A DNA stretch of 62,103 nucleotides from Opitutaceae bacterium (GTDB lineage Bacteria > Verrucomicrobiota > Verrucomicrobiia > Opitutales > Opitutaceae): contig JANJTQ010000010.1 of NCBI GenBank assembly GCA_024711005.1, positions 1 to 62,103 on the forward strand, given 5' to 3'. The position numbers and the translations under genes were made by a program. Positions 1-62,103 of this stretch are shown one piece after another. The notes under the pieces are model-generated. The model was not told the origin of the DNA, made no database searches, and worked only from the letters and a program-made list of their open reading frames with translations. Position 1 is the stretch's first letter. Every line of letters starts with the position of its first letter.

Positions 1-233
1 TCGCGCGTTCCTAATGGTCGGCGCGCCTCGGTGTGAGGGTCGCGGGGTTTTTGGACCGGTTTGCACCACGCCGGCGGGCCGTCGGGCTCTCGAGCATTTC
101 ACATAAAGCCGCGTGGCTCGAACTTCGCGGGACGGATCCCGGAGCACGCCCGACACGGGCCGTGGCTACACACTACACCGTCGACGAGACCGAGTCGCCG
201 ATGGTGGCCGGTCGGCGAGGTTTCCGATAGGCG
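1..233. other. No recognisable gene
   Basis: This stretch lies downstream of the LacI-type regulator stop at 234. Short open frames exist on the plus strand (from about 33 and 61), but their translations are rich in Arg and Pro, show no domain, and look like chance frames in GC-rich DNA. I see no clear terminator or repeat. A gene extending in from outside the window cannot be excluded but is not supported. Confidence 0.4.
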
Positions 234-1241
234 TCAGCAAGGACGGATCGACGGACCTTCGACCCACGCGCCTTCGACCATGACGACCTTGGGGTCGGCG
301 GGAAGGCCGGTCTCGTTGCGCTGAATCATACCGATGATCAGATCGATGGCGGCGGCTCCGACCATGCCGGGTTTTTGGTCCAGGCAGGCGTAGCCCGGGT
401 AGCGTTCGAGCGGGACCACGCCCATGTCCTCCGGGATGCGGGTGCCGATTTCCTTCAGCCAGTCAAGCAGGGCAATGTCGGAAACCACCATGGCGTCGGG
501 CTTGTTGCGCGCCATCCACGCCTGAAGTTCGAGGCGGTCGGATTCCTCGTAAACCAGGCACGTCGCGGCGGAGGCGCCGTGGCTGTATTGGAACATGAGA
601 ATGCTCGCGATCCAGTTGTGGGCGACGATCTTGCTGACCCTCGAGCCGAGTGCGACGCCAATGCGTTTGTAGCCGCGCAGGCGAAGCGTGTTCAGGGTGA
701 GTTGCATGCCTTGGAGCTGGTGGGGGCAGGTGCGATGAAGCGCGGGACGGCGCATGGTGTAGCCGATGGCGACGGCGCAAAAGGAGTCCCACGGAAAGGA
801 GAACTGGGGAACGACGTCGGGGAACGGGGCCAGGCAGAGCCCGAGAATGCCGCGCGCCTGGAGAATGTTGGCGAGGCGACGAGTCGTCATCTGGGACTCG
901 CGCAACCAGAAGTGTTCGATGCGGTAACCGCGCTGTGCGGCCCGGGCGCAGGCGCCCTCGTAGGCGGCGGGCGAGAATCGGTTCTGCCTCCAGCCCTCCT
1001 TGGTGGGGTAGGCGGTGACGTAGGCGATGACGTCGAGGCTGGTGGGCTTGCGATCGCGGCGACGGCTGGCGAGCGCGGCGATCAGCGGATCGGGCCGGTA
1101 GTTGAGCTGTTCCGCGACGGCGCGGACCTTCGCGCGCGTCTCTTCGGTGATCTTTTCCGAATTTCGCAGCGCCATGCTGACCGTGGCGACGGAAACGCCG
1201 GCGGCGGCGGCGATTTGTCTCATGTTGGGGCGACCCTTCAT
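234..1241 (-). CDS. LacI family transcriptional regulator
   Basis: This is a DNA-binding sugar-responsive repressor or activator of about 335 residues, the usual LacI/GalR length. The N-terminus MRQIAAAAGVSVATVSMALR is a textbook LacI helix-turn-helix, followed by the hinge (NYRPDPLIAAL) and a periplasmic-binding-protein-like effector domain up to the C-terminus. I chose the ATG at 1241 (MKGRPNMRQIA). A GTG at 1253 would add four residues, and an ATG at 1223 would trim the start. The gene is divergent from the GH38 alpha-mannosidase, and a palindrome typical of LacI operators lies just upstream of its start. It therefore probably regulates itself and the mannosidase in response to a mannose-containing sugar (inference). 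Confidence 0.93.
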   Translation of the reverse strand: MKGRPNMRQIAAAAGVSVATVSMALRNSEKITEETRAKVRAVAEQLNYRPDPLIAALASRRRDRKPTSLDVIAYVTAYPTKEGWRQNRFSPAAYEGACARAAQRGYRIEHFWLRESQMTTRRLANILQARGILGLCLAPFPDVVPQFSFPWDSFCAVAIGYTMRRPALHRTCPHQLQGMQLTLNTLRLRGYKRIGVALGSRVSKIVAHNWIASILMFQYSHGASAATCLVYEESDRLELQAWMARNKPDAMVVSDIALLDWLKEIGTRIPEDMGVVPLERYPGYACLDQKPGMVGAAAIDLIIGMIQRNETGLPADPKVVMVEGAWVEGPSIRPC

Positions 1242-1256
1242 GCGGGAAATCACGCG

Positions 1257-1270
1257 TTTAATCGGTTAAA
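1257..1270. promoter_or_regulatory. Candidate LacI-family operator
   Basis: The sequence TTTAATCGGTTAAA is an inverted repeat (TTTAA/TTAAA) with a central CG, as is usual for LacI/GalR operators. It sits 16 bp upstream of the regulator's ATG and about 100 bp upstream of the divergent alpha-mannosidase start, a position suited to controlling both genes. Assignment to this regulator is inference from position and symmetry. Confidence 0.5.
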
Positions 1271-1369
1271 TGACGAATACTTTGTGGCGCAACGTGTGGA
1301 CCTGTTTCTCTTGGAGCGGGTGTCCGCGGCGCCGTTCGCCGGTTGAACGCCCACAGCACATCCCTGCGC

Positions 1370-4300
1370 ATGATCACAGCCAATGGTTTGGAAGGCATCT
1401 CGTTTGAAGCGGTTGAATCGCTCCTGGAGCGGCTCGGACGCGCGCAGTACGTGCAGGTGGCGCCGTTTGCGATCGCGCGGTGGCGAACGCCCGAGCCGGT
1501 GGACTTTGCTTCGCGGACGAGTGGCGAGGAGGCAACCGTGCATGTCGGCGATCGTTGGGCGGACCATCTCTTCGATTGTGCGTGGATGCGTTTCACCGCG
1601 GAACTGCCGGCGGGCGTGCCCGCCGACGCGTTGGTTGCGCGCATCGATATCAACGGTGAAGCCTGCGTGGTCGATGCGCGCGGCGTACCGGTGCGCGGGC
1701 TGACGTGCGTGAAGTCGACCTTCGATCATCGTCTCGGTGGTCCGGGCAAGACGGTGTATCGCCTGCCGGCGGAGGCGGTGCGGGGCGGACGCGTTGAGCT
1801 GTGGGTCGATGCGGCCTTCAACGATCTGTTCGGAGCGGTGCCGGAGGGCGGCGTGATTGCGCTGGCGGAGGTGTGCACGGTGCGTGAAGACGTGAGGTCG
1901 CTTTACTACGATTTGGAAACGCTCGCCGATCATTGGCTGGCGATGCCGGACGGCGACGAACAGCGGAAGGCGCTCGGCGTGGAACTGGCCGCGGTGACGG
2001 ACCTGTTGCAGGTGATCGACGAGCGCTCGGTGGCGGCGGCGAAGGCCTTTTTGCGTCCGTGGTTTGAGAGTGGTGGAAGCGCGGCCCGTTTCCGCAACGC
2101 GTCCGCCGTTTCGCTGCAAGTGCATGCGATCGGGCATGGTCATCTCGACCTGGCGTGGCTTTGGCCGATCCGTGAAACCATCCGGAAAGGCACGCGCACG
2201 CTGGCGAGTGTGCTCTACAACATCGAGCGCTATGATCACTACCGGTTTGGGTGCAGTCAGCCGCAGCTCTTTGCGTGGATCAAGGAACGGCATCCGGAGC
2301 TGTATCTAAGAATCAAGGACGCGGTGCGCGCGGGACGGATCGAGCTTCAAGGCACGTTTTGGGTGGAGCCGGATTGCAGCATGCCCTCCGGCGAGGCGTT
2401 CGTGCGACAGGTGTTGCACGGCGCGCGATTCTTTCGGGAGGAATTCGGCATCGTGCCGGTCTACTGCTGGCAGCCGGATGTGTTCGGTTACCACGGGCAA
2501 TTGCCGCAAATCCTGCGGAAGAGCGGGCATAAGTATTTTATGACGCAGAAGCTGTCGTGGAACGTGGTGAACCGCTTCGGCCACCATTCGTTTCATTGGG
2601 AAGGCATCGATGGCACGCGCATACTTACGCATATGCTGGCGGAGGAGACCTACAACGGGCCGGCGGCGGCGCGGTCGTTGCGAAGGATCAACGACGAGTA
2701 TGCGGAGCGGGCGGTGTCGAATCATGCGCTGATGGTCTACGGGATCGGCGACGGCGGCGGCGGGCCCGATGCGGAGCACCTGGAACGGCTGTTGCGCGCA
2801 CCGAAACTGCCGGGATTGCCGGAGGTCAAGTTTGGCACGGTGGAGGATTTCTTCGAGACGTGGAGCCGTGATGCGGACGCGTTTCCCGTGTGGCGCGGCG
2901 AACTTTATCTGGAGCGGCACCAAGGCACGCTGACCACGCAGGCGCTGGTGAAACGCAACAACCGGCGCGCCGAGATAGCGCTGCGCGAACTGGAGTGGGC
3001 GGCGTATCTGGCGACAACGATCGCGGGAATGCCTTATCCGACGGAAGCGCTGGATCGCTGCTGGAAGGAAGTGCTGTTGTATCAGTTTCACGACATCCTG
3101 CCGGGCTCGTCGATCAAGCGGGTCTACGACGAGTGCAACGCGCGTTACGCGGCGATCCTCGCCGAGCTGGATGTGCTGACGGCGGAGCGTTACGCGGCGG
3201 TGGCGTCGGGCGCGGGCGAGCCCGGATGCGCGGTGGTTTTCAATTCGTTGTCATGGTCGCGCGCCGAGTGGATGAAGCACGAAGATGCGTGGCATTGGAT
3301 GGAGGTGCCGGCGTTGGGCGCGGCGGTGCTGAGTGGCACGGGCCGGAAGGCCGCGGGTGCTGAACACGGGCAGGATGCCCGTGCCGAGGCGGAGACCATC
3401 GGCAGGATGCCGATGCCACGTGCGACGGAGCAGTTGCTCGAGAACGAGAACCTTCGCGCGAGTTTCGCGGCGGACGGACGCATCGAGTCGATTTTCGACA
3501 AGCGGGCGTCGCGCGAAGTGCTCGCGGCGGGGGCGGTGGGCAACGACCTTGTGGTGATCGCCGACACGGGTGACGCCTGGGACTTCGTGACGGATCATCC
3601 GAACAAAGACGTGTGGGGTTATCTGCGATTGGCGGAGGAGCGTCCGACGCTACGCGAGCAAAACGTGCGGGTGGACGGGCCGTGTGCGGAGCTGCGTCAG
3701 GTGTGGAGCCATCGCGCTTCGGAGATTCGGCAGACGGTGCGATTGCTGGCCGGCGCGGAGCACATCGAATTCGAGACCGAGGTGGACTGGCGTGAGCCGG
3801 CGTCGATGTTGCGCGTGCGTTTTCCCGTATCCGTGGAAGCGGACGAGGCGAGGTTCGAGATCCCGTTCGGGCACATCCGGCGGAGCACCCGCGAAGAGAC
3901 GTTGGTGCAGCGCGCGCAGATCGAAGTCGCGGCGTTGCAGTGGGTGGATCTTTCGCAGGCCGACTACGGCGTGGCGCTCTACAACGACTGCAAGCACGGG
4001 TTCCGCGTGAAGGGGAACGTCATCGACATGGCGTTGATTCGCAGTGTGCCGCATCCGGGATCCGCGCTGATTGGCAAAGACGATGTGGCGACGAGCGCGG
4101 GTGCGCGCTCGGTTTACACGGACCTGGGCCGGCATGAGTTTCGTTACGCGGTGCGTCCGCATGTCGGCGACGCGGATGTGGCGAAGATCACGGCGGAGGC
4201 GCGGGTATTTAACACGCCCTTGCGTGTGATGGCGGGCATGGGCGCGGCAGTACTCGCGCCATCGATGCCGGTGAGTTCTCCGGCGATTGAAGTGGCGGCG

Positions 4301-4489
4301 GTGAAGCCGGCCGAAGACGGGCGTGGCTGGGTGTGGCGGTTGGTGAACGTCACGGAGCGCGCGGTGGAGGCGGTGTGCGTGGACGCCGCGGCGGTCGAGT
4401 GCGACCTGATGGAGAACGAGACGGGAGCGGCGAACGGAGTCCTGCGCTTTGGTCCATTCGAAATCAAGACGCTGCGGATGCTTGTTTGA
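1370..4489 (+). CDS. GH38 family alpha-mannosidase
   Basis: This enzyme hydrolyses alpha-mannosidic bonds with retention and a metal (normally zinc). About 1039 residues is normal for bacterial and type-II-like GH38. The metal-binding motif GHGHLDLAWLWP is near residues 252-263. The nucleophile region QPDVFGYHGQLPQIL is near residue 367, its Asp being the family nucleophile. A late region beginning ENENLRASFAADGRIES fits the C-terminal beta-sandwich domain. No signal peptide is evident, so it probably acts in the cytoplasm on imported oligosaccharides. I chose the ATG at 1370; a TTG at 1343 is in frame. Oddity: about 29 codons just before the beta-sandwich domain come from a dispersed repeat (3333-3420). 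Confidence 0.95.
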   Translation: MITANGLEGISFEAVESLLERLGRAQYVQVAPFAIARWRTPEPVDFASRTSGEEATVHVGDRWADHLFDCAWMRFTAELPAGVPADALVARIDINGEACVVDARGVPVRGLTCVKSTFDHRLGGPGKTVYRLPAEAVRGGRVELWVDAAFNDLFGAVPEGGVIALAEVCTVREDVRSLYYDLETLADHWLAMPDGDEQRKALGVELAAVTDLLQVIDERSVAAAKAFLRPWFESGGSAARFRNASAVSLQVHAIGHGHLDLAWLWPIRETIRKGTRTLASVLYNIERYDHYRFGCSQPQLFAWIKERHPELYLRIKDAVRAGRIELQGTFWVEPDCSMPSGEAFVRQVLHGARFFREEFGIVPVYCWQPDVFGYHGQLPQILRKSGHKYFMTQKLSWNVVNRFGHHSFHWEGIDGTRILTHMLAEETYNGPAAARSLRRINDEYAERAVSNHALMVYGIGDGGGGPDAEHLERLLRAPKLPGLPEVKFGTVEDFFETWSRDADAFPVWRGELYLERHQGTLTTQALVKRNNRRAEIALRELEWAAYLATTIAGMPYPTEALDRCWKEVLLYQFHDILPGSSIKRVYDECNARYAAILAELDVLTAERYAAVASGAGEPGCAVVFNSLSWSRAEWMKHEDAWHWMEVPALGAAVLSGTGRKAAGAEHGQDARAEAETIGRMPMPRATEQLLENENLRASFAADGRIESIFDKRASREVLAAGAVGNDLVVIADTGDAWDFVTDHPNKDVWGYLRLAEERPTLREQNVRVDGPCAELRQVWSHRASEIRQTVRLLAGAEHIEFETEVDWREPASMLRVRFPVSVEADEARFEIPFGHIRRSTREETLVQRAQIEVAALQWVDLSQADYGVALYNDCKHGFRVKGNVIDMALIRSVPHPGSALIGKDDVATSAGARSVYTDLGRHEFRYAVRPHVGDADVAKITAEARVFNTPLRVMAGMGAAVLAPSMPVSSPAIEVAAVKPAEDGRGWVWRLVNVTERAVEAVCVDAAAVECDLMENETGAANGVLRFGPFEIKTLRMLV
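3333..3420. repeat. Dispersed GTGGCAYGGGC repeat inside the GH38 gene
   Basis: The stretch opens with GTGGCACGGGC and closes with GATGCCAC. Between them it carries GGGCAGGATGCCCGTGCC and CGGCAGGATGCCGATGCC, two small inverted repeats. The same ends and internal words recur in intergenic copies at 41837-41896 and 56537-56649. Here it is read in frame as a Gly/Ala/Arg-rich linker (GTGRKAAGAEHGQDAR) immediately before the C-terminal domain of the alpha-mannosidase. Confidence 0.7.
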
Positions 4490-4590
4490 ACGAGGTGGGT
4501 CGCCCCGGGTTCCAGCCTACGTGATGGGTAGGTTTGCGATGGGGCGAGGTTGCGAAATTGCAGAAGGATTGTGATGTGCGGGTTACGACG

Positions 4591-4619
4591 AAAAAGGCGC
4601 TTTGGCGGCGGCCCTTTTT
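4591..4619 (+). terminator. Terminator-like hairpin after the alpha-mannosidase
   Basis: The arms AAAAAGG and CCTTTTT enclose a GC-rich 15-base loop that can pair further (GCGC/GCGGC). The A and T tracts at either side make it potentially bidirectional. It lies about 100 bp behind the mannosidase stop and ahead of the next gene, which supports the later ATG (4657) for the PEP-CTERM protein. Confidence 0.5.
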
Positions 4620-4656
4620 ATTGCGCTACGGCAGTCGAGGCGACAGGGTTTGCCCC

Positions 4657-5370
4657 ATGAATTACCCCAAGATTCTGGCTCGAATCGGGCTCGGTTACTT
4701 CGTGTTCGTGATGTCCCTTCAGGCGGAGACGTTGGTGCAGTATACTTTTACGGAGAAAAACACGAGCACCTCGCGCGATGCGTCGACCATCGGTGCCAAT
4801 GTGACGCCCGAGGCTTTTGCAAATGGCGGGGGTATTACGATTGTGGCATCCGCCATAGGCAGTCCGAGTGCGAGCTCCTACTATGTGCAAGGCAACGACG
4901 CGACTGCGGCCATTTCCCCGACGAGCCCTGATTGGCTGGGTTTCACGATCAGCGCGAATTCGGGATACGAATTGGATCTGGAGAATCTGAGTTTCGCGTA
5001 CGCGTTCTCGTATAACTCTGGCACGGCGCCGACGACACCGGCCACCTTTGATGTACGGTCCAGCGTGGATGATTACGGCACCTCGATCGCCGTGCTCACG
5101 GCGAGTGTCGCCACCGCAAACGTCGTGAACTGGTCAAATGCCAGCATCGTGTTGAGCGATGCGGCCTTTCAGAACCTCGGCTCGATCGAATTCCGGATCT
5201 TTCTGAACGACGGAGCCAACGAGAACTCCGCTTCTTATCTGCGTCTGGATACGGTGACGTTGACGGGTGTGTCGGCCACGGCGATCCCCGAGCCCGCCAC
5301 TTACGCTCTGTTAATCGGCGCGGGCGGTTTGTTGATCGCGGGTCTTCGCCGTCGTCGTAGCCGCCGTTAG
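4657..5370 (+). CDS. PEP-CTERM sorting domain protein (paralogue 1 of pair A)
   Basis: This is an exported protein of about 237 residues with an N-terminal signal peptide (MNYPKILARIGLGYFVFVMS, ending near LQAE) and a C-terminal PEP-CTERM signal: IPEPATYALLIGAGG, a hydrophobic stretch, then RRRRSRR. Such tails are recognised by an exosortase, which is not in this window. The middle is a Ser/Thr-rich beta-type domain of unknown function, starting AETLVQYTFTEKNTS. It is clearly paralogous to the gene at 9718-10443 (shared ETLVQY, DWLGFT/DWIGFT, SYLRLDTVTL/SYLRIDNLTL). The ATG at 4657 is chosen because the longer frame runs back through a terminator-like hairpin. Confidence 0.9.
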   Translation: MNYPKILARIGLGYFVFVMSLQAETLVQYTFTEKNTSTSRDASTIGANVTPEAFANGGGITIVASAIGSPSASSYYVQGNDATAAISPTSPDWLGFTISANSGYELDLENLSFAYAFSYNSGTAPTTPATFDVRSSVDDYGTSIAVLTASVATANVVNWSNASIVLSDAAFQNLGSIEFRIFLNDGANENSASYLRLDTVTLTGVSATAIPEPATYALLIGAGGLLIAGLRRRRSRR

Positions 5371-5377
5371 GAAGTCC

Positions 5378-5409
5378 GCTTGCGGGCGCTTCCCGGAGCG
5401 CGAGCAAGC
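5378..5409. terminator. Hairpin between convergent genes
   Basis: A two-part stem, GCTTGC..GCGCT paired with AGCGC..GCAAGC, surrounds a 6-base loop. It lies directly behind the PEP-CTERM stop and between two convergent genes. There is no T-tract, so a transcription-end or mRNA 3' stabilising role is inference. Confidence 0.4.
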
Positions 5410-5448
5410 TCGCCGCCTACGGCCGACCGAAGAGTTGTCTAGGTCACT

Positions 5449-7311
5449 CTAGGCGAGACGGACTTGGTAGGTGAGGGTGCCGGCGCGGGCGGGAGCGGTG
5501 GGGGCGAAACGGAGGCGCTGGACGTGTTCGTCGGTGCCTTTGTGGCCGCGGTAAGGACAGGTTTCGACGGTCGTGAGCGTCGTGCCGGCGGTCGGGACGA
5601 TGCGCACGGTGGCGGTGCGCGTGGCGATCAACGCATCGGCGCCCTCGCGGGTCACGGGGTCGGAGCAGATGAGCATCGATTCGATAACGCCGGGGCCGTC
5701 GAGTTCGTAGACGTCGGTGACGGTGAGGAGGCCGGCGAATTTTTCGAGGAGCCAGGTGCGGACGAGCTTGTTGCAGCGGGCGTCGCGCGGGTAGCACTTC
5801 GTGAGATCGACCGTGAACTCGACGCGATCGGGGTTGAGTTCGGCTTTGAGAACAGTGGCGGCGAAGTCGCGGCCGGGACGTTGTTCGCAGCCGTTTACGA
5901 AGGGAACGGAGTGGCCGAGGGAGCGGGCGGCGATGTCGAGGTAGCGGGTGTCCTCGCTGAAGAAGGCGCGGGTGTATTCGGGGGCGCCGATTTCGACGAG
6001 GGCGGGGGAGCGGTCGAGGTTGAGGACGAAGCTGCCGCAGTCGTTGTGATTGTGGTGCTCGGCATTGTGTCCGCCCTTGGCGGCGAATTCCCAGAGGTGT
6101 CCGCGAGCGTCGGTGCCGCGGGCGACCACCGCGCCGTAGTCTTCGAAATAAACGTCGGGGTGGGCGGGCTCGGTGGCGCGGGCGATGACGGAGGCGTCGG
6201 GGACGCGGAGGGCGAGGCGAGAGAAGCAGAAAAAGTCGCTGCGCGTGCCGGTGAGATCGTAGCCGGCGGCCGCGTGGTGGCGATAGATGGCGTGGCTTTG
6301 CGCGGTGAGGAGCGGATCGCCGAGGCGCTGGCCGAGGTAGGCGAGTACGGACGGACTCAGGCGGCCGGTCTGGGGACCGTCGGAAAAGTTGACGTAGTGG
6401 CCCTCGGCGAAAGTCATCAGCGGGGCGAAGCGGCAGATGCGGGCAATCTTGGCGTCGCCTTCGAAGAAGGAAAGTTGTCCGGCGGTGCGGTGCTCAAGCT
6501 GGGCGTTGAGTTCGGTGAACCAGCCGAAGCCGTAGGACCAGTAGGCGGGGCCTTCGGAGGTGGAGCCGTCGTCGCCGAAGCCGGAGATGAAGATGGGCAG
6601 GCACTTGGCGGCGCGGGCGAGCAGGCGGGCGACGAGGGTGTGGTCGTCCTCGATGGCGAGGGCCGCGCCGAGGACGCCTTGGTGGCACACGGCGTTCCAG
6701 TTCATGGGCAGGTTGGCCCAATGGAACGGAGGCTGGCGATCGAGGTAGTTCTCGAAGAACTGGGTGCGCAGGCGGGTTTTTATGCGTTGCGCGAAATCGG
6801 CGGGGATGACGGAGCCGAAGACGACGAGCAGTTCGGCGAACGTGTTGGCTGTTTCGGCGCCGAAAAGGTCGATGGCCATCGGATCCTTGCCGGTGGAGTT
6901 GGTCCAGACGTGGGCGGGAAGGGTCCAGGAAGTCTCGTCAAAAATCTCGCCGAGCTTGCGGAGGAAAGAAGGAAGGAGCGCGGCTCGGGTGGCGTCGTCG
7001 CCGAGGAGGGCGGACATGGCGGCGCGAGCGAGGCGACGGCGACGCTCGAAGTAAACGCGCTCGAAGTTGAGACGGATGCCGGCCTTGAAGAAGTCGGCGT
7101 AGAGCTCGTCGGTCAGGACGGGAAGCGGCTCGGCGGCCTCGGCGTGGGCGAGGGCGGTGAGTGGAGCGAGCCAGGAAGTGATCGCGGGATTGTCGCGAGT
7201 GGAGGACCAGGCGGGATCGCCGAGCGAAGGGAGCGCGGAGCGGCCGGCGGTGGCGGCAAGGATCGCGGCGAGTTCGTGTTCGGACGGGGCGGCGTGGAGC
7301 AGGTTAAGCAT
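5449..7311 (-). CDS. Heparinase II/III-type protein
   Basis: This protein of about 620 residues has the layout of heparinase II/III-like polysaccharide lyases: an N-terminal (alpha/alpha) toroid and a C-terminal beta-sandwich. The family-typical His-rich block HNAEHHNHNDCGSFVLNLD (near residue 475) opens the C-terminal domain. A Trp/Tyr-rich substrate-groove segment (TSEGPAYWSYGFGWF) precedes it. The substrate, an acidic or modified polysaccharide, cannot be read from the sequence. I chose the ATG at 7311 (MLNLLHAAPSE); an in-frame ATG at 7362 is also possible. No signal peptide is seen from 7311. A long structured-looking leader precedes the gene. Confidence 0.8.
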   Translation of the reverse strand: MLNLLHAAPSEHELAAILAATAGRSALPSLGDPAWSSTRDNPAITSWLAPLTALAHAEAAEPLPVLTDELYADFFKAGIRLNFERVYFERRRRLARAAMSALLGDDATRAALLPSFLRKLGEIFDETSWTLPAHVWTNSTGKDPMAIDLFGAETANTFAELLVVFGSVIPADFAQRIKTRLRTQFFENYLDRQPPFHWANLPMNWNAVCHQGVLGAALAIEDDHTLVARLLARAAKCLPIFISGFGDDGSTSEGPAYWSYGFGWFTELNAQLEHRTAGQLSFFEGDAKIARICRFAPLMTFAEGHYVNFSDGPQTGRLSPSVLAYLGQRLGDPLLTAQSHAIYRHHAAAGYDLTGTRSDFFCFSRLALRVPDASVIARATEPAHPDVYFEDYGAVVARGTDARGHLWEFAAKGGHNAEHHNHNDCGSFVLNLDRSPALVEIGAPEYTRAFFSEDTRYLDIAARSLGHSVPFVNGCEQRPGRDFAATVLKAELNPDRVEFTVDLTKCYPRDARCNKLVRTWLLEKFAGLLTVTDVYELDGPGVIESMLICSDPVTREGADALIATRTATVRIVPTAGTTLTTVETCPYRGHKGTDEHVQRLRFAPTAPARAGTLTYQVRLA

Positions 7312-7406
7312 GGGCCAAGGAGTAGTGCGTGAGTTGATAGGCTCACGGCGACTTTTGGCCATGTATAAAGGCCATGCAGTCGAACATTCCGTATTCCGTA
7401 GCAGAC

Positions 7407-7495
7407 GAGGTAACGCTGGGTTCTTCAGCCACCGCCCCACCAGCCCCGTTACCTCCCAAGAAACATGCCCCTCCCGCAAACCCAGTTTCTTGCGG
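7407..7495 (-). promoter_or_regulatory. Candidate structured leader with competing hairpins
   Basis: In the 270-bp gap upstream of the heparinase-type gene, several complementary segments interlock. GAGGTAACG (7407-7415) pairs with CGTTACCTC (7447-7455). CTGGGTT (7416-7422) pairs with AACCCAG (7479-7485). AAGAAAC (7458-7464) pairs with GTTTCTT (7485-7491). CCGCAA (7474-7479) pairs with TTGCGG (7490-7495). Some pairings exclude each other, as in a switching leader RNA. No known riboswitch class was recognised. The rest of the gap (7496-7580, 7312-7406) shows nothing clear. Confidence 0.3.
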
Positions 7496-7580
7496 TTCCA
7501 ACCGGGCCGCGCAGCGCATCAGTCCCTGTGCTTGGCTGCTACGTTTCGACTGACTCGCGGAAAGCGGGCTCTTCGTCGGG

Positions 7581-8420
7581 TCAGGAGCGACGGCGGCGGA
7601 CGAGGGCGAGGAGGAGGACGCCGGCGCCGGCAAGGGCGGCGAAGGCGGAAGGCTCGGGGATGATCGAGGTGTTGACGATCTGGACCGAGTTGAGAAAGCC
7701 ACGGGCGTCGCCGGTGCCTCCGCGCACGGCGAGGTTGAGGAATTCGCCACTGCCGAGCGTGACGGTAAACTTGGCGTAGTTGAGGAGTCCGCCCGACCCG
7801 GTCCACTGGTTGTTTTGCGTGGTCGGCGAGGCGAAGTAGGTGATGGCAATAGACGGCAAGAATCCGGCGCCGGTGGGGTCGAAATCGCCAGCGGACGAGG
7901 ACTTGCCGGCGTAGAAATTCTGGACGTGCCCGGCGGAGGTGTTGGTGTTGCGACCGGTGATGTAGATGTCGTAGGTGCCGGCGAGCCCGCCGATTTGGGC
8001 ACCGACGAAGCGGGAATTGCCGGAATTGCTTCCGGTGAAGATGCCGTCGCGACCCGGGGCGGAGTCGGCGTATAGGACGGTGCCGCCCAGCGCGGAACCG
8101 GTCAGGCCGGTGCCGTTGCTGGGGGTGTTTGCGAGGCCCACCAGCGTATCGGTGTCGTTAGTGGTCGCCCCGAGGTTGACGGATACTCCGGTGGCAGCGG
8201 TGTCGTTGGACCAGCGGAGTCCGCTGGTCACATCGGCGGTGCCGAGGCGGTTCCATTTGGAGTCGGTGAATGCGCCGTTGACGGTGTGGTAGGGGCTGTT
8301 GGTCAGGCTTGCGCCGCTGGCCGTGGTCGGGCCGAAATCGAGCATGAGAACCTGGGCGGTTGCGGGAGCGGTGAAGGTGAGCGCGCAGGCGCTGCAGACG
8401 GCGACGAGGGATAACTTCAT
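7581..8420 (-). CDS. PEP-CTERM sorting domain protein (paralogue 1 of pair B)
   Basis: This exported protein of 279 residues has a signal peptide MKLSLVAVCSACALTFTAPA ending near TAQ, a Gly/Thr-rich beta-type domain, and the C-terminal tail IPEPSAFAALAGAGVLL followed by RRRRS, a PEP-CTERM exosortase signal. Its start after the signal (QVLMLDFGPTTASG, NSPYHTVNGAFTD) matches the protein at 28996-29868 (QVLMLDWGTTTVAS, NSPYHSVNGSFTD), so the two are paralogues separated by 20 kb. The function of the domain is unknown; a surface or matrix role is the usual inference for PEP-CTERM proteins. Confidence 0.9.
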   Translation of the reverse strand: MKLSLVAVCSACALTFTAPATAQVLMLDFGPTTASGASLTNSPYHTVNGAFTDSKWNRLGTADVTSGLRWSNDTAATGVSVNLGATTNDTDTLVGLANTPSNGTGLTGSALGGTVLYADSAPGRDGIFTGSNSGNSRFVGAQIGGLAGTYDIYITGRNTNTSAGHVQNFYAGKSSSAGDFDPTGAGFLPSIAITYFASPTTQNNQWTGSGGLLNYAKFTVTLGSGEFLNLAVRGGTGDARGFLNSVQIVNTSIIPEPSAFAALAGAGVLLLALVRRRRS

Positions 8421-8727
8421 AGTGGGGACGGGGCTGACGGGCGGGGTGCCCGGACAGTGCCACTTTAGGCGTCGTCGGTCAAACCTCGCGACCCGGGATA
8501 TTCGAGAAAAATGCGCAGGTTTGCTGCGATTCGGAGGAGGCGAAAGAGCGGTCTGGCTATTCCTTGCGGTTACGATGTGTCGATGTAGCCGCCCCGCTCG
8601 TGGGCAGGGGGGGTATTTCGGTGCCGTCGTTCTCGTTCTCTTTCTCGTTCTCTTTCTCGTCCTCGTTCTGAAGGGCAGGAGAAAGAGAAAGATAAAGAGG
8701 AAAGAGAAAGAGGGGGCGGGGCGCGGG
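8421..8727. other. Intergenic region between PEP-CTERM and AraC genes
   Basis: This 307-bp gap lies between two minus-strand genes. Its right part is occupied by a pyrimidine/purine hairpin element (listed separately). The left part should contain the promoter of the PEP-CTERM gene, but no convincing -35/-10 pair was recognised. No small gene is evident. Confidence 0.4.
8629..8713 (-). repeat. Stop-proximal pyrimidine/purine hairpin, copy 1
   Basis: A run of TTCTCGTTCTCTTTCTCG-type pyrimidines is followed, after a short loop, by a purine run GAGAAAGAGAAAGATAAAGA and onward, which can fold into a long imperfect stem. The copy ends 14 bp behind the stop codon of the AraC gene. It belongs to the subfamily with the word GATAAAGAGGAAAGA, shared with copies 2 and 4. 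Confidence 0.75.
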
Positions 8728-9582
8728 TCATTCCCTGCGGTTACGGAATTCGAGCGGGGTTTTGCCAGAGCGGTTTTTCACCCAAGTGGCGAAATAGGAC
8801 GGCGCGCAGAAGCCGAGTTCGTAGGCGATCTCCTTGGCGCTGAGATCGGAGTTGAGCAGCAGGTGGACGGCGCGGTCCCAGCGGCGTTGTTCCAAGTAGG
8901 CGGCGGGGGATATCTTGATCTCACGCGCGAAAAGCCGGTTGAGGTGGATGACGCTCAGTCCGAGCTTTTCGGCGAGCAGGGGTTCGCGGAATTTGGCGCT
9001 CAGCGGCACCTGGTCGAGCCACTTGAGTCCGGCGCGCACGCGATGATCCAGAACCGCCAAGGTGGTGGGAGGCACGCCGTGCGAAGTCATGATCCCGTGG
9101 AACACGCGCAGCCAGCGGCGGAATTTTTCGGCGACGTGCAGGTGCTGATCGAGCGGAAGGTTTTCGGGAAACGCGGGCCTCCAGTGGCGGGGCTGGCCGG
9201 AGCGGCAGATCTTGAGCATGTCGCGCGCGGTGGATTCCAGTTTTGGGTGTGCGGCGGACCCCCACTTGAGGCCGGCGCCCACGTCGAACAGCAGGGTGCC
9301 GTCGGGCCAGCGCGCATGGAAGTGCAGGGACAGCAACCGGGCGTCGTCCGAGAATTCCTGCGCGGACAACAACGGCGAGGGCACCACCCATTCGCCGGTA
9401 CCGAAGTTCAGCCAGCGGGATCCCACTTTCACCCGGCCGTGGCCCGCCCGCAGCAGCCACACGCGATAGAACGAGGCGGGAGGCACGTCGTGGAATTTTC
9501 TGCCCCACGGCAACACCTCGGCGTCGTAGATGTGGAGCAGTTCGAGATGCAACGATTCCCAGTGGGGTTGCGAAGGGGGCAT
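8728..9582 (-). CDS. AraC family transcriptional regulator
   Basis: This regulator of 284 residues has an N-terminal cupin-like sensing part (about residues 20-100) and two helix-turn-helix motifs of the AraC type at the C-terminus. The latter contain LSVIHLNRLFAREIKISPAA, then the conserved LLLNSDLSAKEIAYELGF and the closing SGKTPLEFRNRRE. Proteins of this form usually control sugar utilisation genes. It is divergent from the PEP-CTERM gene at 9718 with about 135 bp between, and it lies among glycan-degrading genes. Its targets and effector are unknown. Confidence 0.93.
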   Translation of the reverse strand: MPPSQPHWESLHLELLHIYDAEVLPWGRKFHDVPPASFYRVWLLRAGHGRVKVGSRWLNFGTGEWVVPSPLLSAQEFSDDARLLSLHFHARWPDGTLLFDVGAGLKWGSAAHPKLESTARDMLKICRSGQPRHWRPAFPENLPLDQHLHVAEKFRRWLRVFHGIMTSHGVPPTTLAVLDHRVRAGLKWLDQVPLSAKFREPLLAEKLGLSVIHLNRLFAREIKISPAAYLEQRRWDRAVHLLLNSDLSAKEIAYELGFCAPSYFATWVKNRSGKTPLEFRNRRE

Positions 9583-9717
9583 GCGATTGAGCGTGCACGG
9601 ACGCGATGTGTTTGTGATGCCTAAAATCGCCGATGTTCAAAAAACTAAACTCTTGGACCTAATCCTTACACTCCGGTGAATTGTCCGGGGACGCCGGTCG
9701 CCGAAGCATGAGGGGCC

Positions 9718-10443
9718 ATGAATCACCCCATGACCTCCACCGTTAAGATCGCGTTGGCCGCCTGCGGCATCGCTCTCGCTCCGGCGCTCCACGCCGAGAC
9801 GCTCGTCCAGTATGATTTCACCAGCAGCCGTAGCGCGGTCACGGCTTTCGACCCCGGAGTCTCCGCAACTTCGCTGTCGGCCGGTTCCGGCATTCAAACA
9901 ATCAGCGGGCAGCAAATTCAGCTCTCCAGCAGCACGGGTGCGGCCAAGCACATCTACCTCCAGGGGCATCAGGTGAACGAAGCCATTTCCGACACCAGCG
10001 GCGATTGGATCGGCTTCACGGTCTCCTCGACCGCGGGCAATATTCTGAACCTCAGCGGTCTGACCTTCGACTACGCGTTCACCTACAGCGGATCCCCCGC
10101 TCCGACCGAGCCCGCGGTCTTCGAAGTCCGGTCGAGCCTGGATGACTACGCCGAGACCGTGGGATTCGTTTCCCAAAATCCGGTGTCGGGCACCACACCG
10201 GCCTGGGCTCCCGCCAGCATCGGGCTCACCGCCGCAAACTACCAGGGACTCAACTCCATCAGCTTCCGCGTCTATCTCAACGACGGCGCAAATGAGCTCA
10301 CGACATCGTATCTGCGCATCGACAACCTGACGTTGTCCGGGGTCTCGACGGCCATTCCCGAACCCTCGACTTACGCGCTGTTGACTGGCGCGGGCGGCCT
10401 GATGGTCGCCGGCGTTCGCCGTCGCAAGCGGCGCGCCCGCTAA
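9718..10443 (+). CDS. PEP-CTERM sorting domain protein (paralogue 2 of pair A)
   Basis: This protein of 241 residues has a signal peptide (TSTVKIALAACGIALAPALH, ending near AE) and the tail IPEPSTYALLTGAGGLMVAG followed by a basic RRRKRRAR end, a PEP-CTERM exosortase signal. The central domain is of unknown function and closely resembles that of the protein at 4657-5370. An AGGGG run lies just upstream of the first ATG, and a second ATG four codons on is possible. The divergent AraC gene may regulate it. Confidence 0.9.
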   Translation: MNHPMTSTVKIALAACGIALAPALHAETLVQYDFTSSRSAVTAFDPGVSATSLSAGSGIQTISGQQIQLSSSTGAAKHIYLQGHQVNEAISDTSGDWIGFTVSSTAGNILNLSGLTFDYAFTYSGSPAPTEPAVFEVRSSLDDYAETVGFVSQNPVSGTTPAWAPASIGLTAANYQGLNSISFRVYLNDGANELTTSYLRIDNLTLSGVSTAIPEPSTYALLTGAGGLMVAGVRRRKRRAR

Positions 10444-10608
10444 GCTCGTAATGATGCAGTTGGATTCCAGGTGGAACGCGATCTCCGAGCGCATTTCGCA
10501 GACGGACGGTCTCAACGGCGCCCGGAGGTCGCCGTCCACCTTTTGGTTTTGCCGGCCACGAGGCTCTTTAGCTCCCGACTGAATTTCTGGCTAAGCTCGT
10601 AACGATGC
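10441..10608. repeat. 17-bp direct repeat flanking a 134-bp spacer
   Basis: TAAGCTCGTAATGATGC at 10441-10457, starting with the TAA stop of the PEP-CTERM gene, recurs as TAAGCTCGTAACGATGC at 10592-10608 with one mismatch. Both lie in the 305-bp gap (10444-10748) before the GH5 gene. Otherwise the gap holds only small inverted repeats, such as GGCGGA/TCCGCC near 10667-10688. No gene was recognised. Confidence 0.5.
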
Positions 10609-10748
10609 GGGCGCTCGTGGCTTTCGAACGTCCACCCCGGACGTGTCGGCCCAGACCCGGCGTCGGCGGATTTGCTTTCTTCCGCCAGCGTCGGAACCCC
10701 GCTTAACCCGACCGCATTCCACGATGCGGGCAGCGACTGCTTTCCCCC

Positions 10749-13700
10749 ATGAAATCCACAAAACCCCCACGGTTGATACCCCGCCGAACGCTCGGTCGTT
10801 CGTTGTCAGCACTGTTCGCCACCACGCTCGCCTGCGCCACCTCGGCGCCCGCCGCGGATTGGTTTCTCAACAAAGACCAGGCCGTCGGAACGAACTGGAG
10901 TCAGCTCGCCGACTGGAACTCCGCTGCCAACAACAGCGAATCGACGCCCGCCGCGATGTATTCGGGCGATACTTACAGAACAAACGGGAAGAAACTGCGC
11001 ACGCCGGAGGTGTCCGGCACGTCTGTGTTTCCCGGCGCCGTATTGATCGTGGAAGGCGGCGCCAGCTCCTACGTCTACATCAAGTCGCTGGTGAACGGAG
11101 GCATCAGCGTGCCGAAGCTGGTCTCCACCGGCGGCACCGTCGCCCACTACCTCGGGGCGAACGGGCTCCAGTTCGTGCAAACGTCGTCGCTTGAAACCCT
11201 GGCAGGACAGTCCACGTTGGAAGCCGGCTCCGGCCGGACCTTGCGGGTCGACGTCGGCACGTGGATCGGCACCGGCAAGACGCGAATCGCGGGCGGGGGC
11301 ACGGTGCTCGTCAACGCCACCGACGCCACCTCCTACACAGGCGAACTCTTTGTCGATTCGGGCACGCTGAACTTCGATTTGCCGTTCAGCTCCGCCGGCA
11401 CGCTTGTCGTCGACGCGGACGCCAAGGTCATGCTCGACCAGACGGTCACCGTCACCGGTCTGACCGTCGCCGGCGTCGTGAAAGGCGTGGGCACGTATAA
11501 CCACTCGCAGCTCGCCTCCGAGTTTCCCTCCAACTTCCCCGTCGGCGGAAACGGGTCGATCGTCGTGCGCGCCCCGGCCACGTGGTATCTCTCCACGAGC
11601 CAGGTCTCCGGTTCGGACTGGGGAACGGCACCGCATTGGAAAGCCAACGCCGACGGCACCGGCCTGACAGCGCCTTCGGTCAATCCCTACGATTCCTATA
11701 TCAACCAGGCCGCGTCACGGGTACTTCGCACGCCGGCGAGCACCGCGATTTTCGGCGGCAATGAACTGACCTTGAGCGGCTCCAGCCTGGTTCTCGGTCA
11801 GGGTGCGAACCAGGTCAGCACGATCGGGATGCTCACGACCTCGGGAACGGTCAGCATCTCGAATCCGGCCACCGGCACGCGGGGTCTCACGGTGACCAAG
11901 TGGGTGGCCAATGCCGGCACGACCACGATCTCCACCGTCAGCGGAGACGCGATCGACCTGCGCATGCCGGAGCTTATCGGAGCGGGCAACCTGACTCTGA
12001 GCGGTGCGGGCGAGGTTCGCCCTTACGTCGGACACACCAAGGCCTACTCGGGCACGATGACCGTCAACTCGGGGACGAAACTCGCCGTGCAGGCGGGCAA
12101 CCCGTTCTCGACCGGCGGCAAACTTGTCGTGAACTCCGGCGGGCTCGTCTCGCTTGGCGACTGGATTTACTGCACCGCGCTCACCGTGAATGGCGTCGTC
12201 AAGCCCGTCGGCACCTACTCGGCTGCCGCCCTCGGCGGCGGGTTCACCACGTCCAATGACAGCAAGGTGGTCGTCTACACCGCCGACCTGGTCGGACCGC
12301 CGTTGATGTTCGGGGCGAACATCGCCGGAGCAGACTTCAAGGACTATGCGTTCTGGCAACATGACCCGGTGGTCTGGGATTATTACCAGTCCAAGAGGCA
12401 GATGCTTGTTCGCCTTCCGTTCAAGTGGAACCGCGTTCAGGCGCAGCCCTACGACGACGTCGACTTCGACAATCTGGACATCTGCATCGGGTTGGCCCGC
12501 GAACGCGGCATGAAGGTCATCCTCGATGTGCACAGCTACGGATCGATCACGAACAACCCGCCGCGTATCGGCCACGCCAGCCATCCGGTCGACTGGATGC
12601 TGGATCTGTGGGACCAACTCGCCGAGCACTACAAGGACGAGCCCGCGATCATCGGCTATGACTTGATGAACGAACCCATCGTCGGCACCGGAGGCACGAC
12701 CTCGGAGCAAGTGGCCGCTTGGGGCGAGATGGTGCAGCAGACGATCCACGTCATCCGCCGCCACGACCAGAAGCATTACATCTACGTCGAAGGTCTGTTC
12801 GCCTCGGCCGCGCAGAACTGGCATCCGGGGTCCGCCAACAACGCCACTCTCGATGTCAAAGATCCGGTGGGCCGGCTGATCTACTCCGCGCATTCGTATT
12901 GGGATCTCTCCTCCTATCCGGCCTACAACGGCGTCTACGACTCCAGCGACCAGCCGTATCCTAACATCGGAAAGGACTCGGTCGCACCGTTCGTCAACTG
13001 GCTCAAGGAGCGACCCTACGCCCACGGTCACATCGGTGAATACGGCGTCCCCCGAAGCTACCACACCGAAGGTTGGAAGACCGCGCTCCGCGTGTTCCTC
13101 GAATACCTCGCCGAAAACAACATCAGCGGCTCCTACTGGGCCGGCGGCGAAGATTGGGGATCGGACCAGTTGTCGATCCATCCGTTTCCGTTCCCCGGAC
13201 CCGACAAGCCCCAGATGGAGGTCGCCCGCGACTTCAAGAGCCCGCCGGTCTTGAGCGACATCTATGTCGACAACCAGTTGAGCGGTTCGTCGGTCACCTT
13301 CTTGCCCTCGGTGGCCGATTGGCCGACGGGGACCACCAGCAACAATCCCGAGTTCTACGGAGACAATTATCAGCACGACGGCGGCACCGGCACGAAGTCC
13401 GTCAAGTTCACGCCGAACATTCAGGTCGCGGGCAACTACGATGTGTTCGTTCGCTGGACAACCGGAACGAACCGCGGCTCCAGCGTTCCCGTGACCGTGG
13501 TGCACGCCGGAGGCACGACGAACGCCGACCCGCTGGACATGCAAACGGTGCAGTCGAACGCGGTCGACGGTTGGAATCCGATCGGCACGTATCTGTTCAA
13601 CGCCGGGACGGGCGGCAGCGTGACATTGTCCAACACCGACGCGAACGGCCACGTGATGGCCGACGCCGTGTGGTTCCGTCCCTCGAACGCGTTTCCGCAA

Positions 13701-14246
13701 GGCTGGCAGGCGGGCGACGTCGGTTCGTTGAGCGTCGCCGGCACGAGCTCGCACAGCGGCGGCGTCTACACGTTGACCAGCGCGGGCACGATCTACGGCA
13801 CGGCGGACGCGTTTCACTTCGTCTACAAGGACGTGACCGGGGACTGCACGCTCACCGCACGCGTGGAGTCCCAGGAAAACACCAACACCTATGCCCGCGC
13901 CGGCGTGATGATTCGCGACGGTCTCGGGGCGAGCGCCGCCTTCGCCGACGCGATCATCACCCCGGGCGCGGGCGGGTATATGCAACACCGCTCGACGGCG
14001 GGCGGGTCCGTGACGAGCACCGGAGGCGGCGCAGCCGTCGCGTCCTATTGGGTCCAGATCAAGCGGGTCGGCAACGTGTTCACCGCGTATAAATCCACGA
14101 CCGGCACGGCCGGTTCGTGGGTTCAGATGGGGAGCAGCCGGACGATCGCCATGGGTGCCACCGTCAAGGTCGGCCTTGCGGCCTGCAGCTTCACCACCGA
14201 CACGCAGAGCACGGTGAGGTTCGACAACGTCACGGTGGTTCCTTGA
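10749..14246 (+). CDS. Secreted multidomain GH5 glycosidase with beta-strand repeats
   Basis: This large exported enzyme has 1165 residues. After a signal peptide (ending near SAPAA), two imperfect autotransporter-like beta-strand repeat units (from ADWFLNKDQ and TWYLSTSQV) fill about residues 35-515. The GH5 catalytic domain follows (about 518-830), with acid/base Glu in YDLMNEP (about 641) and nucleophile Glu in HIGEYGVP (about 762). Residues about 836-977 resemble the golvesin C-terminal-like carbohydrate-binding domain (FRP end, HAGGT and ADAVWF motifs). The last 165 residues form a beta-sandwich module (RAGVMIRDG). The substrate is probably a beta-mannan or beta-glucan. It is a paralogue of the gene at 19824-22319, which lacks the last two modules. 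Confidence 0.9.
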   Translation: MKSTKPPRLIPRRTLGRSLSALFATTLACATSAPAADWFLNKDQAVGTNWSQLADWNSAANNSESTPAAMYSGDTYRTNGKKLRTPEVSGTSVFPGAVLIVEGGASSYVYIKSLVNGGISVPKLVSTGGTVAHYLGANGLQFVQTSSLETLAGQSTLEAGSGRTLRVDVGTWIGTGKTRIAGGGTVLVNATDATSYTGELFVDSGTLNFDLPFSSAGTLVVDADAKVMLDQTVTVTGLTVAGVVKGVGTYNHSQLASEFPSNFPVGGNGSIVVRAPATWYLSTSQVSGSDWGTAPHWKANADGTGLTAPSVNPYDSYINQAASRVLRTPASTAIFGGNELTLSGSSLVLGQGANQVSTIGMLTTSGTVSISNPATGTRGLTVTKWVANAGTTTISTVSGDAIDLRMPELIGAGNLTLSGAGEVRPYVGHTKAYSGTMTVNSGTKLAVQAGNPFSTGGKLVVNSGGLVSLGDWIYCTALTVNGVVKPVGTYSAAALGGGFTTSNDSKVVVYTADLVGPPLMFGANIAGADFKDYAFWQHDPVVWDYYQSKRQMLVRLPFKWNRVQAQPYDDVDFDNLDICIGLARERGMKVILDVHSYGSITNNPPRIGHASHPVDWMLDLWDQLAEHYKDEPAIIGYDLMNEPIVGTGGTTSEQVAAWGEMVQQTIHVIRRHDQKHYIYVEGLFASAAQNWHPGSANNATLDVKDPVGRLIYSAHSYWDLSSYPAYNGVYDSSDQPYPNIGKDSVAPFVNWLKERPYAHGHIGEYGVPRSYHTEGWKTALRVFLEYLAENNISGSYWAGGEDWGSDQLSIHPFPFPGPDKPQMEVARDFKSPPVLSDIYVDNQLSGSSVTFLPSVADWPTGTTSNNPEFYGDNYQHDGGTGTKSVKFTPNIQVAGNYDVFVRWTTGTNRGSSVPVTVVHAGGTTNADPLDMQTVQSNAVDGWNPIGTYLFNAGTGGSVTLSNTDANGHVMADAVWFRPSNAFPQGWQAGDVGSLSVAGTSSHSGGVYTLTSAGTIYGTADAFHFVYKDVTGDCTLTARVESQENTNTYARAGVMIRDGLGASAAFADAIITPGAGGYMQHRSTAGGSVTSTGGGAAVASYWVQIKRVGNVFTAYKSTTGTAGSWVQMGSSRTIAMGATVKVGLAACSFTTDTQSTVRFDNVTVVP

Positions 14247-14302
14247 TCGATTGACGTGCGGAGAGACCATCGGCCGGCGGCGCGGCCGCTTGCCGGTGGT
14301 CT

Positions 14303-15223
14303 ATGGCATTTTCTTTTATGAGAACCGTTCGTTGCCTTGGCACCGTAGCCGCGATCGCAGGGGGCGCCGCGGTGTTTGTCGTCGCCATCGGTCCGGGCGA
14401 GAAGCCCGAAGTGGTTTCGCTCGGGGTGGTCGCTTCGGAAAAATCGGGAGCGTTCTCCGCTTCGGCGCGCGCGACGTCCAACGCGGCGCGTGAAGTCGAC
14501 CGTGACGAGCATCTCCAAGCGTGGGCGGACGGCATTGCGCTCGCGGACATCCCGGCGGAACTGGAACGTATTGAAAGGCTGGGTTCGACCGATGAGCGAG
14601 TCGCCGCTCGACGAGCTCTCCTTTTTAGTTGGACCAGCCGGGATTTGGTCGGAGTGGCGCGTTGGGTTGGCATGCTCGGACCGGCGTACGGCGTTCAGCA
14701 GACAGGGCGTGAGCAGATCGTCGAGGCGCTGCTTCAGTGTAATCCCGAGGAGGTGGTTCCGGCGCTGCGAGAATCGTTGCCCGAGTCCACGTCGCGACAG
14801 CTGCTGGGCCCCTATTTCCGCGCGTGGGCCGCGACCGAACCAATGGCGGCCGCCGGGATGCTTGTGCGGCTGGCCGTTGCCGAGAGACGGGACCCGCGAC
14901 AATGGCATGATCTGATCGGGCAGGTGTCGGCGCAGTGGATGGCGAGCGAGCCAACCGAGGCGATGGCGTGGATGAAGGCGCTTCCGGAGAGCGAAGGGAA
15001 ATCCGCGGCGATTCGTCAGGCCTGTTATCGGTGGACGGAAATCGATCCGGTGGGTGTGGCCGCGTATGCGGCGCAGCGAGAAGATCCTGTTTTGGTAAAG
15101 ATAGTGGCCGCCAAGTGGGCGGAGGCGGAGCCGGCTCAGGCGATGGCGTGGGCGCGACGTTTGCCCGAAGGAACGTTGCGGCAAGAGGCGATGGACGCGG
15201 CGCTGGCCATCGTGGCGCAATGA
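14303..15223 (+). CDS. Exported helical-repeat protein of unknown function
   Basis: This protein of 306 residues has an N-terminal hydrophobic segment (CLGTVAAIAGGAAVFVVAIG) that acts as a signal peptide or membrane anchor. The rest is made of short helical repeats with the pattern W-x(3)-[DE]P-x-x-A-x-x-W, for example WAATEPMAAAGML, WMASEPTEAMAWMKALPE and WAEAEPAQAMAWARRLPE. Similar Trp/Pro repeat proteins are common in Verrucomicrobiota, but I know of no established role. It sits 56 bp behind the GH5 gene on the same strand. A second ATG at 14318 is an alternative start. Confidence 0.75.
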   Translation: MAFSFMRTVRCLGTVAAIAGGAAVFVVAIGPGEKPEVVSLGVVASEKSGAFSASARATSNAAREVDRDEHLQAWADGIALADIPAELERIERLGSTDERVAARRALLFSWTSRDLVGVARWVGMLGPAYGVQQTGREQIVEALLQCNPEEVVPALRESLPESTSRQLLGPYFRAWAATEPMAAAGMLVRLAVAERRDPRQWHDLIGQVSAQWMASEPTEAMAWMKALPESEGKSAAIRQACYRWTEIDPVGVAAYAAQREDPVLVKIVAAKWAEAEPAQAMAWARRLPEGTLRQEAMDAALAIVAQ

Positions 15224-15262
15224 GGCAAATGCGCTCCGCTACGAACGCTGAAGGAGATCGGG

Positions 15263-15322
15263 TTCGTTCTCTTTCTGAAAAGGCGGGAGAAAGAGAACGA
15301 TAAAGAGGAAAGAAGAAAGAGA
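15263..15322 (-). repeat. Stop-proximal pyrimidine/purine hairpin, copy 2
   Basis: A short pyrimidine arm (TTCGTTCTCTTTCT) is followed by a purine arm with GAGAACGATAAAGAGGAAAG. The element ends 12 bp behind the stop of the GH92 gene (minus strand) and lies between that gene and the convergent repeat-protein gene. It belongs to the same subfamily as copies 1 and 4. Confidence 0.75.
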
Positions 15323-15334
15323 GGCGGAGGCGGG

Positions 15335-17542
15335 TCAGGCCCGCTGTGACAAGCCGGCCGGGGCGGGCGACAGGACCACCTGTAGTTCGCCGCCGACGGT
15401 GAGATCGGCGTGGGTGAGTTCGAGGGCGGTGAGTGGCGCGCCGTTGAACATAATCGACTCCACGTAGTTGGTGGCGGTCGGGGTCAAGCCGGACGCGACG
15501 ATCCTGAGCTTACGGCCGGCCGGGAGCGTGATCGTGACGCGTTCGAAGAACGGTGCGGTGAGCTGATAACGCGCCGGCATCTCACACGCCCCCGTCGCGC
15601 TGAAGAGTCCGATGGAGACGAGCACGTTCCAGGCACCCATGATGCCCTGGTCTTCGTCGCCGCCCCAGGTATCCGTCGGAGCATTACCGGCCTTGATCGT
15701 GTCGATCACGCGGCGCAGCCAAAACTGCGTGCGGTCGGGGCGGCCGGCGAGCTGGAACAGGTGGGCGGTCGCGAGGGCGGGTTCGTTGCCGAAGTCGAGC
15801 GGGACGACGTTGTGGTGGTCGCGCGGGGCGAAGAAATTTTGTTTTTCCGAGAGGACGAAGGCCGTTTCGAGACGGGCGAGGAAGGCGTCGCGGGAGCCGA
15901 AACACTCGATCAAGCCCGCGATGTCGTGGGCGGAGTGGAAGGTGAAGGTCCAGGCGTTGGCCTCGGTCCAACCCTTTTTCTGCAATGGATTGAACGGCTC
16001 GGTCCAGGAGCCGTCGCGCTCGCGCGGACGGCAGAAGCCGACGGACGGATCGAAGAGGTTTCGGTGGTTGCGCGAGCGTCGGGTGAAGAGTTCGACGTCC
16101 ACGTGGTGACCGAGTGTGCGGGCGAGTTGGACGAGCGCCCAGTCGTTGTAGGCGTGTTCGATGGTTTGCGAGGCGCCGTTCGTGTGCATGGCGACCGGAG
16201 GCAGGCCCTCGGGGATGTAGCCGCGCGCGATGTAGTCTTCGATTCCGCCGCCTTGGCAGGTCGTGTGTTCGTAGCCGGCCTTGCTCATGAGTCCGCCGGG
16301 GAAGTGGTTTTTGCGGAGCGCCTGATAGACCTCCTTGACGTTGGCGGGGTGATGGAGGTCGTTGTTGAGGGCGCAGGCGAAGAGCGGCGTGGTTTGCGCG
16401 CTGGTCATCACGAACGTGTAGTTGCCGCCGGTCGGACCACGGGGGATGAGTCCGCCGTTGCGATACAGATCCATGAAACAGTGGCAGAACTCGTCGATGA
16501 TTTCCGGATACACGAGGGCCCAGAGCGGAACGAGTGACCATTGGGCGCCCCAGAAGGCGTCGGAGTTGAAATGACGGTAGCGCGGGAGGCTCTCGGCGTT
16601 GAGGGGGATTTGACGGATGAGAGGCTGTGGGCCGGTGTTGTCGATATAGGTGCCGGTGCAATCGCTGACGGTGCGGCGGCCGAGTAGCGCGAAGTAAAGA
16701 TCGGTGTAGAAGCGGGCGCGGCGGACGGGGTCTCCGCCTTCGACGACGATGCGGACGAGGGCGTCGTTCCATTCGGCGTGCGCTTCGGCTCGGAGGACGT
16801 CGAAGGACTTGCCGGCGGTTTCGGTGTGGAGATTGGCGCGGGCGGCGGTGAGGGACGTGTAGCTGACGCCAACTTTAATGGTGACAGGTGCGGCGGGGCG
16901 GCCGAGGTCGAGACGGGCTTGCACGCGGGAAGGATCGAAAGGGGCGAGCGTGGCGTCGGTGTCGAGGGTGAGAACGAAGTGGACGGTGTGGGGCTTGGGC
17001 TTTCGCTTGGTGGGACCGTTGACGACATGGCCCTCGAAGGTGCGCGCGTTGAGTTGAGAAAGGCTCGCGGAGAGCATCGTGCACGGGCCGCATTGGGAGG
17101 CGAGGTCGATGAGGAGGGCGGCGGGTTGCGAGGATGGGAGGTCGGAAGGGAACGTGTAACGATGGATACCGACGCGGGCGGTGGCGGTGAGCTCGGCGGT
17201 GATGGCGTAGCGGTCGAGGTGGACGCGGTGATAGCCGGGTTTGCAGAACTCGGTGTCGCGGGAGAATGGGGATTTGAACCCGGCGGGGCCTGCGGTCGCG
17301 GAGACGTCGCCGATGACGGGCATCACGAGGATGCCGCCGCTTTGCCAGTCGTGGATGTGGCTGAAGCCGACGATTTCGTTGTCGGCAAGGTTGTAGCCGC
17401 AGCCCCAATCGCCGTTGCCGTCGATGCGGGTGTCGGGCGAGAGGGCGACGAGGCCGAAAGGACGGCAAGCGGAGCCAAAGGAGATCCAGCGCCCGATGGT
17501 GTTGCCAAGGCGTGGTTCGACGAGGGAGGCGTAGTCGGCCAT
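15335..17542 (-). CDS. GH92 family alpha-mannosidase
   Basis: This 735-residue exo-acting, calcium-dependent inverting alpha-mannosidase belongs to GH92, whose members mostly cleave alpha-1,2 or related mannosyl bonds. The N-terminal beta-sandwich begins PRLGNTIGRWISFGSACRPF and includes the family motif GFSHIHDWQSGG. The (alpha/alpha)6 domain carries the signature GGDEDQGIMGAWNVL near residue 627, with the conserved acidic residues. No clear signal peptide is visible from the chosen ATG, although GH92 enzymes are often exported. It follows the esterase gene on the same strand (126-bp gap filled by hairpin copy 3), which suggests joint transcription and deacetylation followed by mannose release. 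Confidence 0.93.
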   Translation of the reverse strand: MADYASLVEPRLGNTIGRWISFGSACRPFGLVALSPDTRIDGNGDWGCGYNLADNEIVGFSHIHDWQSGGILVMPVIGDVSATAGPAGFKSPFSRDTEFCKPGYHRVHLDRYAITAELTATARVGIHRYTFPSDLPSSQPAALLIDLASQCGPCTMLSASLSQLNARTFEGHVVNGPTKRKPKPHTVHFVLTLDTDATLAPFDPSRVQARLDLGRPAAPVTIKVGVSYTSLTAARANLHTETAGKSFDVLRAEAHAEWNDALVRIVVEGGDPVRRARFYTDLYFALLGRRTVSDCTGTYIDNTGPQPLIRQIPLNAESLPRYRHFNSDAFWGAQWSLVPLWALVYPEIIDEFCHCFMDLYRNGGLIPRGPTGGNYTFVMTSAQTTPLFACALNNDLHHPANVKEVYQALRKNHFPGGLMSKAGYEHTTCQGGGIEDYIARGYIPEGLPPVAMHTNGASQTIEHAYNDWALVQLARTLGHHVDVELFTRRSRNHRNLFDPSVGFCRPRERDGSWTEPFNPLQKKGWTEANAWTFTFHSAHDIAGLIECFGSRDAFLARLETAFVLSEKQNFFAPRDHHNVVPLDFGNEPALATAHLFQLAGRPDRTQFWLRRVIDTIKAGNAPTDTWGGDEDQGIMGAWNVLVSIGLFSATGACEMPARYQLTAPFFERVTITLPAGRKLRIVASGLTPTATNYVESIMFNGAPLTALELTHADLTVGGELQVVLSPAPAGLSQRA

Positions 17543-17553
17543 GGAATCTGAAA

Positions 17554-17653
17554 TCGTTCTCGTTCTCTTACTCGTTCTCGTTCTCCCGGTTTGAAATGGA
17601 TTAGGAAGGGGCGGAACAGAAAGAGAGAGAACGAGTAAGAGAACGAGAAAGAG
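17554..17653 (-). repeat. Stop-proximal pyrimidine/purine hairpin, copy 3
   Basis: The best-formed copy: TCTCGTTCTCTTACTCGTTC and its exact complement GAACGAGTAAGAGAACGAGA enclose a loop of about 45 bases. It ends 15 bp behind the esterase stop and begins 11 bp before the GH92 start codon, so the purine arm lies where a ribosome binding site for GH92 would be. It belongs to the subfamily with ACGAGTAAGAGAACGAG, shared with copies 5 and 6. Confidence 0.8.
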
Positions 17654-17668
17654 GGTGGGGGCGGCAGG

Positions 17669-19594
17669 TTACCAGCGATCGGAGCGGAACGGGCTGGCGG
17701 GGAGGCCGGCTTGGTTGGCGAGGTTGCAGCCTTCCGGATTGTTGGCCCATGCATAACGAACGGCCACCGGACGAGGCACGGCGGGGCAGGTGACCACGAC
17801 GGCGTGGCCGTCGATGCGGGCGTTGGCCGGGTGGAACACTTGGTCGTCACCGGCGATAAAGAATAGACGCGGTGCGGCGCCGTCCGTGGTCGTGAGTCCG
17901 CGGTCGGTGTGGAGGAACTCGCAGCGGATGGAGTCGCCGCTCACGGTGAATTTTTCGGCGAGCGGACCGCAGGGTGTGATCGCTTGTCCGTAAGTGAGGC
18001 TGAGGACGCTTTGGGCGAGACGTTCGCCAACCGGGATTTTGTTTTTGGGGTGGATGTCCTTGGCTTCGCCCAAGTCGATGGTCACGGCGAGACCGGTGTG
18101 CGGGAGGGCGAGGGCGGCGGTCTGGGCCTCGCGGATGAGCGACCAATTGCTGTCGGGCTGGTGGTCCTGCGCGGCTTGGAAACCGGGCAGTTGCACGAGG
18201 TGGAAGGCAAGTTCGGGCAGGCCCCATTGACGGCGCCAGTCTTCGATCAAGTCGCGCATGAGGCGCGCATAGATCGTGCCGTCGTTGGCATTGCTCTCGC
18301 CCTGATACCAAAGGGCGCCGCGCAGAGCGTAAGGGACCAGCGGACGGACCATGTTGTCGAAGAGCATGTGGGGCGAGTTGCGCTCGCCGTGGCCCATGAC
18401 GTGGGATTCGACGACGACGCCCAGGTTGTGTTCGCAGCGGTAGCGCCACGCGCCGGCGAGCGGGATGTCGGAGTCGGGTCGTTCGCGCTCTCCGCTACAA
18501 CGGAGCCGCATGCGGTCGGCGGGGCCGATGAGGCCTCCGTCATAGAGAAATGAATACACGCGCACCGCGAGGGTGAGTGTGCGGCCGGTCACGACGGCGG
18601 CAGGCACGGCGTAGGTGCGGGGCGTGTCCCAGTGTTGTTCCTCGCGGCCGCGACCGGTGCGGCCCACCTCGACGCCGTTGACGAAGGTGATGTCGTGTTT
18701 GTCGGCGGCGCCGAGGTGGAGTTGGAGATCGCGACCGACCCAGGTTTCGGGGAGTTCGATGGTGCGGCGGAACCAGAAGACGCCGGAGTAGGCGTGGCCG
18801 GCGGATTGCCAGGTGGAGGGCAATTGCAGGGTGTCCCAGGCGGAGTCATCGAAGGTCGGCTGGTTCCAGGACGCGGACTCGGGGGTGACGCCGGGATCGG
18901 CGGGGTAGTTGGTGACGCGGCCGTCGGGGCCTGCGCGCTGCATGTCTTTCCAGCGTTCGGCGGTCCATGCCATTGATTCAAATTCTTCGAGCCACGGGCG
19001 GACGTCGGGGTTGAAGGCGAGGGTGGAGCGGCTCGTCCACGATTGAATGATGCTGCCGCCCCATGAGCTGTTGACGATGCCGACGGGGATGCCGAGTTCA
19101 CGATGGATGCGACGGGCGAAACTGAAACCGACGGCGGAGAACCGTGCGACGGTGGTTGGGCTGGATACCTGCCACGTGCCCTCAACGGTGCGCTGAGGGC
19201 CGAGGTGGGCGCGCTTGTTCACGTTGAAGAGCCGGATCGCGGGAAAGTCTGCGGTGGCGATGACATCGGCGGTGAGCGGGAGTGATCCGGCGAGTGTCCA
19301 GTCCATGTTGGACTGTCCGGAGGCGAGCCAGACCTCGCCGATTAGAATGTCGCGCAGTTCCAGGCGTTCGCCGGTTTCGGGAATATCGACCGTCAAGACG
19401 TGTGGACCGCCGGCGGGCAAGGCGGGGAGACGCACGAGCCAGTCGCCTTGGTCTCCGCTGATGGCAAACGCCTCGTTGCCGGCGAGCGCGACGCGGATGC
19501 GGGCGAAGGGTGGCGCCCAACCCCACACGGGGAGTCGTTGGTCGCGCTGGAGCACGGCGTGATCTTGGAAGAGGGAGGCGAGGCGGAGGCTCAT
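17669..19594 (-). CDS. Sialate O-acetylesterase-type SGNH hydrolase
   Basis: This carbohydrate esterase of about 641 residues removes acetyl groups from glycans. The SGNH nucleophile block ASGQSNMDW is near residues 93-101, the second block ALWYQGESNAND follows near 425, and the Asp-His pair DIHPKNKIPVGERLA is near 514. A sugar-binding jelly-roll insertion of the galactose-binding type (NQPTFDDSAWDTLQLPSTW) lies between. I chose the ATG at 19594 (MSLRLASLFQ) because a longer frame to 19723 would run through the rho-independent terminator of the preceding GH5 gene. No signal peptide is obvious. It is probably co-transcribed with GH92. Confidence 0.92.
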   Translation of the reverse strand: MSLRLASLFQDHAVLQRDQRLPVWGWAPPFARIRVALAGNEAFAISGDQGDWLVRLPALPAGGPHVLTVDIPETGERLELRDILIGEVWLASGQSNMDWTLAGSLPLTADVIATADFPAIRLFNVNKRAHLGPQRTVEGTWQVSSPTTVARFSAVGFSFARRIHRELGIPVGIVNSSWGGSIIQSWTSRSTLAFNPDVRPWLEEFESMAWTAERWKDMQRAGPDGRVTNYPADPGVTPESASWNQPTFDDSAWDTLQLPSTWQSAGHAYSGVFWFRRTIELPETWVGRDLQLHLGAADKHDITFVNGVEVGRTGRGREEQHWDTPRTYAVPAAVVTGRTLTLAVRVYSFLYDGGLIGPADRMRLRCSGERERPDSDIPLAGAWRYRCEHNLGVVVESHVMGHGERNSPHMLFDNMVRPLVPYALRGALWYQGESNANDGTIYARLMRDLIEDWRRQWGLPELAFHLVQLPGFQAAQDHQPDSNWSLIREAQTAALALPHTGLAVTIDLGEAKDIHPKNKIPVGERLAQSVLSLTYGQAITPCGPLAEKFTVSGDSIRCEFLHTDRGLTTTDGAAPRLFFIAGDDQVFHPANARIDGHAVVVTCPAVPRPVAVRYAWANNPEGCNLANQAGLPASPFRSDRW

Positions 19595-19691
19595 GAGGAG
19601 GTAAGGAGGAGGCGGGATTTTCCAACAACGACGGAGCGAGGTAGCGCGGCGATGGTGATGCCGACAAACCTGGCGCGAACGAAGTGGGCGG

Positions 19692-19728
19692 AAATAAAAA
19701 CCGGCTTGCGGATGTGACCGCAAGCCGG
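19692..19728 (-). terminator. Rho-independent terminator of the GH5 gene
   Basis: A perfect 11-bp stem (CCGGCTTGCGG/CCGCAAGCCGG) with a 6-base loop is followed on the minus strand by TTTTTATTTC. This is a classical intrinsic terminator for the GH5 gene that ends at 19824. It separates that gene from the esterase-GH92 pair. Confidence 0.85.
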
Positions 19729-19775
19729 GTGACGGGTTATGAACGGGAACCGGTGACGACCCGGGGGACGGAAGG

Positions 19776-19800
19776 AAGAGTAACCTATTGGGTTACTCTT
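19776..19800. terminator. Second hairpin behind the GH5 gene
   Basis: AAGAGTAACC and GGTTACTCTT form a perfect 10-bp stem around a 5-base loop, 23 bp behind the GH5 stop. It is AT-rich and has no long T-tract. It could protect the mRNA end or act as an early termination signal ahead of the stronger hairpin at 19692-19728. Confidence 0.5.
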
Positions 19801-19823
19801 TGGTTTGGCCGGTAGGCCTGGGG

Positions 19824-22319
19824 TTAGTTGCCGGTGTAGTTTTCGAGGACGCTCATCTGGGGTTTGTCCACGGTGAAGTTGGACGTGGGTTCGCAGCTGA
19901 GCGGGTAGGTGCCCCACCACGGGCCGCCGGCCCAGTAGGTGCCGGAGACGCCATTGGCGTCGAGGTAGGCGAGGAAGTTGTCGAGCACGGTGTTCCAGCG
20001 GGAGTCGTTGCCGGGCACGCCGTATTCGCCGATGAAACCTTTGTTGCCGGTTTCCTGGAGCCACTCGACGAATTCCTTCACGCGGTCCACCCCGATCATG
20101 GGATAGGCGCCTTCGCCGTCGTAGCTCTGGTCGTAGGTGCCGGAGAGGTTGTTGTCGAAGTAGCAATGGGCTTCGTAGATGAGCCGGCCGACGGGGTCTT
20201 GGGTGTCGAGATTGGGGTTCTTGGAGCGCCAGCCGGTGGCGTTGGACCAGCCGTCTCCGGCGACGATGACGTGGGTGGTGAGATCCACGGTGCGGATGGC
20301 GTTGACTGCGGTCTGCGCCATGACGGGCCAGGTGTTGGTGGTGGAGTAAGGCTCGTTCATGATGCCGTAACCGTAGATGGCGGAATTGCCCTTGTAGTGA
20401 TCGGCGATGCGCCGCCAGACGTCGCCGAAGGCGTCCATGGTGACGGGACCGGTGCCGATGAGGTAGGTGGTGCCGCTTTGTTTGCGGCGGGCGTAGTTGT
20501 GCATGTCGAGGATGACCTTCATGCCGCGGGCGGAAGCATAGCCGACAACCGTGTCGAGGCGGGCGAGTTCGGTGGCGTTGAGGGAGCCGTTGAGCGTGTG
20601 CTGGAGACGTTCCCACTTGAAGGGCAGGCGGATAAGTTTGAGGCCCTTGCTGTTGTAGTAGTCGAATTCGGCGGCGGACGGGTAGATGTAGTCGTAACCG
20701 TAGGAGCCGGGGAGCGGGGTGCCGAATTCGCCGCCGGCGAGGTTGACGCCGAACATGTGGGCGGGGCCGGTGGTGTCGGGCGGATAGACGGCGAGGAAGG
20801 CGTCGGTGGATCCGTAGGGAAAGCGCGCGGGGTAGGCGGCCTTGAGCGCGGCGTAGGTGTGGTAGCCGGCGGCGAGGGGCGTGCCGGCGACGGTGACGCC
20901 GGTGAAGAAGCCGGGGTTGTCGAGCTTCACCGCGCCGGTGGACTCGACGACGAGGGGACCGCCGGTGCCGATCTGCGAGGCGACGGTGAGCGTGCCGGAG
21001 TAGTGGCGGAGGGTGCCGGTGAAGTCCGACGCGCCGCGGACGGCGAGGGTGTATTTGCCGCCGTTTTGGAACTGGAGGGTGCCGTCGCCGGAGAGCTTGT
21101 CCACGGTGAGTTGGACGGTGCTGGTGCTCGGCACGGAGAGCTGGGCGGTGCCGGCGCCGAGGTGCCAGTCGCCGATGATGAGCGGCTGGGTGATGCCGCC
21201 GAAGCCGTTCAGGATGCTGACGGTGTCGGCGGTGGCGAAGGCGGGAATGGTGCTGGTTTTGCCGGCGGGGGCTTTGAGGACGAGGTTGCCGCCGGAGGCG
21301 AGCACGAGGGAGCCGCCGGCGAAGGTGTCGGTGACCTCGGGGGTGCGCAGATTGCGGCCGGAGACCTGGTTGATGTAGTTGTCGAAGGAGTTGATCGAGT
21401 CGGCGGTGGCGCCGGTGCCGTCGGGATTCTCGCGCCAGTGAGCGAGGGTGTTCCAGCTGGCGCCGACGGGCTGGTGGGTGGACAGATACCAGTTGCGCGG
21501 GGCGCGGACGTTGATGAAGCCGGCGGCGGTGCCGCTGACGAAGACCGCGGGGTGGGCGGCCTGGAGCGCGGCGTAGCTGTAGTTGCCAACCGGATACTCG
21601 GTGTCGGCGACGGTGAGGCCGGTGAAGGTGACGCTTTGGTCGAGGGCGACGCGCGCGCCGGTGCCGACGGTGAGCGTCCCGGCGGTGGCGAGGTCGTTGT
21701 TGAAGTCGATCTGGCCGGACTGGACGTAGATGTCACCGTCGTAGGTGGGGGCGCCGGTGAGCTCGAGGTAGAGGGTGCCGCCGCCGTAGAAGCGCAACTG
21801 GCCGGAGCCGACGAGGGTGCCGACGACGAGGTTGATGCCGCGGCCGGTCTGCGCGTAGTAGTTGGTGGTGCCGGAGCGGTTTTCGTAGTGGCCGACCTGG
21901 AGGTTTTGCGTGCCGGAGCCGACGTTCTGGATGAGGCCGGCGGTGGTGAGCAGGGAGGGGATGACGGAGACGCCCGCGCCGGTGGTTTTGAGCGCGAAGT
22001 TGTCGGCGTTGGCGTCGAGGCTGAGCACGCCGCCGCCGAAGGTGTAGGTGGAGCCGCCTTCGGGCGTGCGAAGCATGAAGCCGTTGAGGTGGTAGGTGTC
22101 GGCGGAGGAGAGGGCGGTCGGGCTGGTGCCGGTGCCGTCGGCGTTGGGTTTCCAGTCGGCGAGGGTGTCCCAGCTGGAGTATCGGGCCTGGTTTTTATCG
22201 AGATACCAGTCGGCGGCGGACGCCGGTGCGGCGACGGCGAGCGCGAGGGTGGTGGCGAACACGGAGACGAACGAACGGCGGGCCGTTCGGCGATGTGGGG
22301 TTTGTAGGTTTATGTTCAT
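19824..22319 (-). CDS. Secreted GH5 glycosidase with beta-strand repeats
   Basis: This 831-residue exported enzyme has a signal peptide (FVSVFATTLALAVAAPASAA), two autotransporter-associated-type beta-strand repeat units (ADWYLDKNQARYSS and RNWYLSTHQPVGAS, each with LRTPE further on) over about residues 35-520, and a C-terminal GH5 domain. The acid/base Glu is in YGIMNEP (about 655) and the nucleophile Glu in FIGEYGVP (about 763). It ends right after the catalytic domain (DKPQMSVLENYTGN). It is closely paralogous to the gene at 10749-14246 in layout and sequence. Beta-mannan or beta-glucan is the likely substrate; which one cannot be decided here. Confidence 0.92.
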   Translation of the reverse strand: MNINLQTPHRRTARRSFVSVFATTLALAVAAPASAADWYLDKNQARYSSWDTLADWKPNADGTGTSPTALSSADTYHLNGFMLRTPEGGSTYTFGGGVLSLDANADNFALKTTGAGVSVIPSLLTTAGLIQNVGSGTQNLQVGHYENRSGTTNYYAQTGRGINLVVGTLVGSGQLRFYGGGTLYLELTGAPTYDGDIYVQSGQIDFNNDLATAGTLTVGTGARVALDQSVTFTGLTVADTEYPVGNYSYAALQAAHPAVFVSGTAAGFINVRAPRNWYLSTHQPVGASWNTLAHWRENPDGTGATADSINSFDNYINQVSGRNLRTPEVTDTFAGGSLVLASGGNLVLKAPAGKTSTIPAFATADTVSILNGFGGITQPLIIGDWHLGAGTAQLSVPSTSTVQLTVDKLSGDGTLQFQNGGKYTLAVRGASDFTGTLRHYSGTLTVASQIGTGGPLVVESTGAVKLDNPGFFTGVTVAGTPLAAGYHTYAALKAAYPARFPYGSTDAFLAVYPPDTTGPAHMFGVNLAGGEFGTPLPGSYGYDYIYPSAAEFDYYNSKGLKLIRLPFKWERLQHTLNGSLNATELARLDTVVGYASARGMKVILDMHNYARRKQSGTTYLIGTGPVTMDAFGDVWRRIADHYKGNSAIYGYGIMNEPYSTTNTWPVMAQTAVNAIRTVDLTTHVIVAGDGWSNATGWRSKNPNLDTQDPVGRLIYEAHCYFDNNLSGTYDQSYDGEGAYPMIGVDRVKEFVEWLQETGNKGFIGEYGVPGNDSRWNTVLDNFLAYLDANGVSGTYWAGGPWWGTYPLSCEPTSNFTVDKPQMSVLENYTGN

Positions 22320-22464
22320 GGGGGGAAAAGGGGCAAAGCAGTAGCTGGAGGCACCGGGTGGCGGTGCGTGGAGGAACGGGGTATGGGGGGCAGCCGAACG
22401 CTTAGGGGCTGGCGGTCAGCGTGGGTTGGGAGACGGGGGATTCGGACCTTTTGAGTGGGGCGAG

Positions 22465-22500
22465 GGAGAAAGAGAAAGATTAAGAGGAAAGAGAAAGAAG
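22465..22500 (-). repeat. Stop-proximal purine arm, copy 4 (single arm)
   Basis: The purine run GAGAAAGAGAAAGATTAAGA and onward lies 7 bp behind the stop of the small secreted protein at 22508. No matching left pyrimidine arm was found, so this may be a degenerate half copy. The remainder of the 22320-22507 gap holds a small hairpin (GCACCG/CGGTGC at 22351-22367) and presumably the GH5 promoter. Confidence 0.6.
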
Positions 22501-22507
22501 CGGAGGG

Positions 22508-23275
22508 TCAGGGGGTATCGGAGAAGGCGCGCCAGAAGCAGCCGGGTTTGGGCGGGCCCATCTCGGCGATTTCGTCGGCGGTGAAGGTGTGGCGCATGCC
22601 ACCGGGGGAATAGACGAGGATGCCGACCATGCGTTCGTTGGGGCGGATGACGGTGATGCTGTCTTGGATGAGTCGCCAGCCGCCGGCGTCCTGCTGGATC
22701 TGGATGGCGATCTTGAAAAGGATGCGGCGGCGGGAATCGGTGACGGGTTGAACGAGACTGATTTCGCCTGGCTCGGTGACGACGCGGCTTTCGCTGAACT
22801 GGGCGGCCATGGCGACGGGGCTGCGGTTGATGATGCGGATGGATCCGGCGGGAAAGAGGGACGGGTTGCTGTCGATGAGCTCGACTTGGTACACGGGGGC
22901 GACGTCGGGCGTGACGGCGGGACGCGGGGTGATGATGACGAGAGCGGACGGGGTGTTGGCGGGCGGGGTGAGGGAGGCGATTTTGATCGGGCGGTTCTGG
23001 CCTGTGGTCGAGTCGGGAAAGGACTTGAAGATCTCTACCCCCTTAAAGTCTGCGGGGATGTACGGCGCGCTGATTTCATAGGGGTTTGCGCTGACCTGGC
23101 GGAACGCGGTGCCAACCTTGACGCTGTAGTGGCCGGGAGATTCGTCGAGGAAGAGAAAGCGAAGCTTGGGCGGCTTGGGCGAGTCGGGGGATGCGGTCTG
23201 GGCGAAGGTACCCAAGACGATTGACGAATACCCAATGATCAATGCCCAATGGCGGAGCTTGAAGAGGGAGCGCAT
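22508..23275 (-). CDS. Small exported protein paired with the pilin-like giant
   Basis: This protein of 255 residues has a signal-peptide-like N-terminus (RHWALIIGYSSIVLGTFAQ) and a Pro-rich beta-type body without a recognised domain. It starts 18 bp behind the stop of the pilin-like gene at 23294, so the two are very probably one transcript and may work together in envelope or appendage structure (inference). Oddity: the hydrophobic core of the signal peptide is encoded by a tandem heptamer repeat that also occurs at the start of the pilin-like gene. Confidence 0.75.
   Translation of the reverse strand: MRSLFKLRHWALIIGYSSIVLGTFAQTASPDSPKPPKLRFLFLDESPGHYSVKVGTAFRQVSANPYEISAPYIPADFKGVEIFKSFPDSTTGQNRPIKIASLTPPANTPSALVIITPRPAVTPDVAPVYQVELIDSNPSLFPAGSIRIINRSPVAMAAQFSESRVVTEPGEISLVQPVTDSRRRILFKIAIQIQQDAGGWRLIQDSITVIRPNERMVGILVYSPGGMRHTFTADEIAEMGPPKPGCFWRAFSDTP
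23219..23255. repeat. NCCAATG heptamer repeat, copy B
   Basis: CCCAATG, ATCAATG and CCCAATG follow each other at 23231-23251 and are preceded by GATTGACGAATA. The stretch aligns without gaps to 27091-27128. It lies inside the signal peptide codons of the 255-residue protein. Confidence 0.6.
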
Positions 23276-23293
23276 AGAGAAGGGCAGGCGGGC

Positions 23294-26200
23294 TTAAATG
23301 TCTTCGGGTGAGAGCCAGCGGAAGCTGACGATATGGAAGCGGCGGCCGAACTGCTGGTTGTCAACGTGGAGGCCAGTGGTGTCGGTGGCGGCGTTGGCGT
23401 TGGGATCGACGTAATCGGGAATCCGTTGTACGACAGCCTCGCACCAGGCGCGACCGGTGATGTCACCGGTGGCGGGATTCACCGCGTCGCCGTAGGTACG
23501 AATGGTGAACGTGTCGGAGCGGGCGGAGAGCGACGAGCCGAGGGGGGAAAGCACATCACCTTGGAGGACATAGCCAGGAATGCCGGCGAGGCCGGAGGAC
23601 ATGCGATAGTCGGCGTCAGCCATGACATTATGGCTGCTATTGCCGCTGCCCAGACTGACGAATTGCTTGGGCTGGACGTTGAATGGTGAGGCGAGATCGG
23701 CGCGCTGGTTGATCACGGCGTCAAGAGCGGCCTGGAGAGCACCGGAAAGCCCCAGCCGCATCGTATCGGTGGCGGTGCCTGCATTGGAGGTGCGGCCGCC
23801 AACGAGGCGCCGGTTGATGAACTCGGAGAGAGACGTAAAAGGACCGCGCTTGCGGACCTGCATGACCATCTCTTTGGCGAGGTTATGAATGTCGGCTTCG
23901 GAGAAATCGTAGAAGCCGTTCCATGCGTTGCCTGTGTTGCCTTTGTCGGCGTTGGCGGAGCCGCCGATCGGTGCCAAGGTGCGGGAGAATGGGGCGATCG
24001 TGGAGGTATGACCCGCGATCGGGATGTTTTTCAGCGAAGAAAAGACGGCCTTCCAAGCCTCGACCGAGGTCGAGTTGATATTGAAGGCACCCTCGACAAG
24101 GAGATTCTGCGCGGCCATGCGGGAGTTTGCCGGATTGCTCGCGTCACCGTTGCCGCGGAAGTTTCCCTCGTCATCCCATGCTGCGTCGCCGCGATCGCGG
24201 AAGGGACGGAGGCGGGAGTTGATGAGGCGGTCGCTCAAGGAGGAGAAGTCGAAGGAGCCGGTCTGCGGATAGGTGGAGAAGTAAAAGCGGTCCCAGAGCA
24301 GGTCATTCCAGAGATAGGATCCGTCATAGTGACGGCCCATCTCGCTGCGGCGGAAAAACAGCTGGTCGCGGGTGACGCGGCCATGAGGGTAGGAGTTGGA
24401 GATGGCGTAGTTGTTTTGCCACGAGTTTAAAACGTAAGCCTGACGGTTGGGATCACCGTTGACGCTGGTGGTGTTGATGAACCCGCCCGTGTTGAAGTGT
24501 TGAAGCTGCCCGATGGAGGAAAGCGGATGACCGGGACGCGGGATGTCGTAGAGAAGGTTTTGCTGCCCAACGAGAGGGTCGGTGATGTAATTGGGAGCGG
24601 CGGTCTGCTCCTGGCCTTCGCCGACATTGAAGAGTCCCCAACGAGCGGTGGAGACCGAGCCGGAGGGACGTATGATATTGGCTCCGAGCCAAGGATTGGG
24701 CGTGTCGTTGGCGAGGCCGTCGCCACCGTTCTTGGCGAAAGTGCGCGCCCACTCGAGAGTATGCTGGACGCCGGTCGTGGAGTCGCTGCCGCCAAAGAAC
24801 ACGTAGGCACCGCGGTAATTGACCTGATAGAAGGGCGCCTGCTGGGCGATGGAGGATGCCACCGCAGTGTAGCCGGTGCCTTTGGTGAGGTCGACGGGAG
24901 CCTGGTTCAGGACTAAAATGTAGCCACCACCTTGGCGGGTGCCGTCACCAATGGGATTGACCAAGAGGAAGCTGTTACCGACCTCGGTGGTGTATTGCTG
25001 GCCGCGGATGAACTGCACCAGGCGTTTGTCGCCCTCGCCGGCGGTCCAGTCCATGTACAGGTGGGTATTGATCTGCGGGGCACCGCTTCGGAGGGCTACC
25101 CGTGTGGATGCGAGCGGGATGGTCTTGTTCGTGTTGAAGGCGAGGGCGGTAAGCGTGTCGTAGTCGTTTTTCATAACTACGAACTGCTTGTGCGTGGACG
25201 AGTTGACCGGGACGACGTCGTAGGCACCGGTGGAAGTGGGAGTGATGGTGGGATTGTTGGTGGCGGAGTCGTCGATGGTGAAGATGTGGGCTTCTCCAGG
25301 CGCCATGCCGGGGGAGCGAAGGATGAAAGTGGGATCGCCGAAGTGGGAAGGCTCGTTGCCCGAGTAGAACCGGGTGAAGTCGACCGCGGGGTTGCTGGTA
25401 TCGTCGGTGGAGCCGTGAACAAGTTGCCCAAAACTGCCGCTGAATCTGAACTGGTAGTCAGCAGGGGCCAGAGGGACGGCGTAAGGATTGGCGATGAGGA
25501 CGACGGGAATGGTGTCGATCCATATGAGGCCGGTGTGATTGACCGGCGTCCCGGTGCTGTCCGGAACCGCGGTATCTTCTCCTCCGACAATGCGGAGGCG
25601 GACAAAGCGCTTGGCCTGAATGACCAAAGGGTGAAGGCCGTGCTGAATTTCGGTCTGGCGGCGAGGCGAGGCTCGTCCTGAAAAATCGAATACACCGCCC
25701 GGAGTGTCGGACGCGAGGTTGCCCATGTTTGCAAACGACCAGAGCTGCTCCCAGGTGCAGCCGTATTCAAACACGCCGACGTTGGCGGCACCGTCTCGGA
25801 ATGGCCACCCGCCCGAGTAGGATGCGTCGCTTGGCGGGAATGTGGCGTAGAGAGTGGATTCTGGTTTGAAGACCCGGTTATGGGTGTTGGCGGAAGCGAT
25901 GTTGTCGCCGTAGGCCCCGTTAAGTGCTGTGCGGAAATCGGAGAGGTTTTTTTGGCCGAGAAGGTAGGTGAAGTCGACTTTTAGCCCGCCGTTCTTCGTG
26001 TCGGCAAGGATGCCGCGTGAGTGGATTGAGAAGTCGTGATAACGCGCCCTGAGCTCGTCGGGAAAACTGGTGGCGGAGGGAGCGAGGTAGGCGAACTGAT
26101 CAGGGGTAAGAACGGAGGAGAGCTGGGACTTAAATGTGGCCGGGTCGGGTTGCAGGATTGGATCGAGTCGCGCGAAACCATCGGTGCCGTCGGACGACAT

Positions 26201-27139
26201 GGTTTCGATCGCGGTGCGCTGAGCGGACTGAAGTCGGATGCGATGGTCCGTGGTGGACGCCAAGGGGGAAGAATAGGGGTCCGAGAGGTTGGCACGGGCT
26301 TTGACGCCCTCGTCACCCACCCACCAAGCGTAGTGCCCGATCAGGGTGTCGGTGCCATTGGCCCCGGGAATGGTCGTGGAGCGGATTTCAATTTCTGGTG
26401 CGGTTACGGCGCGCTCCAGCGAATTCGTGTCCGACGCTGTGACGTTGGCACTGGCCTTGACCAAGAGACGATAAGCACGGCTGTTGGGATTACCCGGATT
26501 TTGACGGATTTTATCCAAGGCCGTGCTTGAGGCGGATAGACCGGAGATGGTGTCGGTGGGTTTGTAGGTGTCACCGATGTTTTCGTTGCCGCTGACCAGC
26601 CAAGATTGCAGCGCGGGGACGGGATTGTAGCTGGCGGGGGCGTCGGCGTTGTAAGGGGCCGCGGCCGGGGTTTGTGGATAACCGGGGGTATTGCTGTTGC
26701 GCCAGACACCGGTCCACTGGCGGTTGCGAGGTGCATTGCGCCAGTAGGTGTCGATCGAATTGAGCGCCGTCGTGGCGTTGCCGACCAGGTTCGTGCCGGA
26801 TGCGGGATCGGTGGTCGGATACGGGGACGGCGTGGCTTCCGTGGCGAGGGGCTGAAGGTCCGCGCGGGCGGTGACGCGTTGGTCGGGACCGGCGTGTTTT
26901 TGGAGTTCGCCCAAAGCGATATTGAGGGCGAGGAGGGCGTTTTGGCGGGCTTGGGCGATCTGCTGGTTGTTGGCGGCGACCTGGGTTTCGACGCGCGTGA
27001 GGCTCGCAAGCGAGACGAGCAGCAGGACCAGGAACGCGAGGAGCGTGATCGTGATGAGCAGCGCGAAGCCGCCGCGCCTTCGGCGGCGCGGGATTATCGA
27101 TGACCGATGTCCAATGACCAATGGGGCGGGGCGGGGCAT
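23294..27139 (-). CDS. Very large type IV pilin-like protein, Verru_Chthon cassette A type
   Basis: This protein of 1281 residues begins with a basic leader and a prepilin-like site (RRRRRGG then FALLITITLLAFLVLLLVSL), followed by an N-terminal helix (VAANNQQIAQARQNALLALN), as in type IV pilins and pseudopilins. The position-5 Glu of classical pilins is absent. The long remainder, rich in Asn, Ser and Thr, resembles the large proteins known in this phylum as Verru_Chthon cassette protein A; the assignment is from memory of that family. It is probably an envelope or appendage component processed by a prepilin peptidase. It is co-transcribed with the small secreted protein downstream. The first residues are encoded by a heptamer repeat. 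Confidence 0.8.
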   Translation of the reverse strand: MPRPAPLVIGHRSSIIPRRRRRGGFALLITITLLAFLVLLLVSLASLTRVETQVAANNQQIAQARQNALLALNIALGELQKHAGPDQRVTARADLQPLATEATPSPYPTTDPASGTNLVGNATTALNSIDTYWRNAPRNRQWTGVWRNSNTPGYPQTPAAAPYNADAPASYNPVPALQSWLVSGNENIGDTYKPTDTISGLSASSTALDKIRQNPGNPNSRAYRLLVKASANVTASDTNSLERAVTAPEIEIRSTTIPGANGTDTLIGHYAWWVGDEGVKARANLSDPYSSPLASTTDHRIRLQSAQRTAIETMSSDGTDGFARLDPILQPDPATFKSQLSSVLTPDQFAYLAPSATSFPDELRARYHDFSIHSRGILADTKNGGLKVDFTYLLGQKNLSDFRTALNGAYGDNIASANTHNRVFKPESTLYATFPPSDASYSGGWPFRDGAANVGVFEYGCTWEQLWSFANMGNLASDTPGGVFDFSGRASPRRQTEIQHGLHPLVIQAKRFVRLRIVGGEDTAVPDSTGTPVNHTGLIWIDTIPVVLIANPYAVPLAPADYQFRFSGSFGQLVHGSTDDTSNPAVDFTRFYSGNEPSHFGDPTFILRSPGMAPGEAHIFTIDDSATNNPTITPTSTGAYDVVPVNSSTHKQFVVMKNDYDTLTALAFNTNKTIPLASTRVALRSGAPQINTHLYMDWTAGEGDKRLVQFIRGQQYTTEVGNSFLLVNPIGDGTRQGGGYILVLNQAPVDLTKGTGYTAVASSIAQQAPFYQVNYRGAYVFFGGSDSTTGVQHTLEWARTFAKNGGDGLANDTPNPWLGANIIRPSGSVSTARWGLFNVGEGQEQTAAPNYITDPLVGQQNLLYDIPRPGHPLSSIGQLQHFNTGGFINTTSVNGDPNRQAYVLNSWQNNYAISNSYPHGRVTRDQLFFRRSEMGRHYDGSYLWNDLLWDRFYFSTYPQTGSFDFSSLSDRLINSRLRPFRDRGDAAWDDEGNFRGNGDASNPANSRMAAQNLLVEGAFNINSTSVEAWKAVFSSLKNIPIAGHTSTIAPFSRTLAPIGGSANADKGNTGNAWNGFYDFSEADIHNLAKEMVMQVRKRGPFTSLSEFINRRLVGGRTSNAGTATDTMRLGLSGALQAALDAVINQRADLASPFNVQPKQFVSLGSGNSSHNVMADADYRMSSGLAGIPGYVLQGDVLSPLGSSLSARSDTFTIRTYGDAVNPATGDITGRAWCEAVVQRIPDYVDPNANAATDTTGLHVDNQQFGRRFHIVSFRWLSPEDI
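27091..27128. repeat. NCCAATG heptamer repeat, copy A
   Basis: ACCGATG, TCCAATG and ACCAATG stand in tandem at 27103-27123, preceded by GATTATCGATG. Read on the minus strand they encode LVIGHRSSII near the N-terminus of the pilin-like protein, in the same frame as copy B encodes ALIIGYSSIV. Confidence 0.6.
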
Positions 27140-27170
27140 GGGGTGGCGGTGGTTCAGTCTCTTTCCTGGT

Positions 27171-27250
27171 TCCCTTACTCGTTCTCGTTCTCTCGGGTTG
27201 GGTCGGCGGTGGCGGAGGGGGAACGAGAACGAGTAGGAGAACGAGAACGA
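27171..27250 (-). repeat. Stop-proximal pyrimidine/purine hairpin, copy 5
   Basis: TTACTCGTTCTCGTTCTC and GAACGAGAACGAGTAGGAGA form the arms around a GC-rich loop. The element ends 13 bp behind the stop of the third GH5 gene (27264) and lies upstream of the pilin-like gene. It belongs to the same subfamily as copies 3 and 6. Confidence 0.75.
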
Positions 27251-27263
27251 TGGCGGGGTGGGA

Positions 27264-28916
27264 TCAGCGCATGCGTTTCATCTCAAACTGCTTTCCGGCG
27301 AGGGCGGCTTTGGCGAACTCGCCCCAGAAGGGGGTGGGGGTGTATTTCCAGTCGGAGATCATGACCGGGGTGGCGGCGGGGTGAAAGCACCAGGCCGTCC
27401 AGTTCAAACGGTGCTTTTGGATGAAGCCGAGCATGTCGGGAACCCATGTGTAGGGCGACTCCTGATTGGCGTGCGGGATGAAATCCATCTTCTTGATATC
27501 GGCCCCGACTTCGCCGACCAGAATCGGGTGTTTGGCGGCGGCCGCGAGGACGTGTTTTTCCCAGCCCTTGTGCCAGTTGTATACATGCCACGAATACATG
27601 ATGCCGTTGCCCGAAGGATCGGAGAGTTCGTGGCCCTCGGTGATGCCGGTGAGGTTGTAGGACCAGCCGAGGCCGGCGACGACCACGAGGTTTTTGGCAC
27701 CGGTGGCGCGGACGGCGTCGAGCAGGCCCTGCATGCCGACCGACTCGAAACCCTGGTTCTTTTTCTTCTCTTCGTCGGAGAGGAAGGCGGACTCGTCGGC
27801 GCCTTTGTGTTCGCTGACGAAACCGCCGTTGCGCCAGACCTCCCACGACGTGCCGAAGGGCTCGTTGAAGAGATCGAAGATGACGGCGGGGTGGTTTTTG
27901 TAACGGGTGGCGGCGTCGGTCCAGAACTTGGCGTGGCGAGGTTTGGGGGCGCGAAATTCGTGGAGATCGAGGACGAGATAAACGCCCCGGTTGGCGGCGA
28001 GCATTACGCATTGATCAACGTAATCACGATAGGCGGCTCCGCCATCTTTCTGGAGGGCGTTTTCGCCGAACCAGGATTTGTCGCTGACGGGGAGACGGAC
28101 GACGTTGGCTTTCCATTCCTCGATGCCGACGAGGGTGGACTTGATGGGTTGCGTGTCGTTCGGGAGGGATTCGAGTCCGCCGGCGTTGAGGCCCTGGAGC
28201 CAGACTTCCTTGCCGGCGGGATCGACGAGGCGGTTACCCTGCGCGCGGAGTTCGGCGGGCCAGTTGGCTTGGTTGGCGGTCTCGGGCGGGACGTAGCGAG
28301 CCTTGGCGATTTCTTCGCGTTTGCGGGCGGCGGCGAGGACGGGGGCCGGGTCGGTGGGACGAAGGACGATGTCGTCGATGTCAAGGGAGCCCGAGACGAT
28401 CTGGAGCAACGACGGCATGAACTTGAGGGCGGTCGCGCCTTCAGGGACGAGGAACGCGGTCTTTTTTTCGACCCAGCCCTTGGTGTTGCCACGGACGAAA
28501 GGGGCGGGCGGGGATTTGCCGATTTTGGCGCGGCTGGCGTCCATGAATTCCATCATGAAGCGGGCGTCGAACCACGGTTTTGGGCCGGCTTTGAAATTCG
28601 TGGTGCGCCAGCGCCAGGAGAGCTCGACGGCGGGGGTGCCGGGCGGAAGGGCAACCTCCATGTAAAGCATGGTGGTCGCGGAGGGGGCCGGGGAGGTGAG
28701 GCGGATAAAATGGTTGCCCTCTTCCTGGAGCCAGGCGGCGTTGGCCTTGAGTGTGGGCCAGTGGTCGGGCCAGCCATCGACGTTGGTGTCCGCCTCCAGG
28801 CTGGAGTTGGGAATGAGCGACGAGGCGAGGGTGCCTTGGGCTTGGAGCGATGCCCCGAGGAAGGCGGCGGGCAGAAGGCAGAGGCCGAGCAGGCGGCGGA
28901 AGGAAGAGGCGGACAT
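27264..28916 (-). CDS. Secreted GH5 glycosidase with N-terminal binding module
   Basis: This protein of 550 residues has a signal peptide ([19 protein letters not shown]), a galactose-binding-like or CBM-type beta-sandwich (about residues 30-210, containing [16 protein letters not shown]), and a GH5 catalytic domain. The acid/base Glu is in FDLFNEPFG (about 349) and the probable nucleophile Glu in LVGEVGAD (about 467). It lacks the beta-strand repeats of the other two GH5 proteins and is only distantly related to them. Endo-glucanase or mannanase activity is the usual range. It lies between a PEP-CTERM gene and the pilin-like gene, all on the minus strand. Confidence 0.9.
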
Positions 28917-28943
28917 GAGCGGGCGGGGCGGGGCTAACGCAGG

Positions 28944-28966
28944 GCACCGCCCGAAGGGGGCGGTGC
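28944..28966. terminator. Hairpin behind the PEP-CTERM gene
   Basis: GCACCGCCC and GGGCGGTGC form a 9-bp GC stem with a short loop, 30 bp downstream of the minus-strand PEP-CTERM gene and just upstream of the GH5 start. There is no T-tract, so it may attenuate or protect rather than fully terminate. Confidence 0.5.
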
Positions 28967-28995
28967 ATCAAGCAAAGGATAACGAGTGGACTGGC

Positions 28996-29868
28996 TTACA
29001 GGCCGCGAGAGCGGCGGCGGGCGCAGGCGAGGACCAGGCCGCCGGCACCGGCGAGCAAGGCGTAGGTGGAGGGCTCGGGGATGACGGACACGATTTGCAC
29101 GGCGTTGAGGAAGCCGCGCATTTCGTCGCCACTGGTGCCGCCGATACTCGCAAGGTTCAGGTAGGGATTTTCGGCCGTGATCGAGACGGTGAGTCGAACG
29201 TAGTTGCTGATGGCGGCATTACCGGCGTCGAACGTCCAGTCGCTGGTGTTGTCGGTGGTGCCTGCGGCGTAGCTTACCGATTCGGTGGAGTAGGTGTTGA
29301 AATTGAAATTGCCGGCGGCCGCGCTGGTGCCGACGTAGAAGTTTTGAACGTGAGCAAAGGTCGTGTCCGTGTTGCGTCCGACGATGTAAACATCGTAGGT
29401 GCCCACAGCGAGTCCACCGATCTGGAGGCCAACCGCCCGTTGCTGGGCGGCGGAGCCGATATAGGTGCCGTCTCTGCCGACGGAGGTTCCGGCGTAGATG
29501 TCGGTGTTGATTTGCGTTCCCGAGACATTGCCGGTCGCGCCTTTCGTCAGGTCGATGATCGTCTGGCCGGCGGAGACGTTGGTGCCAAAATTAAGTGAAA
29601 TTTCACCCGGGGTCTGAGTGCCTGCGTCGCCGTCATTGGCCGCAGTGCCGTCGGCCCACTTGATGGAGCTGAGGGTGGGGTCGCCTTGCCCCATTTTGAT
29701 CCACGTCGTATCCGTGAACGAGCCGTTGACGGAGTGATATGGGCTGTTGGTCAGATCGTCGGAGGCGACCGTGGTGGTGCCCCAATCGAGCATGAGCACC
29801 TGGGCGCTTAACGAGCCGGTAAAGCTCAGGGCGAACAGGGCGAGGGTGGTGCGGGTGACTGCTTTCAT
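28996..29868 (-). CDS. PEP-CTERM sorting domain protein (paralogue 2 of pair B)
   Basis: This exported protein of 290 residues has a signal peptide (TLALFALSFTGSLSAQ) and the C-terminal tail IPEPSTYALLAGAGGLVLAC with a basic RRRSRG end, recognised by an exosortase. The middle is a Thr/Gly-rich beta-type domain of unknown function that matches the protein at 7581-8420. It precedes the third GH5 gene on the same strand with 79 bp between. A long AT-rich regulatory region lies upstream. Confidence 0.9.
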   Translation of the reverse strand: MKAVTRTTLALFALSFTGSLSAQVLMLDWGTTTVASDDLTNSPYHSVNGSFTDTTWIKMGQGDPTLSSIKWADGTAANDGDAGTQTPGEISLNFGTNVSAGQTIIDLTKGATGNVSGTQINTDIYAGTSVGRDGTYIGSAAQQRAVGLQIGGLAVGTYDVYIVGRNTDTTFAHVQNFYVGTSAAAGNFNFNTYSTESVSYAAGTTDNTSDWTFDAGNAAISNYVRLTVSITAENPYLNLASIGGTSGDEMRGFLNAVQIVSVIPEPSTYALLAGAGGLVLACARRRSRGL

Positions 29869-30191
29869 GGATGGGCTGAGGGGGATGTATTGGTTTTTGG
29901 GGGCGGCACGCGGCGCGGCGGAACGGCTTGGCCGGCGGGCTCGGCGGGTACTGCATTCTGTCGAAGAACAGCGTGATTAGGTCGGTGCAGGGAAAACTAT
30001 GCAAGCACTTTGTTTCACAAGATAAAATCTGTTTAACAAAACAGGACATTTTTAAAATTTAGGCAGTTTGATAACCTAAATATTTAATAGATAACAGTTA
30101 AAACTGTTAAACTGATAATTTAACAAACATAGCGTTTAACGCGATCCTGTTTGACATCGGGTCGGGGCGCTCTTGGTCTGCGTCACGTTTT
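29869..30191. other. AT-rich divergent regulatory region
   Basis: This 323-bp gap separates a PEP-CTERM gene (minus) from the GntR/LacI-type regulator (plus). From about 29995 to 30145 it is strikingly AT-rich compared with its GC-rich surroundings and carries a set of small palindromes (listed separately). A TTGACA hexamer is at 30151-30156, but no good -10 box follows. No small gene was recognised. Confidence 0.6.
30029..30142. promoter_or_regulatory. Cluster of TTTAAC-type palindromes
   Basis: Three inverted repeats share the words GTTTAAC or GTTAAA. They are CTGTTTAACAAAACAG (30029-30044), AACAGTTAAAACTGTT (30093-30108) and GCGTTTAACGC (30132-30142). Further unpaired copies of GTTAAAC and TTTAACAAAC lie between. 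The cluster is just upstream of the chimeric regulator gene and could hold its own operators or those of another regulator. Confidence 0.5.
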
Positions 30192-31364
30192 ATGGAAGTC
30201 ATTTCAGTTCCGTCCCCGCGTTTTAAGCATCAGCAAGTCGAGGCGGAGATTCGTCAGTTGGTGGAAACGTTGCCGATCGCGGGGCGGTTGCCCTCGGAGC
30301 GCCGGCTGGCGGAGCTTTACGGGTGCAATTTCCTGACGGTGCGTCGCGCGTTGAAAGAGCTCGTCGACGATGGCACGGTCATGCGTCGGATCGGGAGCGG
30401 GACGTTTGTGGCGCGGCACGCGCGGAGTGTGCCGGCGGCGACCGCCCGGCCGCGGATCGGGGTGCTCGTGTGGCAGGGGGGCGACGCGTATGCCAATCGG
30501 GTGTTGCAGGGGCTCGCCTATGAGGCGGTGAACAACGACCTGGATCTGCGCTCAAGTTGGGTGCGCGACTTCATGGACGACGGACTCGAGCAGGCGAAGT
30601 TGCTGGAGCAGGAAGGTTGCGTGGCGATCACCCTGCCTTGGTTTCCGCATGATCGGATCGACGAGGTGCGCACGTTTGTGCGCAGTTGCACCTTGCCGGT
30701 GAGCCTCCCGATGGTGATTCCCGGGTTGGAGGCGAACAGCTTCGAGCAGCAGGAGGTGTTCGGCACCAACTTGCAGGCGTCGGCCGAGCACTTGTGCGGA
30801 TATTTTTATGCGCTCGGCCACCGTCGGATCGCCTTGCTCGGGCCGGATGCTCCGGGCGATGTGGTGTTAAATCGTTTTTTGAGCGCCTACGCCTGCTACA
30901 CCTCGCGGGCGAACCTCCCGAATCATTGCGGCTTGGTCGGGCCGGGAGCGCAGGCGATGAACCAACTGGCGGAGCGTTGGGCGACGTATCGCGGCGACCT
31001 GGCGGTGATCAGCTACGACGACGAGCACGCGCTTCGTTTCATGACGGCGATGCACAAGCTGGGGCTGAGTGCGCCGGACGATTTTCAGATCGGCGGCTAC
31101 AACAACACCGAGGCCAGCGCCTACAGCGACCCGCCGCTGACGACCATTCAGCAGAACTTCAACTACGTCGGGCACTGGCTCATCAAGAGCGCGCTCGCGT
31201 TGGCGCGCGGCGAGATCGACCAATCCACCTCGTTGCCCCGGCCGCAGATGTTGGTTCGCGCTTCCTGTGGCGGAGCGGGACGGATCGACGAGGCGTTTCG
31301 TCAACAACTGCCCAATCTCGACATCATCGTGGAGGATCCTTCCGGGGATCCGATGCCGGGCTGA
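30192..31364 (+). CDS. GntR/LacI chimeric transcriptional regulator (AraR-like layout)
   Basis: This regulator of 390 residues has an N-terminal winged helix of the GntR type (about residues 10-75, with GRLPSERRLAELYGCNFLTV and the wing GSGTFVARH) joined to a LacI/GalR-type periplasmic-binding-like sensor (from IGVLVWQGGDAYANR, with GHRRIALLGPDAPGD and DDFQIGGYNNTEAS). This arrangement is known from the arabinose regulator AraR, but the bound sugar here is unknown. It converges with the kinase gene of the mannosylfructose-type operon (35 bp between stops), which makes that operon a candidate target along with the gene's own promoter. Confidence 0.88.
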   Translation: MEVISVPSPRFKHQQVEAEIRQLVETLPIAGRLPSERRLAELYGCNFLTVRRALKELVDDGTVMRRIGSGTFVARHARSVPAATARPRIGVLVWQGGDAYANRVLQGLAYEAVNNDLDLRSSWVRDFMDDGLEQAKLLEQEGCVAITLPWFPHDRIDEVRTFVRSCTLPVSLPMVIPGLEANSFEQQEVFGTNLQASAEHLCGYFYALGHRRIALLGPDAPGDVVLNRFLSAYACYTSRANLPNHCGLVGPGAQAMNQLAERWATYRGDLAVISYDDEHALRFMTAMHKLGLSAPDDFQIGGYNNTEASAYSDPPLTTIQQNFNYVGHWLIKSALALARGEIDQSTSLPRPQMLVRASCGGAGRIDEAFRQQLPNLDIIVEDPSGDPMPG

Positions 31365-31399
31365 TTGCCCGCGCGCCGGTCTCGCGGATCGGCGGGATG

Positions 31400-32293
31400 T
31401 CAGACCTTCGGGTAGGCTGGCGTGGCACCGCGTTGGGAGGCAACCCATTCGCCGGTGCGGCAGGCGCGCGCGAGGCTTTCGGCATCGGACGACTGGCCGC
31501 CGAGCAGATGAACGAGCAGTGCGGCGAGGAATGCATCGCCGGCGCCCACCGTATCGATCACGTCGACCGGGCGGCCCGGTTCCCATAGCCAGCGGCCTTC
31601 GCGGAGAAGGCCGGCGCCACGGGCACCCGCGGTGACGCAGATGATCGGGCAGCCGGTGGTGTTGGCGAGAGCCCGGGCGTGGGCCTCCTCCTCGCCGGGC
31701 TTCTCGGAGGATTCTCCGCGGAGGCGGGCGGCTTCCTCGGCGTTGAGTTTGAGCATCGTGGCGCGCGGGGCGAGGGCGCGCACGAGTTCGAGATCGTCGT
31801 GCGGGGCGCGCAGGTTGACATCGAAGACGCGCCAGGCCTGGTCGCGTTCGGGCAGCACGGCGAAGAGGCGGTTGAGGACGGTGCGGTTGAAGGGGGAGCG
31901 TTGGGCGAGCGAGCCGAAGACAAGGGCCCGCGCGCCCTGGGCGGCGCGGGTGACGTCCTCGTTCATGAAGATCTGATCCCAGGCGACGCTCGGGGTGATC
32001 TCGTAGCGGGCGTCGCCGCTTTCGCCGAGGATGGCCCGCACGTAGCCCGTGGGCAGGCCGCTGTGGCGGGTGATGAGGTCGGTATCCATATCCCAACTAC
32101 GGAGCCGGCGGAGAAGTTCCTCGCCGAGGAGATCGCGGCCGACGGCCGACACCAGCCGGGCGTCGGCGCCGTGTTGTTTGAGATGATAGGCGACGTTGAA
32201 GGGGGCGCCGCCGGCAAAAAGGCCCTCGGGAAGGAAGTCCCAGAGGATTTCGCCAAAGCAGAGGACGCGGGGAGGGGAGTCGGAAGGGGGCAT
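31400..32293 (-). CDS. PfkB family carbohydrate kinase, fructokinase-like
   Basis: This sugar kinase of about 297 residues transfers phosphate from ATP. The N-terminal substrate region VLCFGEILWDFLPEG and GGAPFNVAYHLKQHGADARL is that of the fructokinase branch of the PfkB/ribokinase family. The C-terminal signature DTVGAGDAFLAALL carries the catalytic Asp. I chose the ATG at 32293 because the longer frame enters hairpin copy 6. It is the last gene of the operon with the mannosylfructose-type synthase and phosphatase, so it most likely phosphorylates fructose to fructose 6-phosphate, the acceptor of the synthase (inference). Confidence 0.9.
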   Translation of the reverse strand: MPPSDSPPRVLCFGEILWDFLPEGLFAGGAPFNVAYHLKQHGADARLVSAVGRDLLGEELLRRLRSWDMDTDLITRHSGLPTGYVRAILGESGDARYEITPSVAWDQIFMNEDVTRAAQGARALVFGSLAQRSPFNRTVLNRLFAVLPERDQAWRVFDVNLRAPHDDLELVRALAPRATMLKLNAEEAARLRGESSEKPGEEEAHARALANTTGCPIICVTAGARGAGLLREGRWLWEPGRPVDVIDTVGAGDAFLAALLVHLLGGQSSDAESLARACRTGEWVASQRGATPAYPKV

Positions 32294-32302
32294 GGTTTTA
32301 AT

Positions 32303-32384
32303 CGTTCTCTTACTCGTTCTCCTCACCGTCCGATCCGGCGAACCCGAGAACGAGGAAGAGAACGAGAAAGAGAACGAGTAACGA
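32303..32384 (-). repeat. Stop-proximal pyrimidine/purine hairpin, copy 6
   Basis: TCGTTCTCTTACTCGTTCTC and a purine arm with GAACGAGAAAGAGAACGAGT lie between the phosphatase-glycosidase gene and the kinase gene. The element starts 11 bp behind the upstream stop and ends about 9 bp before the kinase ATG. As with copy 3, one arm falls where the ribosome binding site of the next gene should be. Confidence 0.75.
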
Positions 32385-32395
32385 GGATGTGGTTT

Positions 32396-34486
32396 TCAGT
32401 CTGCGAGGTGGGCCGGGTCGACCTCGACCTCCTGGCAGGCACGGATGAAGCAGGCGGCGGACCAGGCCTGGAAGGCCTTGCCCATGGGGCGGCCGGTCTG
32501 GCCGTGGGCCCATTCGTTGAACTCCCATTCCTGGTCGCGGCCGAGCTGGTTGAGTTTGGCGAGGCGCACGAGTTCGCGGCAGGCGACCTCGTGGAAGCCG
32601 AGACGGTGGATGAAGCGCACCCACATCGCGCCGATGAACGGCCAGATGCCGCCGTTGTGGTAGTGATGCGGGAGGTTGAGGAGATTGACCGTGTAATAGG
32701 CCCGCCAGTCGGGATCGCCGGCCTGCACGACGGGGTAGAGATTGGCGCCGGGCCACGGCTCGTTGACGCCGGCGCCCCACATGAAACGAAACGCGACGCG
32801 GGCGCGGTCGGCGTCGAGCAGGTTCATCAGGTAGGCGAGGATGTTGCCGTAGACATCGCAGCGCCAGTTGAAGGCGAAGGGCGTGATCTCGGCGATGAGG
32901 TACTGGGCGTCGCCAAGACCGAACTGGCGGTCGGCGAAACGATTGGGGCGCTTGTCGTCGGGCGAGGGTTGCGTGCTCGGCCAGAAAAGATCGAGCACAC
33001 GGCCCCGGATGTTCTGCGACCAGCGCAGATAGTCGGCGGCGCGCTCGAAATCGCCCATGAACTCGAGGAGGCGCCCGAAGCAGACATTGGCGCGATACCA
33101 AAGGACCTCGTCGTAGAGCACGTTGTAGCTGCGCCCGAAGAGATCCGTCCAGTCACCGGCCTCGGGAATCTCAAGGAGCCCGTCGTTGTTGCTGTCGTGG
33201 GCGCTGAGCCAGTCCATCGCGCGTTGGAGCCGGTCGGCGTTCCGACGAAGGAAATCGAGGTCTCCGGTCGTGGTGGTGAAATTATAGAATGCGATGATCA
33301 CCCATAGGCCGCTGTCGATGGAACAGATGCTGCCGACGCCGGAGTAATCGGGCGAGCCCGTGTCGATATGAACATTGGCGGGCAGCTGGCCTGTCGGAGA
33401 TGCGGCGTTGAGCAGCGTCTCCAAGGTTTGTCGCTGGCAGGCCCGGATGTCGGGATCCTCGAGGTGCATCGTATTGATGATCGTGATCGCGCCATCGCGC
33501 GCCCAGACGCTGCGGTAGTTGGCGTCGGTGCCGGTGACACTGTTATCGTTGAGCGAGCAGGCGGAGAAGCCGAGGGGCGTGATGTTTTTGCGCAACGCGA
33601 CGATCGCCTTCTCGTAGGCGAGCTTGAGGAAGTCCTTCTCCAGGGAGTCGAGGGCGCCCAGGCGCGTGCCGGTGAACAGTCGGCGGAACCCGGGCGTGGT
33701 CTCGTGGCCAGGGTGCGGAGTGGTCTGTACGGAGGGGATTTCGGTGATCACGCCGTAATGGAGCAACCCGTCGAGCACGCCGTCGGCCATCACCAGGCGC
33801 GAGCAGTAGAACTGCCGGTCGACTGTGGCTTCGAGCAGTTCGGGGAAGGCGTTTTCAACGATGATGCCTTTGACGCCGGGCAGCAGGAACATGCTGCTGT
33901 CGTTGCCGGTGTCGCCGGCGACCAGAACCTGTTCGAGGGGAATGCCGAGATGGTTGGCGAGCCATTGCAACGCCCCGCCCTTGCTCGCCCGGCGGGGAAG
34001 GACATCGAGGTCGCGATTACTTGAATACACGACGCAGGCATCGATGCCGGCCGACACGAGACGATGCTCAAGGTCGCGGAGGACCTCGGACGTGGCATTG
34101 TCGAGAAACCAGCTCGACTTGAACTTCTCTTGAAACTCATCCGGCTGTGGTTGAATGCCGGGTGTGGATGCGGTGATCTCATTGGCGCGCTCACGATTCC
34201 ATCCCTCCCCGATATAGGTGGCGAAGCCGTCCAGTTTCTTTTTTCCGCGAGCGTCGACGATTCGCGTGCCCACGCCGCCGATGTAGTAATCGGGCGAGAT
34301 CAGGCGGCCTTCGGCAACGAGGCGTTCCATGTCGGGAACGAGCCGCCCGCTATTATAGACGAGCAGAGGACGCAGGCTGGCGGGGAGAGACTTCCATGTG
34401 GTGAAGAAACGGCGCGCGGACTCGGGGTTGCCAAGCAGCGTGTTGTCGATGTCGCTGCAAAAAAGACGGATGTTGTCGTTGCTCAT
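32396..34486 (-). CDS. mfppB: Mannosylfructose-phosphate phosphatase fused to (alpha/alpha)6 glycosidase-like domain
   Basis: This protein of about 696 residues has two parts. Residues 1-245 form a HAD-type sugar phosphatase related to sucrose-phosphate and mannosylfructose-phosphate phosphatases. It has nucleophile Asp in CSDIDNTLLGN (residues 12/14), NSGRL, KGGALQWL and GDTGNDSSMF, and the segment DYYIGGVGTRIVDA. Residues about 280-690 form a barrel domain resembling GH100/amylo-alpha-1,6-glucosidase-like enzymes (YRSVWARDGAITIINTMHLE, GDWTDLFGRSYNVLYDEVLW, EWEFNEWAHGQTGRPMGK). Known MfppB proteins are about 250 residues long, so the second domain is unusual. The start at 34486 matches the family; a frame-extending ATG at 34564 overlaps mfpsA. 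No signal peptide, so it is cytoplasmic. Confidence 0.85.
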   Translation of the reverse strand: MSNDNIRLFCSDIDNTLLGNPESARRFFTTWKSLPASLRPLLVYNSGRLVPDMERLVAEGRLISPDYYIGGVGTRIVDARGKKKLDGFATYIGEGWNRERANEITASTPGIQPQPDEFQEKFKSSWFLDNATSEVLRDLEHRLVSAGIDACVVYSSNRDLDVLPRRASKGGALQWLANHLGIPLEQVLVAGDTGNDSSMFLLPGVKGIIVENAFPELLEATVDRQFYCSRLVMADGVLDGLLHYGVITEIPSVQTTPHPGHETTPGFRRLFTGTRLGALDSLEKDFLKLAYEKAIVALRKNITPLGFSACSLNDNSVTGTDANYRSVWARDGAITIINTMHLEDPDIRACQRQTLETLLNAASPTGQLPANVHIDTGSPDYSGVGSICSIDSGLWVIIAFYNFTTTTGDLDFLRRNADRLQRAMDWLSAHDSNNDGLLEIPEAGDWTDLFGRSYNVLYDEVLWYRANVCFGRLLEFMGDFERAADYLRWSQNIRGRVLDLFWPSTQPSPDDKRPNRFADRQFGLGDAQYLIAEITPFAFNWRCDVYGNILAYLMNLLDADRARVAFRFMWGAGVNEPWPGANLYPVVQAGDPDWRAYYTVNLLNLPHHYHNGGIWPFIGAMWVRFIHRLGFHEVACRELVRLAKLNQLGRDQEWEFNEWAHGQTGRPMGKAFQAWSAACFIRACQEVEVDPAHLAD

Positions 34487-34553
34487 GGGGGACTGGGGAG
34501 AGGTGAATAGGGAGTCGGATAGGTCGGATGGGTTCCATGGGTCGCCAAGACCC

Positions 34554-35891
34554 TCAGTCGCCATCGTTCCACGGCTCGTCCCATTCGGTGTCGCTCAGCG
34601 CCTTCTGCATGGGACGCCCTTCGACGAAGCTGATGAGCTGCTGCGCGATGCCGGTCCAGGTGAAGAGACTGCGGGCTTTGTGCGCACCCATGCGCGAGAG
34701 GCGGTTCCAGACTTTTTTATGTTTGAACGGCTTCAACATCATGATGCCAAGATCGGCTTTGTCGAACGGGTCGCCAAAGAGCGCGTGCCGGCCGAACGTA
34801 ACGGCGCGGTAGAGGCCGCCGTGGATCGTGACGACCGTGGGCGTGCCGCAAGCCATCGCCTCGATCGCGGTCATGCCGAACGGTTCGTAGCGACTGCTCA
34901 ACACGAACAAATCGGCCGCGCGATAATAGTCGGCGAGGTCTTCGTTTGCGACGAACCCGGCGAACTTGACGCGCTTTCCCAGATCGAGCTTCTTCACGCG
35001 TTTTTTTAGATCGGCGAGGATGTGTTTTTCCTGTGCGTCCATTTTTTCGCCCCCCACCGCGAGGTGGAGCACGATGTCGGGATCGCGTTTGGCGACGACG
35101 GAAAAGGCTTCAATCAGAAGATCGTAGCCTTTGTTGGTCGCGAGACGTCCCAAGGCGAGGATGGTGGGCTGCTTGAATCCGAGGCGGCGGCGAATCATCT
35201 GACGCGACGCCTCGCTCACCGGGAAGAACCGGTTGTCGTCGTATCCCGGTGGGATCATGTGAACGTGATCGGCGGGCACGCCGTATTCGCTAATGATCAG
35301 GTCGAGCTGGGGAGGGGTCGTTGCCACAACGAGATCGCAGGTGCGATAGATGATCGTCTCGTGTTTGATGCGCTCGGTGAAGTTGAACTCTTTTTCGAAC
35401 GACGCGGCGCGCTCCGGATAGTCCGTTTCCATCTGCTGCTTCTTCCAAATCCCCAGCGAATGGGGCGTGTGGACGTGCGGGATGGCGAGCGCCTCGGCCA
35501 GACGAAGGCCGGCGACACCGGCATCCCAATAATGGCTGTTGATGAACTGGTAGGTGAGGCCGTGGCGCTTGATGAAGCGCAGGGCGTTCTCCGACCATTC
35601 CATGAGGTCGCGATGAAGGTATTCCTTGGAGATGAACGCATCGCCGCCGCAGCGGGCGCGGATCACGCGCACGCGTGAATTCACGATGTCGATTTCCGGC
35701 TGCTTTTCGAAGCGGCGGGTCCAGATGTCGACCTCGTAGCCGAGTTGAGCGAGTTTTTTCGCGAGCTCGAGAACGTAGACGACCTGGCCTCCGGTATCCG
35801 CTTCGCCCAAGGGTGGATTGGCGGCGACATAACCATGGGTCGAAACCATGGCGATGCGCGGCCGTTTCTTGTCAGTATGTAACGTGGCCAT
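34554..35891 (-). CDS. mfpsA: Mannosylfructose-phosphate synthase (GT4)
   Basis: This glycosyltransferase of about 445 residues is in the sucrose-phosphate-synthase branch of GT4. It is expected to join mannose from GDP-mannose to fructose 6-phosphate. The N-terminal acceptor loop LGEADTGGQVVYVLELAKKL, the middle FINSHYWDAGVAGLRLAEAL and PHVHTPHSLGIWKKQQMETD, and the donor motif SSRYEPFGMTAIEAMACGTP closely recall Agrobacterium MfpsA, as does the end EPWNDGD (recognised from memory). Ordinary sucrose-phosphate synthase is the main alternative. The start is the ATG at 35891; one at 35912 would add seven residues. It is the first gene of the operon. Confidence 0.87.
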   Translation of the reverse strand: MATLHTDKKRPRIAMVSTHGYVAANPPLGEADTGGQVVYVLELAKKLAQLGYEVDIWTRRFEKQPEIDIVNSRVRVIRARCGGDAFISKEYLHRDLMEWSENALRFIKRHGLTYQFINSHYWDAGVAGLRLAEALAIPHVHTPHSLGIWKKQQMETDYPERAASFEKEFNFTERIKHETIIYRTCDLVVATTPPQLDLIISEYGVPADHVHMIPPGYDDNRFFPVSEASRQMIRRRLGFKQPTILALGRLATNKGYDLLIEAFSVVAKRDPDIVLHLAVGGEKMDAQEKHILADLKKRVKKLDLGKRVKFAGFVANEDLADYYRAADLFVLSSRYEPFGMTAIEAMACGTPTVVTIHGGLYRAVTFGRHALFGDPFDKADLGIMMLKPFKHKKVWNRLSRMGAHKARSLFTWTGIAQQLISFVEGRPMQKALSDTEWDEPWNDGD

Positions 35892-35953
35892 GAGTCGATT
35901 TTTGGAACGCATCGACCAACGTGCAAGTCACGATGTCCGCTTTTTTGAAATTA

Positions 35954-35978
35954 ATCCGTTTGTAGGTGAATAACGGAT
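35954..35978. promoter_or_regulatory. Inverted repeat in the mfpsA promoter region
   Basis: ATCCGTT and AACGGAT form 7-bp arms separated by 11 bases, about 60 bp upstream of the mfpsA start. The surrounding 35930-35990 stretch is AT-rich for this genome, as expected for a promoter. It is a candidate operator for the operon; which regulator binds is unknown. Confidence 0.4.
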
Positions 35979-36116
35979 ACAGATATCGGGCGATTTACCG
36001 GGTGTCGTCACGGGGTTAATGCCGCGCCACGGTTGGGGGGAACGCATTTCCCTCTTGCAAGATCGTCGGCGAGCAGCGGTCAGCGTTTCAATGTCCCGCG
36101 GCCCGCGTCGGACTCT

Positions 36117-36989
36117 TTATTCCGAGGCGATGGCCAGGCGGAGAAGGTGACGCAGTCGTTGCGGGTCGGTGGCGGAGGTTTTGGCGACGAAGCCGCGGGC
36201 GTGGGCGAAGTGGACGTCGGGTTCGCCGGCGATGCGCGTGAAGTCGAGCCGCGCGCTGTCGCGATGGCGGGAGAGCCCGTAGCCGTCGCTGCGCCGGTCG
36301 GGCGAGATGAGCGCGATCACCCGGTTGCCCAGGCCCCGACTTTCGACGTAGCGTTCGAGCGCGGCGGACGGATCGTCGGGGAGCGGTTCGGTGCGCGGAA
36401 GAAAAAGCGCGCACGGCGCGCCGGCGACGTCGTCGAGCGTCCACAACTCCGCATGGCGCGCGATGAAGTCGAGCCGGTCGCGCAACGATCGCACGTAGGC
36501 GAGCAGGTCTTCGCCGATCATCCGCATGATCTCCCACAACGGCTCGCCGGGTGAGAGCTGCGCGGACTGCGCAAACCGGCGCAGGAGGGCGCCGTCGACG
36601 GGCGAGTTGAGTTTGCCGACGACACCGCGGTCGACTCCGAGCCAGCGCGCCGTATCCGAAGCGCCACGACAGTCGAACCACTCGGCGGGTTCGAGCCAGT
36701 CGCAGAAGGAGCGGGCGTCCTCGTAAAGCCCGAGGTGCCGGAGGACGAACGAGAGCGAGCAGGTGGGCGGGTGATCCGCAGGCAGTTGGTGGTGGTCGAA
36801 GTTGTTGAGTGCGGGCTCGTGCACATGGCCCACGTCCACCACGGCGACGGAGGCGTCGGCCAGGTCGGCAGGCTCCGGCTCGCGACGCACTATGGGCGCG
36901 GGGTGGACGGCGAGGAGCACGCTGCACGCGAGGAACTCGTCTTTGTGCGCACTGCCGGGGTGGGTGAGAATCGTGGTGAAAGGCGTCAT
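36117..36989 (-). CDS. MYG1 family protein (DHH-like phosphoesterase fold)
   Basis: This protein of 290 residues matches the MYG1/UPF0160 family, distant relatives of DHH phosphoesterases with reported 3'-5' RNA exonuclease activity in eukaryotic members. Metal-site candidates are the N-terminal THPGSAHKDEFLACSVL (His and Asp near residues 10-17), the Asp in VVDVGHVHEP, and FDHHQLPADHPPTCSLSFVL near 64-68. There is no signal peptide, so it is cytoplasmic. It is divergent from the zinc-ribbon membrane protein gene. Its cellular role in bacteria is unknown. Confidence 0.75.
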   Translation of the reverse strand: MTPFTTILTHPGSAHKDEFLACSVLLAVHPAPIVRREPEPADLADASVAVVDVGHVHEPALNNFDHHQLPADHPPTCSLSFVLRHLGLYEDARSFCDWLEPAEWFDCRGASDTARWLGVDRGVVGKLNSPVDGALLRRFAQSAQLSPGEPLWEIMRMIGEDLLAYVRSLRDRLDFIARHAELWTLDDVAGAPCALFLPRTEPLPDDPSAALERYVESRGLGNRVIALISPDRRSDGYGLSRHRDSARLDFTRIAGEPDVHFAHARGFVAKTSATDPQRLRHLLRLAIASE

Positions 36990-37079
36990 TGGCCGGTGAC
37001 CCTACGGCTGAGACGGCGGTGGGCAATGGCGGTGATTTGACATGGACTTGCGACCCGGCTCCGGCTGTCGTGGTGGCAC

Positions 37080-38021
37080 ATGATCACGCTGCAAACCGCC
37101 CGTCGTTATGAGGACCTGCTCGGTGAAGATGTCGCAATGTCGTCCTACGATTACGCGACCCTGTTCGAGGGAAAAGGCTGGTTTGCGCGGCGTCGGGCGA
37201 AGGCGCGCTTCAAATTGCTTCAAAAGCTGGACGCGAAACTTACGCGTGTGCTGCATCCGGAGGAGCGGGTTTATTTTGTGAGCGTCGGATCGCTCAGCAG
37301 TTCGGTGGAGCAGTTTTTCGCCGGCTGGGCCGCTTATTGCATCAACCTGCGCGCGCTGATCTTCACGACGGAGCGGGTCATTCTGATGCAGGTCGGCGGA
37401 AACAAGAAACCGCGCGAACTGGTGAGCGAGCTATCGTACACATCGATCCGGGAGGTGAAGGCGACTTGGTCGGGTTTTTGTGAAGTGGTGTTGGCGAACG
37501 GGAAGAAGCATCGGTTTTCCGGAATGCCCAAGGTCGACCGAAAGTTTCTGCGGGATTTTCTGAAGGACGTGGTCGCGGGAGGCGGGAAGGCGGGATCGCT
37601 TGGCCGGAAATCGGACGGGTTGGTGCATTTGTGCCCGCACTGTTTTACGGGCGTTCCGGCCTGGCCGGTCTCGTGCGGTGACTGTGGTGGCGGCATTAAA
37701 TCGGCGCGCACCGCGGCCTTGCTCTCTCTGGTGTTTCCCGGACTCGGGGACTGTTATTTGGGCCATCGCGGACTCGCCGTGATGGAGATGGTCGGCACGG
37801 GTTTTCTCTGGCTGGTTTTCGTGGTCCTGCCGTTGTTGGGCGTGGCGCCGGAAGGTGAAGCGGAGGCGCCGATCGACGACGCCCATTGGATCGTGACCGC
37901 GGTGATTCTTGGTGCGACCCACCTGATCGATTCCGCGGTGACGCATTGTTTCGCCCGCAAGGGACATCATCCGGGAAAGCCGCCCCTCGCGGTTGCCGGA
38001 GCCCCGGTCCGGTCGATGTAA
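37080..38021 (+). CDS. Membrane protein with PH-like domain and zinc ribbon
   Basis: This protein of 313 residues has an N-terminal region ending in a bacterial PH-like beta fold (about 60-165, including INLRALIFTTERVILMQVGG). A four-cysteine zinc ribbon follows (CPHC..CGDC, near residues 184-202). A C-terminal membrane part has two or three hydrophobic segments (TAALLSLVFPGLGDCYLGHR and MVGTGFLWLVFVVLPLLGVA). The motif PGLGDCYLGHRG recalls small TM2-type membrane modules. I recognise no specific function; a membrane-associated sensor or scaffold is plausible. Confidence 0.75.
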   Translation: MITLQTARRYEDLLGEDVAMSSYDYATLFEGKGWFARRRAKARFKLLQKLDAKLTRVLHPEERVYFVSVGSLSSSVEQFFAGWAAYCINLRALIFTTERVILMQVGGNKKPRELVSELSYTSIREVKATWSGFCEVVLANGKKHRFSGMPKVDRKFLRDFLKDVVAGGGKAGSLGRKSDGLVHLCPHCFTGVPAWPVSCGDCGGGIKSARTAALLSLVFPGLGDCYLGHRGLAVMEMVGTGFLWLVFVVLPLLGVAPEGEAEAPIDDAHWIVTAVILGATHLIDSAVTHCFARKGHHPGKPPLAVAGAPVRSM

Positions 38022-38049
38022 TACTCGATTCGTGTAAGATGAACCTGTC

Positions 38050-38077
38050 GGAGTGGCGGCAGGATTACCGCCACTCC
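38050..38077. terminator. Hairpin between convergent genes
   Basis: GGAGTGGCGG and CCGCCACTCC form a perfect 10-bp stem with an 8-base loop, 28 bp behind the zinc-ribbon gene stop and 57 bp from the stop of the convergent kinase gene. No T-tract is present; a bidirectional transcript end or mRNA protection is the likely role. Confidence 0.5.
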
Positions 38078-38133
38078 CAGGGGACGCGTGACGCCGCGGA
38101 TTATCGTGAACGCGATTTGGAACAAGCCCGGCG

Positions 38134-39447
38134 TCACCGATTGAGCATGGAGCCGAGAATCAGGGCGTGGTTGGGGTTGGCCGGAGGGCTTTCGGGCGCG
38201 GCGGGCAACTCCAGGGTGAAGGTGGCGCCGCGGCCGGGGCCGTCACTGCGGGCGGTGAGTGATCCATCCAGTTCTCCGGCCGTATTGGCGGACGAATGGA
38301 GTCCGAAGCCGTGACCTTTGGCCCGGGTGGTGAAACCATGGGCGAAGATGCGGTCGAGGTTTTCGGCGGGAATGCCGACGCCGTTGTCGATGACGCTGAT
38401 GCGTACCCGTCCGGGAGATCCGGACTCGATGCGAAGCGTGAGTTGCTTTTCGGGAGGAGCGCCGTCGGCGAGCGCGTGTTTGGCGTTCCGCACGAGGTTG
38501 ACCATGATCTGGAGAACCCGGGTGCGGTCGGCGAGAACGCTGGGCGTGGGGGCGTAGTCGCGGATGATGCGAATCTCGTGACGGGCAAGCGCGACCGCGT
38601 TGAGGCGGAGGGAATCCTCGACGAGGACGACCGGGTCATGGGGTTCGATCAAACCCGGGGCGCTGGCGAAGGACTGCTGCATGGTGACGATGTCCTTGAT
38701 GTGATCGATGTACTTGCGCAGCTCGGCGATCTCGGAGAGGTAGCGGGTGCGTTCGGCGCGGAGATGATCGGCCAGTTGTGCGATGTAGCCGGGGACCTGC
38801 GCGCCTTTCGGGGTGGCGAAGAAGGCCGGGAGGTCTGCGGCGTGTTGGGCGAACAAGGCGGAGAGTCGGGCGACTCCGTCGACCCGGCTGTTGCGGACAC
38901 CTTCGGCCAGCACCTCGGCGGCCACGTTGACGCTGTTGAGGACGTTGCCGACGTTGTGAAGAACGCCCGTCGCGACGTCCGCCATGCCGGCTTTGCGGGA
39001 GGCGTCCACGAGGTCCCGGTGGGTGGCTTCGAGCTGTTCCTGAAGACGGTGCGAAGCGGTGACGTCGCGGCTGATCCCGAAGGTTCCAATGACGGCGCCG
39101 TGTTCGTTGCGGAGAGGAGCCTTGGTGGTGAGGCTCCAAGTGCGGGCCCCATTCTGCCAGGTTTCCTTTTCCAATTTTTCAATGATGGGCTCGCCGGTGC
39201 GGATGATGTTTTGTTCATCCTCGAAGGCCTGCCGGGCGTGGCCCTCGTTGAAAAAATCGAAGTCGGTTTTCCCGAGCATCTGCTCGGTCGGCACGCCATG
39301 CTTGACCGCTAGGGCCGCGCTCACGGCGATGAATCGCGAATCGAGATCCTTGAAGTAAACGTGGTCGGGGATGTTGTCCAAAAACGCGTGCAGGAGATGG
39401 CGGAGCGTTTCTTCGGGAACGATGCAGGCCGATCGCTGTTGGTGCAT
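38134..39447 (-). CDS. PAS-domain sensor histidine kinase
   Basis: This cytoplasmic sensor kinase of 437 residues has an N-terminal PAS domain (about 14-135, with DNIPDHVYFKDLDSRFIAVS and GTFGISRDVT), a short coiled coil, a phosphoacceptor region GVLHNVGNVLNSVNV in which the His is followed by Asn rather than the usual Glu, and a C-terminal ATPase domain (NLVRNAKHAL, DNGVGIPAENLDRIF, GHGFGLHSSA). There are no membrane segments. It follows the hybrid kinase gene by 15 bp on the same strand, so the two are probably one operon and may exchange phosphate through the hybrid's receiver domains. Confidence 0.9.
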   Translation of the reverse strand: MHQQRSACIVPEETLRHLLHAFLDNIPDHVYFKDLDSRFIAVSAALAVKHGVPTEQMLGKTDFDFFNEGHARQAFEDEQNIIRTGEPIIEKLEKETWQNGARTWSLTTKAPLRNEHGAVIGTFGISRDVTASHRLQEQLEATHRDLVDASRKAGMADVATGVLHNVGNVLNSVNVAAEVLAEGVRNSRVDGVARLSALFAQHAADLPAFFATPKGAQVPGYIAQLADHLRAERTRYLSEIAELRKYIDHIKDIVTMQQSFASAPGLIEPHDPVVLVEDSLRLNAVALARHEIRIIRDYAPTPSVLADRTRVLQIMVNLVRNAKHALADGAPPEKQLTLRIESGSPGRVRISVIDNGVGIPAENLDRIFAHGFTTRAKGHGFGLHSSANTAGELDGSLTARSDGPGRGATFTLELPAAPESPPANPNHALILGSMLNR

Positions 39448-39462
39448 GGGTTACAATGGATT

Positions 39463-41700
<2,238 letters not shown>

Positions 41701-41836
41701 GGCCGGAACGACGAGGAACCGAGAGACGAGGGGCGGGCTGACGGCTGAAATATAAAATTATTATGAAAACAAGACATAGGGCGAAGTGCTCAGCTTGCGT
41801 TCTGAAATAGCCTACCATTTGAAAAATGGGCGGATG

Positions 41837-41896
41837 GTGGCACGGGCAGCTTGCCCGTGGTTGCGGGTCAAATCATGGGCAGGACGCCCATGCCAC
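41837..41896. repeat. Dispersed GTGGCAYGGGC repeat, intergenic copy 1
   Basis: The stretch opens GTGGCACGGGCAGCTTGCCC and closes GGGCAGGACGCCCATGCCAC. The outer ends GTGGCA/TGCCAC are complementary, and each half holds its own small hairpin. It lies in the 206-bp gap between the hybrid kinase start and the ruvB stop. The same family occurs inside GH38 (3333-3420) and before ettA (56537-56649). Confidence 0.7.
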
Positions 41897-41906
41897 GTCG
41901 GAATTT

Positions 41907-42956
41907 TCAGAGCAGCGAGCCTTGGGCGCCGCCGGGGGAAATCTTGAGGCCGATCGCGTGGTAGCCTTTTGAGGTCAGCATGCGGCCTTGCGGGGTGCGT
42001 TGCAGATAACCCTCCTGGATGAGGAAGGGCTCGTGGACCTCCTCGAGCGTTTCGGCTTCTTCGCCCACGGCGACGGCAATGGTGCCGAGGCCGACGGGAC
42101 CGCCCTTGTAGTTTTCCGCCATTACACGGAGGACGCGCTTGTCCATTTCATCGAGTCCGGCGCCGTCGATCTCAAGGAGCTCCAGCGCGGAGGCTGCGAC
42201 GGGTTTGGTGATTTTTCCCTGGGCGCGTTCCTGGGCGAAGTCGCGGCAGAAATTGATGAGATTGTTCGCGATGCGAGGCGTGCCGCGTGAGCGGGTGGCG
42301 ATCTCCCTGGCGCCGCCCTCGTCGAGGTCGACGTTGAGCAACCCGCAGCTGCGCGTGACGATGCCCATGAGCGTGGGAATGTCGTAGTACTCGAGACGAG
42401 TCTGGAGCGTGAAGCGCGAGCGCAACGGGGCGGTGAGCAGGCCGGCGCGGGTGGTGGCGCCGATCAAGGTGAAGCGAGGGATCGAGAGGCGGACGCTGCG
42501 GGCGTTGGGGCCTTGGTCGATCATGATATCGAGACGAAAGTCCTCCATTGCCGAGTAGAGGTATTCCTCGACGGTCTTGGGAATGCGATGGATCTCGTCG
42601 ATGAAGAGGAGGTCGCCCTCTTCAAGGCTGGTGAGCAGGCCGGCGAGGTCTCCGGCTTTTTCGACCACGGGGCCGCTGGTCACGCGGACATTGCGTCCCA
42701 TCTCGTGGCCGAGAATGAAGGAGAGCGTGGTTTTTCCGAGGCCGGGAGGGCCGCTGAGGAGAATGTGATTGAGCGCCTCGCCGCGACGTTTGGCCGCGCC
42801 GACCATGACCTGGAGACGCTCGATCGTTTTGGGCTGGCCGGTGAAGTCGGCGAAGGAGAGCGGGCGCAGCGCGGCCTCGGCGGAGGAGAGCGGCGCGGCG
42901 AGCGTCGAGGTGATGTAGCCGAGGCCTTTGTTTTGGTCGGGAGCGGGTGCGGGCAT
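41907..42956 (-). CDS. ruvB: Holliday junction branch migration ATPase RuvB
   Basis: RuvB is the hexameric motor that drives branch migration with RuvA during recombination repair. The 349 residues fit the family. Visible features are the RuvB N-terminus LRPLSFADFTGQPKTIERL, Walker A SGPPGLGKTTLSF, Walker B LLFIDEIHRIPKTVEEYLYS, sensor/Arg-finger region IGATTRAGLLTAPLRSRF, and the C-terminal winged helix ending with IQEGYLQRTPQGRMLT. No ruvA or ruvC is adjacent in the window. A TTCGTG-type inverted repeat lies just upstream of its start. Confidence 0.97.
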   Translation of the reverse strand: MPAPAPDQNKGLGYITSTLAAPLSSAEAALRPLSFADFTGQPKTIERLQVMVGAAKRRGEALNHILLSGPPGLGKTTLSFILGHEMGRNVRVTSGPVVEKAGDLAGLLTSLEEGDLLFIDEIHRIPKTVEEYLYSAMEDFRLDIMIDQGPNARSVRLSIPRFTLIGATTRAGLLTAPLRSRFTLQTRLEYYDIPTLMGIVTRSCGLLNVDLDEGGAREIATRSRGTPRIANNLINFCRDFAQERAQGKITKPVAASALELLEIDGAGLDEMDKRVLRVMAENYKGGPVGLGTIAVAVGEEAETLEEVHEPFLIQEGYLQRTPQGRMLTSKGYHAIGLKISPGGAQGSLL

Positions 42957-42983
42957 GAGGTTTTAAGACAGGTCTGAATTTTG

Positions 42984-43053
42984 GCCCACGAAACACACGA
43001 AAAGACACGAAATCCAACTCTCCGACTTTCGTGGCATTTCGTGTGATTCGTGG
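42984..43053. repeat. Inverted repeat of TTTCGTG words
   Basis: CCCACGAAACACACGAAA and onward (left, 42984-43011) is mirrored by TTTCGTGTGATTCGTGGG (right, about 43026-43052). The repeat lies between the murA stop and the ruvB start. Words such as ACGAAA recur several times within each arm. I believe similar elements are widespread in verrucomicrobial genomes, but this is from memory. It could serve as a transcript end for murA. Confidence 0.6.
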
Positions 43054-43069
43054 GCAACTCGCTGTTTCT

Positions 43070-44359
43070 TCATTTCCACTCGACCTCGGCGCCGAGGGTG
43101 CGGAGGTTTTCGACGAAGCGGGGGTGGGCGCGTTTGATGATCTCGGCGTGTCGCACGACCGACTGTCCGGGGATCGAGGCGGCGACCATGTAGAGCGCCA
43201 CGGCTGCGCGGATGATGTAGGGCGATTCGACCACGGCGGGACGCAGCGGACGGTTGCCGAAGACGACCAGGCGGTGCGGGTCGCTCACGAGGGCGTGCGC
43301 GCCGAATTTGGCAAGCTCGGGGATCCACGAAAATCCGTTTTCGTAGACCTTGTTCCAGAAGTGAATCGTGCCGTCGCAGCGCGTGCTGAGCGCGATCATC
43401 AGGGGAAGCAAGTCGACCGAGAAATACGGCCAGGGCGCGGCCTCGATCTTGGGGAGAAGGTTGGTCGTGAAGGGCGTTTCGATCACGAGTTCCTGTCCGC
43501 GACGAACGACGACGGTGTCGCCCTCGTGCTCGATGATGACGCCGAGTTTTTTGAAGGCGCGGCCGATCAGGTCGAAGTGGTGGGGCAGGGCCTTGGTGAC
43601 GCGGACCTCGCCGCCGGTGATGGCGCCCAGCGCGAGGAAGGTGACGATCTCGTGGTAGTCGGAATTGATGGTGATTTCGGCTCCGTGGAGTTTTTCGACG
43701 CCGACGATTTTGAGCATCGAGGTGCCGAGTCCCTCGATTTTGGCGCCCATCGCGACCAGTGCGGCGCAGAGGTCCTGCACGTGGGGTTCGCTGGCGGCGT
43801 TGATGAGCGTGGATTCGCCGGAGGCGAGGGCGGCGGCCATGGCGAAGTTTTCCGTGACGGTGACCGACATGTAGTCGCACCAATGCCGGGCGCCCTTGAA
43901 GCCGTGGGGCAGGGCGATGACGAGCGTGTCGCCTTCGCTCACGGTGGCGCCGAGGACGGAAAGGATTTCGAGATGCGGATCGATTTCGCGTACGCCGAGG
44001 GAGCAGCCCTTGGTGTTCGTTTGAATGGCGATCTGGCGCAGGCGACCGAGCAGGGCGGGATAGAGCAGGACGGTGGAACGCATGTCCTGCGGGAGCTCGT
44101 CGTTGGCGAGGGTGCTCTTGAAAGAGGCGTGGCAAACGCGCATCTCGGCGCGTTCGCGGTTCCACTCGATTTGCGAGCCCTGCGACTGGAAGAAGGCGAC
44201 CAGCTTGTTGAGGTCTGTGATGTCGGGGACATTTTTCAACGTCACGGGCTCGTCGGTGAGGAGCGTGGCGCAGAAGATGGGCAGGACGGAATTTTTGTTG
44301 CCCGAAGGCGTGATGGTGCCGGTGAGGGGCTTGCCGCCGTGGACGATAAGATCGGACAT
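43070..44359 (-). CDS. murA: UDP-N-acetylglucosamine 1-carboxyvinyltransferase MurA
   Basis: MurA catalyses the first committed step of peptidoglycan synthesis, transferring enolpyruvate from PEP to UDP-GlcNAc in the cytoplasm. The 429 residues match the family. The start MSDLIVHGGKPLTGTITPSG, the PEP-site NKNSVLPIFCATLL, and the loop TKGCSLGVREIDPHLE with the catalytic Cys are visible, as is the EPSP-synthase-like repeat with TVTENFAMAAALASGEST. The ATG at 44359 is chosen; a longer frame would start within the terminator of the preceding gene, which excludes it. Confidence 0.95.
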   Translation of the reverse strand: MSDLIVHGGKPLTGTITPSGNKNSVLPIFCATLLTDEPVTLKNVPDITDLNKLVAFFQSQGSQIEWNRERAEMRVCHASFKSTLANDELPQDMRSTVLLYPALLGRLRQIAIQTNTKGCSLGVREIDPHLEILSVLGATVSEGDTLVIALPHGFKGARHWCDYMSVTVTENFAMAAALASGESTLINAASEPHVQDLCAALVAMGAKIEGLGTSMLKIVGVEKLHGAEITINSDYHEIVTFLALGAITGGEVRVTKALPHHFDLIGRAFKKLGVIIEHEGDTVVVRRGQELVIETPFTTNLLPKIEAAPWPYFSVDLLPLMIALSTRCDGTIHFWNKVYENGFSWIPELAKFGAHALVSDPHRLVVFGNRPLRPAVVESPYIIRAAVALYMVAASIPGQSVVRHAEIIKRAHPRFVENLRTLGAEVEWK

Positions 44360-44436
44360 GTGGGAGGTGACGGGGAGCGCGGAGCTCGGAGTAAAGAGGA
44401 GGACGAAGGAGACGGTAGGCGTCTCGCGACGAGGAC

Positions 44437-44471
44437 GCAAAAAAGGCGCCCGCAAAAATGCGGACGCCTTT
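44437..44471 (-). terminator. Rho-independent terminator of the RGG-protein gene
   Basis: The arms AAAGGCGCCCGCA and TGCGGACGCCTTT, with one mismatch, form a 13-bp stem around an AAAA loop. On the minus strand it is followed by a run of six T. It lies 77 bp behind the RGG-protein stop and just upstream of the murA start, so murA should have its own promoter. Confidence 0.85.
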
Positions 44472-44547
44472 GAAATGCGCGGGGCCGGTGAGCCCTTGGC
44501 AAGGTTTATAATTTCACGCGCCGTCGTGGGAAATCATGCGGCTTGCA

Positions 44548-45747
44548 TCAAGCGCTCGGCGGGATGCCGGAGCCGCCGCCATCATGCCGATGACCGCCGC
44601 CCTGGCCGCCGGAGCGACCGCGACCACCGCGACGACGACCGCCCTGACCTTGGGGGCGATGCTCGCCGCCACCGTGGCCATGCGAGGGATGTCCCTGGCC
44701 GTGGCTTTGGGCTTGGTTGCCGCCCTGCGGACCGCCGGGAGCACCCGGGGCTCCGCCGGAACGACCGCGACCGCCGCGACGGCGGCGACGACGATTGCCG
44801 TCGGGACCACGCTCGCCGCCGCCCTGGACGGGCTGGGCGCCGGGGAGGGCGGGCTTGCCGGCCTCGGGTGCGGTGCCGAAGAGACCTTTGACCCAGCCGA
44901 AAAGACCGCCGGGTTTTTTGGCGGGGGACTTGCCACTGGCAGCGGGTGTGCTGGAAGGGGCATTGCCGGCAGGACGGTTGCGGTCCCGTGGCTGTTGAGA
45001 GTCGCCGCGCTGTTGCTGAGGACGACCGCCGCGTTGCTGCTGAGGACGGTTGCCACCGTCGCGACCACCGCGGAACTGACGACCCTGACCGCGGTTGTCG
45101 CCCTTGGGGGCGCTGCCGGCGGCGTTCGGGGCGGGTTCAAGCATCGGCACTTCGCTGCGGCGCTCCGGACGGAACACCGGACGCTCGCTGCGGAGCGGGG
45201 AGCCGGCGTTGGAAGCCGGGGGTTGGGCGGCTTGCGAGGCGGGGGCGTTGCCTTCGTAGGGGAAGGCGGGGGTTTCCCAGCTTTGGGCCGGGTGTTTCAC
45301 TTCCGCGGGGGGAAGGATGTTGAGTTCGGCCTTGGGGGCCGGAGCGGTGGGTTTGACGACGGTCGCGGCGGGCGCGATCGGAGCGGGGGCCGGAGCCTCC
45401 GCGGGGGGGGCAACAACCGGAGCGACCGGGGCCTCGGCTACGGGAGCCGGGGCGGCCTCGGGAGCGGGAGCGGACGGAGCTTCGTTCACGGGAGCGAACG
45501 GGTTCTGGTATTCCGTCTCGGCCTTAATCACCTGAACCGCAGAGGGCTTGTAGGTGTCGTTGGCGGTGTTGCTGTTACTGGCAGGGGCCGGTGAGGCCGG
45601 AGGGCTGACGCGTTTGCCGCGGGCAAGTCCCGAGCCGCGGTTGGCACCGGAAGCGGTACCCCAGTCGGCTATGGGTGCGGAGGGCGCACCAGCGGTCTCG
45701 GCAGGGGCCTCAGGGGGCGTGCTGCCGGACGTGGATGTATCTGACAT
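44548..45747 (-). CDS. Disordered RGG-rich protein, probable nucleic-acid binder
   Basis: This protein of 399 residues is of low complexity throughout. Residues about 1-190 are rich in Pro and Ala. The middle is rich in Gln, Arg and Gly with repeated QQQRGG and FRGGRDGG. A short island KKPGGLFGWVKGLFG (about 275-290) could fold or bind a partner. The C-terminus is rich in RGG/RG and His (RRRRRRGGRGRSGG, GHGGGEHRPQG). RGG boxes bind RNA in many proteins. There is no signal peptide. An A-rich leader without a clear Shine-Dalgarno precedes the ATG, and a strong terminator follows, so it is transcribed alone. The specific function is unknown. Confidence 0.75.
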   Translation of the reverse strand: MSDTSTSGSTPPEAPAETAGAPSAPIADWGTASGANRGSGLARGKRVSPPASPAPASNSNTANDTYKPSAVQVIKAETEYQNPFAPVNEAPSAPAPEAAPAPVAEAPVAPVVAPPAEAPAPAPIAPAATVVKPTAPAPKAELNILPPAEVKHPAQSWETPAFPYEGNAPASQAAQPPASNAGSPLRSERPVFRPERRSEVPMLEPAPNAAGSAPKGDNRGQGRQFRGGRDGGNRPQQQRGGRPQQQRGDSQQPRDRNRPAGNAPSSTPAASGKSPAKKPGGLFGWVKGLFGTAPEAGKPALPGAQPVQGGGERGPDGNRRRRRRGGRGRSGGAPGAPGGPQGGNQAQSHGQGHPSHGHGGGEHRPQGQGGRRRGGRGRSGGQGGGHRHDGGGSGIPPSA

Positions 45748-46059
45748 GTCTTTGTTTGTCTGTTGGTTAAATCGCGCTCACCGCGGAAGGCGGGAGCTGC
45801 GAGGATCAGTTGCCGGGGGAGGCGCGAGAGCGCTCGACGCGGGCAACAAGGCTCAAAAGTCGCGAGCTTGCGCCTAGGGGGCAACTTTTAATTTGAGATT
45901 GGCCGGGAGGCAATCGGGTGTGCGGCACCAAGCGAGGAACGCTACGATTCGCGGTGGAACTTTCTCATATGAACGAACTTATTTGGCGGGCCAAGGCGAC
46001 GGCTTGCGATTGGGGACTGTTTCGCGGACGAAGAGACCGGTTGTAACCCAACTTTTTTC
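45748..46059. other. Divergent intergenic region
   Basis: This 312-bp gap between the RGG-protein gene (minus) and the CBM9-like gene (plus) must hold both promoters. An AT-rich patch is at about 45886-45900 (ACTTTTAATTTGAG) and another at 45960-45985. No convincing -35/-10 pair, RNA gene or small reading frame with homology was recognised. Confidence 0.4.
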
Positions 46060-46734
46060 ATGTGTGACGTCCAAACTGGTGTGTCTGTGTGCCTGGTGAT
46101 TCCGCCCGTGCAGGGCTTTGCCTTGTCTGACTGGGAGGCGATGGAGCGGGCGATGACCGCGGGAGTGCGGTTGGATTTCGCGCAACCTTGGTTTCCCGAG
46201 GCGGAGGCGGACTTTAAGCCGGGGCAGGTGTGGTTGGGCATCCAAGGAGACGAATTGGTCGCGTATGCCGTGCTTCGCGACGACCAGCCGGCCAATCGGT
46301 CGACCCAGTGGAATGATCCCACTTGGATGCGGGGCGATGTGCTGGAGTTTTTTTTCCAAGCGGAAGACCGGCCGGGGTATTATGAGTTTCATGTGACACC
46401 GGAGAACTGCCGGCTGCAGCTGTTTTTTCCGAGCAGGGCGGCTTTCCTCGAACCTCGCGGACACCGGCCTTGGGCGATTGCCGAGAGCCGTTTTGAGAGC
46501 GCGACGCGCGTCAATGATGACCGGACGCAGTGGGAGGCGGTCATGCGCATCAAGCTGGCGCTGGTGCTTGATGAGCCGCGCACCGATGGCTCGCGGCGTT
46601 TCCGGTATTCATTCAGTCGTTATGATTACCAGCCGGGGAGGACGCGTCCGGTCACCTCGGCAACGACGGCGTTGAGCGCGCCTAATTTCCACAACATCTG
46701 CGAGTGGTCCTGGGCCGAGGTGGCGCGCGAGTAA
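46060..46734 (+). CDS. Carbohydrate-binding family 9-like protein
   Basis: This protein of 224 residues consists of a single DOMON/CBM9-like beta-sandwich. Family features are the early Trp/Phe strand with VRLDFAQPWFPEAEADF, the central GDVLEFFFQAEDRPGYYEFH followed by VTPENCRLQLFF, and a late YSFSRYDYQPG. No clear signal peptide follows the chosen ATG. Stand-alone proteins of this type occur in glycan-degrading bacteria, but their ligands are mostly unknown. It is followed 55 bp later by the dUTPase gene on the same strand. Confidence 0.8.
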   Translation: MCDVQTGVSVCLVIPPVQGFALSDWEAMERAMTAGVRLDFAQPWFPEAEADFKPGQVWLGIQGDELVAYAVLRDDQPANRSTQWNDPTWMRGDVLEFFFQAEDRPGYYEFHVTPENCRLQLFFPSRAAFLEPRGHRPWAIAESRFESATRVNDDRTQWEAVMRIKLALVLDEPRTDGSRRFRYSFSRYDYQPGRTRPVTSATTALSAPNFHNICEWSWAEVARE

Positions 46735-46789
46735 GAGGGCGGAGCACTTGCCACTTGATCCGCGACGCGGGGCCGCCAAGCCTCCGCGC

Positions 46790-47161
46790 ATGGACAAGCT
46801 CGAAGAAATTTTCCGCATGCAGGCGGCGCTCAATGCGCGAATCGGTGTCGTTCTCCCGCCCCCGAGCGAGGAGGAAAAAACGAAGTGGATCCTCAACTAC
46901 ACCCGCGCGATGCAGCAGGAGACCGCCGAACTGATCGATAGCGTTCCTTGGAAGTGGTGGGCCAAATACCAAAAGTTTGACGAACAGAACGCCAAGGTCG
47001 AAGTCGTGGATCTTTTTCACTTCCTTGTCTCGCTCGCGCAGACGCTCGGCATGACCTCCGAGGATGTTTATCAGGCGTATCTCAAGAAAAACGCCGTCAA
47101 TCACCAGCGCCAGGAGTCGGGCTACGCCGAAAAGAACGCCGACGATTCGAAGCACATCTGA
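46790..47161 (+). CDS. All-alpha dimeric dUTPase (dUTPase_2/MazG-like)
   Basis: This all-helical nucleotide pyrophosphatase of about 123 residues hydrolyses dUTP (and dUDP) to dUMP, keeping uracil out of DNA. The family signature is visible: MDKLEEIFRMQAALNARIG, the metal-site helix MQQETAELIDSVPWKWW with its E-x-x-E, and the second E/D helix VEVVDLFHFLVSLAQTLGM. The ATG at 46790 is chosen because the family begins there; 14 more residues in frame lack similarity. It is transcribed behind the CBM9-like gene without obvious functional connection. Confidence 0.88.
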   Translation: MDKLEEIFRMQAALNARIGVVLPPPSEEEKTKWILNYTRAMQQETAELIDSVPWKWWAKYQKFDEQNAKVEVVDLFHFLVSLAQTLGMTSEDVYQAYLKKNAVNHQRQESGYAEKNADDSKHI

Positions 47162-47196
47162 GGAGATCCGGTTGGTTGAGGAATGTGGTGGCGAAC

Positions 47197-47229
47197 GTGA
47201 GCGAAGGGGGCGCTGAACCCCTCGCTCAC
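47197..47229 (+). terminator. Hairpin behind the dUTPase gene
   Basis: GTGAGCGAAGGGG and CCCCTCGCTCAC pair over about 12 bp around a short loop, 36 bp behind the dUTPase stop. A GGGGTTTTTT run follows 30 bp later with a weak GCGCA/TGCGC stem. Together they plausibly end the transcript before the protease gene. Confidence 0.5.
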
Positions 47230-47318
47230 GGTACCCGTCGACGTGTGCGCAGGGGTTTTTTGCGCGCGGCGACGAGCTTGTTCTTGTGCGGACGCGCGGC
47301 GTGGATTGGATCGCTTAA

Positions 47319-48737
47319 ATGTTACCTCCTGCGCGATTGGGAAAGTGGCTGTTTGGAACGACGGGACTGATCCCCGTGATGGCGATGGTTCTTGCGGGGG
47401 TGGGGTGGACGCCCACGGCGGCGCGAGCCGGGACCCTTCCGCTTGAGCGGCATCCGGATGACTTCCGGCAGGTGATCAACCGGGCCAAGGAAAACGTGTT
47501 CCCGGCGGTGGTTTACCTGCGTTGCGTGGTCGAGAATTTCGAGATGGGCAAGCGGCTGCGACACAGTGTGTCCGGCAGCGGCGTGGTGCTCTCGGCCGAC
47601 GGTGAAGTCGTAACCAACTGGCACGTGGTCGACCGGGCCTTGGAAGTGCGTTGTCTGCTCAACGACGGACGTGCATTCGATGCCGAGGTGGTCGGGAGCG
47701 ACAAGGACACCGACCTTGCGCTGGTGAAGCTGAAGCTTCCGCCCGGGGAAACGATTCCGTTCGCGGTGTTGTCGGAAGCGGGACCGGTGCAGGAAGGGGA
47801 TTTTGTCATGGCGCTCGGTGCCCCGTGGGGGCTCAACCGTTCGGTGTCGTTCGGCATCGTCGCCTGTGCGAAACGTTATCTGCCGGAAGGCAGTGAATAC
47901 AGCACCTGGATCCAGACGGATGCCTCGATCAGTCCGGGAAACTCCGGAGGGCCGTTGGTGGATACCTGGGGGCGCGTGGTGGGAATCAACACGCGTGGCG
48001 CGATGCAAGGGGGCGACATGGGCTTCGCGGTGCCGGCCGAGATCGTGAAGTTGGTTATCCCGCGATTGCGTGCGACCGGGAGCGCGGATTGGGCCTGGAC
48101 CGGGTTGCAGTTGCAACCGCTGCGGGATTTTCAGCGCAACATCACTTTCCCGGGAAGTACCGGCGTGGTGGTGGCCGGCACGGATGCGGACAGTCCGGCT
48201 CGCGAGGCGGGCTTGAAACCATCCGACCGGTTGCTGGCCATCGCGGGCGAGCCGATCACGGCGTTGATGGAGGAGGATTTGCCCGAGGTGCGTCGCCGGC
48301 TTGCCCTGTTGCCCGTCGGCACGCCCCTGCCGCTCACGATTTCCCGCGACGGCACCGAACTCACGCTCAGTCTGTCGTCCCGGGCCAAAGGCCGCGTGTT
48401 GGGCGAAGAGCTGTCGTGTCCGCAGTGGGATTTCACGGTCAAAGAGGTCAACCAATTCGAGGTGCCCGACCTGTATTTCCAAACCCAAGGAGGGCTCTAT
48501 GTGCGCGGCGTGCGGTCGCCGGGCAACGCCGCCGGCAGCGGTCTCAGGCCGCGCGATCTTTTGCTGCGGATCAACGGCCTGCCGGTCACCCGGATCGAGG
48601 AGGTGCGCAAACTGCACGAAGACTCCCTGGCCAAATTGCGCGACGGCGGGAACCGCCGGTTGGTGCTTTCGGTCCTCCGCAACGGCCAGCAGATGCAGGT
48701 CGTCGTGGATATCTCCCGCGACTACGCCAACCCGTGA
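47319..48737 (+). CDS. HtrA/DegP-type serine protease with PDZ domains (S1C)
   Basis: This exported trypsin-like protease of 472 residues takes part in envelope protein quality control. A signal peptide (FGTTGLIPVMAMVLAGVGWT, then AARAG) is followed by the protease domain with an intact triad: His in VVTNWHVVDRA, Asp in DKDTDLALVKL and Ser in SISPGNSGGPL. Two PDZ domains follow (about 250-355 with GVVVAGTDADSPAREAGLKP, and about 375-465 with GLYVRGVRSPGNAAGSGLRP). It is the first of three closely spaced genes (65 bp, then a 4-bp overlap), together with a protease-like PDZ protein and a peroxiredoxin. Confidence 0.93.
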   Translation: MLPPARLGKWLFGTTGLIPVMAMVLAGVGWTPTAARAGTLPLERHPDDFRQVINRAKENVFPAVVYLRCVVENFEMGKRLRHSVSGSGVVLSADGEVVTNWHVVDRALEVRCLLNDGRAFDAEVVGSDKDTDLALVKLKLPPGETIPFAVLSEAGPVQEGDFVMALGAPWGLNRSVSFGIVACAKRYLPEGSEYSTWIQTDASISPGNSGGPLVDTWGRVVGINTRGAMQGGDMGFAVPAEIVKLVIPRLRATGSADWAWTGLQLQPLRDFQRNITFPGSTGVVVAGTDADSPAREAGLKPSDRLLAIAGEPITALMEEDLPEVRRRLALLPVGTPLPLTISRDGTELTLSLSSRAKGRVLGEELSCPQWDFTVKEVNQFEVPDLYFQTQGGLYVRGVRSPGNAAGSGLRPRDLLLRINGLPVTRIEEVRKLHEDSLAKLRDGGNRRLVLSVLRNGQQMQVVVDISRDYANP

Positions 48738-48802
48738 TCGCCGCCCGCCGCGTGCGACGCGCTTTCCCTGGTCCTTTTTTGCACCTCATTCGTCATCAAT
48801 TT

Positions 48803-50983
48803 ATGAATACACCTCGTCTCTTCGGTTGGTTGTCCGTTTTCGCGGTCTTCCTCTCGCTTGGCCTGTCCCGCGGGGAGGCCGGTATTGCGGAGGGCGAATT
48901 GCCGCCGACGATCTCCTCGGCGTTGGTGAAAGTGGAGGTCTTTGTGCAGGCGTCCAATGGCGAGGAGCCTCAGGCGGCCGGTTGGAATCAGCGTTGTCCC
49001 AAGTGCGGCAACTACCACGACAACGCCCTGGACAACGCGTTGGTCGACGACCGGCCCGTGGTGGTGGCCGGCTTTCTGGTGGCGGCCGACCGGGTGCTGG
49101 TGTCCGATCCGCTGATCCAGGCGCGTTTCGTGCGACGCTGGCAGGTCCGGATCGGCGATGAAGTGTTGGCCGCACGACCGGCGGCTTGGGCGCTGGATCG
49201 CCCCGCGCTGCTGCTGGCGCTGGATCACGCGCCCGCCTCGGCGCGTCCGCTGGCGTTTTCATCCCAGGCCAAGGAGCCGCTTTTCACGGTGCATCACGGT
49301 GATCAAGGCAATGGCTGGAGCACTTGGGTTCAACCGTATCAGGCGGCGGGTTGGTTGTTGCAGGATGGACTTCGCCAACGAGCGGTCACGGCCGGCTCGC
49401 TGTTCGTCGACGCATCCGGCACACCGGTCGCGATCACCATGGCGGATCGCATCCCGCCCGGAGATGCCTGGCGGGCCGTCTACACCGGTTGGCCGTGGAT
49501 CGAACACGACGCCTACGAGGCGATGCTCGAAAAAAACCGCGAGACGGCCAAGGCGCTCTTCCTTCGGGCCGAACTCAAGTTGCGGGCCCTGCCGGTGCGC
49601 CCGGGCGAGGAGCACAACCGATGGAATCGTGACGAATCCGAGAAGAAGCTCGATGCTCCGCAAACCGCCGTGGTCATTTCGCCTCGTCGCGTGCTGGTGC
49701 TGGCGTCGCTTACACCGAGCCAGACCGCTCGTTTGGAATCGGCTCGCTTGAGGCTCGCAGATGGCTCGGCGATTAACGCCACGTTTGTCGGTTCATCGGA
49801 GGAGTACGGAGCGCTCGTGGTCGACCCCGGTCGCGACCTGCCCACGCCGGCCGCGCTGACCGCCACGCCCTGGGAAACCTTGCGGGACCGTTTGCTGTGG
49901 GCGTCCGATGTCCGCGTGTCCGGAGAGGAATGCGTCGTTCACTGCGGACATCTGCGCCTGGCTTCTCTCAAACCCGGATACAAAAACCGGCTCGTGCCCT
50001 CCTTTGGCCGGGGTGTTGAAACCTCCTTCCTTTTTGATTCCGACGGACGTCTGGTGGGTCTGCCCATGGCCCGGCGCGTCAAAGCCAAGCAGAACAGTTG
50101 GGAGAGCTCGAACGCGTTCATCGTAGCCGCCGGAGACGTGGCGCGGTTTAACGGCGAGACCGCCGTCTGGGCCGATCCGCGGAACCAGCCGATGTCGGAG
50201 GCGGAGTCGCGCCGGCTCGCCTGGCTCGGCGTGGATCTGCAACCACTCGACGCCGATCTCGCCCTGACGCATGGCGTGGCCGCGCAAACCGAGAACGGGA
50301 GCCATGGCGCGCTCGTCACGCACGTTTATGCGGACTCCCCCGCCGCCCGTGTTGGTTTGAAGATGGGCGACGTGTTGTTGCGCGTGCATCCGGAAGGGGC
50401 CGCCAAACCCATCGAGATCCGGGTGGAGCGTCACGCGTTTACCGATCAGCCGTTCCCTTGGGATCGCTACGACGAGGTGAACGAAGCGTATTATGATCGG
50501 ATTCCGCGCCCCTGGCTTCCGGCCGAAAACGCGCTGCATCTTCAGCTCAAAGACTTCGGCATCGGCACGCCCTATCAGCTCGATTACGCCCGCGACGGTC
50601 GGGTCGCCTCGATTGAACTCAAGGTCGAAGCCGGTCCGGTGCATTTTATGACCGCGCCTGAATCCACCCGCGATCAACTCGGCTTCGGGGTTCGCGAACT
50701 CACCTTTGAAACCCGCCGGTTCTATCAATTGGCGGACGATGTTCAGGCTCTGATTATCGCCAAAGTGGAGGCGGGCGGGGCCGCCGCGGTGGCGGGCCTC
50801 AAGCCCTACGAACTGATCACCGCGATCAACGACCAGCCGGTCGGCACGGTCGCCGCTTTCGAGAGTGCGATGACCTCCGGAGGCGTCCTGCGACTCGGGG
50901 TGCGTCGCATGCACCAGACGCGTGTTGTCGCTTTGGATACAACCGCGAAGACGAAAGTCGCCGAAAACGCGGAGCAGCCATGA
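48803..50983 (+). CDS. PDZ-domain, protease-like exported protein without visible catalytic triad
   Basis: This protein of about 726 residues has a signal peptide (LFGWLSVFAVFLSLGLSRGE). The first 500 residues look like two degenerate HtrA-type protease folds. Segments align with a protease scaffold (SSALVKVEVFVQASNGEE, VVVAGFLVAADRVLVSDPL), but I see no NWHVV-like His or GNSGGP-like Ser motif. A CPKC zinc-ribbon-like insertion (QRCPKCGNYHDN) sits near residue 60. Two PDZ domains follow (about 480-535 with AWLGVDLQPLDADLA, and at the C-terminus with VAGLKPYELITAINDQPVG). It is probably a non-catalytic partner of the upstream protease (inference). The ATG at 48803 is chosen from the signal peptide. 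Confidence 0.8.
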   Translation: MNTPRLFGWLSVFAVFLSLGLSRGEAGIAEGELPPTISSALVKVEVFVQASNGEEPQAAGWNQRCPKCGNYHDNALDNALVDDRPVVVAGFLVAADRVLVSDPLIQARFVRRWQVRIGDEVLAARPAAWALDRPALLLALDHAPASARPLAFSSQAKEPLFTVHHGDQGNGWSTWVQPYQAAGWLLQDGLRQRAVTAGSLFVDASGTPVAITMADRIPPGDAWRAVYTGWPWIEHDAYEAMLEKNRETAKALFLRAELKLRALPVRPGEEHNRWNRDESEKKLDAPQTAVVISPRRVLVLASLTPSQTARLESARLRLADGSAINATFVGSSEEYGALVVDPGRDLPTPAALTATPWETLRDRLLWASDVRVSGEECVVHCGHLRLASLKPGYKNRLVPSFGRGVETSFLFDSDGRLVGLPMARRVKAKQNSWESSNAFIVAAGDVARFNGETAVWADPRNQPMSEAESRRLAWLGVDLQPLDADLALTHGVAAQTENGSHGALVTHVYADSPAARVGLKMGDVLLRVHPEGAAKPIEIRVERHAFTDQPFPWDRYDEVNEAYYDRIPRPWLPAENALHLQLKDFGIGTPYQLDYARDGRVASIELKVEAGPVHFMTAPESTRDQLGFGVRELTFETRRFYQLADDVQALIIAKVEAGGAAAVAGLKPYELITAINDQPVGTVAAFESAMTSGGVLRLGVRRMHQTRVVALDTTAKTKVAENAEQP

Positions 50984-51453
50984 TTCAACCCGGCCAGAAA
51001 ATCGACACCCGCCTCCGCCTGAGCTTCGTTCACGGAAACGAACGGCATGACGGTACGCTTGCCGATCTCCTCACGCGGCCGGCGATCGGGTCGGTTCACA
51101 TGAAGAACAACACGCCTTCATGCGATCGCCAGAACGACTCGCTGGCCGCGCATGCGGGCGAGTTCGACAAACTCGGATACAACCTTGTCGCACTCAGTCG
51201 CGACACCTGCGGCTCCCATTTAAAGTACGCCGCGAAGAAAGGCCTCTCCTATGTCCTGGTGAGCGATCCGGACGACGCTTTTGCGAAGGCGGTCGATTCC
51301 ATCGTGAAGAAATCCATGTATGGACGTGCGTTTCACGGACCGGCCCGCGCGGCGTATGTGATCGATACCGACGGCACCGTGCTGGCGGTCATCGAGAAGG
51401 TGGACACCAAGGATCATTCCGCACAGCTTAAGGCCGTGCTGGCCGCCCTTTGA
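50980..51453 (+). CDS. Peroxiredoxin of the thioredoxin fold (Bcp/AhpC-TSA-like)
   Basis: This protein of 157 residues reduces peroxides using a reactive cysteine. The peroxidatic Cys is probably that in NNTPSCDRQNDSLAAH, equivalent to the TPGCT-type loop of Bcp proteins though changed. A second Cys in SRDTCGSHLKYA may resolve it. The later part keeps the family pattern VLVSDPDDAFAKAVD, AAYVIDTDGTVLAVI. There is no signal peptide. Its ATG overlaps the TGA of the PDZ protein by 4 bp, so translation is probably coupled. This links peroxide defence to envelope proteolysis. Confidence 0.88.
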   Translation: MIQPGQKIDTRLRLSFVHGNERHDGTLADLLTRPAIGSVHMKNNTPSCDRQNDSLAAHAGEFDKLGYNLVALSRDTCGSHLKYAAKKGLSYVLVSDPDDAFAKAVDSIVKKSMYGRAFHGPARAAYVIDTDGTVLAVIEKVDTKDHSAQLKAVLAAL

Positions 51454-51462
51454 CATGTTGCG

Positions 51463-51489
51463 GCCCCGCCCACGCGGGGCTTTTTATTT
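51463..51489 (+). terminator. Rho-independent terminator of the protease-peroxiredoxin operon
   Basis: GCCCCGC and GCGGGGC form a 7-bp GC stem with a CCAC loop, followed directly by TTTTTATTT. It starts 9 bp behind the peroxiredoxin stop. Confidence 0.88.
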
Positions 51490-51520
51490 CGCCGTCGCGT
51501 AAACGCATCTCCTTCCATCC

Positions 51521-53635
51521 ATGAACCCGAAACCCTCCGCAGCCTCCATTGTCGCTCGTGACAAACGCCTCCGTCGTCTGCGCAACCGCCGCAGGCTGAT
51601 TGTCGCCGGCTCCGTCGCGAGTCTGTTGTTGATCGGCTTCTTCGTTCTGCCCCCGATCATCCGTGCGCAGGCGGTCAAGCGGCTCTCGGCCGAGTTGAAC
51701 CGCGAGGTGACCATCGACAAAGTCCGCCTCAATCCCCTGGTGCTTTCGGTGACCGTCGAGGGTCTGCAGATCAAGGACCGCGACGGAGGCCCGTTCACCG
51801 GCTGGAGGCGGCTCTATGTGAATTTCGACTCGTTCTCGCTCTTCACCGGCGAATGGCGCTTCCAGGAAATTTCCCTCGATGGCTTTGCGCAGCGAGTGGC
51901 GATCGCGCCCGACGGCACATTCAATTTCGCCGATCTGATCCCTGCGCCCGCGGAGAAACCCACCGCGCCGGCGGAGCCCGCCTCCGAAAAAGCGCCGCGT
52001 CCGATTCGTATCGCCAGTTTATCGGTGACATCCGCCGCCCTGAGCTTTGCCGATGCCAGCCGCGGCGAGCCCTTTGCCACCGAAGTGGGGCCGCTGAGCT
52101 TTTCGCTTACAAACTTCCTTTCCGCCGGAGATCCGAAGGCGCCCTACGAATTCTCCGCCATCACCGAAGCCGGCGAAACCTTTGGCTGGAAGGGCACCGT
52201 GTCCGTCGATCCCGCCGTGCGCTCCGCGGGTGAATTCACCATCGGCAAGATCGCCCTCAAAAAATACGCGCCCTATTATGCGGATCTGATCAACGCCGAT
52301 CTCCTCGACGGCTCGCTCGATATCACCGCGCGGTACTCCATCAACCTCGATGAGAACGCGCGCGAACTCACCCTCACCGAGGGCGCGATCAAACTGTCCG
52401 GCCTGCAAGTCGCCGCGCGCGACACCACCACCCCAATCATCGATCTCCCCCTGTTTACGATCGATGGGCTTTCGGCCGACGGCTTGAAAATGTCCGCGAC
52501 CATCCGGCGCATCGCGCTTGAGGGCGGGCATCTCGCCGTTGTTCGCGAAGCCAATGGAACGATCAACCTGCTCAACCTCCTCAAAGCCCCTGCGTCATCC
52601 GCTTCCGTCGCGTCCACCCCCGCGCCGGCCGCCGACCCCGCGTCCACCCCAGCTCCGTCCGCTCCCTTGCCCGACGTGAAACTCGCAGAGTTCTCTCTCA
52701 CCGGTCTCGCGATCGATTTCGAAGATCGCACCCTGGCGAATCCGCCGAAAAACGGATTCCGTCGCCTCGATGTCACCGTGCGGGATCTTTCGCTGGCCGA
52801 GCCCGCCGCGCCCGTGGCCTTAAAACTGTTCGCGGAGACCCTCCCGGAAGGCACGATCACGGTCGAGGGCACGGCGGTGCGCGAACCGCTCGCCGCCGAT
52901 CTGGCGGTGAAAGTCGCCGCGCTTCCGCTCGCCGGCACGACGCCCTACGTCGAACCCCTGCTCAACATCCGCATCGCCGACGGTACGGTCTCGGTGGATG
53001 GCAATGCGCGCCTTGCCGGCCCGGTCGCCGGTTTCCAAGGCGACGTGGTCGTCGACAAATTCGCGACCGTGGACGGTGTGAAGGCGCAGGAGTTTGTGAA
53101 CTTCACCCGACTCGCGATTCGCGGCATCGACGCCAAGTCCGAGCCGCTGACCGCCGCAATTAAAGAGATTCGTCTCACCGATCCGGCGGCGAACATCGTG
53201 ATCAATGCCGACAAGACCACCAATTTGTCCGCCATTCTGCGAAGCGACAAACCTCCGGTCGCCGCTGGCGACCCGGCAGCATCGCCCTCGCCCTCCGACA
53301 AGGTTCCCGCCACCCCCGAACCCGTATGGTCGCTCGGCAAGTTTACGCTGACCAACGGCGCCGTCCTGCTCTCCGATCGTTCGATCAAACCATCGGTGCG
53401 TTTGGCGTTGGACCGCTTTTCGGGCACGGTCTCCGGCCTGTCCTCCGCCGACAAACAACGCGCCGACGTGGATATTCGCGGCAAGGTCAACGGCGGCGGC
53501 GAAGTCCGGATCACCGGAAAACTCGATGCAAAGGCCGCGACCCTGGCCCCCGGCGCGCTTAGCGAAGTGCTGGTCGATGTGAAGGGCGTGGATTTGTCTC
53601 CAATTTCTCCCTACATCGGCACCTACGCCGGATAG
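51521..53635 (+). CDS. DUF748/AsmA-like protein, N-terminal part up to an amber codon
   Basis: This frame codes for 704 residues: an N-terminal membrane anchor (RLIVAGSVASLLLIGFFVLP) and a long beta-rich periplasmic body of the DUF748/AsmA-like type (LSAELNREVTIDKVRLNPLV, repeated SLTGLAIDFED and GTVSGLSSADKQ motifs, Pro/Ala linkers). Such proteins span the periplasm and are linked with outer-membrane lipid homeostasis. The frame ends with VDLSPISPYIGTYAG then TAG. The family normally continues here, and the next 20 codons restore it in the same frame. The gene therefore looks split by one nonsense codon, or read through. Confidence 0.85.
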   Translation: MNPKPSAASIVARDKRLRRLRNRRRLIVAGSVASLLLIGFFVLPPIIRAQAVKRLSAELNREVTIDKVRLNPLVLSVTVEGLQIKDRDGGPFTGWRRLYVNFDSFSLFTGEWRFQEISLDGFAQRVAIAPDGTFNFADLIPAPAEKPTAPAEPASEKAPRPIRIASLSVTSAALSFADASRGEPFATEVGPLSFSLTNFLSAGDPKAPYEFSAITEAGETFGWKGTVSVDPAVRSAGEFTIGKIALKKYAPYYADLINADLLDGSLDITARYSINLDENARELTLTEGAIKLSGLQVAARDTTTPIIDLPLFTIDGLSADGLKMSATIRRIALEGGHLAVVREANGTINLLNLLKAPASSASVASTPAPAADPASTPAPSAPLPDVKLAEFSLTGLAIDFEDRTLANPPKNGFRRLDVTVRDLSLAEPAAPVALKLFAETLPEGTITVEGTAVREPLAADLAVKVAALPLAGTTPYVEPLLNIRIADGTVSVDGNARLAGPVAGFQGDVVVDKFATVDGVKAQEFVNFTRLAIRGIDAKSEPLTAAIKEIRLTDPAANIVINADKTTNLSAILRSDKPPVAAGDPAASPSPSDKVPATPEPVWSLGKFTLTNGAVLLSDRSIKPSVRLALDRFSGTVSGLSSADKQRADVDIRGKVNGGGEVRITGKLDAKAATLAPGALSEVLVDVKGVDLSPISPYIGTYAG

Positions 53636-53656
53636 GAACTGGCTCGCAGCGGCTTG

Positions 53657-54709
53657 ATGGTGGACGTGAAGGCCCGGCTCGGAGAACGCAAACTCGACAG
53701 CGAGAATGTCGTCACGCTCAAACAATTCACCCTCGGCGCGCCCACCAACAGTCCCGAGGCGACCAAGCTTCCCGTGCGCCTGGGCGTCGCCCTGTTAAAG
53801 GATACCGATGGCAACATCGTCATCGATCTTCCCGTGAAGGGCAGTCTGGATGATCCCGAGTTCCGCATTGGTCGTGTCGTGATGCGCGTGATCGTCAATT
53901 TGCTCGTGAAAGCCGCGACATCGCCATTCTCGCTTCTGGGCGCGGCCTTCGGCGGCGGCGGAGACGAACTCGCCTACCAGGACTTTTCCCCGGGGGCGTT
54001 GATTCCGCAGGAAGCCGAACTCAAGAAAATCGAAACCCTGCGCAAGGCGCTCAAGGGACGTCCCGCGCTTAATCTCGATATCACCGGCAGCTACGACGCC
54101 GAGGCCGACCTCGCCGCCGTGCGCGACCAGATCCTCGACAAGCAGGTGAAGTACCGCCGCTGGGAGGAACTGCGTGCCAAGAAAGTCGATACACCTCCCC
54201 CCGCCGAAGTCACGGTCACCCCCGAGGACGAAGCGCGTATCATCGGCCTCTTTATTGCCGAGCGCTACCCGGCGGGCACGCCCACCGTGGCGGCCGACGG
54301 CAGCGTGGCACCGCCGCCTCCTCCATCAATGGCGCCTGTGCCGCAGCCTCCGGCTCCGGAGAAGTCCGAGGGAATGGTTGTTCGCCGCAGTCATCGAGGC
54401 ACCATCCGATTCGTCCCGTCAGAGAAAGCCGAAGAGAAGCCGGAGGTACCGGTGGTGGTCGCGCCCGAGGCCGGCAAGGCCGGAGCCACACCCGAAGGCA
54501 CCCCGGCGCTCTCGCTCGACGAGGCTCGCCGGGCGCTGGCCGCCGGCATTCCGGTGAATGAGGACGACCTGCGTCAACTCGCCGCCGACCGTGCCCAACG
54601 CGTGCGCGATGCATTGCTTGAGGGTGGGGAGATTGAAGCCGAGCGGCTCTTCATCACTCCGCCTGCGCCCGAAGGCAAAGGCGCGAAGGTTTTCCTGCAA
54701 TTACGCTGA
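53657..54709 (+). CDS. DUF748/AsmA-like protein, C-terminal part after the amber codon
   Basis: This is the continuation of the previous frame in phase: about 350 residues with the most conserved part of DUF748. It holds KLPVRLGVALLKDTDGNIVI, DLPVKGSLDDPEFRIGRVVM, VNLLVKAATSPFSLLGAAFG and LDITGSYDAEADLAAVRDQI, then a Pro/Glu-rich linker and a helical end. The start given (ATG 53657) is only the first after the stop and need not be a real initiation site; no Shine-Dalgarno or signal sequence precedes it. Without read-through this part would be cytoplasmic and probably non-functional, so it may be a pseudogene fragment or reflect a sequence error at 53633-53635. Confidence 0.75.
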   Translation: MVDVKARLGERKLDSENVVTLKQFTLGAPTNSPEATKLPVRLGVALLKDTDGNIVIDLPVKGSLDDPEFRIGRVVMRVIVNLLVKAATSPFSLLGAAFGGGGDELAYQDFSPGALIPQEAELKKIETLRKALKGRPALNLDITGSYDAEADLAAVRDQILDKQVKYRRWEELRAKKVDTPPPAEVTVTPEDEARIIGLFIAERYPAGTPTVAADGSVAPPPPPSMAPVPQPPAPEKSEGMVVRRSHRGTIRFVPSEKAEEKPEVPVVVAPEAGKAGATPEGTPALSLDEARRALAAGIPVNEDDLRQLAADRAQRVRDALLEGGEIEAERLFITPPAPEGKGAKVFLQLR

Positions 54710-54717
54710 GTCGTCGA

Positions 54718-55419
54718 GTGAACACCGAACATCAACCCGTGGGCGTCACGTTGCCTGGATGGAAGCCGCCGCTGCGTCCGGTGCGGGAGACTTTGACCGG
54801 ACGATTTTGCCGGCTCGAACCCCTTGATCCGGCTGCCCATGCCGACGCGCTGTTTGCCGCCAACTCGGCCGACGCCGCCGGACGCATGTGGACCTATCTC
54901 ACCTACGGGCCCTTCGCGACGCGGGCGGATTATCATGCCTGGATGGAGCGCGTCTGTTGCGGTGACGATCCGCTTTTCTTTGCGATCGTCGATCTGAAGA
55001 CGGACCTGCCCGCGGGCGTCGCCGCTTATATGCGGATTGATCCCACGAATGGAGTGATCGAAGTCGGCCACCTGGCCTATGCGCCCGCGTTGCAACGGAC
55101 CGCCGCATCGACCGAGGCGATGTACCTGCTGATCGACCGCGTGTTCGCGCTGGGCTACCGTCGTTGCGAGTGGAAATGCGACACGTTGAACACGCCCTCG
55201 CGCGCGGCGGCGGAGCGTTTTGGTTTCACCCAAGAAGGCGTTTTCCGGCAGGCCCAGGTCACGAAAGGGCGCAATCGCGACACCGCGTGGTATTCAATTA
55301 TCGATACGGAGTGGCCCGCCCGCCGGACGGCGTTCAAGCGCTGGCTGTCGCCGGATAATTTCGACGAGACCGGACGTCAGCGGGCTTCGCTGACCTCGTT
55401 TGCCGGAGAGCGCGCATGA
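54718..55419 (+). CDS. GNAT family N-acetyltransferase (RimJ/RimL-like)
   Basis: This protein of 233 residues has the RimJ/RimL-type GNAT fold. It shows the opening TGRFCRLEPLDPAAHADALF, the strand with DLPAGVAAYMRIDPTNGVIE, the acetyl-CoA loop region (AYAPALQRTAASTEAMYLLI, replacing the classical Q-x-x-G-x-G/A) and the closing NTPSRAAAERFGFTQEGVF. Members acetylate protein N-termini, amino acids or antibiotics; the substrate is unknown. The start is GTG at 54718, 8 bp behind the DUF748 gene. Its stop overlaps the next ATG by 4 bp, so it is probably co-translated with the YkgJ-like gene. Confidence 0.9.
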   Translation: MNTEHQPVGVTLPGWKPPLRPVRETLTGRFCRLEPLDPAAHADALFAANSADAAGRMWTYLTYGPFATRADYHAWMERVCCGDDPLFFAIVDLKTDLPAGVAAYMRIDPTNGVIEVGHLAYAPALQRTAASTEAMYLLIDRVFALGYRRCEWKCDTLNTPSRAAAERFGFTQEGVFRQAQVTKGRNRDTAWYSIIDTEWPARRTAFKRWLSPDNFDETGRQRASLTSFAGERA

Positions 55420-55670
55420 ACTGTCGACCCGGTTGCGGCGCGTGTTGTATCGCGCCCTCGATTACGTCGCCGATTCCGGGCATGCCGAACGGGAAAAAAG
55501 CCGGTGAGCGGTGTGTGCAATTGTTGCCCAACCTGCGTTGCGCGATCTTCGGCAAGCCGGAGCGCCCGGCGTTCTGCGCGAGTCTGCGGCCGACCCAGGA
55601 GATGTGTGGCGCCGACACCTCCGGGGCGATGGCTTATCTTGAGGCGCTTGAACTCGCCACACGTCCGTGA
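55416..55670 (+). CDS. YkgJ-like cysteine cluster protein
   Basis: This small protein of 84 residues begins MNCRPGCGACCIAPSITSPI and keeps the spaced cysteines of YkgJ-type proteins (C3, C7, C10, C11, then in GERCVQLL, LRCAIFGK, FCASL and EMCGAD). These probably bind zinc or an iron-sulfur cluster. The family function is not established. It overlaps the GNAT gene by 4 bp and is followed after 19 bp by the zeta-like kinase gene. Confidence 0.88.
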   Translation: MNCRPGCGACCIAPSITSPIPGMPNGKKAGERCVQLLPNLRCAIFGKPERPAFCASLRPTQEMCGADTSGAMAYLEALELATRP

Positions 55671-55689
55671 CGCTGGCAACGTCGCCGCC

Positions 55690-56532
55690 ATGCCGAACCT
55701 CTTTGTGATCGCGGGCCCCAACGGTGCGGGCAAGACGACCTACGCGCGGCGTTTCCTCCCCGAGGAAATGCGCACGCGCGAATTCGTTAACGCCGACTTG
55801 ATCGCGGCGGGGTTGTCGCCCTTTGCGCCGGATCGGGCCGCCTTCGAGGCGGGGCGCATCATGTTAAGAAAACTGCGTGAACTCACAGCGCAGCGGGCGG
55901 ATTTCTCCTTCGAGACCACGCTCTCCGGCCGGGCCTATGCACCTTTGCTGCGTGAAATGCGCGCGGCGGGTTATCGAATTCGGATGGATTTCCTGTGGAT
56001 CCCTCAACTTGGTATTACACGTAAGCGTGTGCGGCAACGGGTCGCCAAGGGCGGACACGATATTCCTGAAGACGTACAGCAGCGGCGCTTTCACCTCGGT
56101 GTGCGTAACCTTGCGACACTTTATCGTCCGCTGCTCGATCATTGGCGGCTCTATGACAACACCCATGACCAGCCGTACTTGGTGGCCGAAGAAATGGACG
56201 GCAACCTGGCGTTGGCCGACGCCGCCAAGCTTGCGCTTATCGAGCAGGCGGCCAGCGTTTCCTTCATGACCGAAGCGCCGAAAGACAATCTGCTAGAAGA
56301 GTCGAAGGCGGTCACTCCCGAGGAGGAAACCCGCCGCTCGATGCGCGCGATGCGCAAGGCCTTCGCCGACGCGGTGCTGGAGAATCTGCGGTTCGGTCTG
56401 CCGATCATTCAGTATCGCAACGAGCAGATCGTCGAAGTGCCGGCCGAGGACCTCGCCCCGCTGGCCCGCCGCATTCTTGAAGCCAACGGCGAACCACTCC
56501 CCGAGGAAATCGCCGCCGGCCGGACGTTCTGA
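55690..56532 (+). CDS. Zeta toxin-like P-loop kinase/ATPase
   Basis: This protein of about 280 residues is in the COG4185/zeta-toxin-like family, P-loop kinases that in true zeta toxins phosphorylate UDP-N-acetylglucosamine. Walker A is GPNGAGKTTYARRFLP (residues 9-24). The substrate-binding part has FVNADLIAAGLSPFAPDRA, and the switch region is FSFETTLSGRAYAPLLREM. A C-terminal extension of about 90 residues (from EETRRSMRAMRKAFADAVL) is of unknown role. I see no epsilon-like antitoxin nearby, so a toxin role is doubtful. I chose the ATG at 55690, directly before the P-loop strand. Confidence 0.87.
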   Translation: MPNLFVIAGPNGAGKTTYARRFLPEEMRTREFVNADLIAAGLSPFAPDRAAFEAGRIMLRKLRELTAQRADFSFETTLSGRAYAPLLREMRAAGYRIRMDFLWIPQLGITRKRVRQRVAKGGHDIPEDVQQRRFHLGVRNLATLYRPLLDHWRLYDNTHDQPYLVAEEMDGNLALADAAKLALIEQAASVSFMTEAPKDNLLEESKAVTPEEETRRSMRAMRKAFADAVLENLRFGLPIIQYRNEQIVEVPAEDLAPLARRILEANGEPLPEEIAAGRTF

Positions 56533-56536
56533 AGTC

Positions 56537-56649
56537 GTGGCATGGGCATCCTGCCCGTGGATCGGAACTGAAGGAGCAAGACGTCTTTTCGTTCGCGAGA
56601 GCCCCGTTCACTTCAAGGCATCGGATCATGGCCAGGGTGGCCATGCCAC
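56537..56649. repeat. Dispersed GTGGCAYGGGC repeat, intergenic copy 2
   Basis: The stretch opens GTGGCATGGGCATCCTGCCC and closes GGCCAGGGTGGCCATGCCAC. The outer ends are complementary, and each end forms a small hairpin. It fills most of the 154-bp gap between the zeta-like gene and ettA. The middle (about 56560-56620) is unlike the other copies. Confidence 0.65.
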
Positions 56650-56686
56650 TTCTTGACCCCGCCCGCCGCACGGCTTCCATCCTCGG

Positions 56687-58375
56687 ATGGCCAAGCCTGA
56701 CGAACCGAAGATCATTTTCTCGATGATGCGCGTCTCGAAGAAGATCGAGCGCAAGGAAATCCTCCGCGACATCTCCCTGTCGTTTTACTACGGCGCGAAG
56801 ATCGGCGTTCTGGGCGCCAACGGATCCGGTAAATCGTCCCTCATGCGTATCCTTGCCGGGCGTGACACCGAGTTTGACGGCCACGTTCACTTTGAGCCCG
56901 GTTATCGGGTTGGGCTGCTCGAACAGGAGCCTCATCTGACGGCCGGCAAGACGGTTCGTGAATCCGTCGAGGAAGGCGTGAAACACCTCACCGATCTCAC
57001 CGCCGCCTACGATGCAACGTGGGACGAGCTGTCCGCCGCGAGTGACGACGCCGAGCGCGATGCAATCTCCGAGAAGCAGGCGCAACTTCAGGAGAAGATC
57101 GATCATCTCGGCGCATGGGACGTCTCGCCGCAGGTTGAGATGGCGATGGATGCGCTGCGTTGTCCGCCTTCCGACCAGGTGGTCGATCATCTCTCGGGCG
57201 GTGAGCGTCGGCGTATCGCGCTTGCGCGGCTGCTTCTTCAAAAGCCCGACATTCTGCTGCTCGACGAACCGACCAACCACCTCGATGCGGAGAGTGTCAA
57301 CTGGCTCGAACAACACCTCTCCCGCTACGAAGGCACGATCATCGCGGTGACGCACGACCGCTACTTTTTGGACAATGTCGCCAAGTGGATCCTCGAACTC
57401 GATCACGGCCATGGCATCCCTTGGAAGGGCAACTATTCCGGCTGGCTGGAGCAAAAGCAGGCGCGGGCATCCGTTGCGCAACGCACCGACGATCGCCGCC
57501 AGAAAGCGATGGCGCGCGAGTTGGAGTGGATCCGCTCCGGCGCGAAGGCGCGGCAGGCCAAGGGCCAGGCGCGCATCACCGCCTACGAGTCGATGCTCAA
57601 GGAGAACGTTGCGGAGAAAGAGCGTGAATTTGAAATCATCATCCCTGCGGGCCCGCGGCTTGGCTCGCTGGTGGTCGAGGCGCAGAACCTCGCCAAGAGT
57701 TATGGGGATCGGTTGCTGTTCGAGAACGTGAATTTCTCGCTGCCTCCGGGAGGCATTGTCGGCGTGATTGGTCCGAACGGCGCGGGCAAGACCACGATGT
57801 TCCGGCTGATCACGGGCGTGGAGCAACCTGACGCCGGCACGTTGCGCGTGGGTCCGACGGTGGAGGTGGCGCATGTCGACCAGTCGCGCGATTCGTTGCC
57901 CGACGCGCAGACGATCTACGAGGCGATCAGCGGCGGGGAGGAGATTCTAAAACTTGGCCCGCGCGAAGTGAATGCCCGCGCTTATTGCGCGCAGTTTGGT
58001 TTCACCGGTGCGGACCAGCAGAAAAAAGTCGGCGTGCTCTCCGGTGGCGAACGCAACCGCGTGCACCTTGCGCGTCTGCTCAAGAGTGGCGCCAACCTGA
58101 TCCTGCTCGACGAGCCGACCAACGATCTCGACGTAAACTCGATTCGCGCGCTGGAGGAAGGGTTGGAAACCTTCGCCGGCTGCGCGGTGGTGGTGTCGCA
58201 CGATCGCTGGTTCCTTGATCGCGTGGCGACGCACATTCTCGCATTCGAAGGCGACTCCCAGGTGCACTGGTTCAACGGAAACTACTCGGCTTACCTGGAG
58301 GATTTCCGTCGCCGCAAGGGCAAGGAAGCCGATCAACCGCACCGCATCAAATACCGTCCGCTTACGCGGCTTTAG
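56687..58375 (+). CDS. ettA: Energy-dependent translational throttle protein EttA (ABC-F)
   Basis: This soluble ABC-F ATPase of 562 residues binds the ribosomal E site and couples translation to the ATP/ADP ratio. It has two ABC domains. The first has Walker A LGANGSGKSSLMRIL, signature LSGGERRRIALARLLL and Walker B ILLLDEPTNHLDAESV. The second has GPNGAGKTTMFRLITG, LSGGERNRVHLARLLK and LILLDEPTNDLDVNSI. The EttA-type arm lies in the first domain (around LTAAYDATWDELSA), and the linker contains RSGAKARQAKGQARI. The last 14 bp overlap the end of the convergent membrane protein gene. Confidence 0.96.
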   Translation: MAKPDEPKIIFSMMRVSKKIERKEILRDISLSFYYGAKIGVLGANGSGKSSLMRILAGRDTEFDGHVHFEPGYRVGLLEQEPHLTAGKTVRESVEEGVKHLTDLTAAYDATWDELSAASDDAERDAISEKQAQLQEKIDHLGAWDVSPQVEMAMDALRCPPSDQVVDHLSGGERRRIALARLLLQKPDILLLDEPTNHLDAESVNWLEQHLSRYEGTIIAVTHDRYFLDNVAKWILELDHGHGIPWKGNYSGWLEQKQARASVAQRTDDRRQKAMARELEWIRSGAKARQAKGQARITAYESMLKENVAEKEREFEIIIPAGPRLGSLVVEAQNLAKSYGDRLLFENVNFSLPPGGIVGVIGPNGAGKTTMFRLITGVEQPDAGTLRVGPTVEVAHVDQSRDSLPDAQTIYEAISGGEEILKLGPREVNARAYCAQFGFTGADQQKKVGVLSGGERNRVHLARLLKSGANLILLDEPTNDLDVNSIRALEEGLETFAGCAVVVSHDRWFLDRVATHILAFEGDSQVHWFNGNYSAYLEDFRRRKGKEADQPHRIKYRPLTRL

Positions 58376-58919
58376 CCTGCGGCTGATGAACGGCAAGATC
58401 CTCGAACGGCGCGGCGGAATCGGATCGTGACCCGAATCGGAGCGAGTCGGCTTCCGCGAGCTCGATCATCTCTTGGCGGAGTTTTTCGGCGGCTTCTTCG
58501 GAGATTCCGTGAGTGAACTGGAGATTAAAACGAGCCTGAAGATACTCTTCGAACGTCACCCATGAGTCGTTGAGCTTCACCCGCCGGGTCCATGCGCAGA
58601 CGGTGACCAAGGTATCCAACTCTTTCTTCCAACGGATGAGCAACAAGGCGCCTGCTCCGCTCAGTACGCAGGCGGCGATCGCCATCACCGCCACGATGGT
58701 TTGGGAAAGTTCCGCCCGCTTCTCGGCAGCCGCGGAATCGGTGGCGAGTCCGGCGAGTTCGTGTTGTTCGAGTTCGGCCGCGGTTTGATGCAACGTCCGG
58801 GTGACATCGCGCGTGGCGACGGCCGAGATGACCGCGGTGCCGGTTGCCAACACAAAACCCGCAAGGAGGCTGAATACCACCATGGCTCGGGATCGAAGCA
58901 AAAGACGGAGGTTTTTCAT
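58362..58919 (-). CDS. Two-pass membrane protein of unknown function
   Basis: This protein of about 185 residues has two hydrophobic segments (VVFSLLAGFVLATGTAVISA near residues 13-33 and IVAVMAIAACVLSGAGALLL near 75-95) separated by a short helical loop. A cytoplasmic tail follows with WVTFEEYLQARFNLQFTHGI and an acidic, helical stretch. I do not recognise a family. The ATG at 58919 (MKNLRLLLRSR) is chosen; the longer frame to 59069 is Arg/Ser-rich and unlikely. Its stop region overlaps the end of ettA by 14 bp on the opposite strand. Confidence 0.7.
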   Translation of the reverse strand: MKNLRLLLRSRAMVVFSLLAGFVLATGTAVISAVATRDVTRTLHQTAAELEQHELAGLATDSAAAEKRAELSQTIVAVMAIAACVLSGAGALLLIRWKKELDTLVTVCAWTRRVKLNDSWVTFEEYLQARFNLQFTHGISEEAAEKLRQEMIELAEADSLRFGSRSDSAAPFEDLAVHQPQAKAA

Positions 58920-59164
58920 GTGGGGTGCGCTGCTCCGCAGACTATCCGGCGGGAGTGGCGCGTACGACCTCTGTGGTGTGCGTCTGGTTCGGACTAGGCC
59001 AACGCGAAGTGAGGCCTCTCGTTTTTTTAGGGCGGGACCGGATGAGGGGCCCGTAGAATTTCCCCCCATGGCTCGCTAGAATTCCCTGATCCCTGGCGAA
59101 CGAGATAAGGGTTAATGCAGGGCATCCTTCGTTTCTTCACTGGTAACCCTCTGGTGTTCGTCGC

Positions 59165-60028
59165 ATGTCGGCGACCGCCGCTCCAAAATCTTTACTTCCG
59201 GCGTTTCCGACCAACTCTGGGGCGATGTCCGAGTCGACGCCCGTCAATCCCGAGAATTCCGGTCTGGAGGTCACCACCTGGTTTGTGCGCAGCCGTAACG
59301 CGTTGTTCACCAAGGCTGATTTCAGCCAACTCTACGTCGACTATTACCTGCACCTCTCGGATCAGGCGATCAAGGTGACCCCGGAGCACGATGCGCTGTT
59401 TAAGCGCGCTCTTGCGGGGTATGTATTGCACGCGGTTTCGCGGCCTTGGAACGAGCTGACGGCGTGGACGATCAATTTTCAGCAGCCGCTCGTGAACCTG
59501 TTTCTTACCGGGGATAACGCCGATGGTTCGGTGACAGGGCGGGTGTTTGACGAGAACGTGAAGGAGCTGCCGTCCAACCTCTTTTTCGCCGACGTCGTGC
59601 GGGGCAAGCAGCCGAAGCGACGCAGTTCCGTGGAGTTCACGGGTGGGGATCCGCTGGGTGCGATCGAAACCTATTACCGTAAGAGCGAGCAGCGCCCGGC
59701 GCGCTTTTTCCAAACGGGAGAGGAGGAGTTCGCATTCGTCGCCGCCCATCCGGATTACGACGAAGCCTGGTTTGAGGCGCTGACGACGGAGCAGGTCGCG
59801 AACATGGCGGATCACGAGGAACTCGGGCAGTTGGAGAAACGCGTGTTTCGATGGCATTGCGGCTGCAACCAGCGACGCATGCTGGAAGTGCTTGCGCCGG
59901 TTTTTCGGCAGGATGCGGACGCGCTGTTTGAAGGTGACCCGAAGATCGAGATTCGCTGCCCGCGGTGCGCGGCGCGGCACGCGGTGACGCGCGAGGCATT
60001 GGAAGCGTTTGTGGCCAACGCAAAATGA
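59165..60028 (+). CDS. hslO: Hsp33-like redox-regulated chaperone
   Basis: This protein is up to 287 residues long. The C-terminus carries the Hsp33 redox switch: a CxC pair in RWHCGCNQRRMLEVL (about 233/235) and a CxxC pair in IRCPRCAARHAV (about 265/268), which bind zinc when reduced and release it on oxidation to activate the holdase. The N-terminal part (FVRSRNALFTKADFSQLYVD and on) is divergent from typical Hsp33, so the call rests mainly on the C-terminal domain. An ATG at 59225 is an alternative start. Its TGA overlaps the tcdA ATG by 4 bp. Confidence 0.8.
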   Translation: MSATAAPKSLLPAFPTNSGAMSESTPVNPENSGLEVTTWFVRSRNALFTKADFSQLYVDYYLHLSDQAIKVTPEHDALFKRALAGYVLHAVSRPWNELTAWTINFQQPLVNLFLTGDNADGSVTGRVFDENVKELPSNLFFADVVRGKQPKRRSSVEFTGGDPLGAIETYYRKSEQRPARFFQTGEEEFAFVAAHPDYDEAWFEALTTEQVANMADHEELGQLEKRVFRWHCGCNQRRMLEVLAPVFRQDADALFEGDPKIEIRCPRCAARHAVTREALEAFVANAK

Positions 60029-60813
60029 GCGCCGGTTACTTGGATCGTTTTGGCGGGGTGGGCCGTTTGCTGGGTGGCGATGCGCTCGCCCGCTTGCGCG
60101 ACGTGCATATCTGCGTGGTGGGCGTGGGCGGCGTCGGCTCCTGGACGGTCGAGGCGCTTGCGCGGAGTGGAGTGGGTGCGCTGACGCTCATCGATCTCGA
60201 CGACGTATGCATCACCAACGTCAACCGCCAACTGCCCGCGCTCGACGGTCAGATCGGCCGGCCAAAAATCACCGTGTTGGCCGAGCGAGCTCGACTGATC
60301 AATCCGGCGTGCCGCGTGACGGAAGTGGCGGAGTTTTTCACTCCGGCGACGGCCGACGCCATGCTGGCGCCGGGCTTCGATTGCGTGGTCGATGCGATCG
60401 ACCGCATGAGCAACAAGGCGCTCTTGATCGCCGAATCGGTACGGCGCGGCATGCGCTGCGTGACCGTGGGCGGCGCCGGCGGGAAGCGCGACGCGACCCG
60501 CATTCGTGCGGGCGATCTCGGCGAGTCCACCGGTGACGACCTGTTGCGCCTCGTGCGCAAAAAACTGCGACGCGACCACGGTTTTGCGGGCGGCGAGGGG
60601 AACCGTTACGGGGTGCGCTGCGTGTATTCGATGGAACGCCCGGTCTTTCCTTGGGCGAACGGCACGTGTCAGGCGGAGCCGGAACCGGGCAGTAACCTGA
60701 AGCTCGATTGCGCGAGCGGCTTCGGCACGGCGGTGTGGGTGACGGGTGCCTTCGGGCTCGCCGCCGCACAGGAAGCGGTTGTCAGCGTGCTCGCGGCTCA
60801 GGAAAAAAACTAA
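60025..60813 (+). CDS. tcdA: tRNA threonylcarbamoyladenosine dehydratase (TcdA)
   Basis: TcdA, an E1-like ATP-dependent enzyme, cyclises t6A37 of tRNAs to ct6A. The 262 residues match the family. Visible are the start YLDRFGGVGRLLGGDALARL, the nucleotide-binding glycine motif VVGVGGVGSWTVEALARSG, the acidic LTLIDLDDVCITNVNRQLPA, the middle DCVVDAIDRMSNKALLI, and the C-terminal GSNLKLDCASGFGTAVWVTG. The ATG at 60025 overlaps the stop of the Hsp33-like gene, so the two are translationally coupled. Confidence 0.93.
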   Translation: MSAGYLDRFGGVGRLLGGDALARLRDVHICVVGVGGVGSWTVEALARSGVGALTLIDLDDVCITNVNRQLPALDGQIGRPKITVLAERARLINPACRVTEVAEFFTPATADAMLAPGFDCVVDAIDRMSNKALLIAESVRRGMRCVTVGGAGGKRDATRIRAGDLGESTGDDLLRLVRKKLRRDHGFAGGEGNRYGVRCVYSMERPVFPWANGTCQAEPEPGSNLKLDCASGFGTAVWVTGAFGLAAAQEAVVSVLAAQEKN

Positions 60814-60894
60814 TTCTCCGGTGACTGCTCATCGCCCCATTACCGGCTGCAAAAGGGCTGAAATTCGTCTGCTCGCGGAGGGCTTTTGGCACTC

Positions 60895-60918
60895 TTCGCC
60901 AAGTGGCGAATTCGCCAC
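60895..60918. promoter_or_regulatory. Overlapping palindromes GGCGAA/TTCGCC
   Basis: TTCGCCAAGTGGCGAA (60895-60910) is a hairpin with 6-bp arms. It overlaps the perfect 16-bp palindrome GTGGCGAATTCGCCAC (60903-60918), so the two pairings exclude each other. It could be a terminator core of tcdA without T-tract, or an operator for a dimeric protein. Confidence 0.45.
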
Positions 60919-60990
60919 AAATTTACGTTGTTTTGGCAGGGTTTCATCGATTTCTGAACGGTCCTAGAAAAAACTGTAATACCATTTTGA

Positions 60991-61037
60991 CCACAACAGG
61001 TGGTGGTTGACGGAAAAATTAACACAATCCCTTGTGG
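60991..61037. promoter_or_regulatory. Tandem NrdR-box-like sites
   Basis: CCACAACAGGTGGTGG (60991-61006) and ACACAATCCCTTGTGG (61022-61037) both fit the outer positions of the NrdR box (CACAA..TTGTG type, 4-base centre in the second). Their starts are exactly 31 bp apart, the three-helical-turn spacing known for paired NrdR boxes. They lie about 135 bp upstream of the ribonucleotide reductase start, as expected for repression by NrdR. Confidence 0.7.
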
Positions 61038-61170
61038 GCATGTGTTCTCGACGCAGCCGAATTATCTTGGTGTAACCAAGGCCTGCGAACGGGATGCCTA
61101 ACCGCAGGAAAGTTGCCCCGGCATCATCCGCATTTCTTCCACCCCCACCTATTCACCGCCTACTCTAGCC

Positions 61171-62103
61171 ATGCATTCAGCATCCAATTCTCCCGACACC
61201 TCCGTAAAACCCCGTCACGGTTCTCAAGTTCTGCAACGCAGCATCGCCGCTGCCGATCGTCAGGTGATCAAGCGCGACGGTTCGAGCGTCCGCTACGACC
61301 AAAACAAGATCACGCGGGCCGTTGCGCTGGCGTTTCGGGAGGTGCACGCGGAAGACGATACCAATCCGTACCGCGACGACATGCTCGCCTGCTTCGGTTT
61401 GGACAGTGATCGCTTTATTGAGGCGACGAAGATCGCCGGCTCCGTCTCCCAGATTTTGGAACTCCACTACCGTCAAGGGATGCACCCGACCATCGAGCAG
61501 GTGCAGGACGCGGTGGAAAAAGCCATTGCGGCCGCCGGGCATTGGGAAGTTGCGCGCGCCTACATGCTGTATCGCGAGCGCCGTGCGCTCACCCGTTTGG
61601 TGACGTATGATGACAGCGGTCTCGCCGACTACATCGCGATGGCCAAATACTCCCGCCATCGCGCCGAACTCGGACGCCGCGAAACGTTCGCCGAAGGCGT
61701 TGAACGCGTGATGGAAATGCATCTGGAGTTCTTTGGACCCAAGCTCGCGACCCGTATTCCCGCCGAGCTCCCCGCCGACCTTGTCGCCCTGGCCGGCGAC
61801 ACTGCGCCGGTGCTCGCCAAGGCGCTGTGCGGACGAAAACTCAACGATGTGATCGAGGGCGTCTTCGCCGATGTCACGGCCAAGCGGGTGCTTCCCAGCA
61901 TGCGCTCCATGCAATTTGGCGGCGAGGCGATCCTCACGAATCACAGCCGCATGTTCAATTGCAGCTTCTCTAACGTCGATCGCGTGGAGTTTTTCCGTGA
62001 GTTCTTCTTCCTGCTCCTCAGCGGTTGCGGGGTGGGTTTCTCCGTGCAGAAACACCACATCGCCCGTCTGCCTGCGCTGCCCGTGCGCGCGTCGTCGCAT
62101 GAT
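61171..62103 (+). CDS. Ribonucleotide reductase large subunit, N-terminal part (cut by the window end)
   Basis: The frame is open from the ATG at 61171 to the end of the window (311 codons). Residues about 28-135 form an ATP-cone allosteric domain (VIKRDGSSVRYDQNKITRAV, QILELHYRQGMHPTIEQVQD). The start of the catalytic barrel follows, with MRSMQFGGEAIL, an NCSFSNVD stretch carrying the first active-site Cys, and LLLSGCGVGFSVQKHHIARL. The last motif resembles B12-dependent class II enzymes (NrdJ-like) more than class I, but the deciding C-terminal part lies outside. It reduces ribonucleotides for DNA synthesis. Upstream NrdR-like boxes support the call. Confidence 0.88.
   Translation, partial: MHSASNSPDTSVKPRHGSQVLQRSIAAADRQVIKRDGSSVRYDQNKITRAVALAFREVHAEDDTNPYRDDMLACFGLDSDRFIEATKIAGSVSQILELHYRQGMHPTIEQVQDAVEKAIAAAGHWEVARAYMLYRERRALTRLVTYDDSGLADYIAMAKYSRHRAELGRRETFAEGVERVMEMHLEFFGPKLATRIPAELPADLVALAGDTAPVLAKALCGRKLNDVIEGVFADVTAKRVLPSMRSMQFGGEAILTNHSRMFNCSFSNVDRVEFFREFFFLLLSGCGVGFSVQKHHIARLPALPVRASSHD

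Follow-up and report, generated by a model that had tools for sequence, protein, structure and literature searches.

Synthesis of mannosylfructose is known essentially from Agrobacterium, where the synthase MfpsA, in work that is said to go back to Torres and Salerno in 2007, reportedly uses GDP-mannose and fructose 6-phosphate to form mannosylfructose phosphate. The product, also called mannosucrose, is an osmoregulated solute accumulated by A. tumefaciens (PMC2918589). Genes for making and for degrading an osmolyte sugar occur together in the Synechococcus sucrose operon spsA-sppA-frkA-amsA, whose breakdown enzyme is regarded as keeping the osmolyte pool in balance (PMC11046441). Our literature search returned no description of mannosylfructose breakdown and, within the open-licence papers to which it was limited, none of a phosphatase fused to a GH100 domain.

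The window considered here is a stretch of 62,103 nucleotides from an Opitutaceae bacterium. On its minus strand, it carries an operon made up of a GT4 glycosyltransferase, a HAD phosphatase fused to a GH100-like glycosidase, and a PfkB sugar kinase (Table 1). The initial annotation had described this operon at the same place, had likened the GT4 to mannosylfructose-phosphate synthase and had recognized both the phosphatase and the GH100-like barrel attached to it; all of this is borne out by the profile, tree and structure comparisons presented below. Neither of the two outcomes that it had named as telling against its reading was observed, since the GT4 does not group with sucrose-phosphate synthases (SPS) and the C-terminal domain is not devoid of hydrolase residues.

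Table 1. Features of the mannosylfructose-type operon (positions in the window).
Feature	Position	Strand	Basis
GT4 glycosyltransferase, 452 aa, MfpsA orthologue by sequence	34554..35912	-	Pfam/NCBIfam, identity to Agrobacterium GT4s, tree
HAD phosphatase - GH100-like glycosidase fusion, 722 aa from first ATG	32396..34564	-	Pfam, structural matches, homologues
Phosphatase domain (S6PP / HAD-IIB) within fusion	33746..34486	-	Pfam, 1s2o match, motifs
(alpha/alpha)6 GH100-like glycosidase domain, ORF residues 307-722 of fusion	32399..33646	-	Pfam, structure matches
Codon of D474, predicted general acid (= InvA D188)	33143..33145	-	Alignment; 58/58 homologues
Codon of E684, predicted general base (= InvA E414)	32513..32515	-	Alignment; 58/58 homologues
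Fructokinase-like PfkB sugar kinase (probable start: ATG at 32293)	31400..32326	-	Pfam/NCBIfam; third gene in many fusion loci

With its first ATG as start, the fusion reading frame overlaps that of the GT4 by 11 bp. The 26 residues preceding ATG 34486 are not conserved, so that this codon is the likely start, giving a protein of 696 aa. The third reading frame matches PfkB with 1.1e-38 (Pfam/NCBIfam). A copy of a dispersed repeat sits between the fusion and PfkB genes, and the GTG start of the PfkB frame lies inside it; translation of the kinase probably begins at the ATG given in Table 1. This intergenic repeat consists of units of 12 nt (CTCGTTCTCTTW), which often form inverted pairs, and occurs in the window at 32298-32381, 8632, 17559/17627, and 27225; CTCGTTCTCNNNCTCGTTCTC has 53 exact matches genome-wide, and its reversed control has 0. 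Immediately upstream of the GT4 gene lies a MYG1/UPF0160-type gene (36117-36989, minus strand), whose position is kept in three close relatives (L025, L027, and L028).

In the fusion, the phosphatase half (residues 33-271) matches S6PP (PF05116, 3e-62) and resembles the Synechocystis sucrose phosphatase 1s2o both by profile (1.2e-29) and as a structural model (Z 27.1). HAD motifs I-IV are intact, with D38, D40, K195, D218, and D222 (ORF numbering) retained. Judged from these matches, this half belongs to the S6PP / HAD-IIB sugar phosphatases and, in the HAD tree, every fused phosphatase except one joins the rhizobial phosphatases (support 100/99). The fused frame is no assembly artefact, since the full-length fusion occurs in 14 of 55 relatives, at 57-86% identity and on contigs of independent genomes, and was met again in named genomes from other phyla. 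Comparisons within the genus give a dN/dS of about 0.14-0.34 for the HAD half and about 0.09-0.21 for the GH half, synonymous sites being near saturation in some pairs. Purifying selection is hence stronger on the GH half than on the phosphatase half.

The second half of the fusion (residues 351-709) matches Glyco_hydro_100 (1.6e-14; 53.9 bits vs. a curated cut-off of 23.6), and also GDE_C (6.8e-9) and MGH1-like (1.3e-8). Among its closest solved relatives are the Anabaena invertases InvA and InvB, with a sequence profile match of 8e-16 and Z values of 26-29, sucrose-bound structures included (up to 29.2 for the whole-protein model and 28.8 for the domain model). In the domain-model comparison, the “glycosidase” entries 5z3a-e are level with InvA, and a GH63 mannosylglycerate hydrolase follows with Z of about 25. 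In terms of function, neither Foldseek nor VIA comparisons distinguished GH100 relatives from those of GH63 or GH94. Identity to the characterized GH100 enzymes InvA and InvB is 16-19%, GH63 enzymes being nearly as close in fold; given this distance and the match to the GH63 mannosylglycerate hydrolase, the sugar that is cut cannot be read from the sequence. The catalytic residues of InvA are Asp188 and Glu414 (PMC6995568). They align with D474 and E684 of the fusion, and this pair is invariant in all 58 aligned homologues, including remote proteins from Deinococcus, Variovorax, and Acidithiobacillus. The structural models are of moderate confidence, with mean pLDDT values of 78 and 76, and fall partly below 50 in the loops that carry D474 and E684, so that the active-site geometry rests on the alignment. 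The invertase-like fold, the two invariant carboxylates and the low dN/dS indicate that the GH half is very probably an active inverting alpha-glycosidase.

The GT4 protein matches Glycos_transf_1 (2.7e-33) and Glyco_transf_4 (3.8e-28) in Pfam. It shares 72% identity with the GT4s of A. albertimagni (L105) and A. arsenijevicii (L117), congeners that were used for the comparison in place of the type enzyme Atu0661. Across the 18 rhizobial-type loci found in a scan of named genomes and neighbourhoods, two of which are these named Agrobacterium loci, identity to the window GT4 is 70-74% and a HAD phosphatase always follows directly after the GT4; in the two Agrobacterium loci the phosphatase is unfused, and the gene pair has the mfpsA-mfppB layout. 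The tree, built from 101 GT4 sequences, places the window protein, the Opitutaceae proteins and the rhizobial proteins in one group. Relatives assigned to the same family group with named Lacunisphaera and Opitutus sequences, in agreement with an Opitutaceae origin of the window, and the 27-row clade that contains the Agrobacterium-type proteins has a support of 100/100. A second group, at about 47% identity, comprises proteins from Flavobacteria, Akkermansiaceae, alphaproteobacteria, and Acidimicrobia. The SPS of two genuine sucrose clusters fall outside the GT4 groups with a support of 99-100%. This strongly supported separation and the 72% identity to the Agrobacterium proteins make the window GT4, by sequence, an orthologue of MfpsA. 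The possibility that it is an SPS was rejected on its tree position and on its score on the bacterial SPS model TIGR02472 (NCBIfam; cut-off 576 bits), which is 215 bits, level with the Agrobacterium protein (206) and far from genuine SPS (655-672). On both counts, the window GT4 falls short of the SPS that defines sucrose sps-spp-frk-ams clusters.

The gene order, the gene families, the GT4 orthology, the fold and catalytic residues of both halves, the purifying selection and the conservation of the locus are matters of observation. For the function of the operon, we regard as probable a cycle in which mannosylfructose is both made and unmade as an osmolyte, the fusion finishing and then hydrolysing the product. 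The GT4 would transfer the mannose of GDP-mannose onto fructose 6-phosphate; the same genome has a gene of the GDP-mannose pyrophosphorylase type. The HAD half of the fusion would then take the phosphate off mannosylfructose phosphate, yielding a non-reducing alpha-glycosyl beta-fructofuranoside, most likely mannosylfructose. Once this solute is no longer needed, the GH100-like half, acting as an inverting alpha-glycosidase, would hydrolyse it to mannose and fructose, and the PfkB kinase would convert the freed fructose back to fructose 6-phosphate. Synthesis under osmotic stress and hydrolysis on its relief would thus amount to mannosylfructose homeostasis, provided that the sugar serves as an osmolyte in the Opitutaceae host.

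The same genes could in principle run a sucrose cycle, with a GT4 using UDP- or ADP-glucose, sucrose as the product and an invertase as the GH half. The GH half is indeed closest to the GH100 sucrose invertases, the phosphatase half matches sucrose-phosphatase models, and a sucrose cluster with a separate GH100 and a PfkB exists in Acidithiobacillus. However, the SPS model scores the GT4 far below its cut-off and the tree places it with the Agrobacterium type, which makes sucrose an unlikely product.

The distribution of the genes bears on the nature of the substrate. Of 388 sampled Verrucomicrobiota genomes, 26 have the fusion. It extends to Bacteroidota, Chloroflexota, and KSB1, and its gene almost invariably adjoins a GT4 of this family. 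In 96 loci with such a GT4, the hydrolase is fused to HAD in 43, encoded by a separate GH100-like gene in 9 and of the GH32-like type in 22; the remaining 22 have no hydrolase gene in the stretch of DNA covered, and 18 of them are rhizobial. These counts mirror the sampling of the scan. Close relatives of the GH half (48-66%) are encoded next to GT4 and HAD, also where they are unfused or on the opposite strand. The GH32-like proteins, of about 514 aa, adjoin HAD and GT4 in alphaproteobacteria and others (L021, L041-L057, L064, L094, and L095). They have the invariant Asp, the RDP motif and the Glu as in the GH32 clan, with a weak Pfam match. On mannosylfructose or sucrose, a GH100-like enzyme would act from the aldose side, whereas the point of attack for a GH32-like one would be the fructose side. 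Fructose is freed in either case, which fits with PfkB being the third gene, not always adjacent, in many fusion loci.

It is also conceivable that the GH half cuts another alpha-glycoside, such as mannosylglycerate or an imported oligosaccharide, the fusion serving merely for co-expression or stability. Its additional matches to MGH1-like, GDE_C and the GH63 mannosylglycerate hydrolase would agree with this, as would single-domain relatives in Deinococcus, which sit in sugar-catabolic loci having neither GT4 nor HAD. Nevertheless, the close relatives keep their place next to this GT4 and HAD whether or not they are fused or share the strand, and a GH32-like gene is swapped in at the same place, which points to the pathway's own product as the substrate; we consider a foreign substrate improbable. 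That the GH half is a phosphorylase or transglycosidase passing the mannosyl group on, as the shared fold of GH94-type phosphorylases (Z about 26) might suggest, or else an inactive scaffold, is very unlikely, both carboxylates of an inverting hydrolase being kept in 58/58 sequences and the low dN/dS of the GH half arguing against inactivity. To our knowledge, (alpha/alpha)6 phosphorylases of GH65 and GH94 are devoid of the second catalytic carboxylate. A transferase activity of the GH half is speculation.

As to the origin of the fusion, all fused GH domains except one join together in the GH tree (97/94). With one exception each, the HAD and GH trees thus suggest a single principal fusion, whose product was afterwards combined with two different GT4 groups, as well as a separate fusion in one Anaerolineae genome (L097). 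The GH domain may also be lost. In the nearly closed Opitutaceae-type genome G017 (L038:4301-6741), the GT4 is 83% identical to that of the window and the HAD is nested among fused ones, and no GH domain was found anywhere in the genome, which makes this a natural, secondary loss. Since the rhizobial loci and G017 keep GT4 and HAD without GH, the hydrolase is dispensable. An origin of rhizobial mfpsA inside the verrucomicrobial clade, with later GH loss, was not told apart from a position beside that clade (p-AU 0.374). Another genome (G187) has three copies of the MfpsA-family GT4, one with a fused and one with an unfused phosphatase.

If mannosylfructose is made and broken by one polypeptide, a futile cycle would result unless the two activities are regulated. 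No regulatory device preventing it was found. A GntR/LacI-type gene (30192..31364, plus strand) was considered as a regulator of the operon and discarded, being absent from the relatives' loci and convergent to the operon. The fusion might itself be a two-way switch enzyme with a logic like that of PFK-2/FBPase-2, completing mannosylfructose in one state and destroying it in the other, its active sites being regulated oppositely by osmotic or metabolic signals, an idea that we view as doubtful. A link to mannose supply, which the initial annotation had suggested from the setting among alpha-mannosidases, finds no support: GH92 is about 14 kb and GH38 about 27-30 kb away, outside the operon, and neither was seen in the relatives' loci.

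As far as we have found, a phosphatase joined to an invertase-like domain in a mannosylfructose-type pathway is a new arrangement, present in several phyla. Synthesis-completing and degrading active sites on one polypeptide are unusual, and the locus names a candidate hydrolase for mannosylfructose. The gene set of the pathway extends well beyond Rhizobiaceae, to Verrucomicrobiota, Bacteroidota, Chloroflexota, Actinomycetota, and KSB1. Its natural variants, with the hydrolase fused, split, replaced by a GH32-like protein or lost, make the balance between osmolyte making and removal directly testable.

Compared with known systems, the locus is closest to mfpsA-mfppB of Agrobacterium: the two GT4s are about 72% identical, and in both cases the next gene encodes a HAD phosphatase, the phosphatases belonging to one clade. 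However, the rhizobial phosphatase is unfused and has no adjoining GH or PfkB, whereas in the window the phosphatase is fused and a PfkB accompanies it. The initial supposition that the enzyme trio is that of Agrobacterium finds no support, as neither a PfkB nor a GH gene was seen within 5 kb of the gene pair in A. albertimagni and A. arsenijevicii. Like the sucrose operons (spsA-sppA-frkA-amsA; Acidithiobacillus L121), the window combines a synthase, a phosphatase, a fructokinase and a breakdown enzyme. The sucrose operons differ by their true SPS, often fused to the sucrose-phosphate phosphatase (SPP), and by the use of a separate amylosucrase or a true GH100 invertase. The Acidithiobacillus plasmid p6 (10.8 kb) carries a compact sucrose cluster with an MFS transporter, a PfkB, a GH100 invertase and a bifunctional SPS/SPP. 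Another sucrose cluster (L039, in G038) has a window-like order of PfkB, SPS-SPP fusion, amylosucrase-like GH13 and a second HAD. With the Anabaena GH100 alkaline/neutral invertases InvA and InvB, the GH half has in common the (alpha/alpha)6 fold and the catalytic Asp/Glu pair; it departs from them by its low identity, its fusion to a phosphatase and the absence of the three-residue insert of InvB that carries an extra conserved Arg. Finally, single-domain “glycoside hydrolase 100 family” proteins encoded on Deinococcus plasmids are 35-37% identical to the GH half and share its WARD, DWADL, and FNEW motifs, but they have no phosphatase domain and no GT4 nearby, and their gene neighbourhoods are catabolic.
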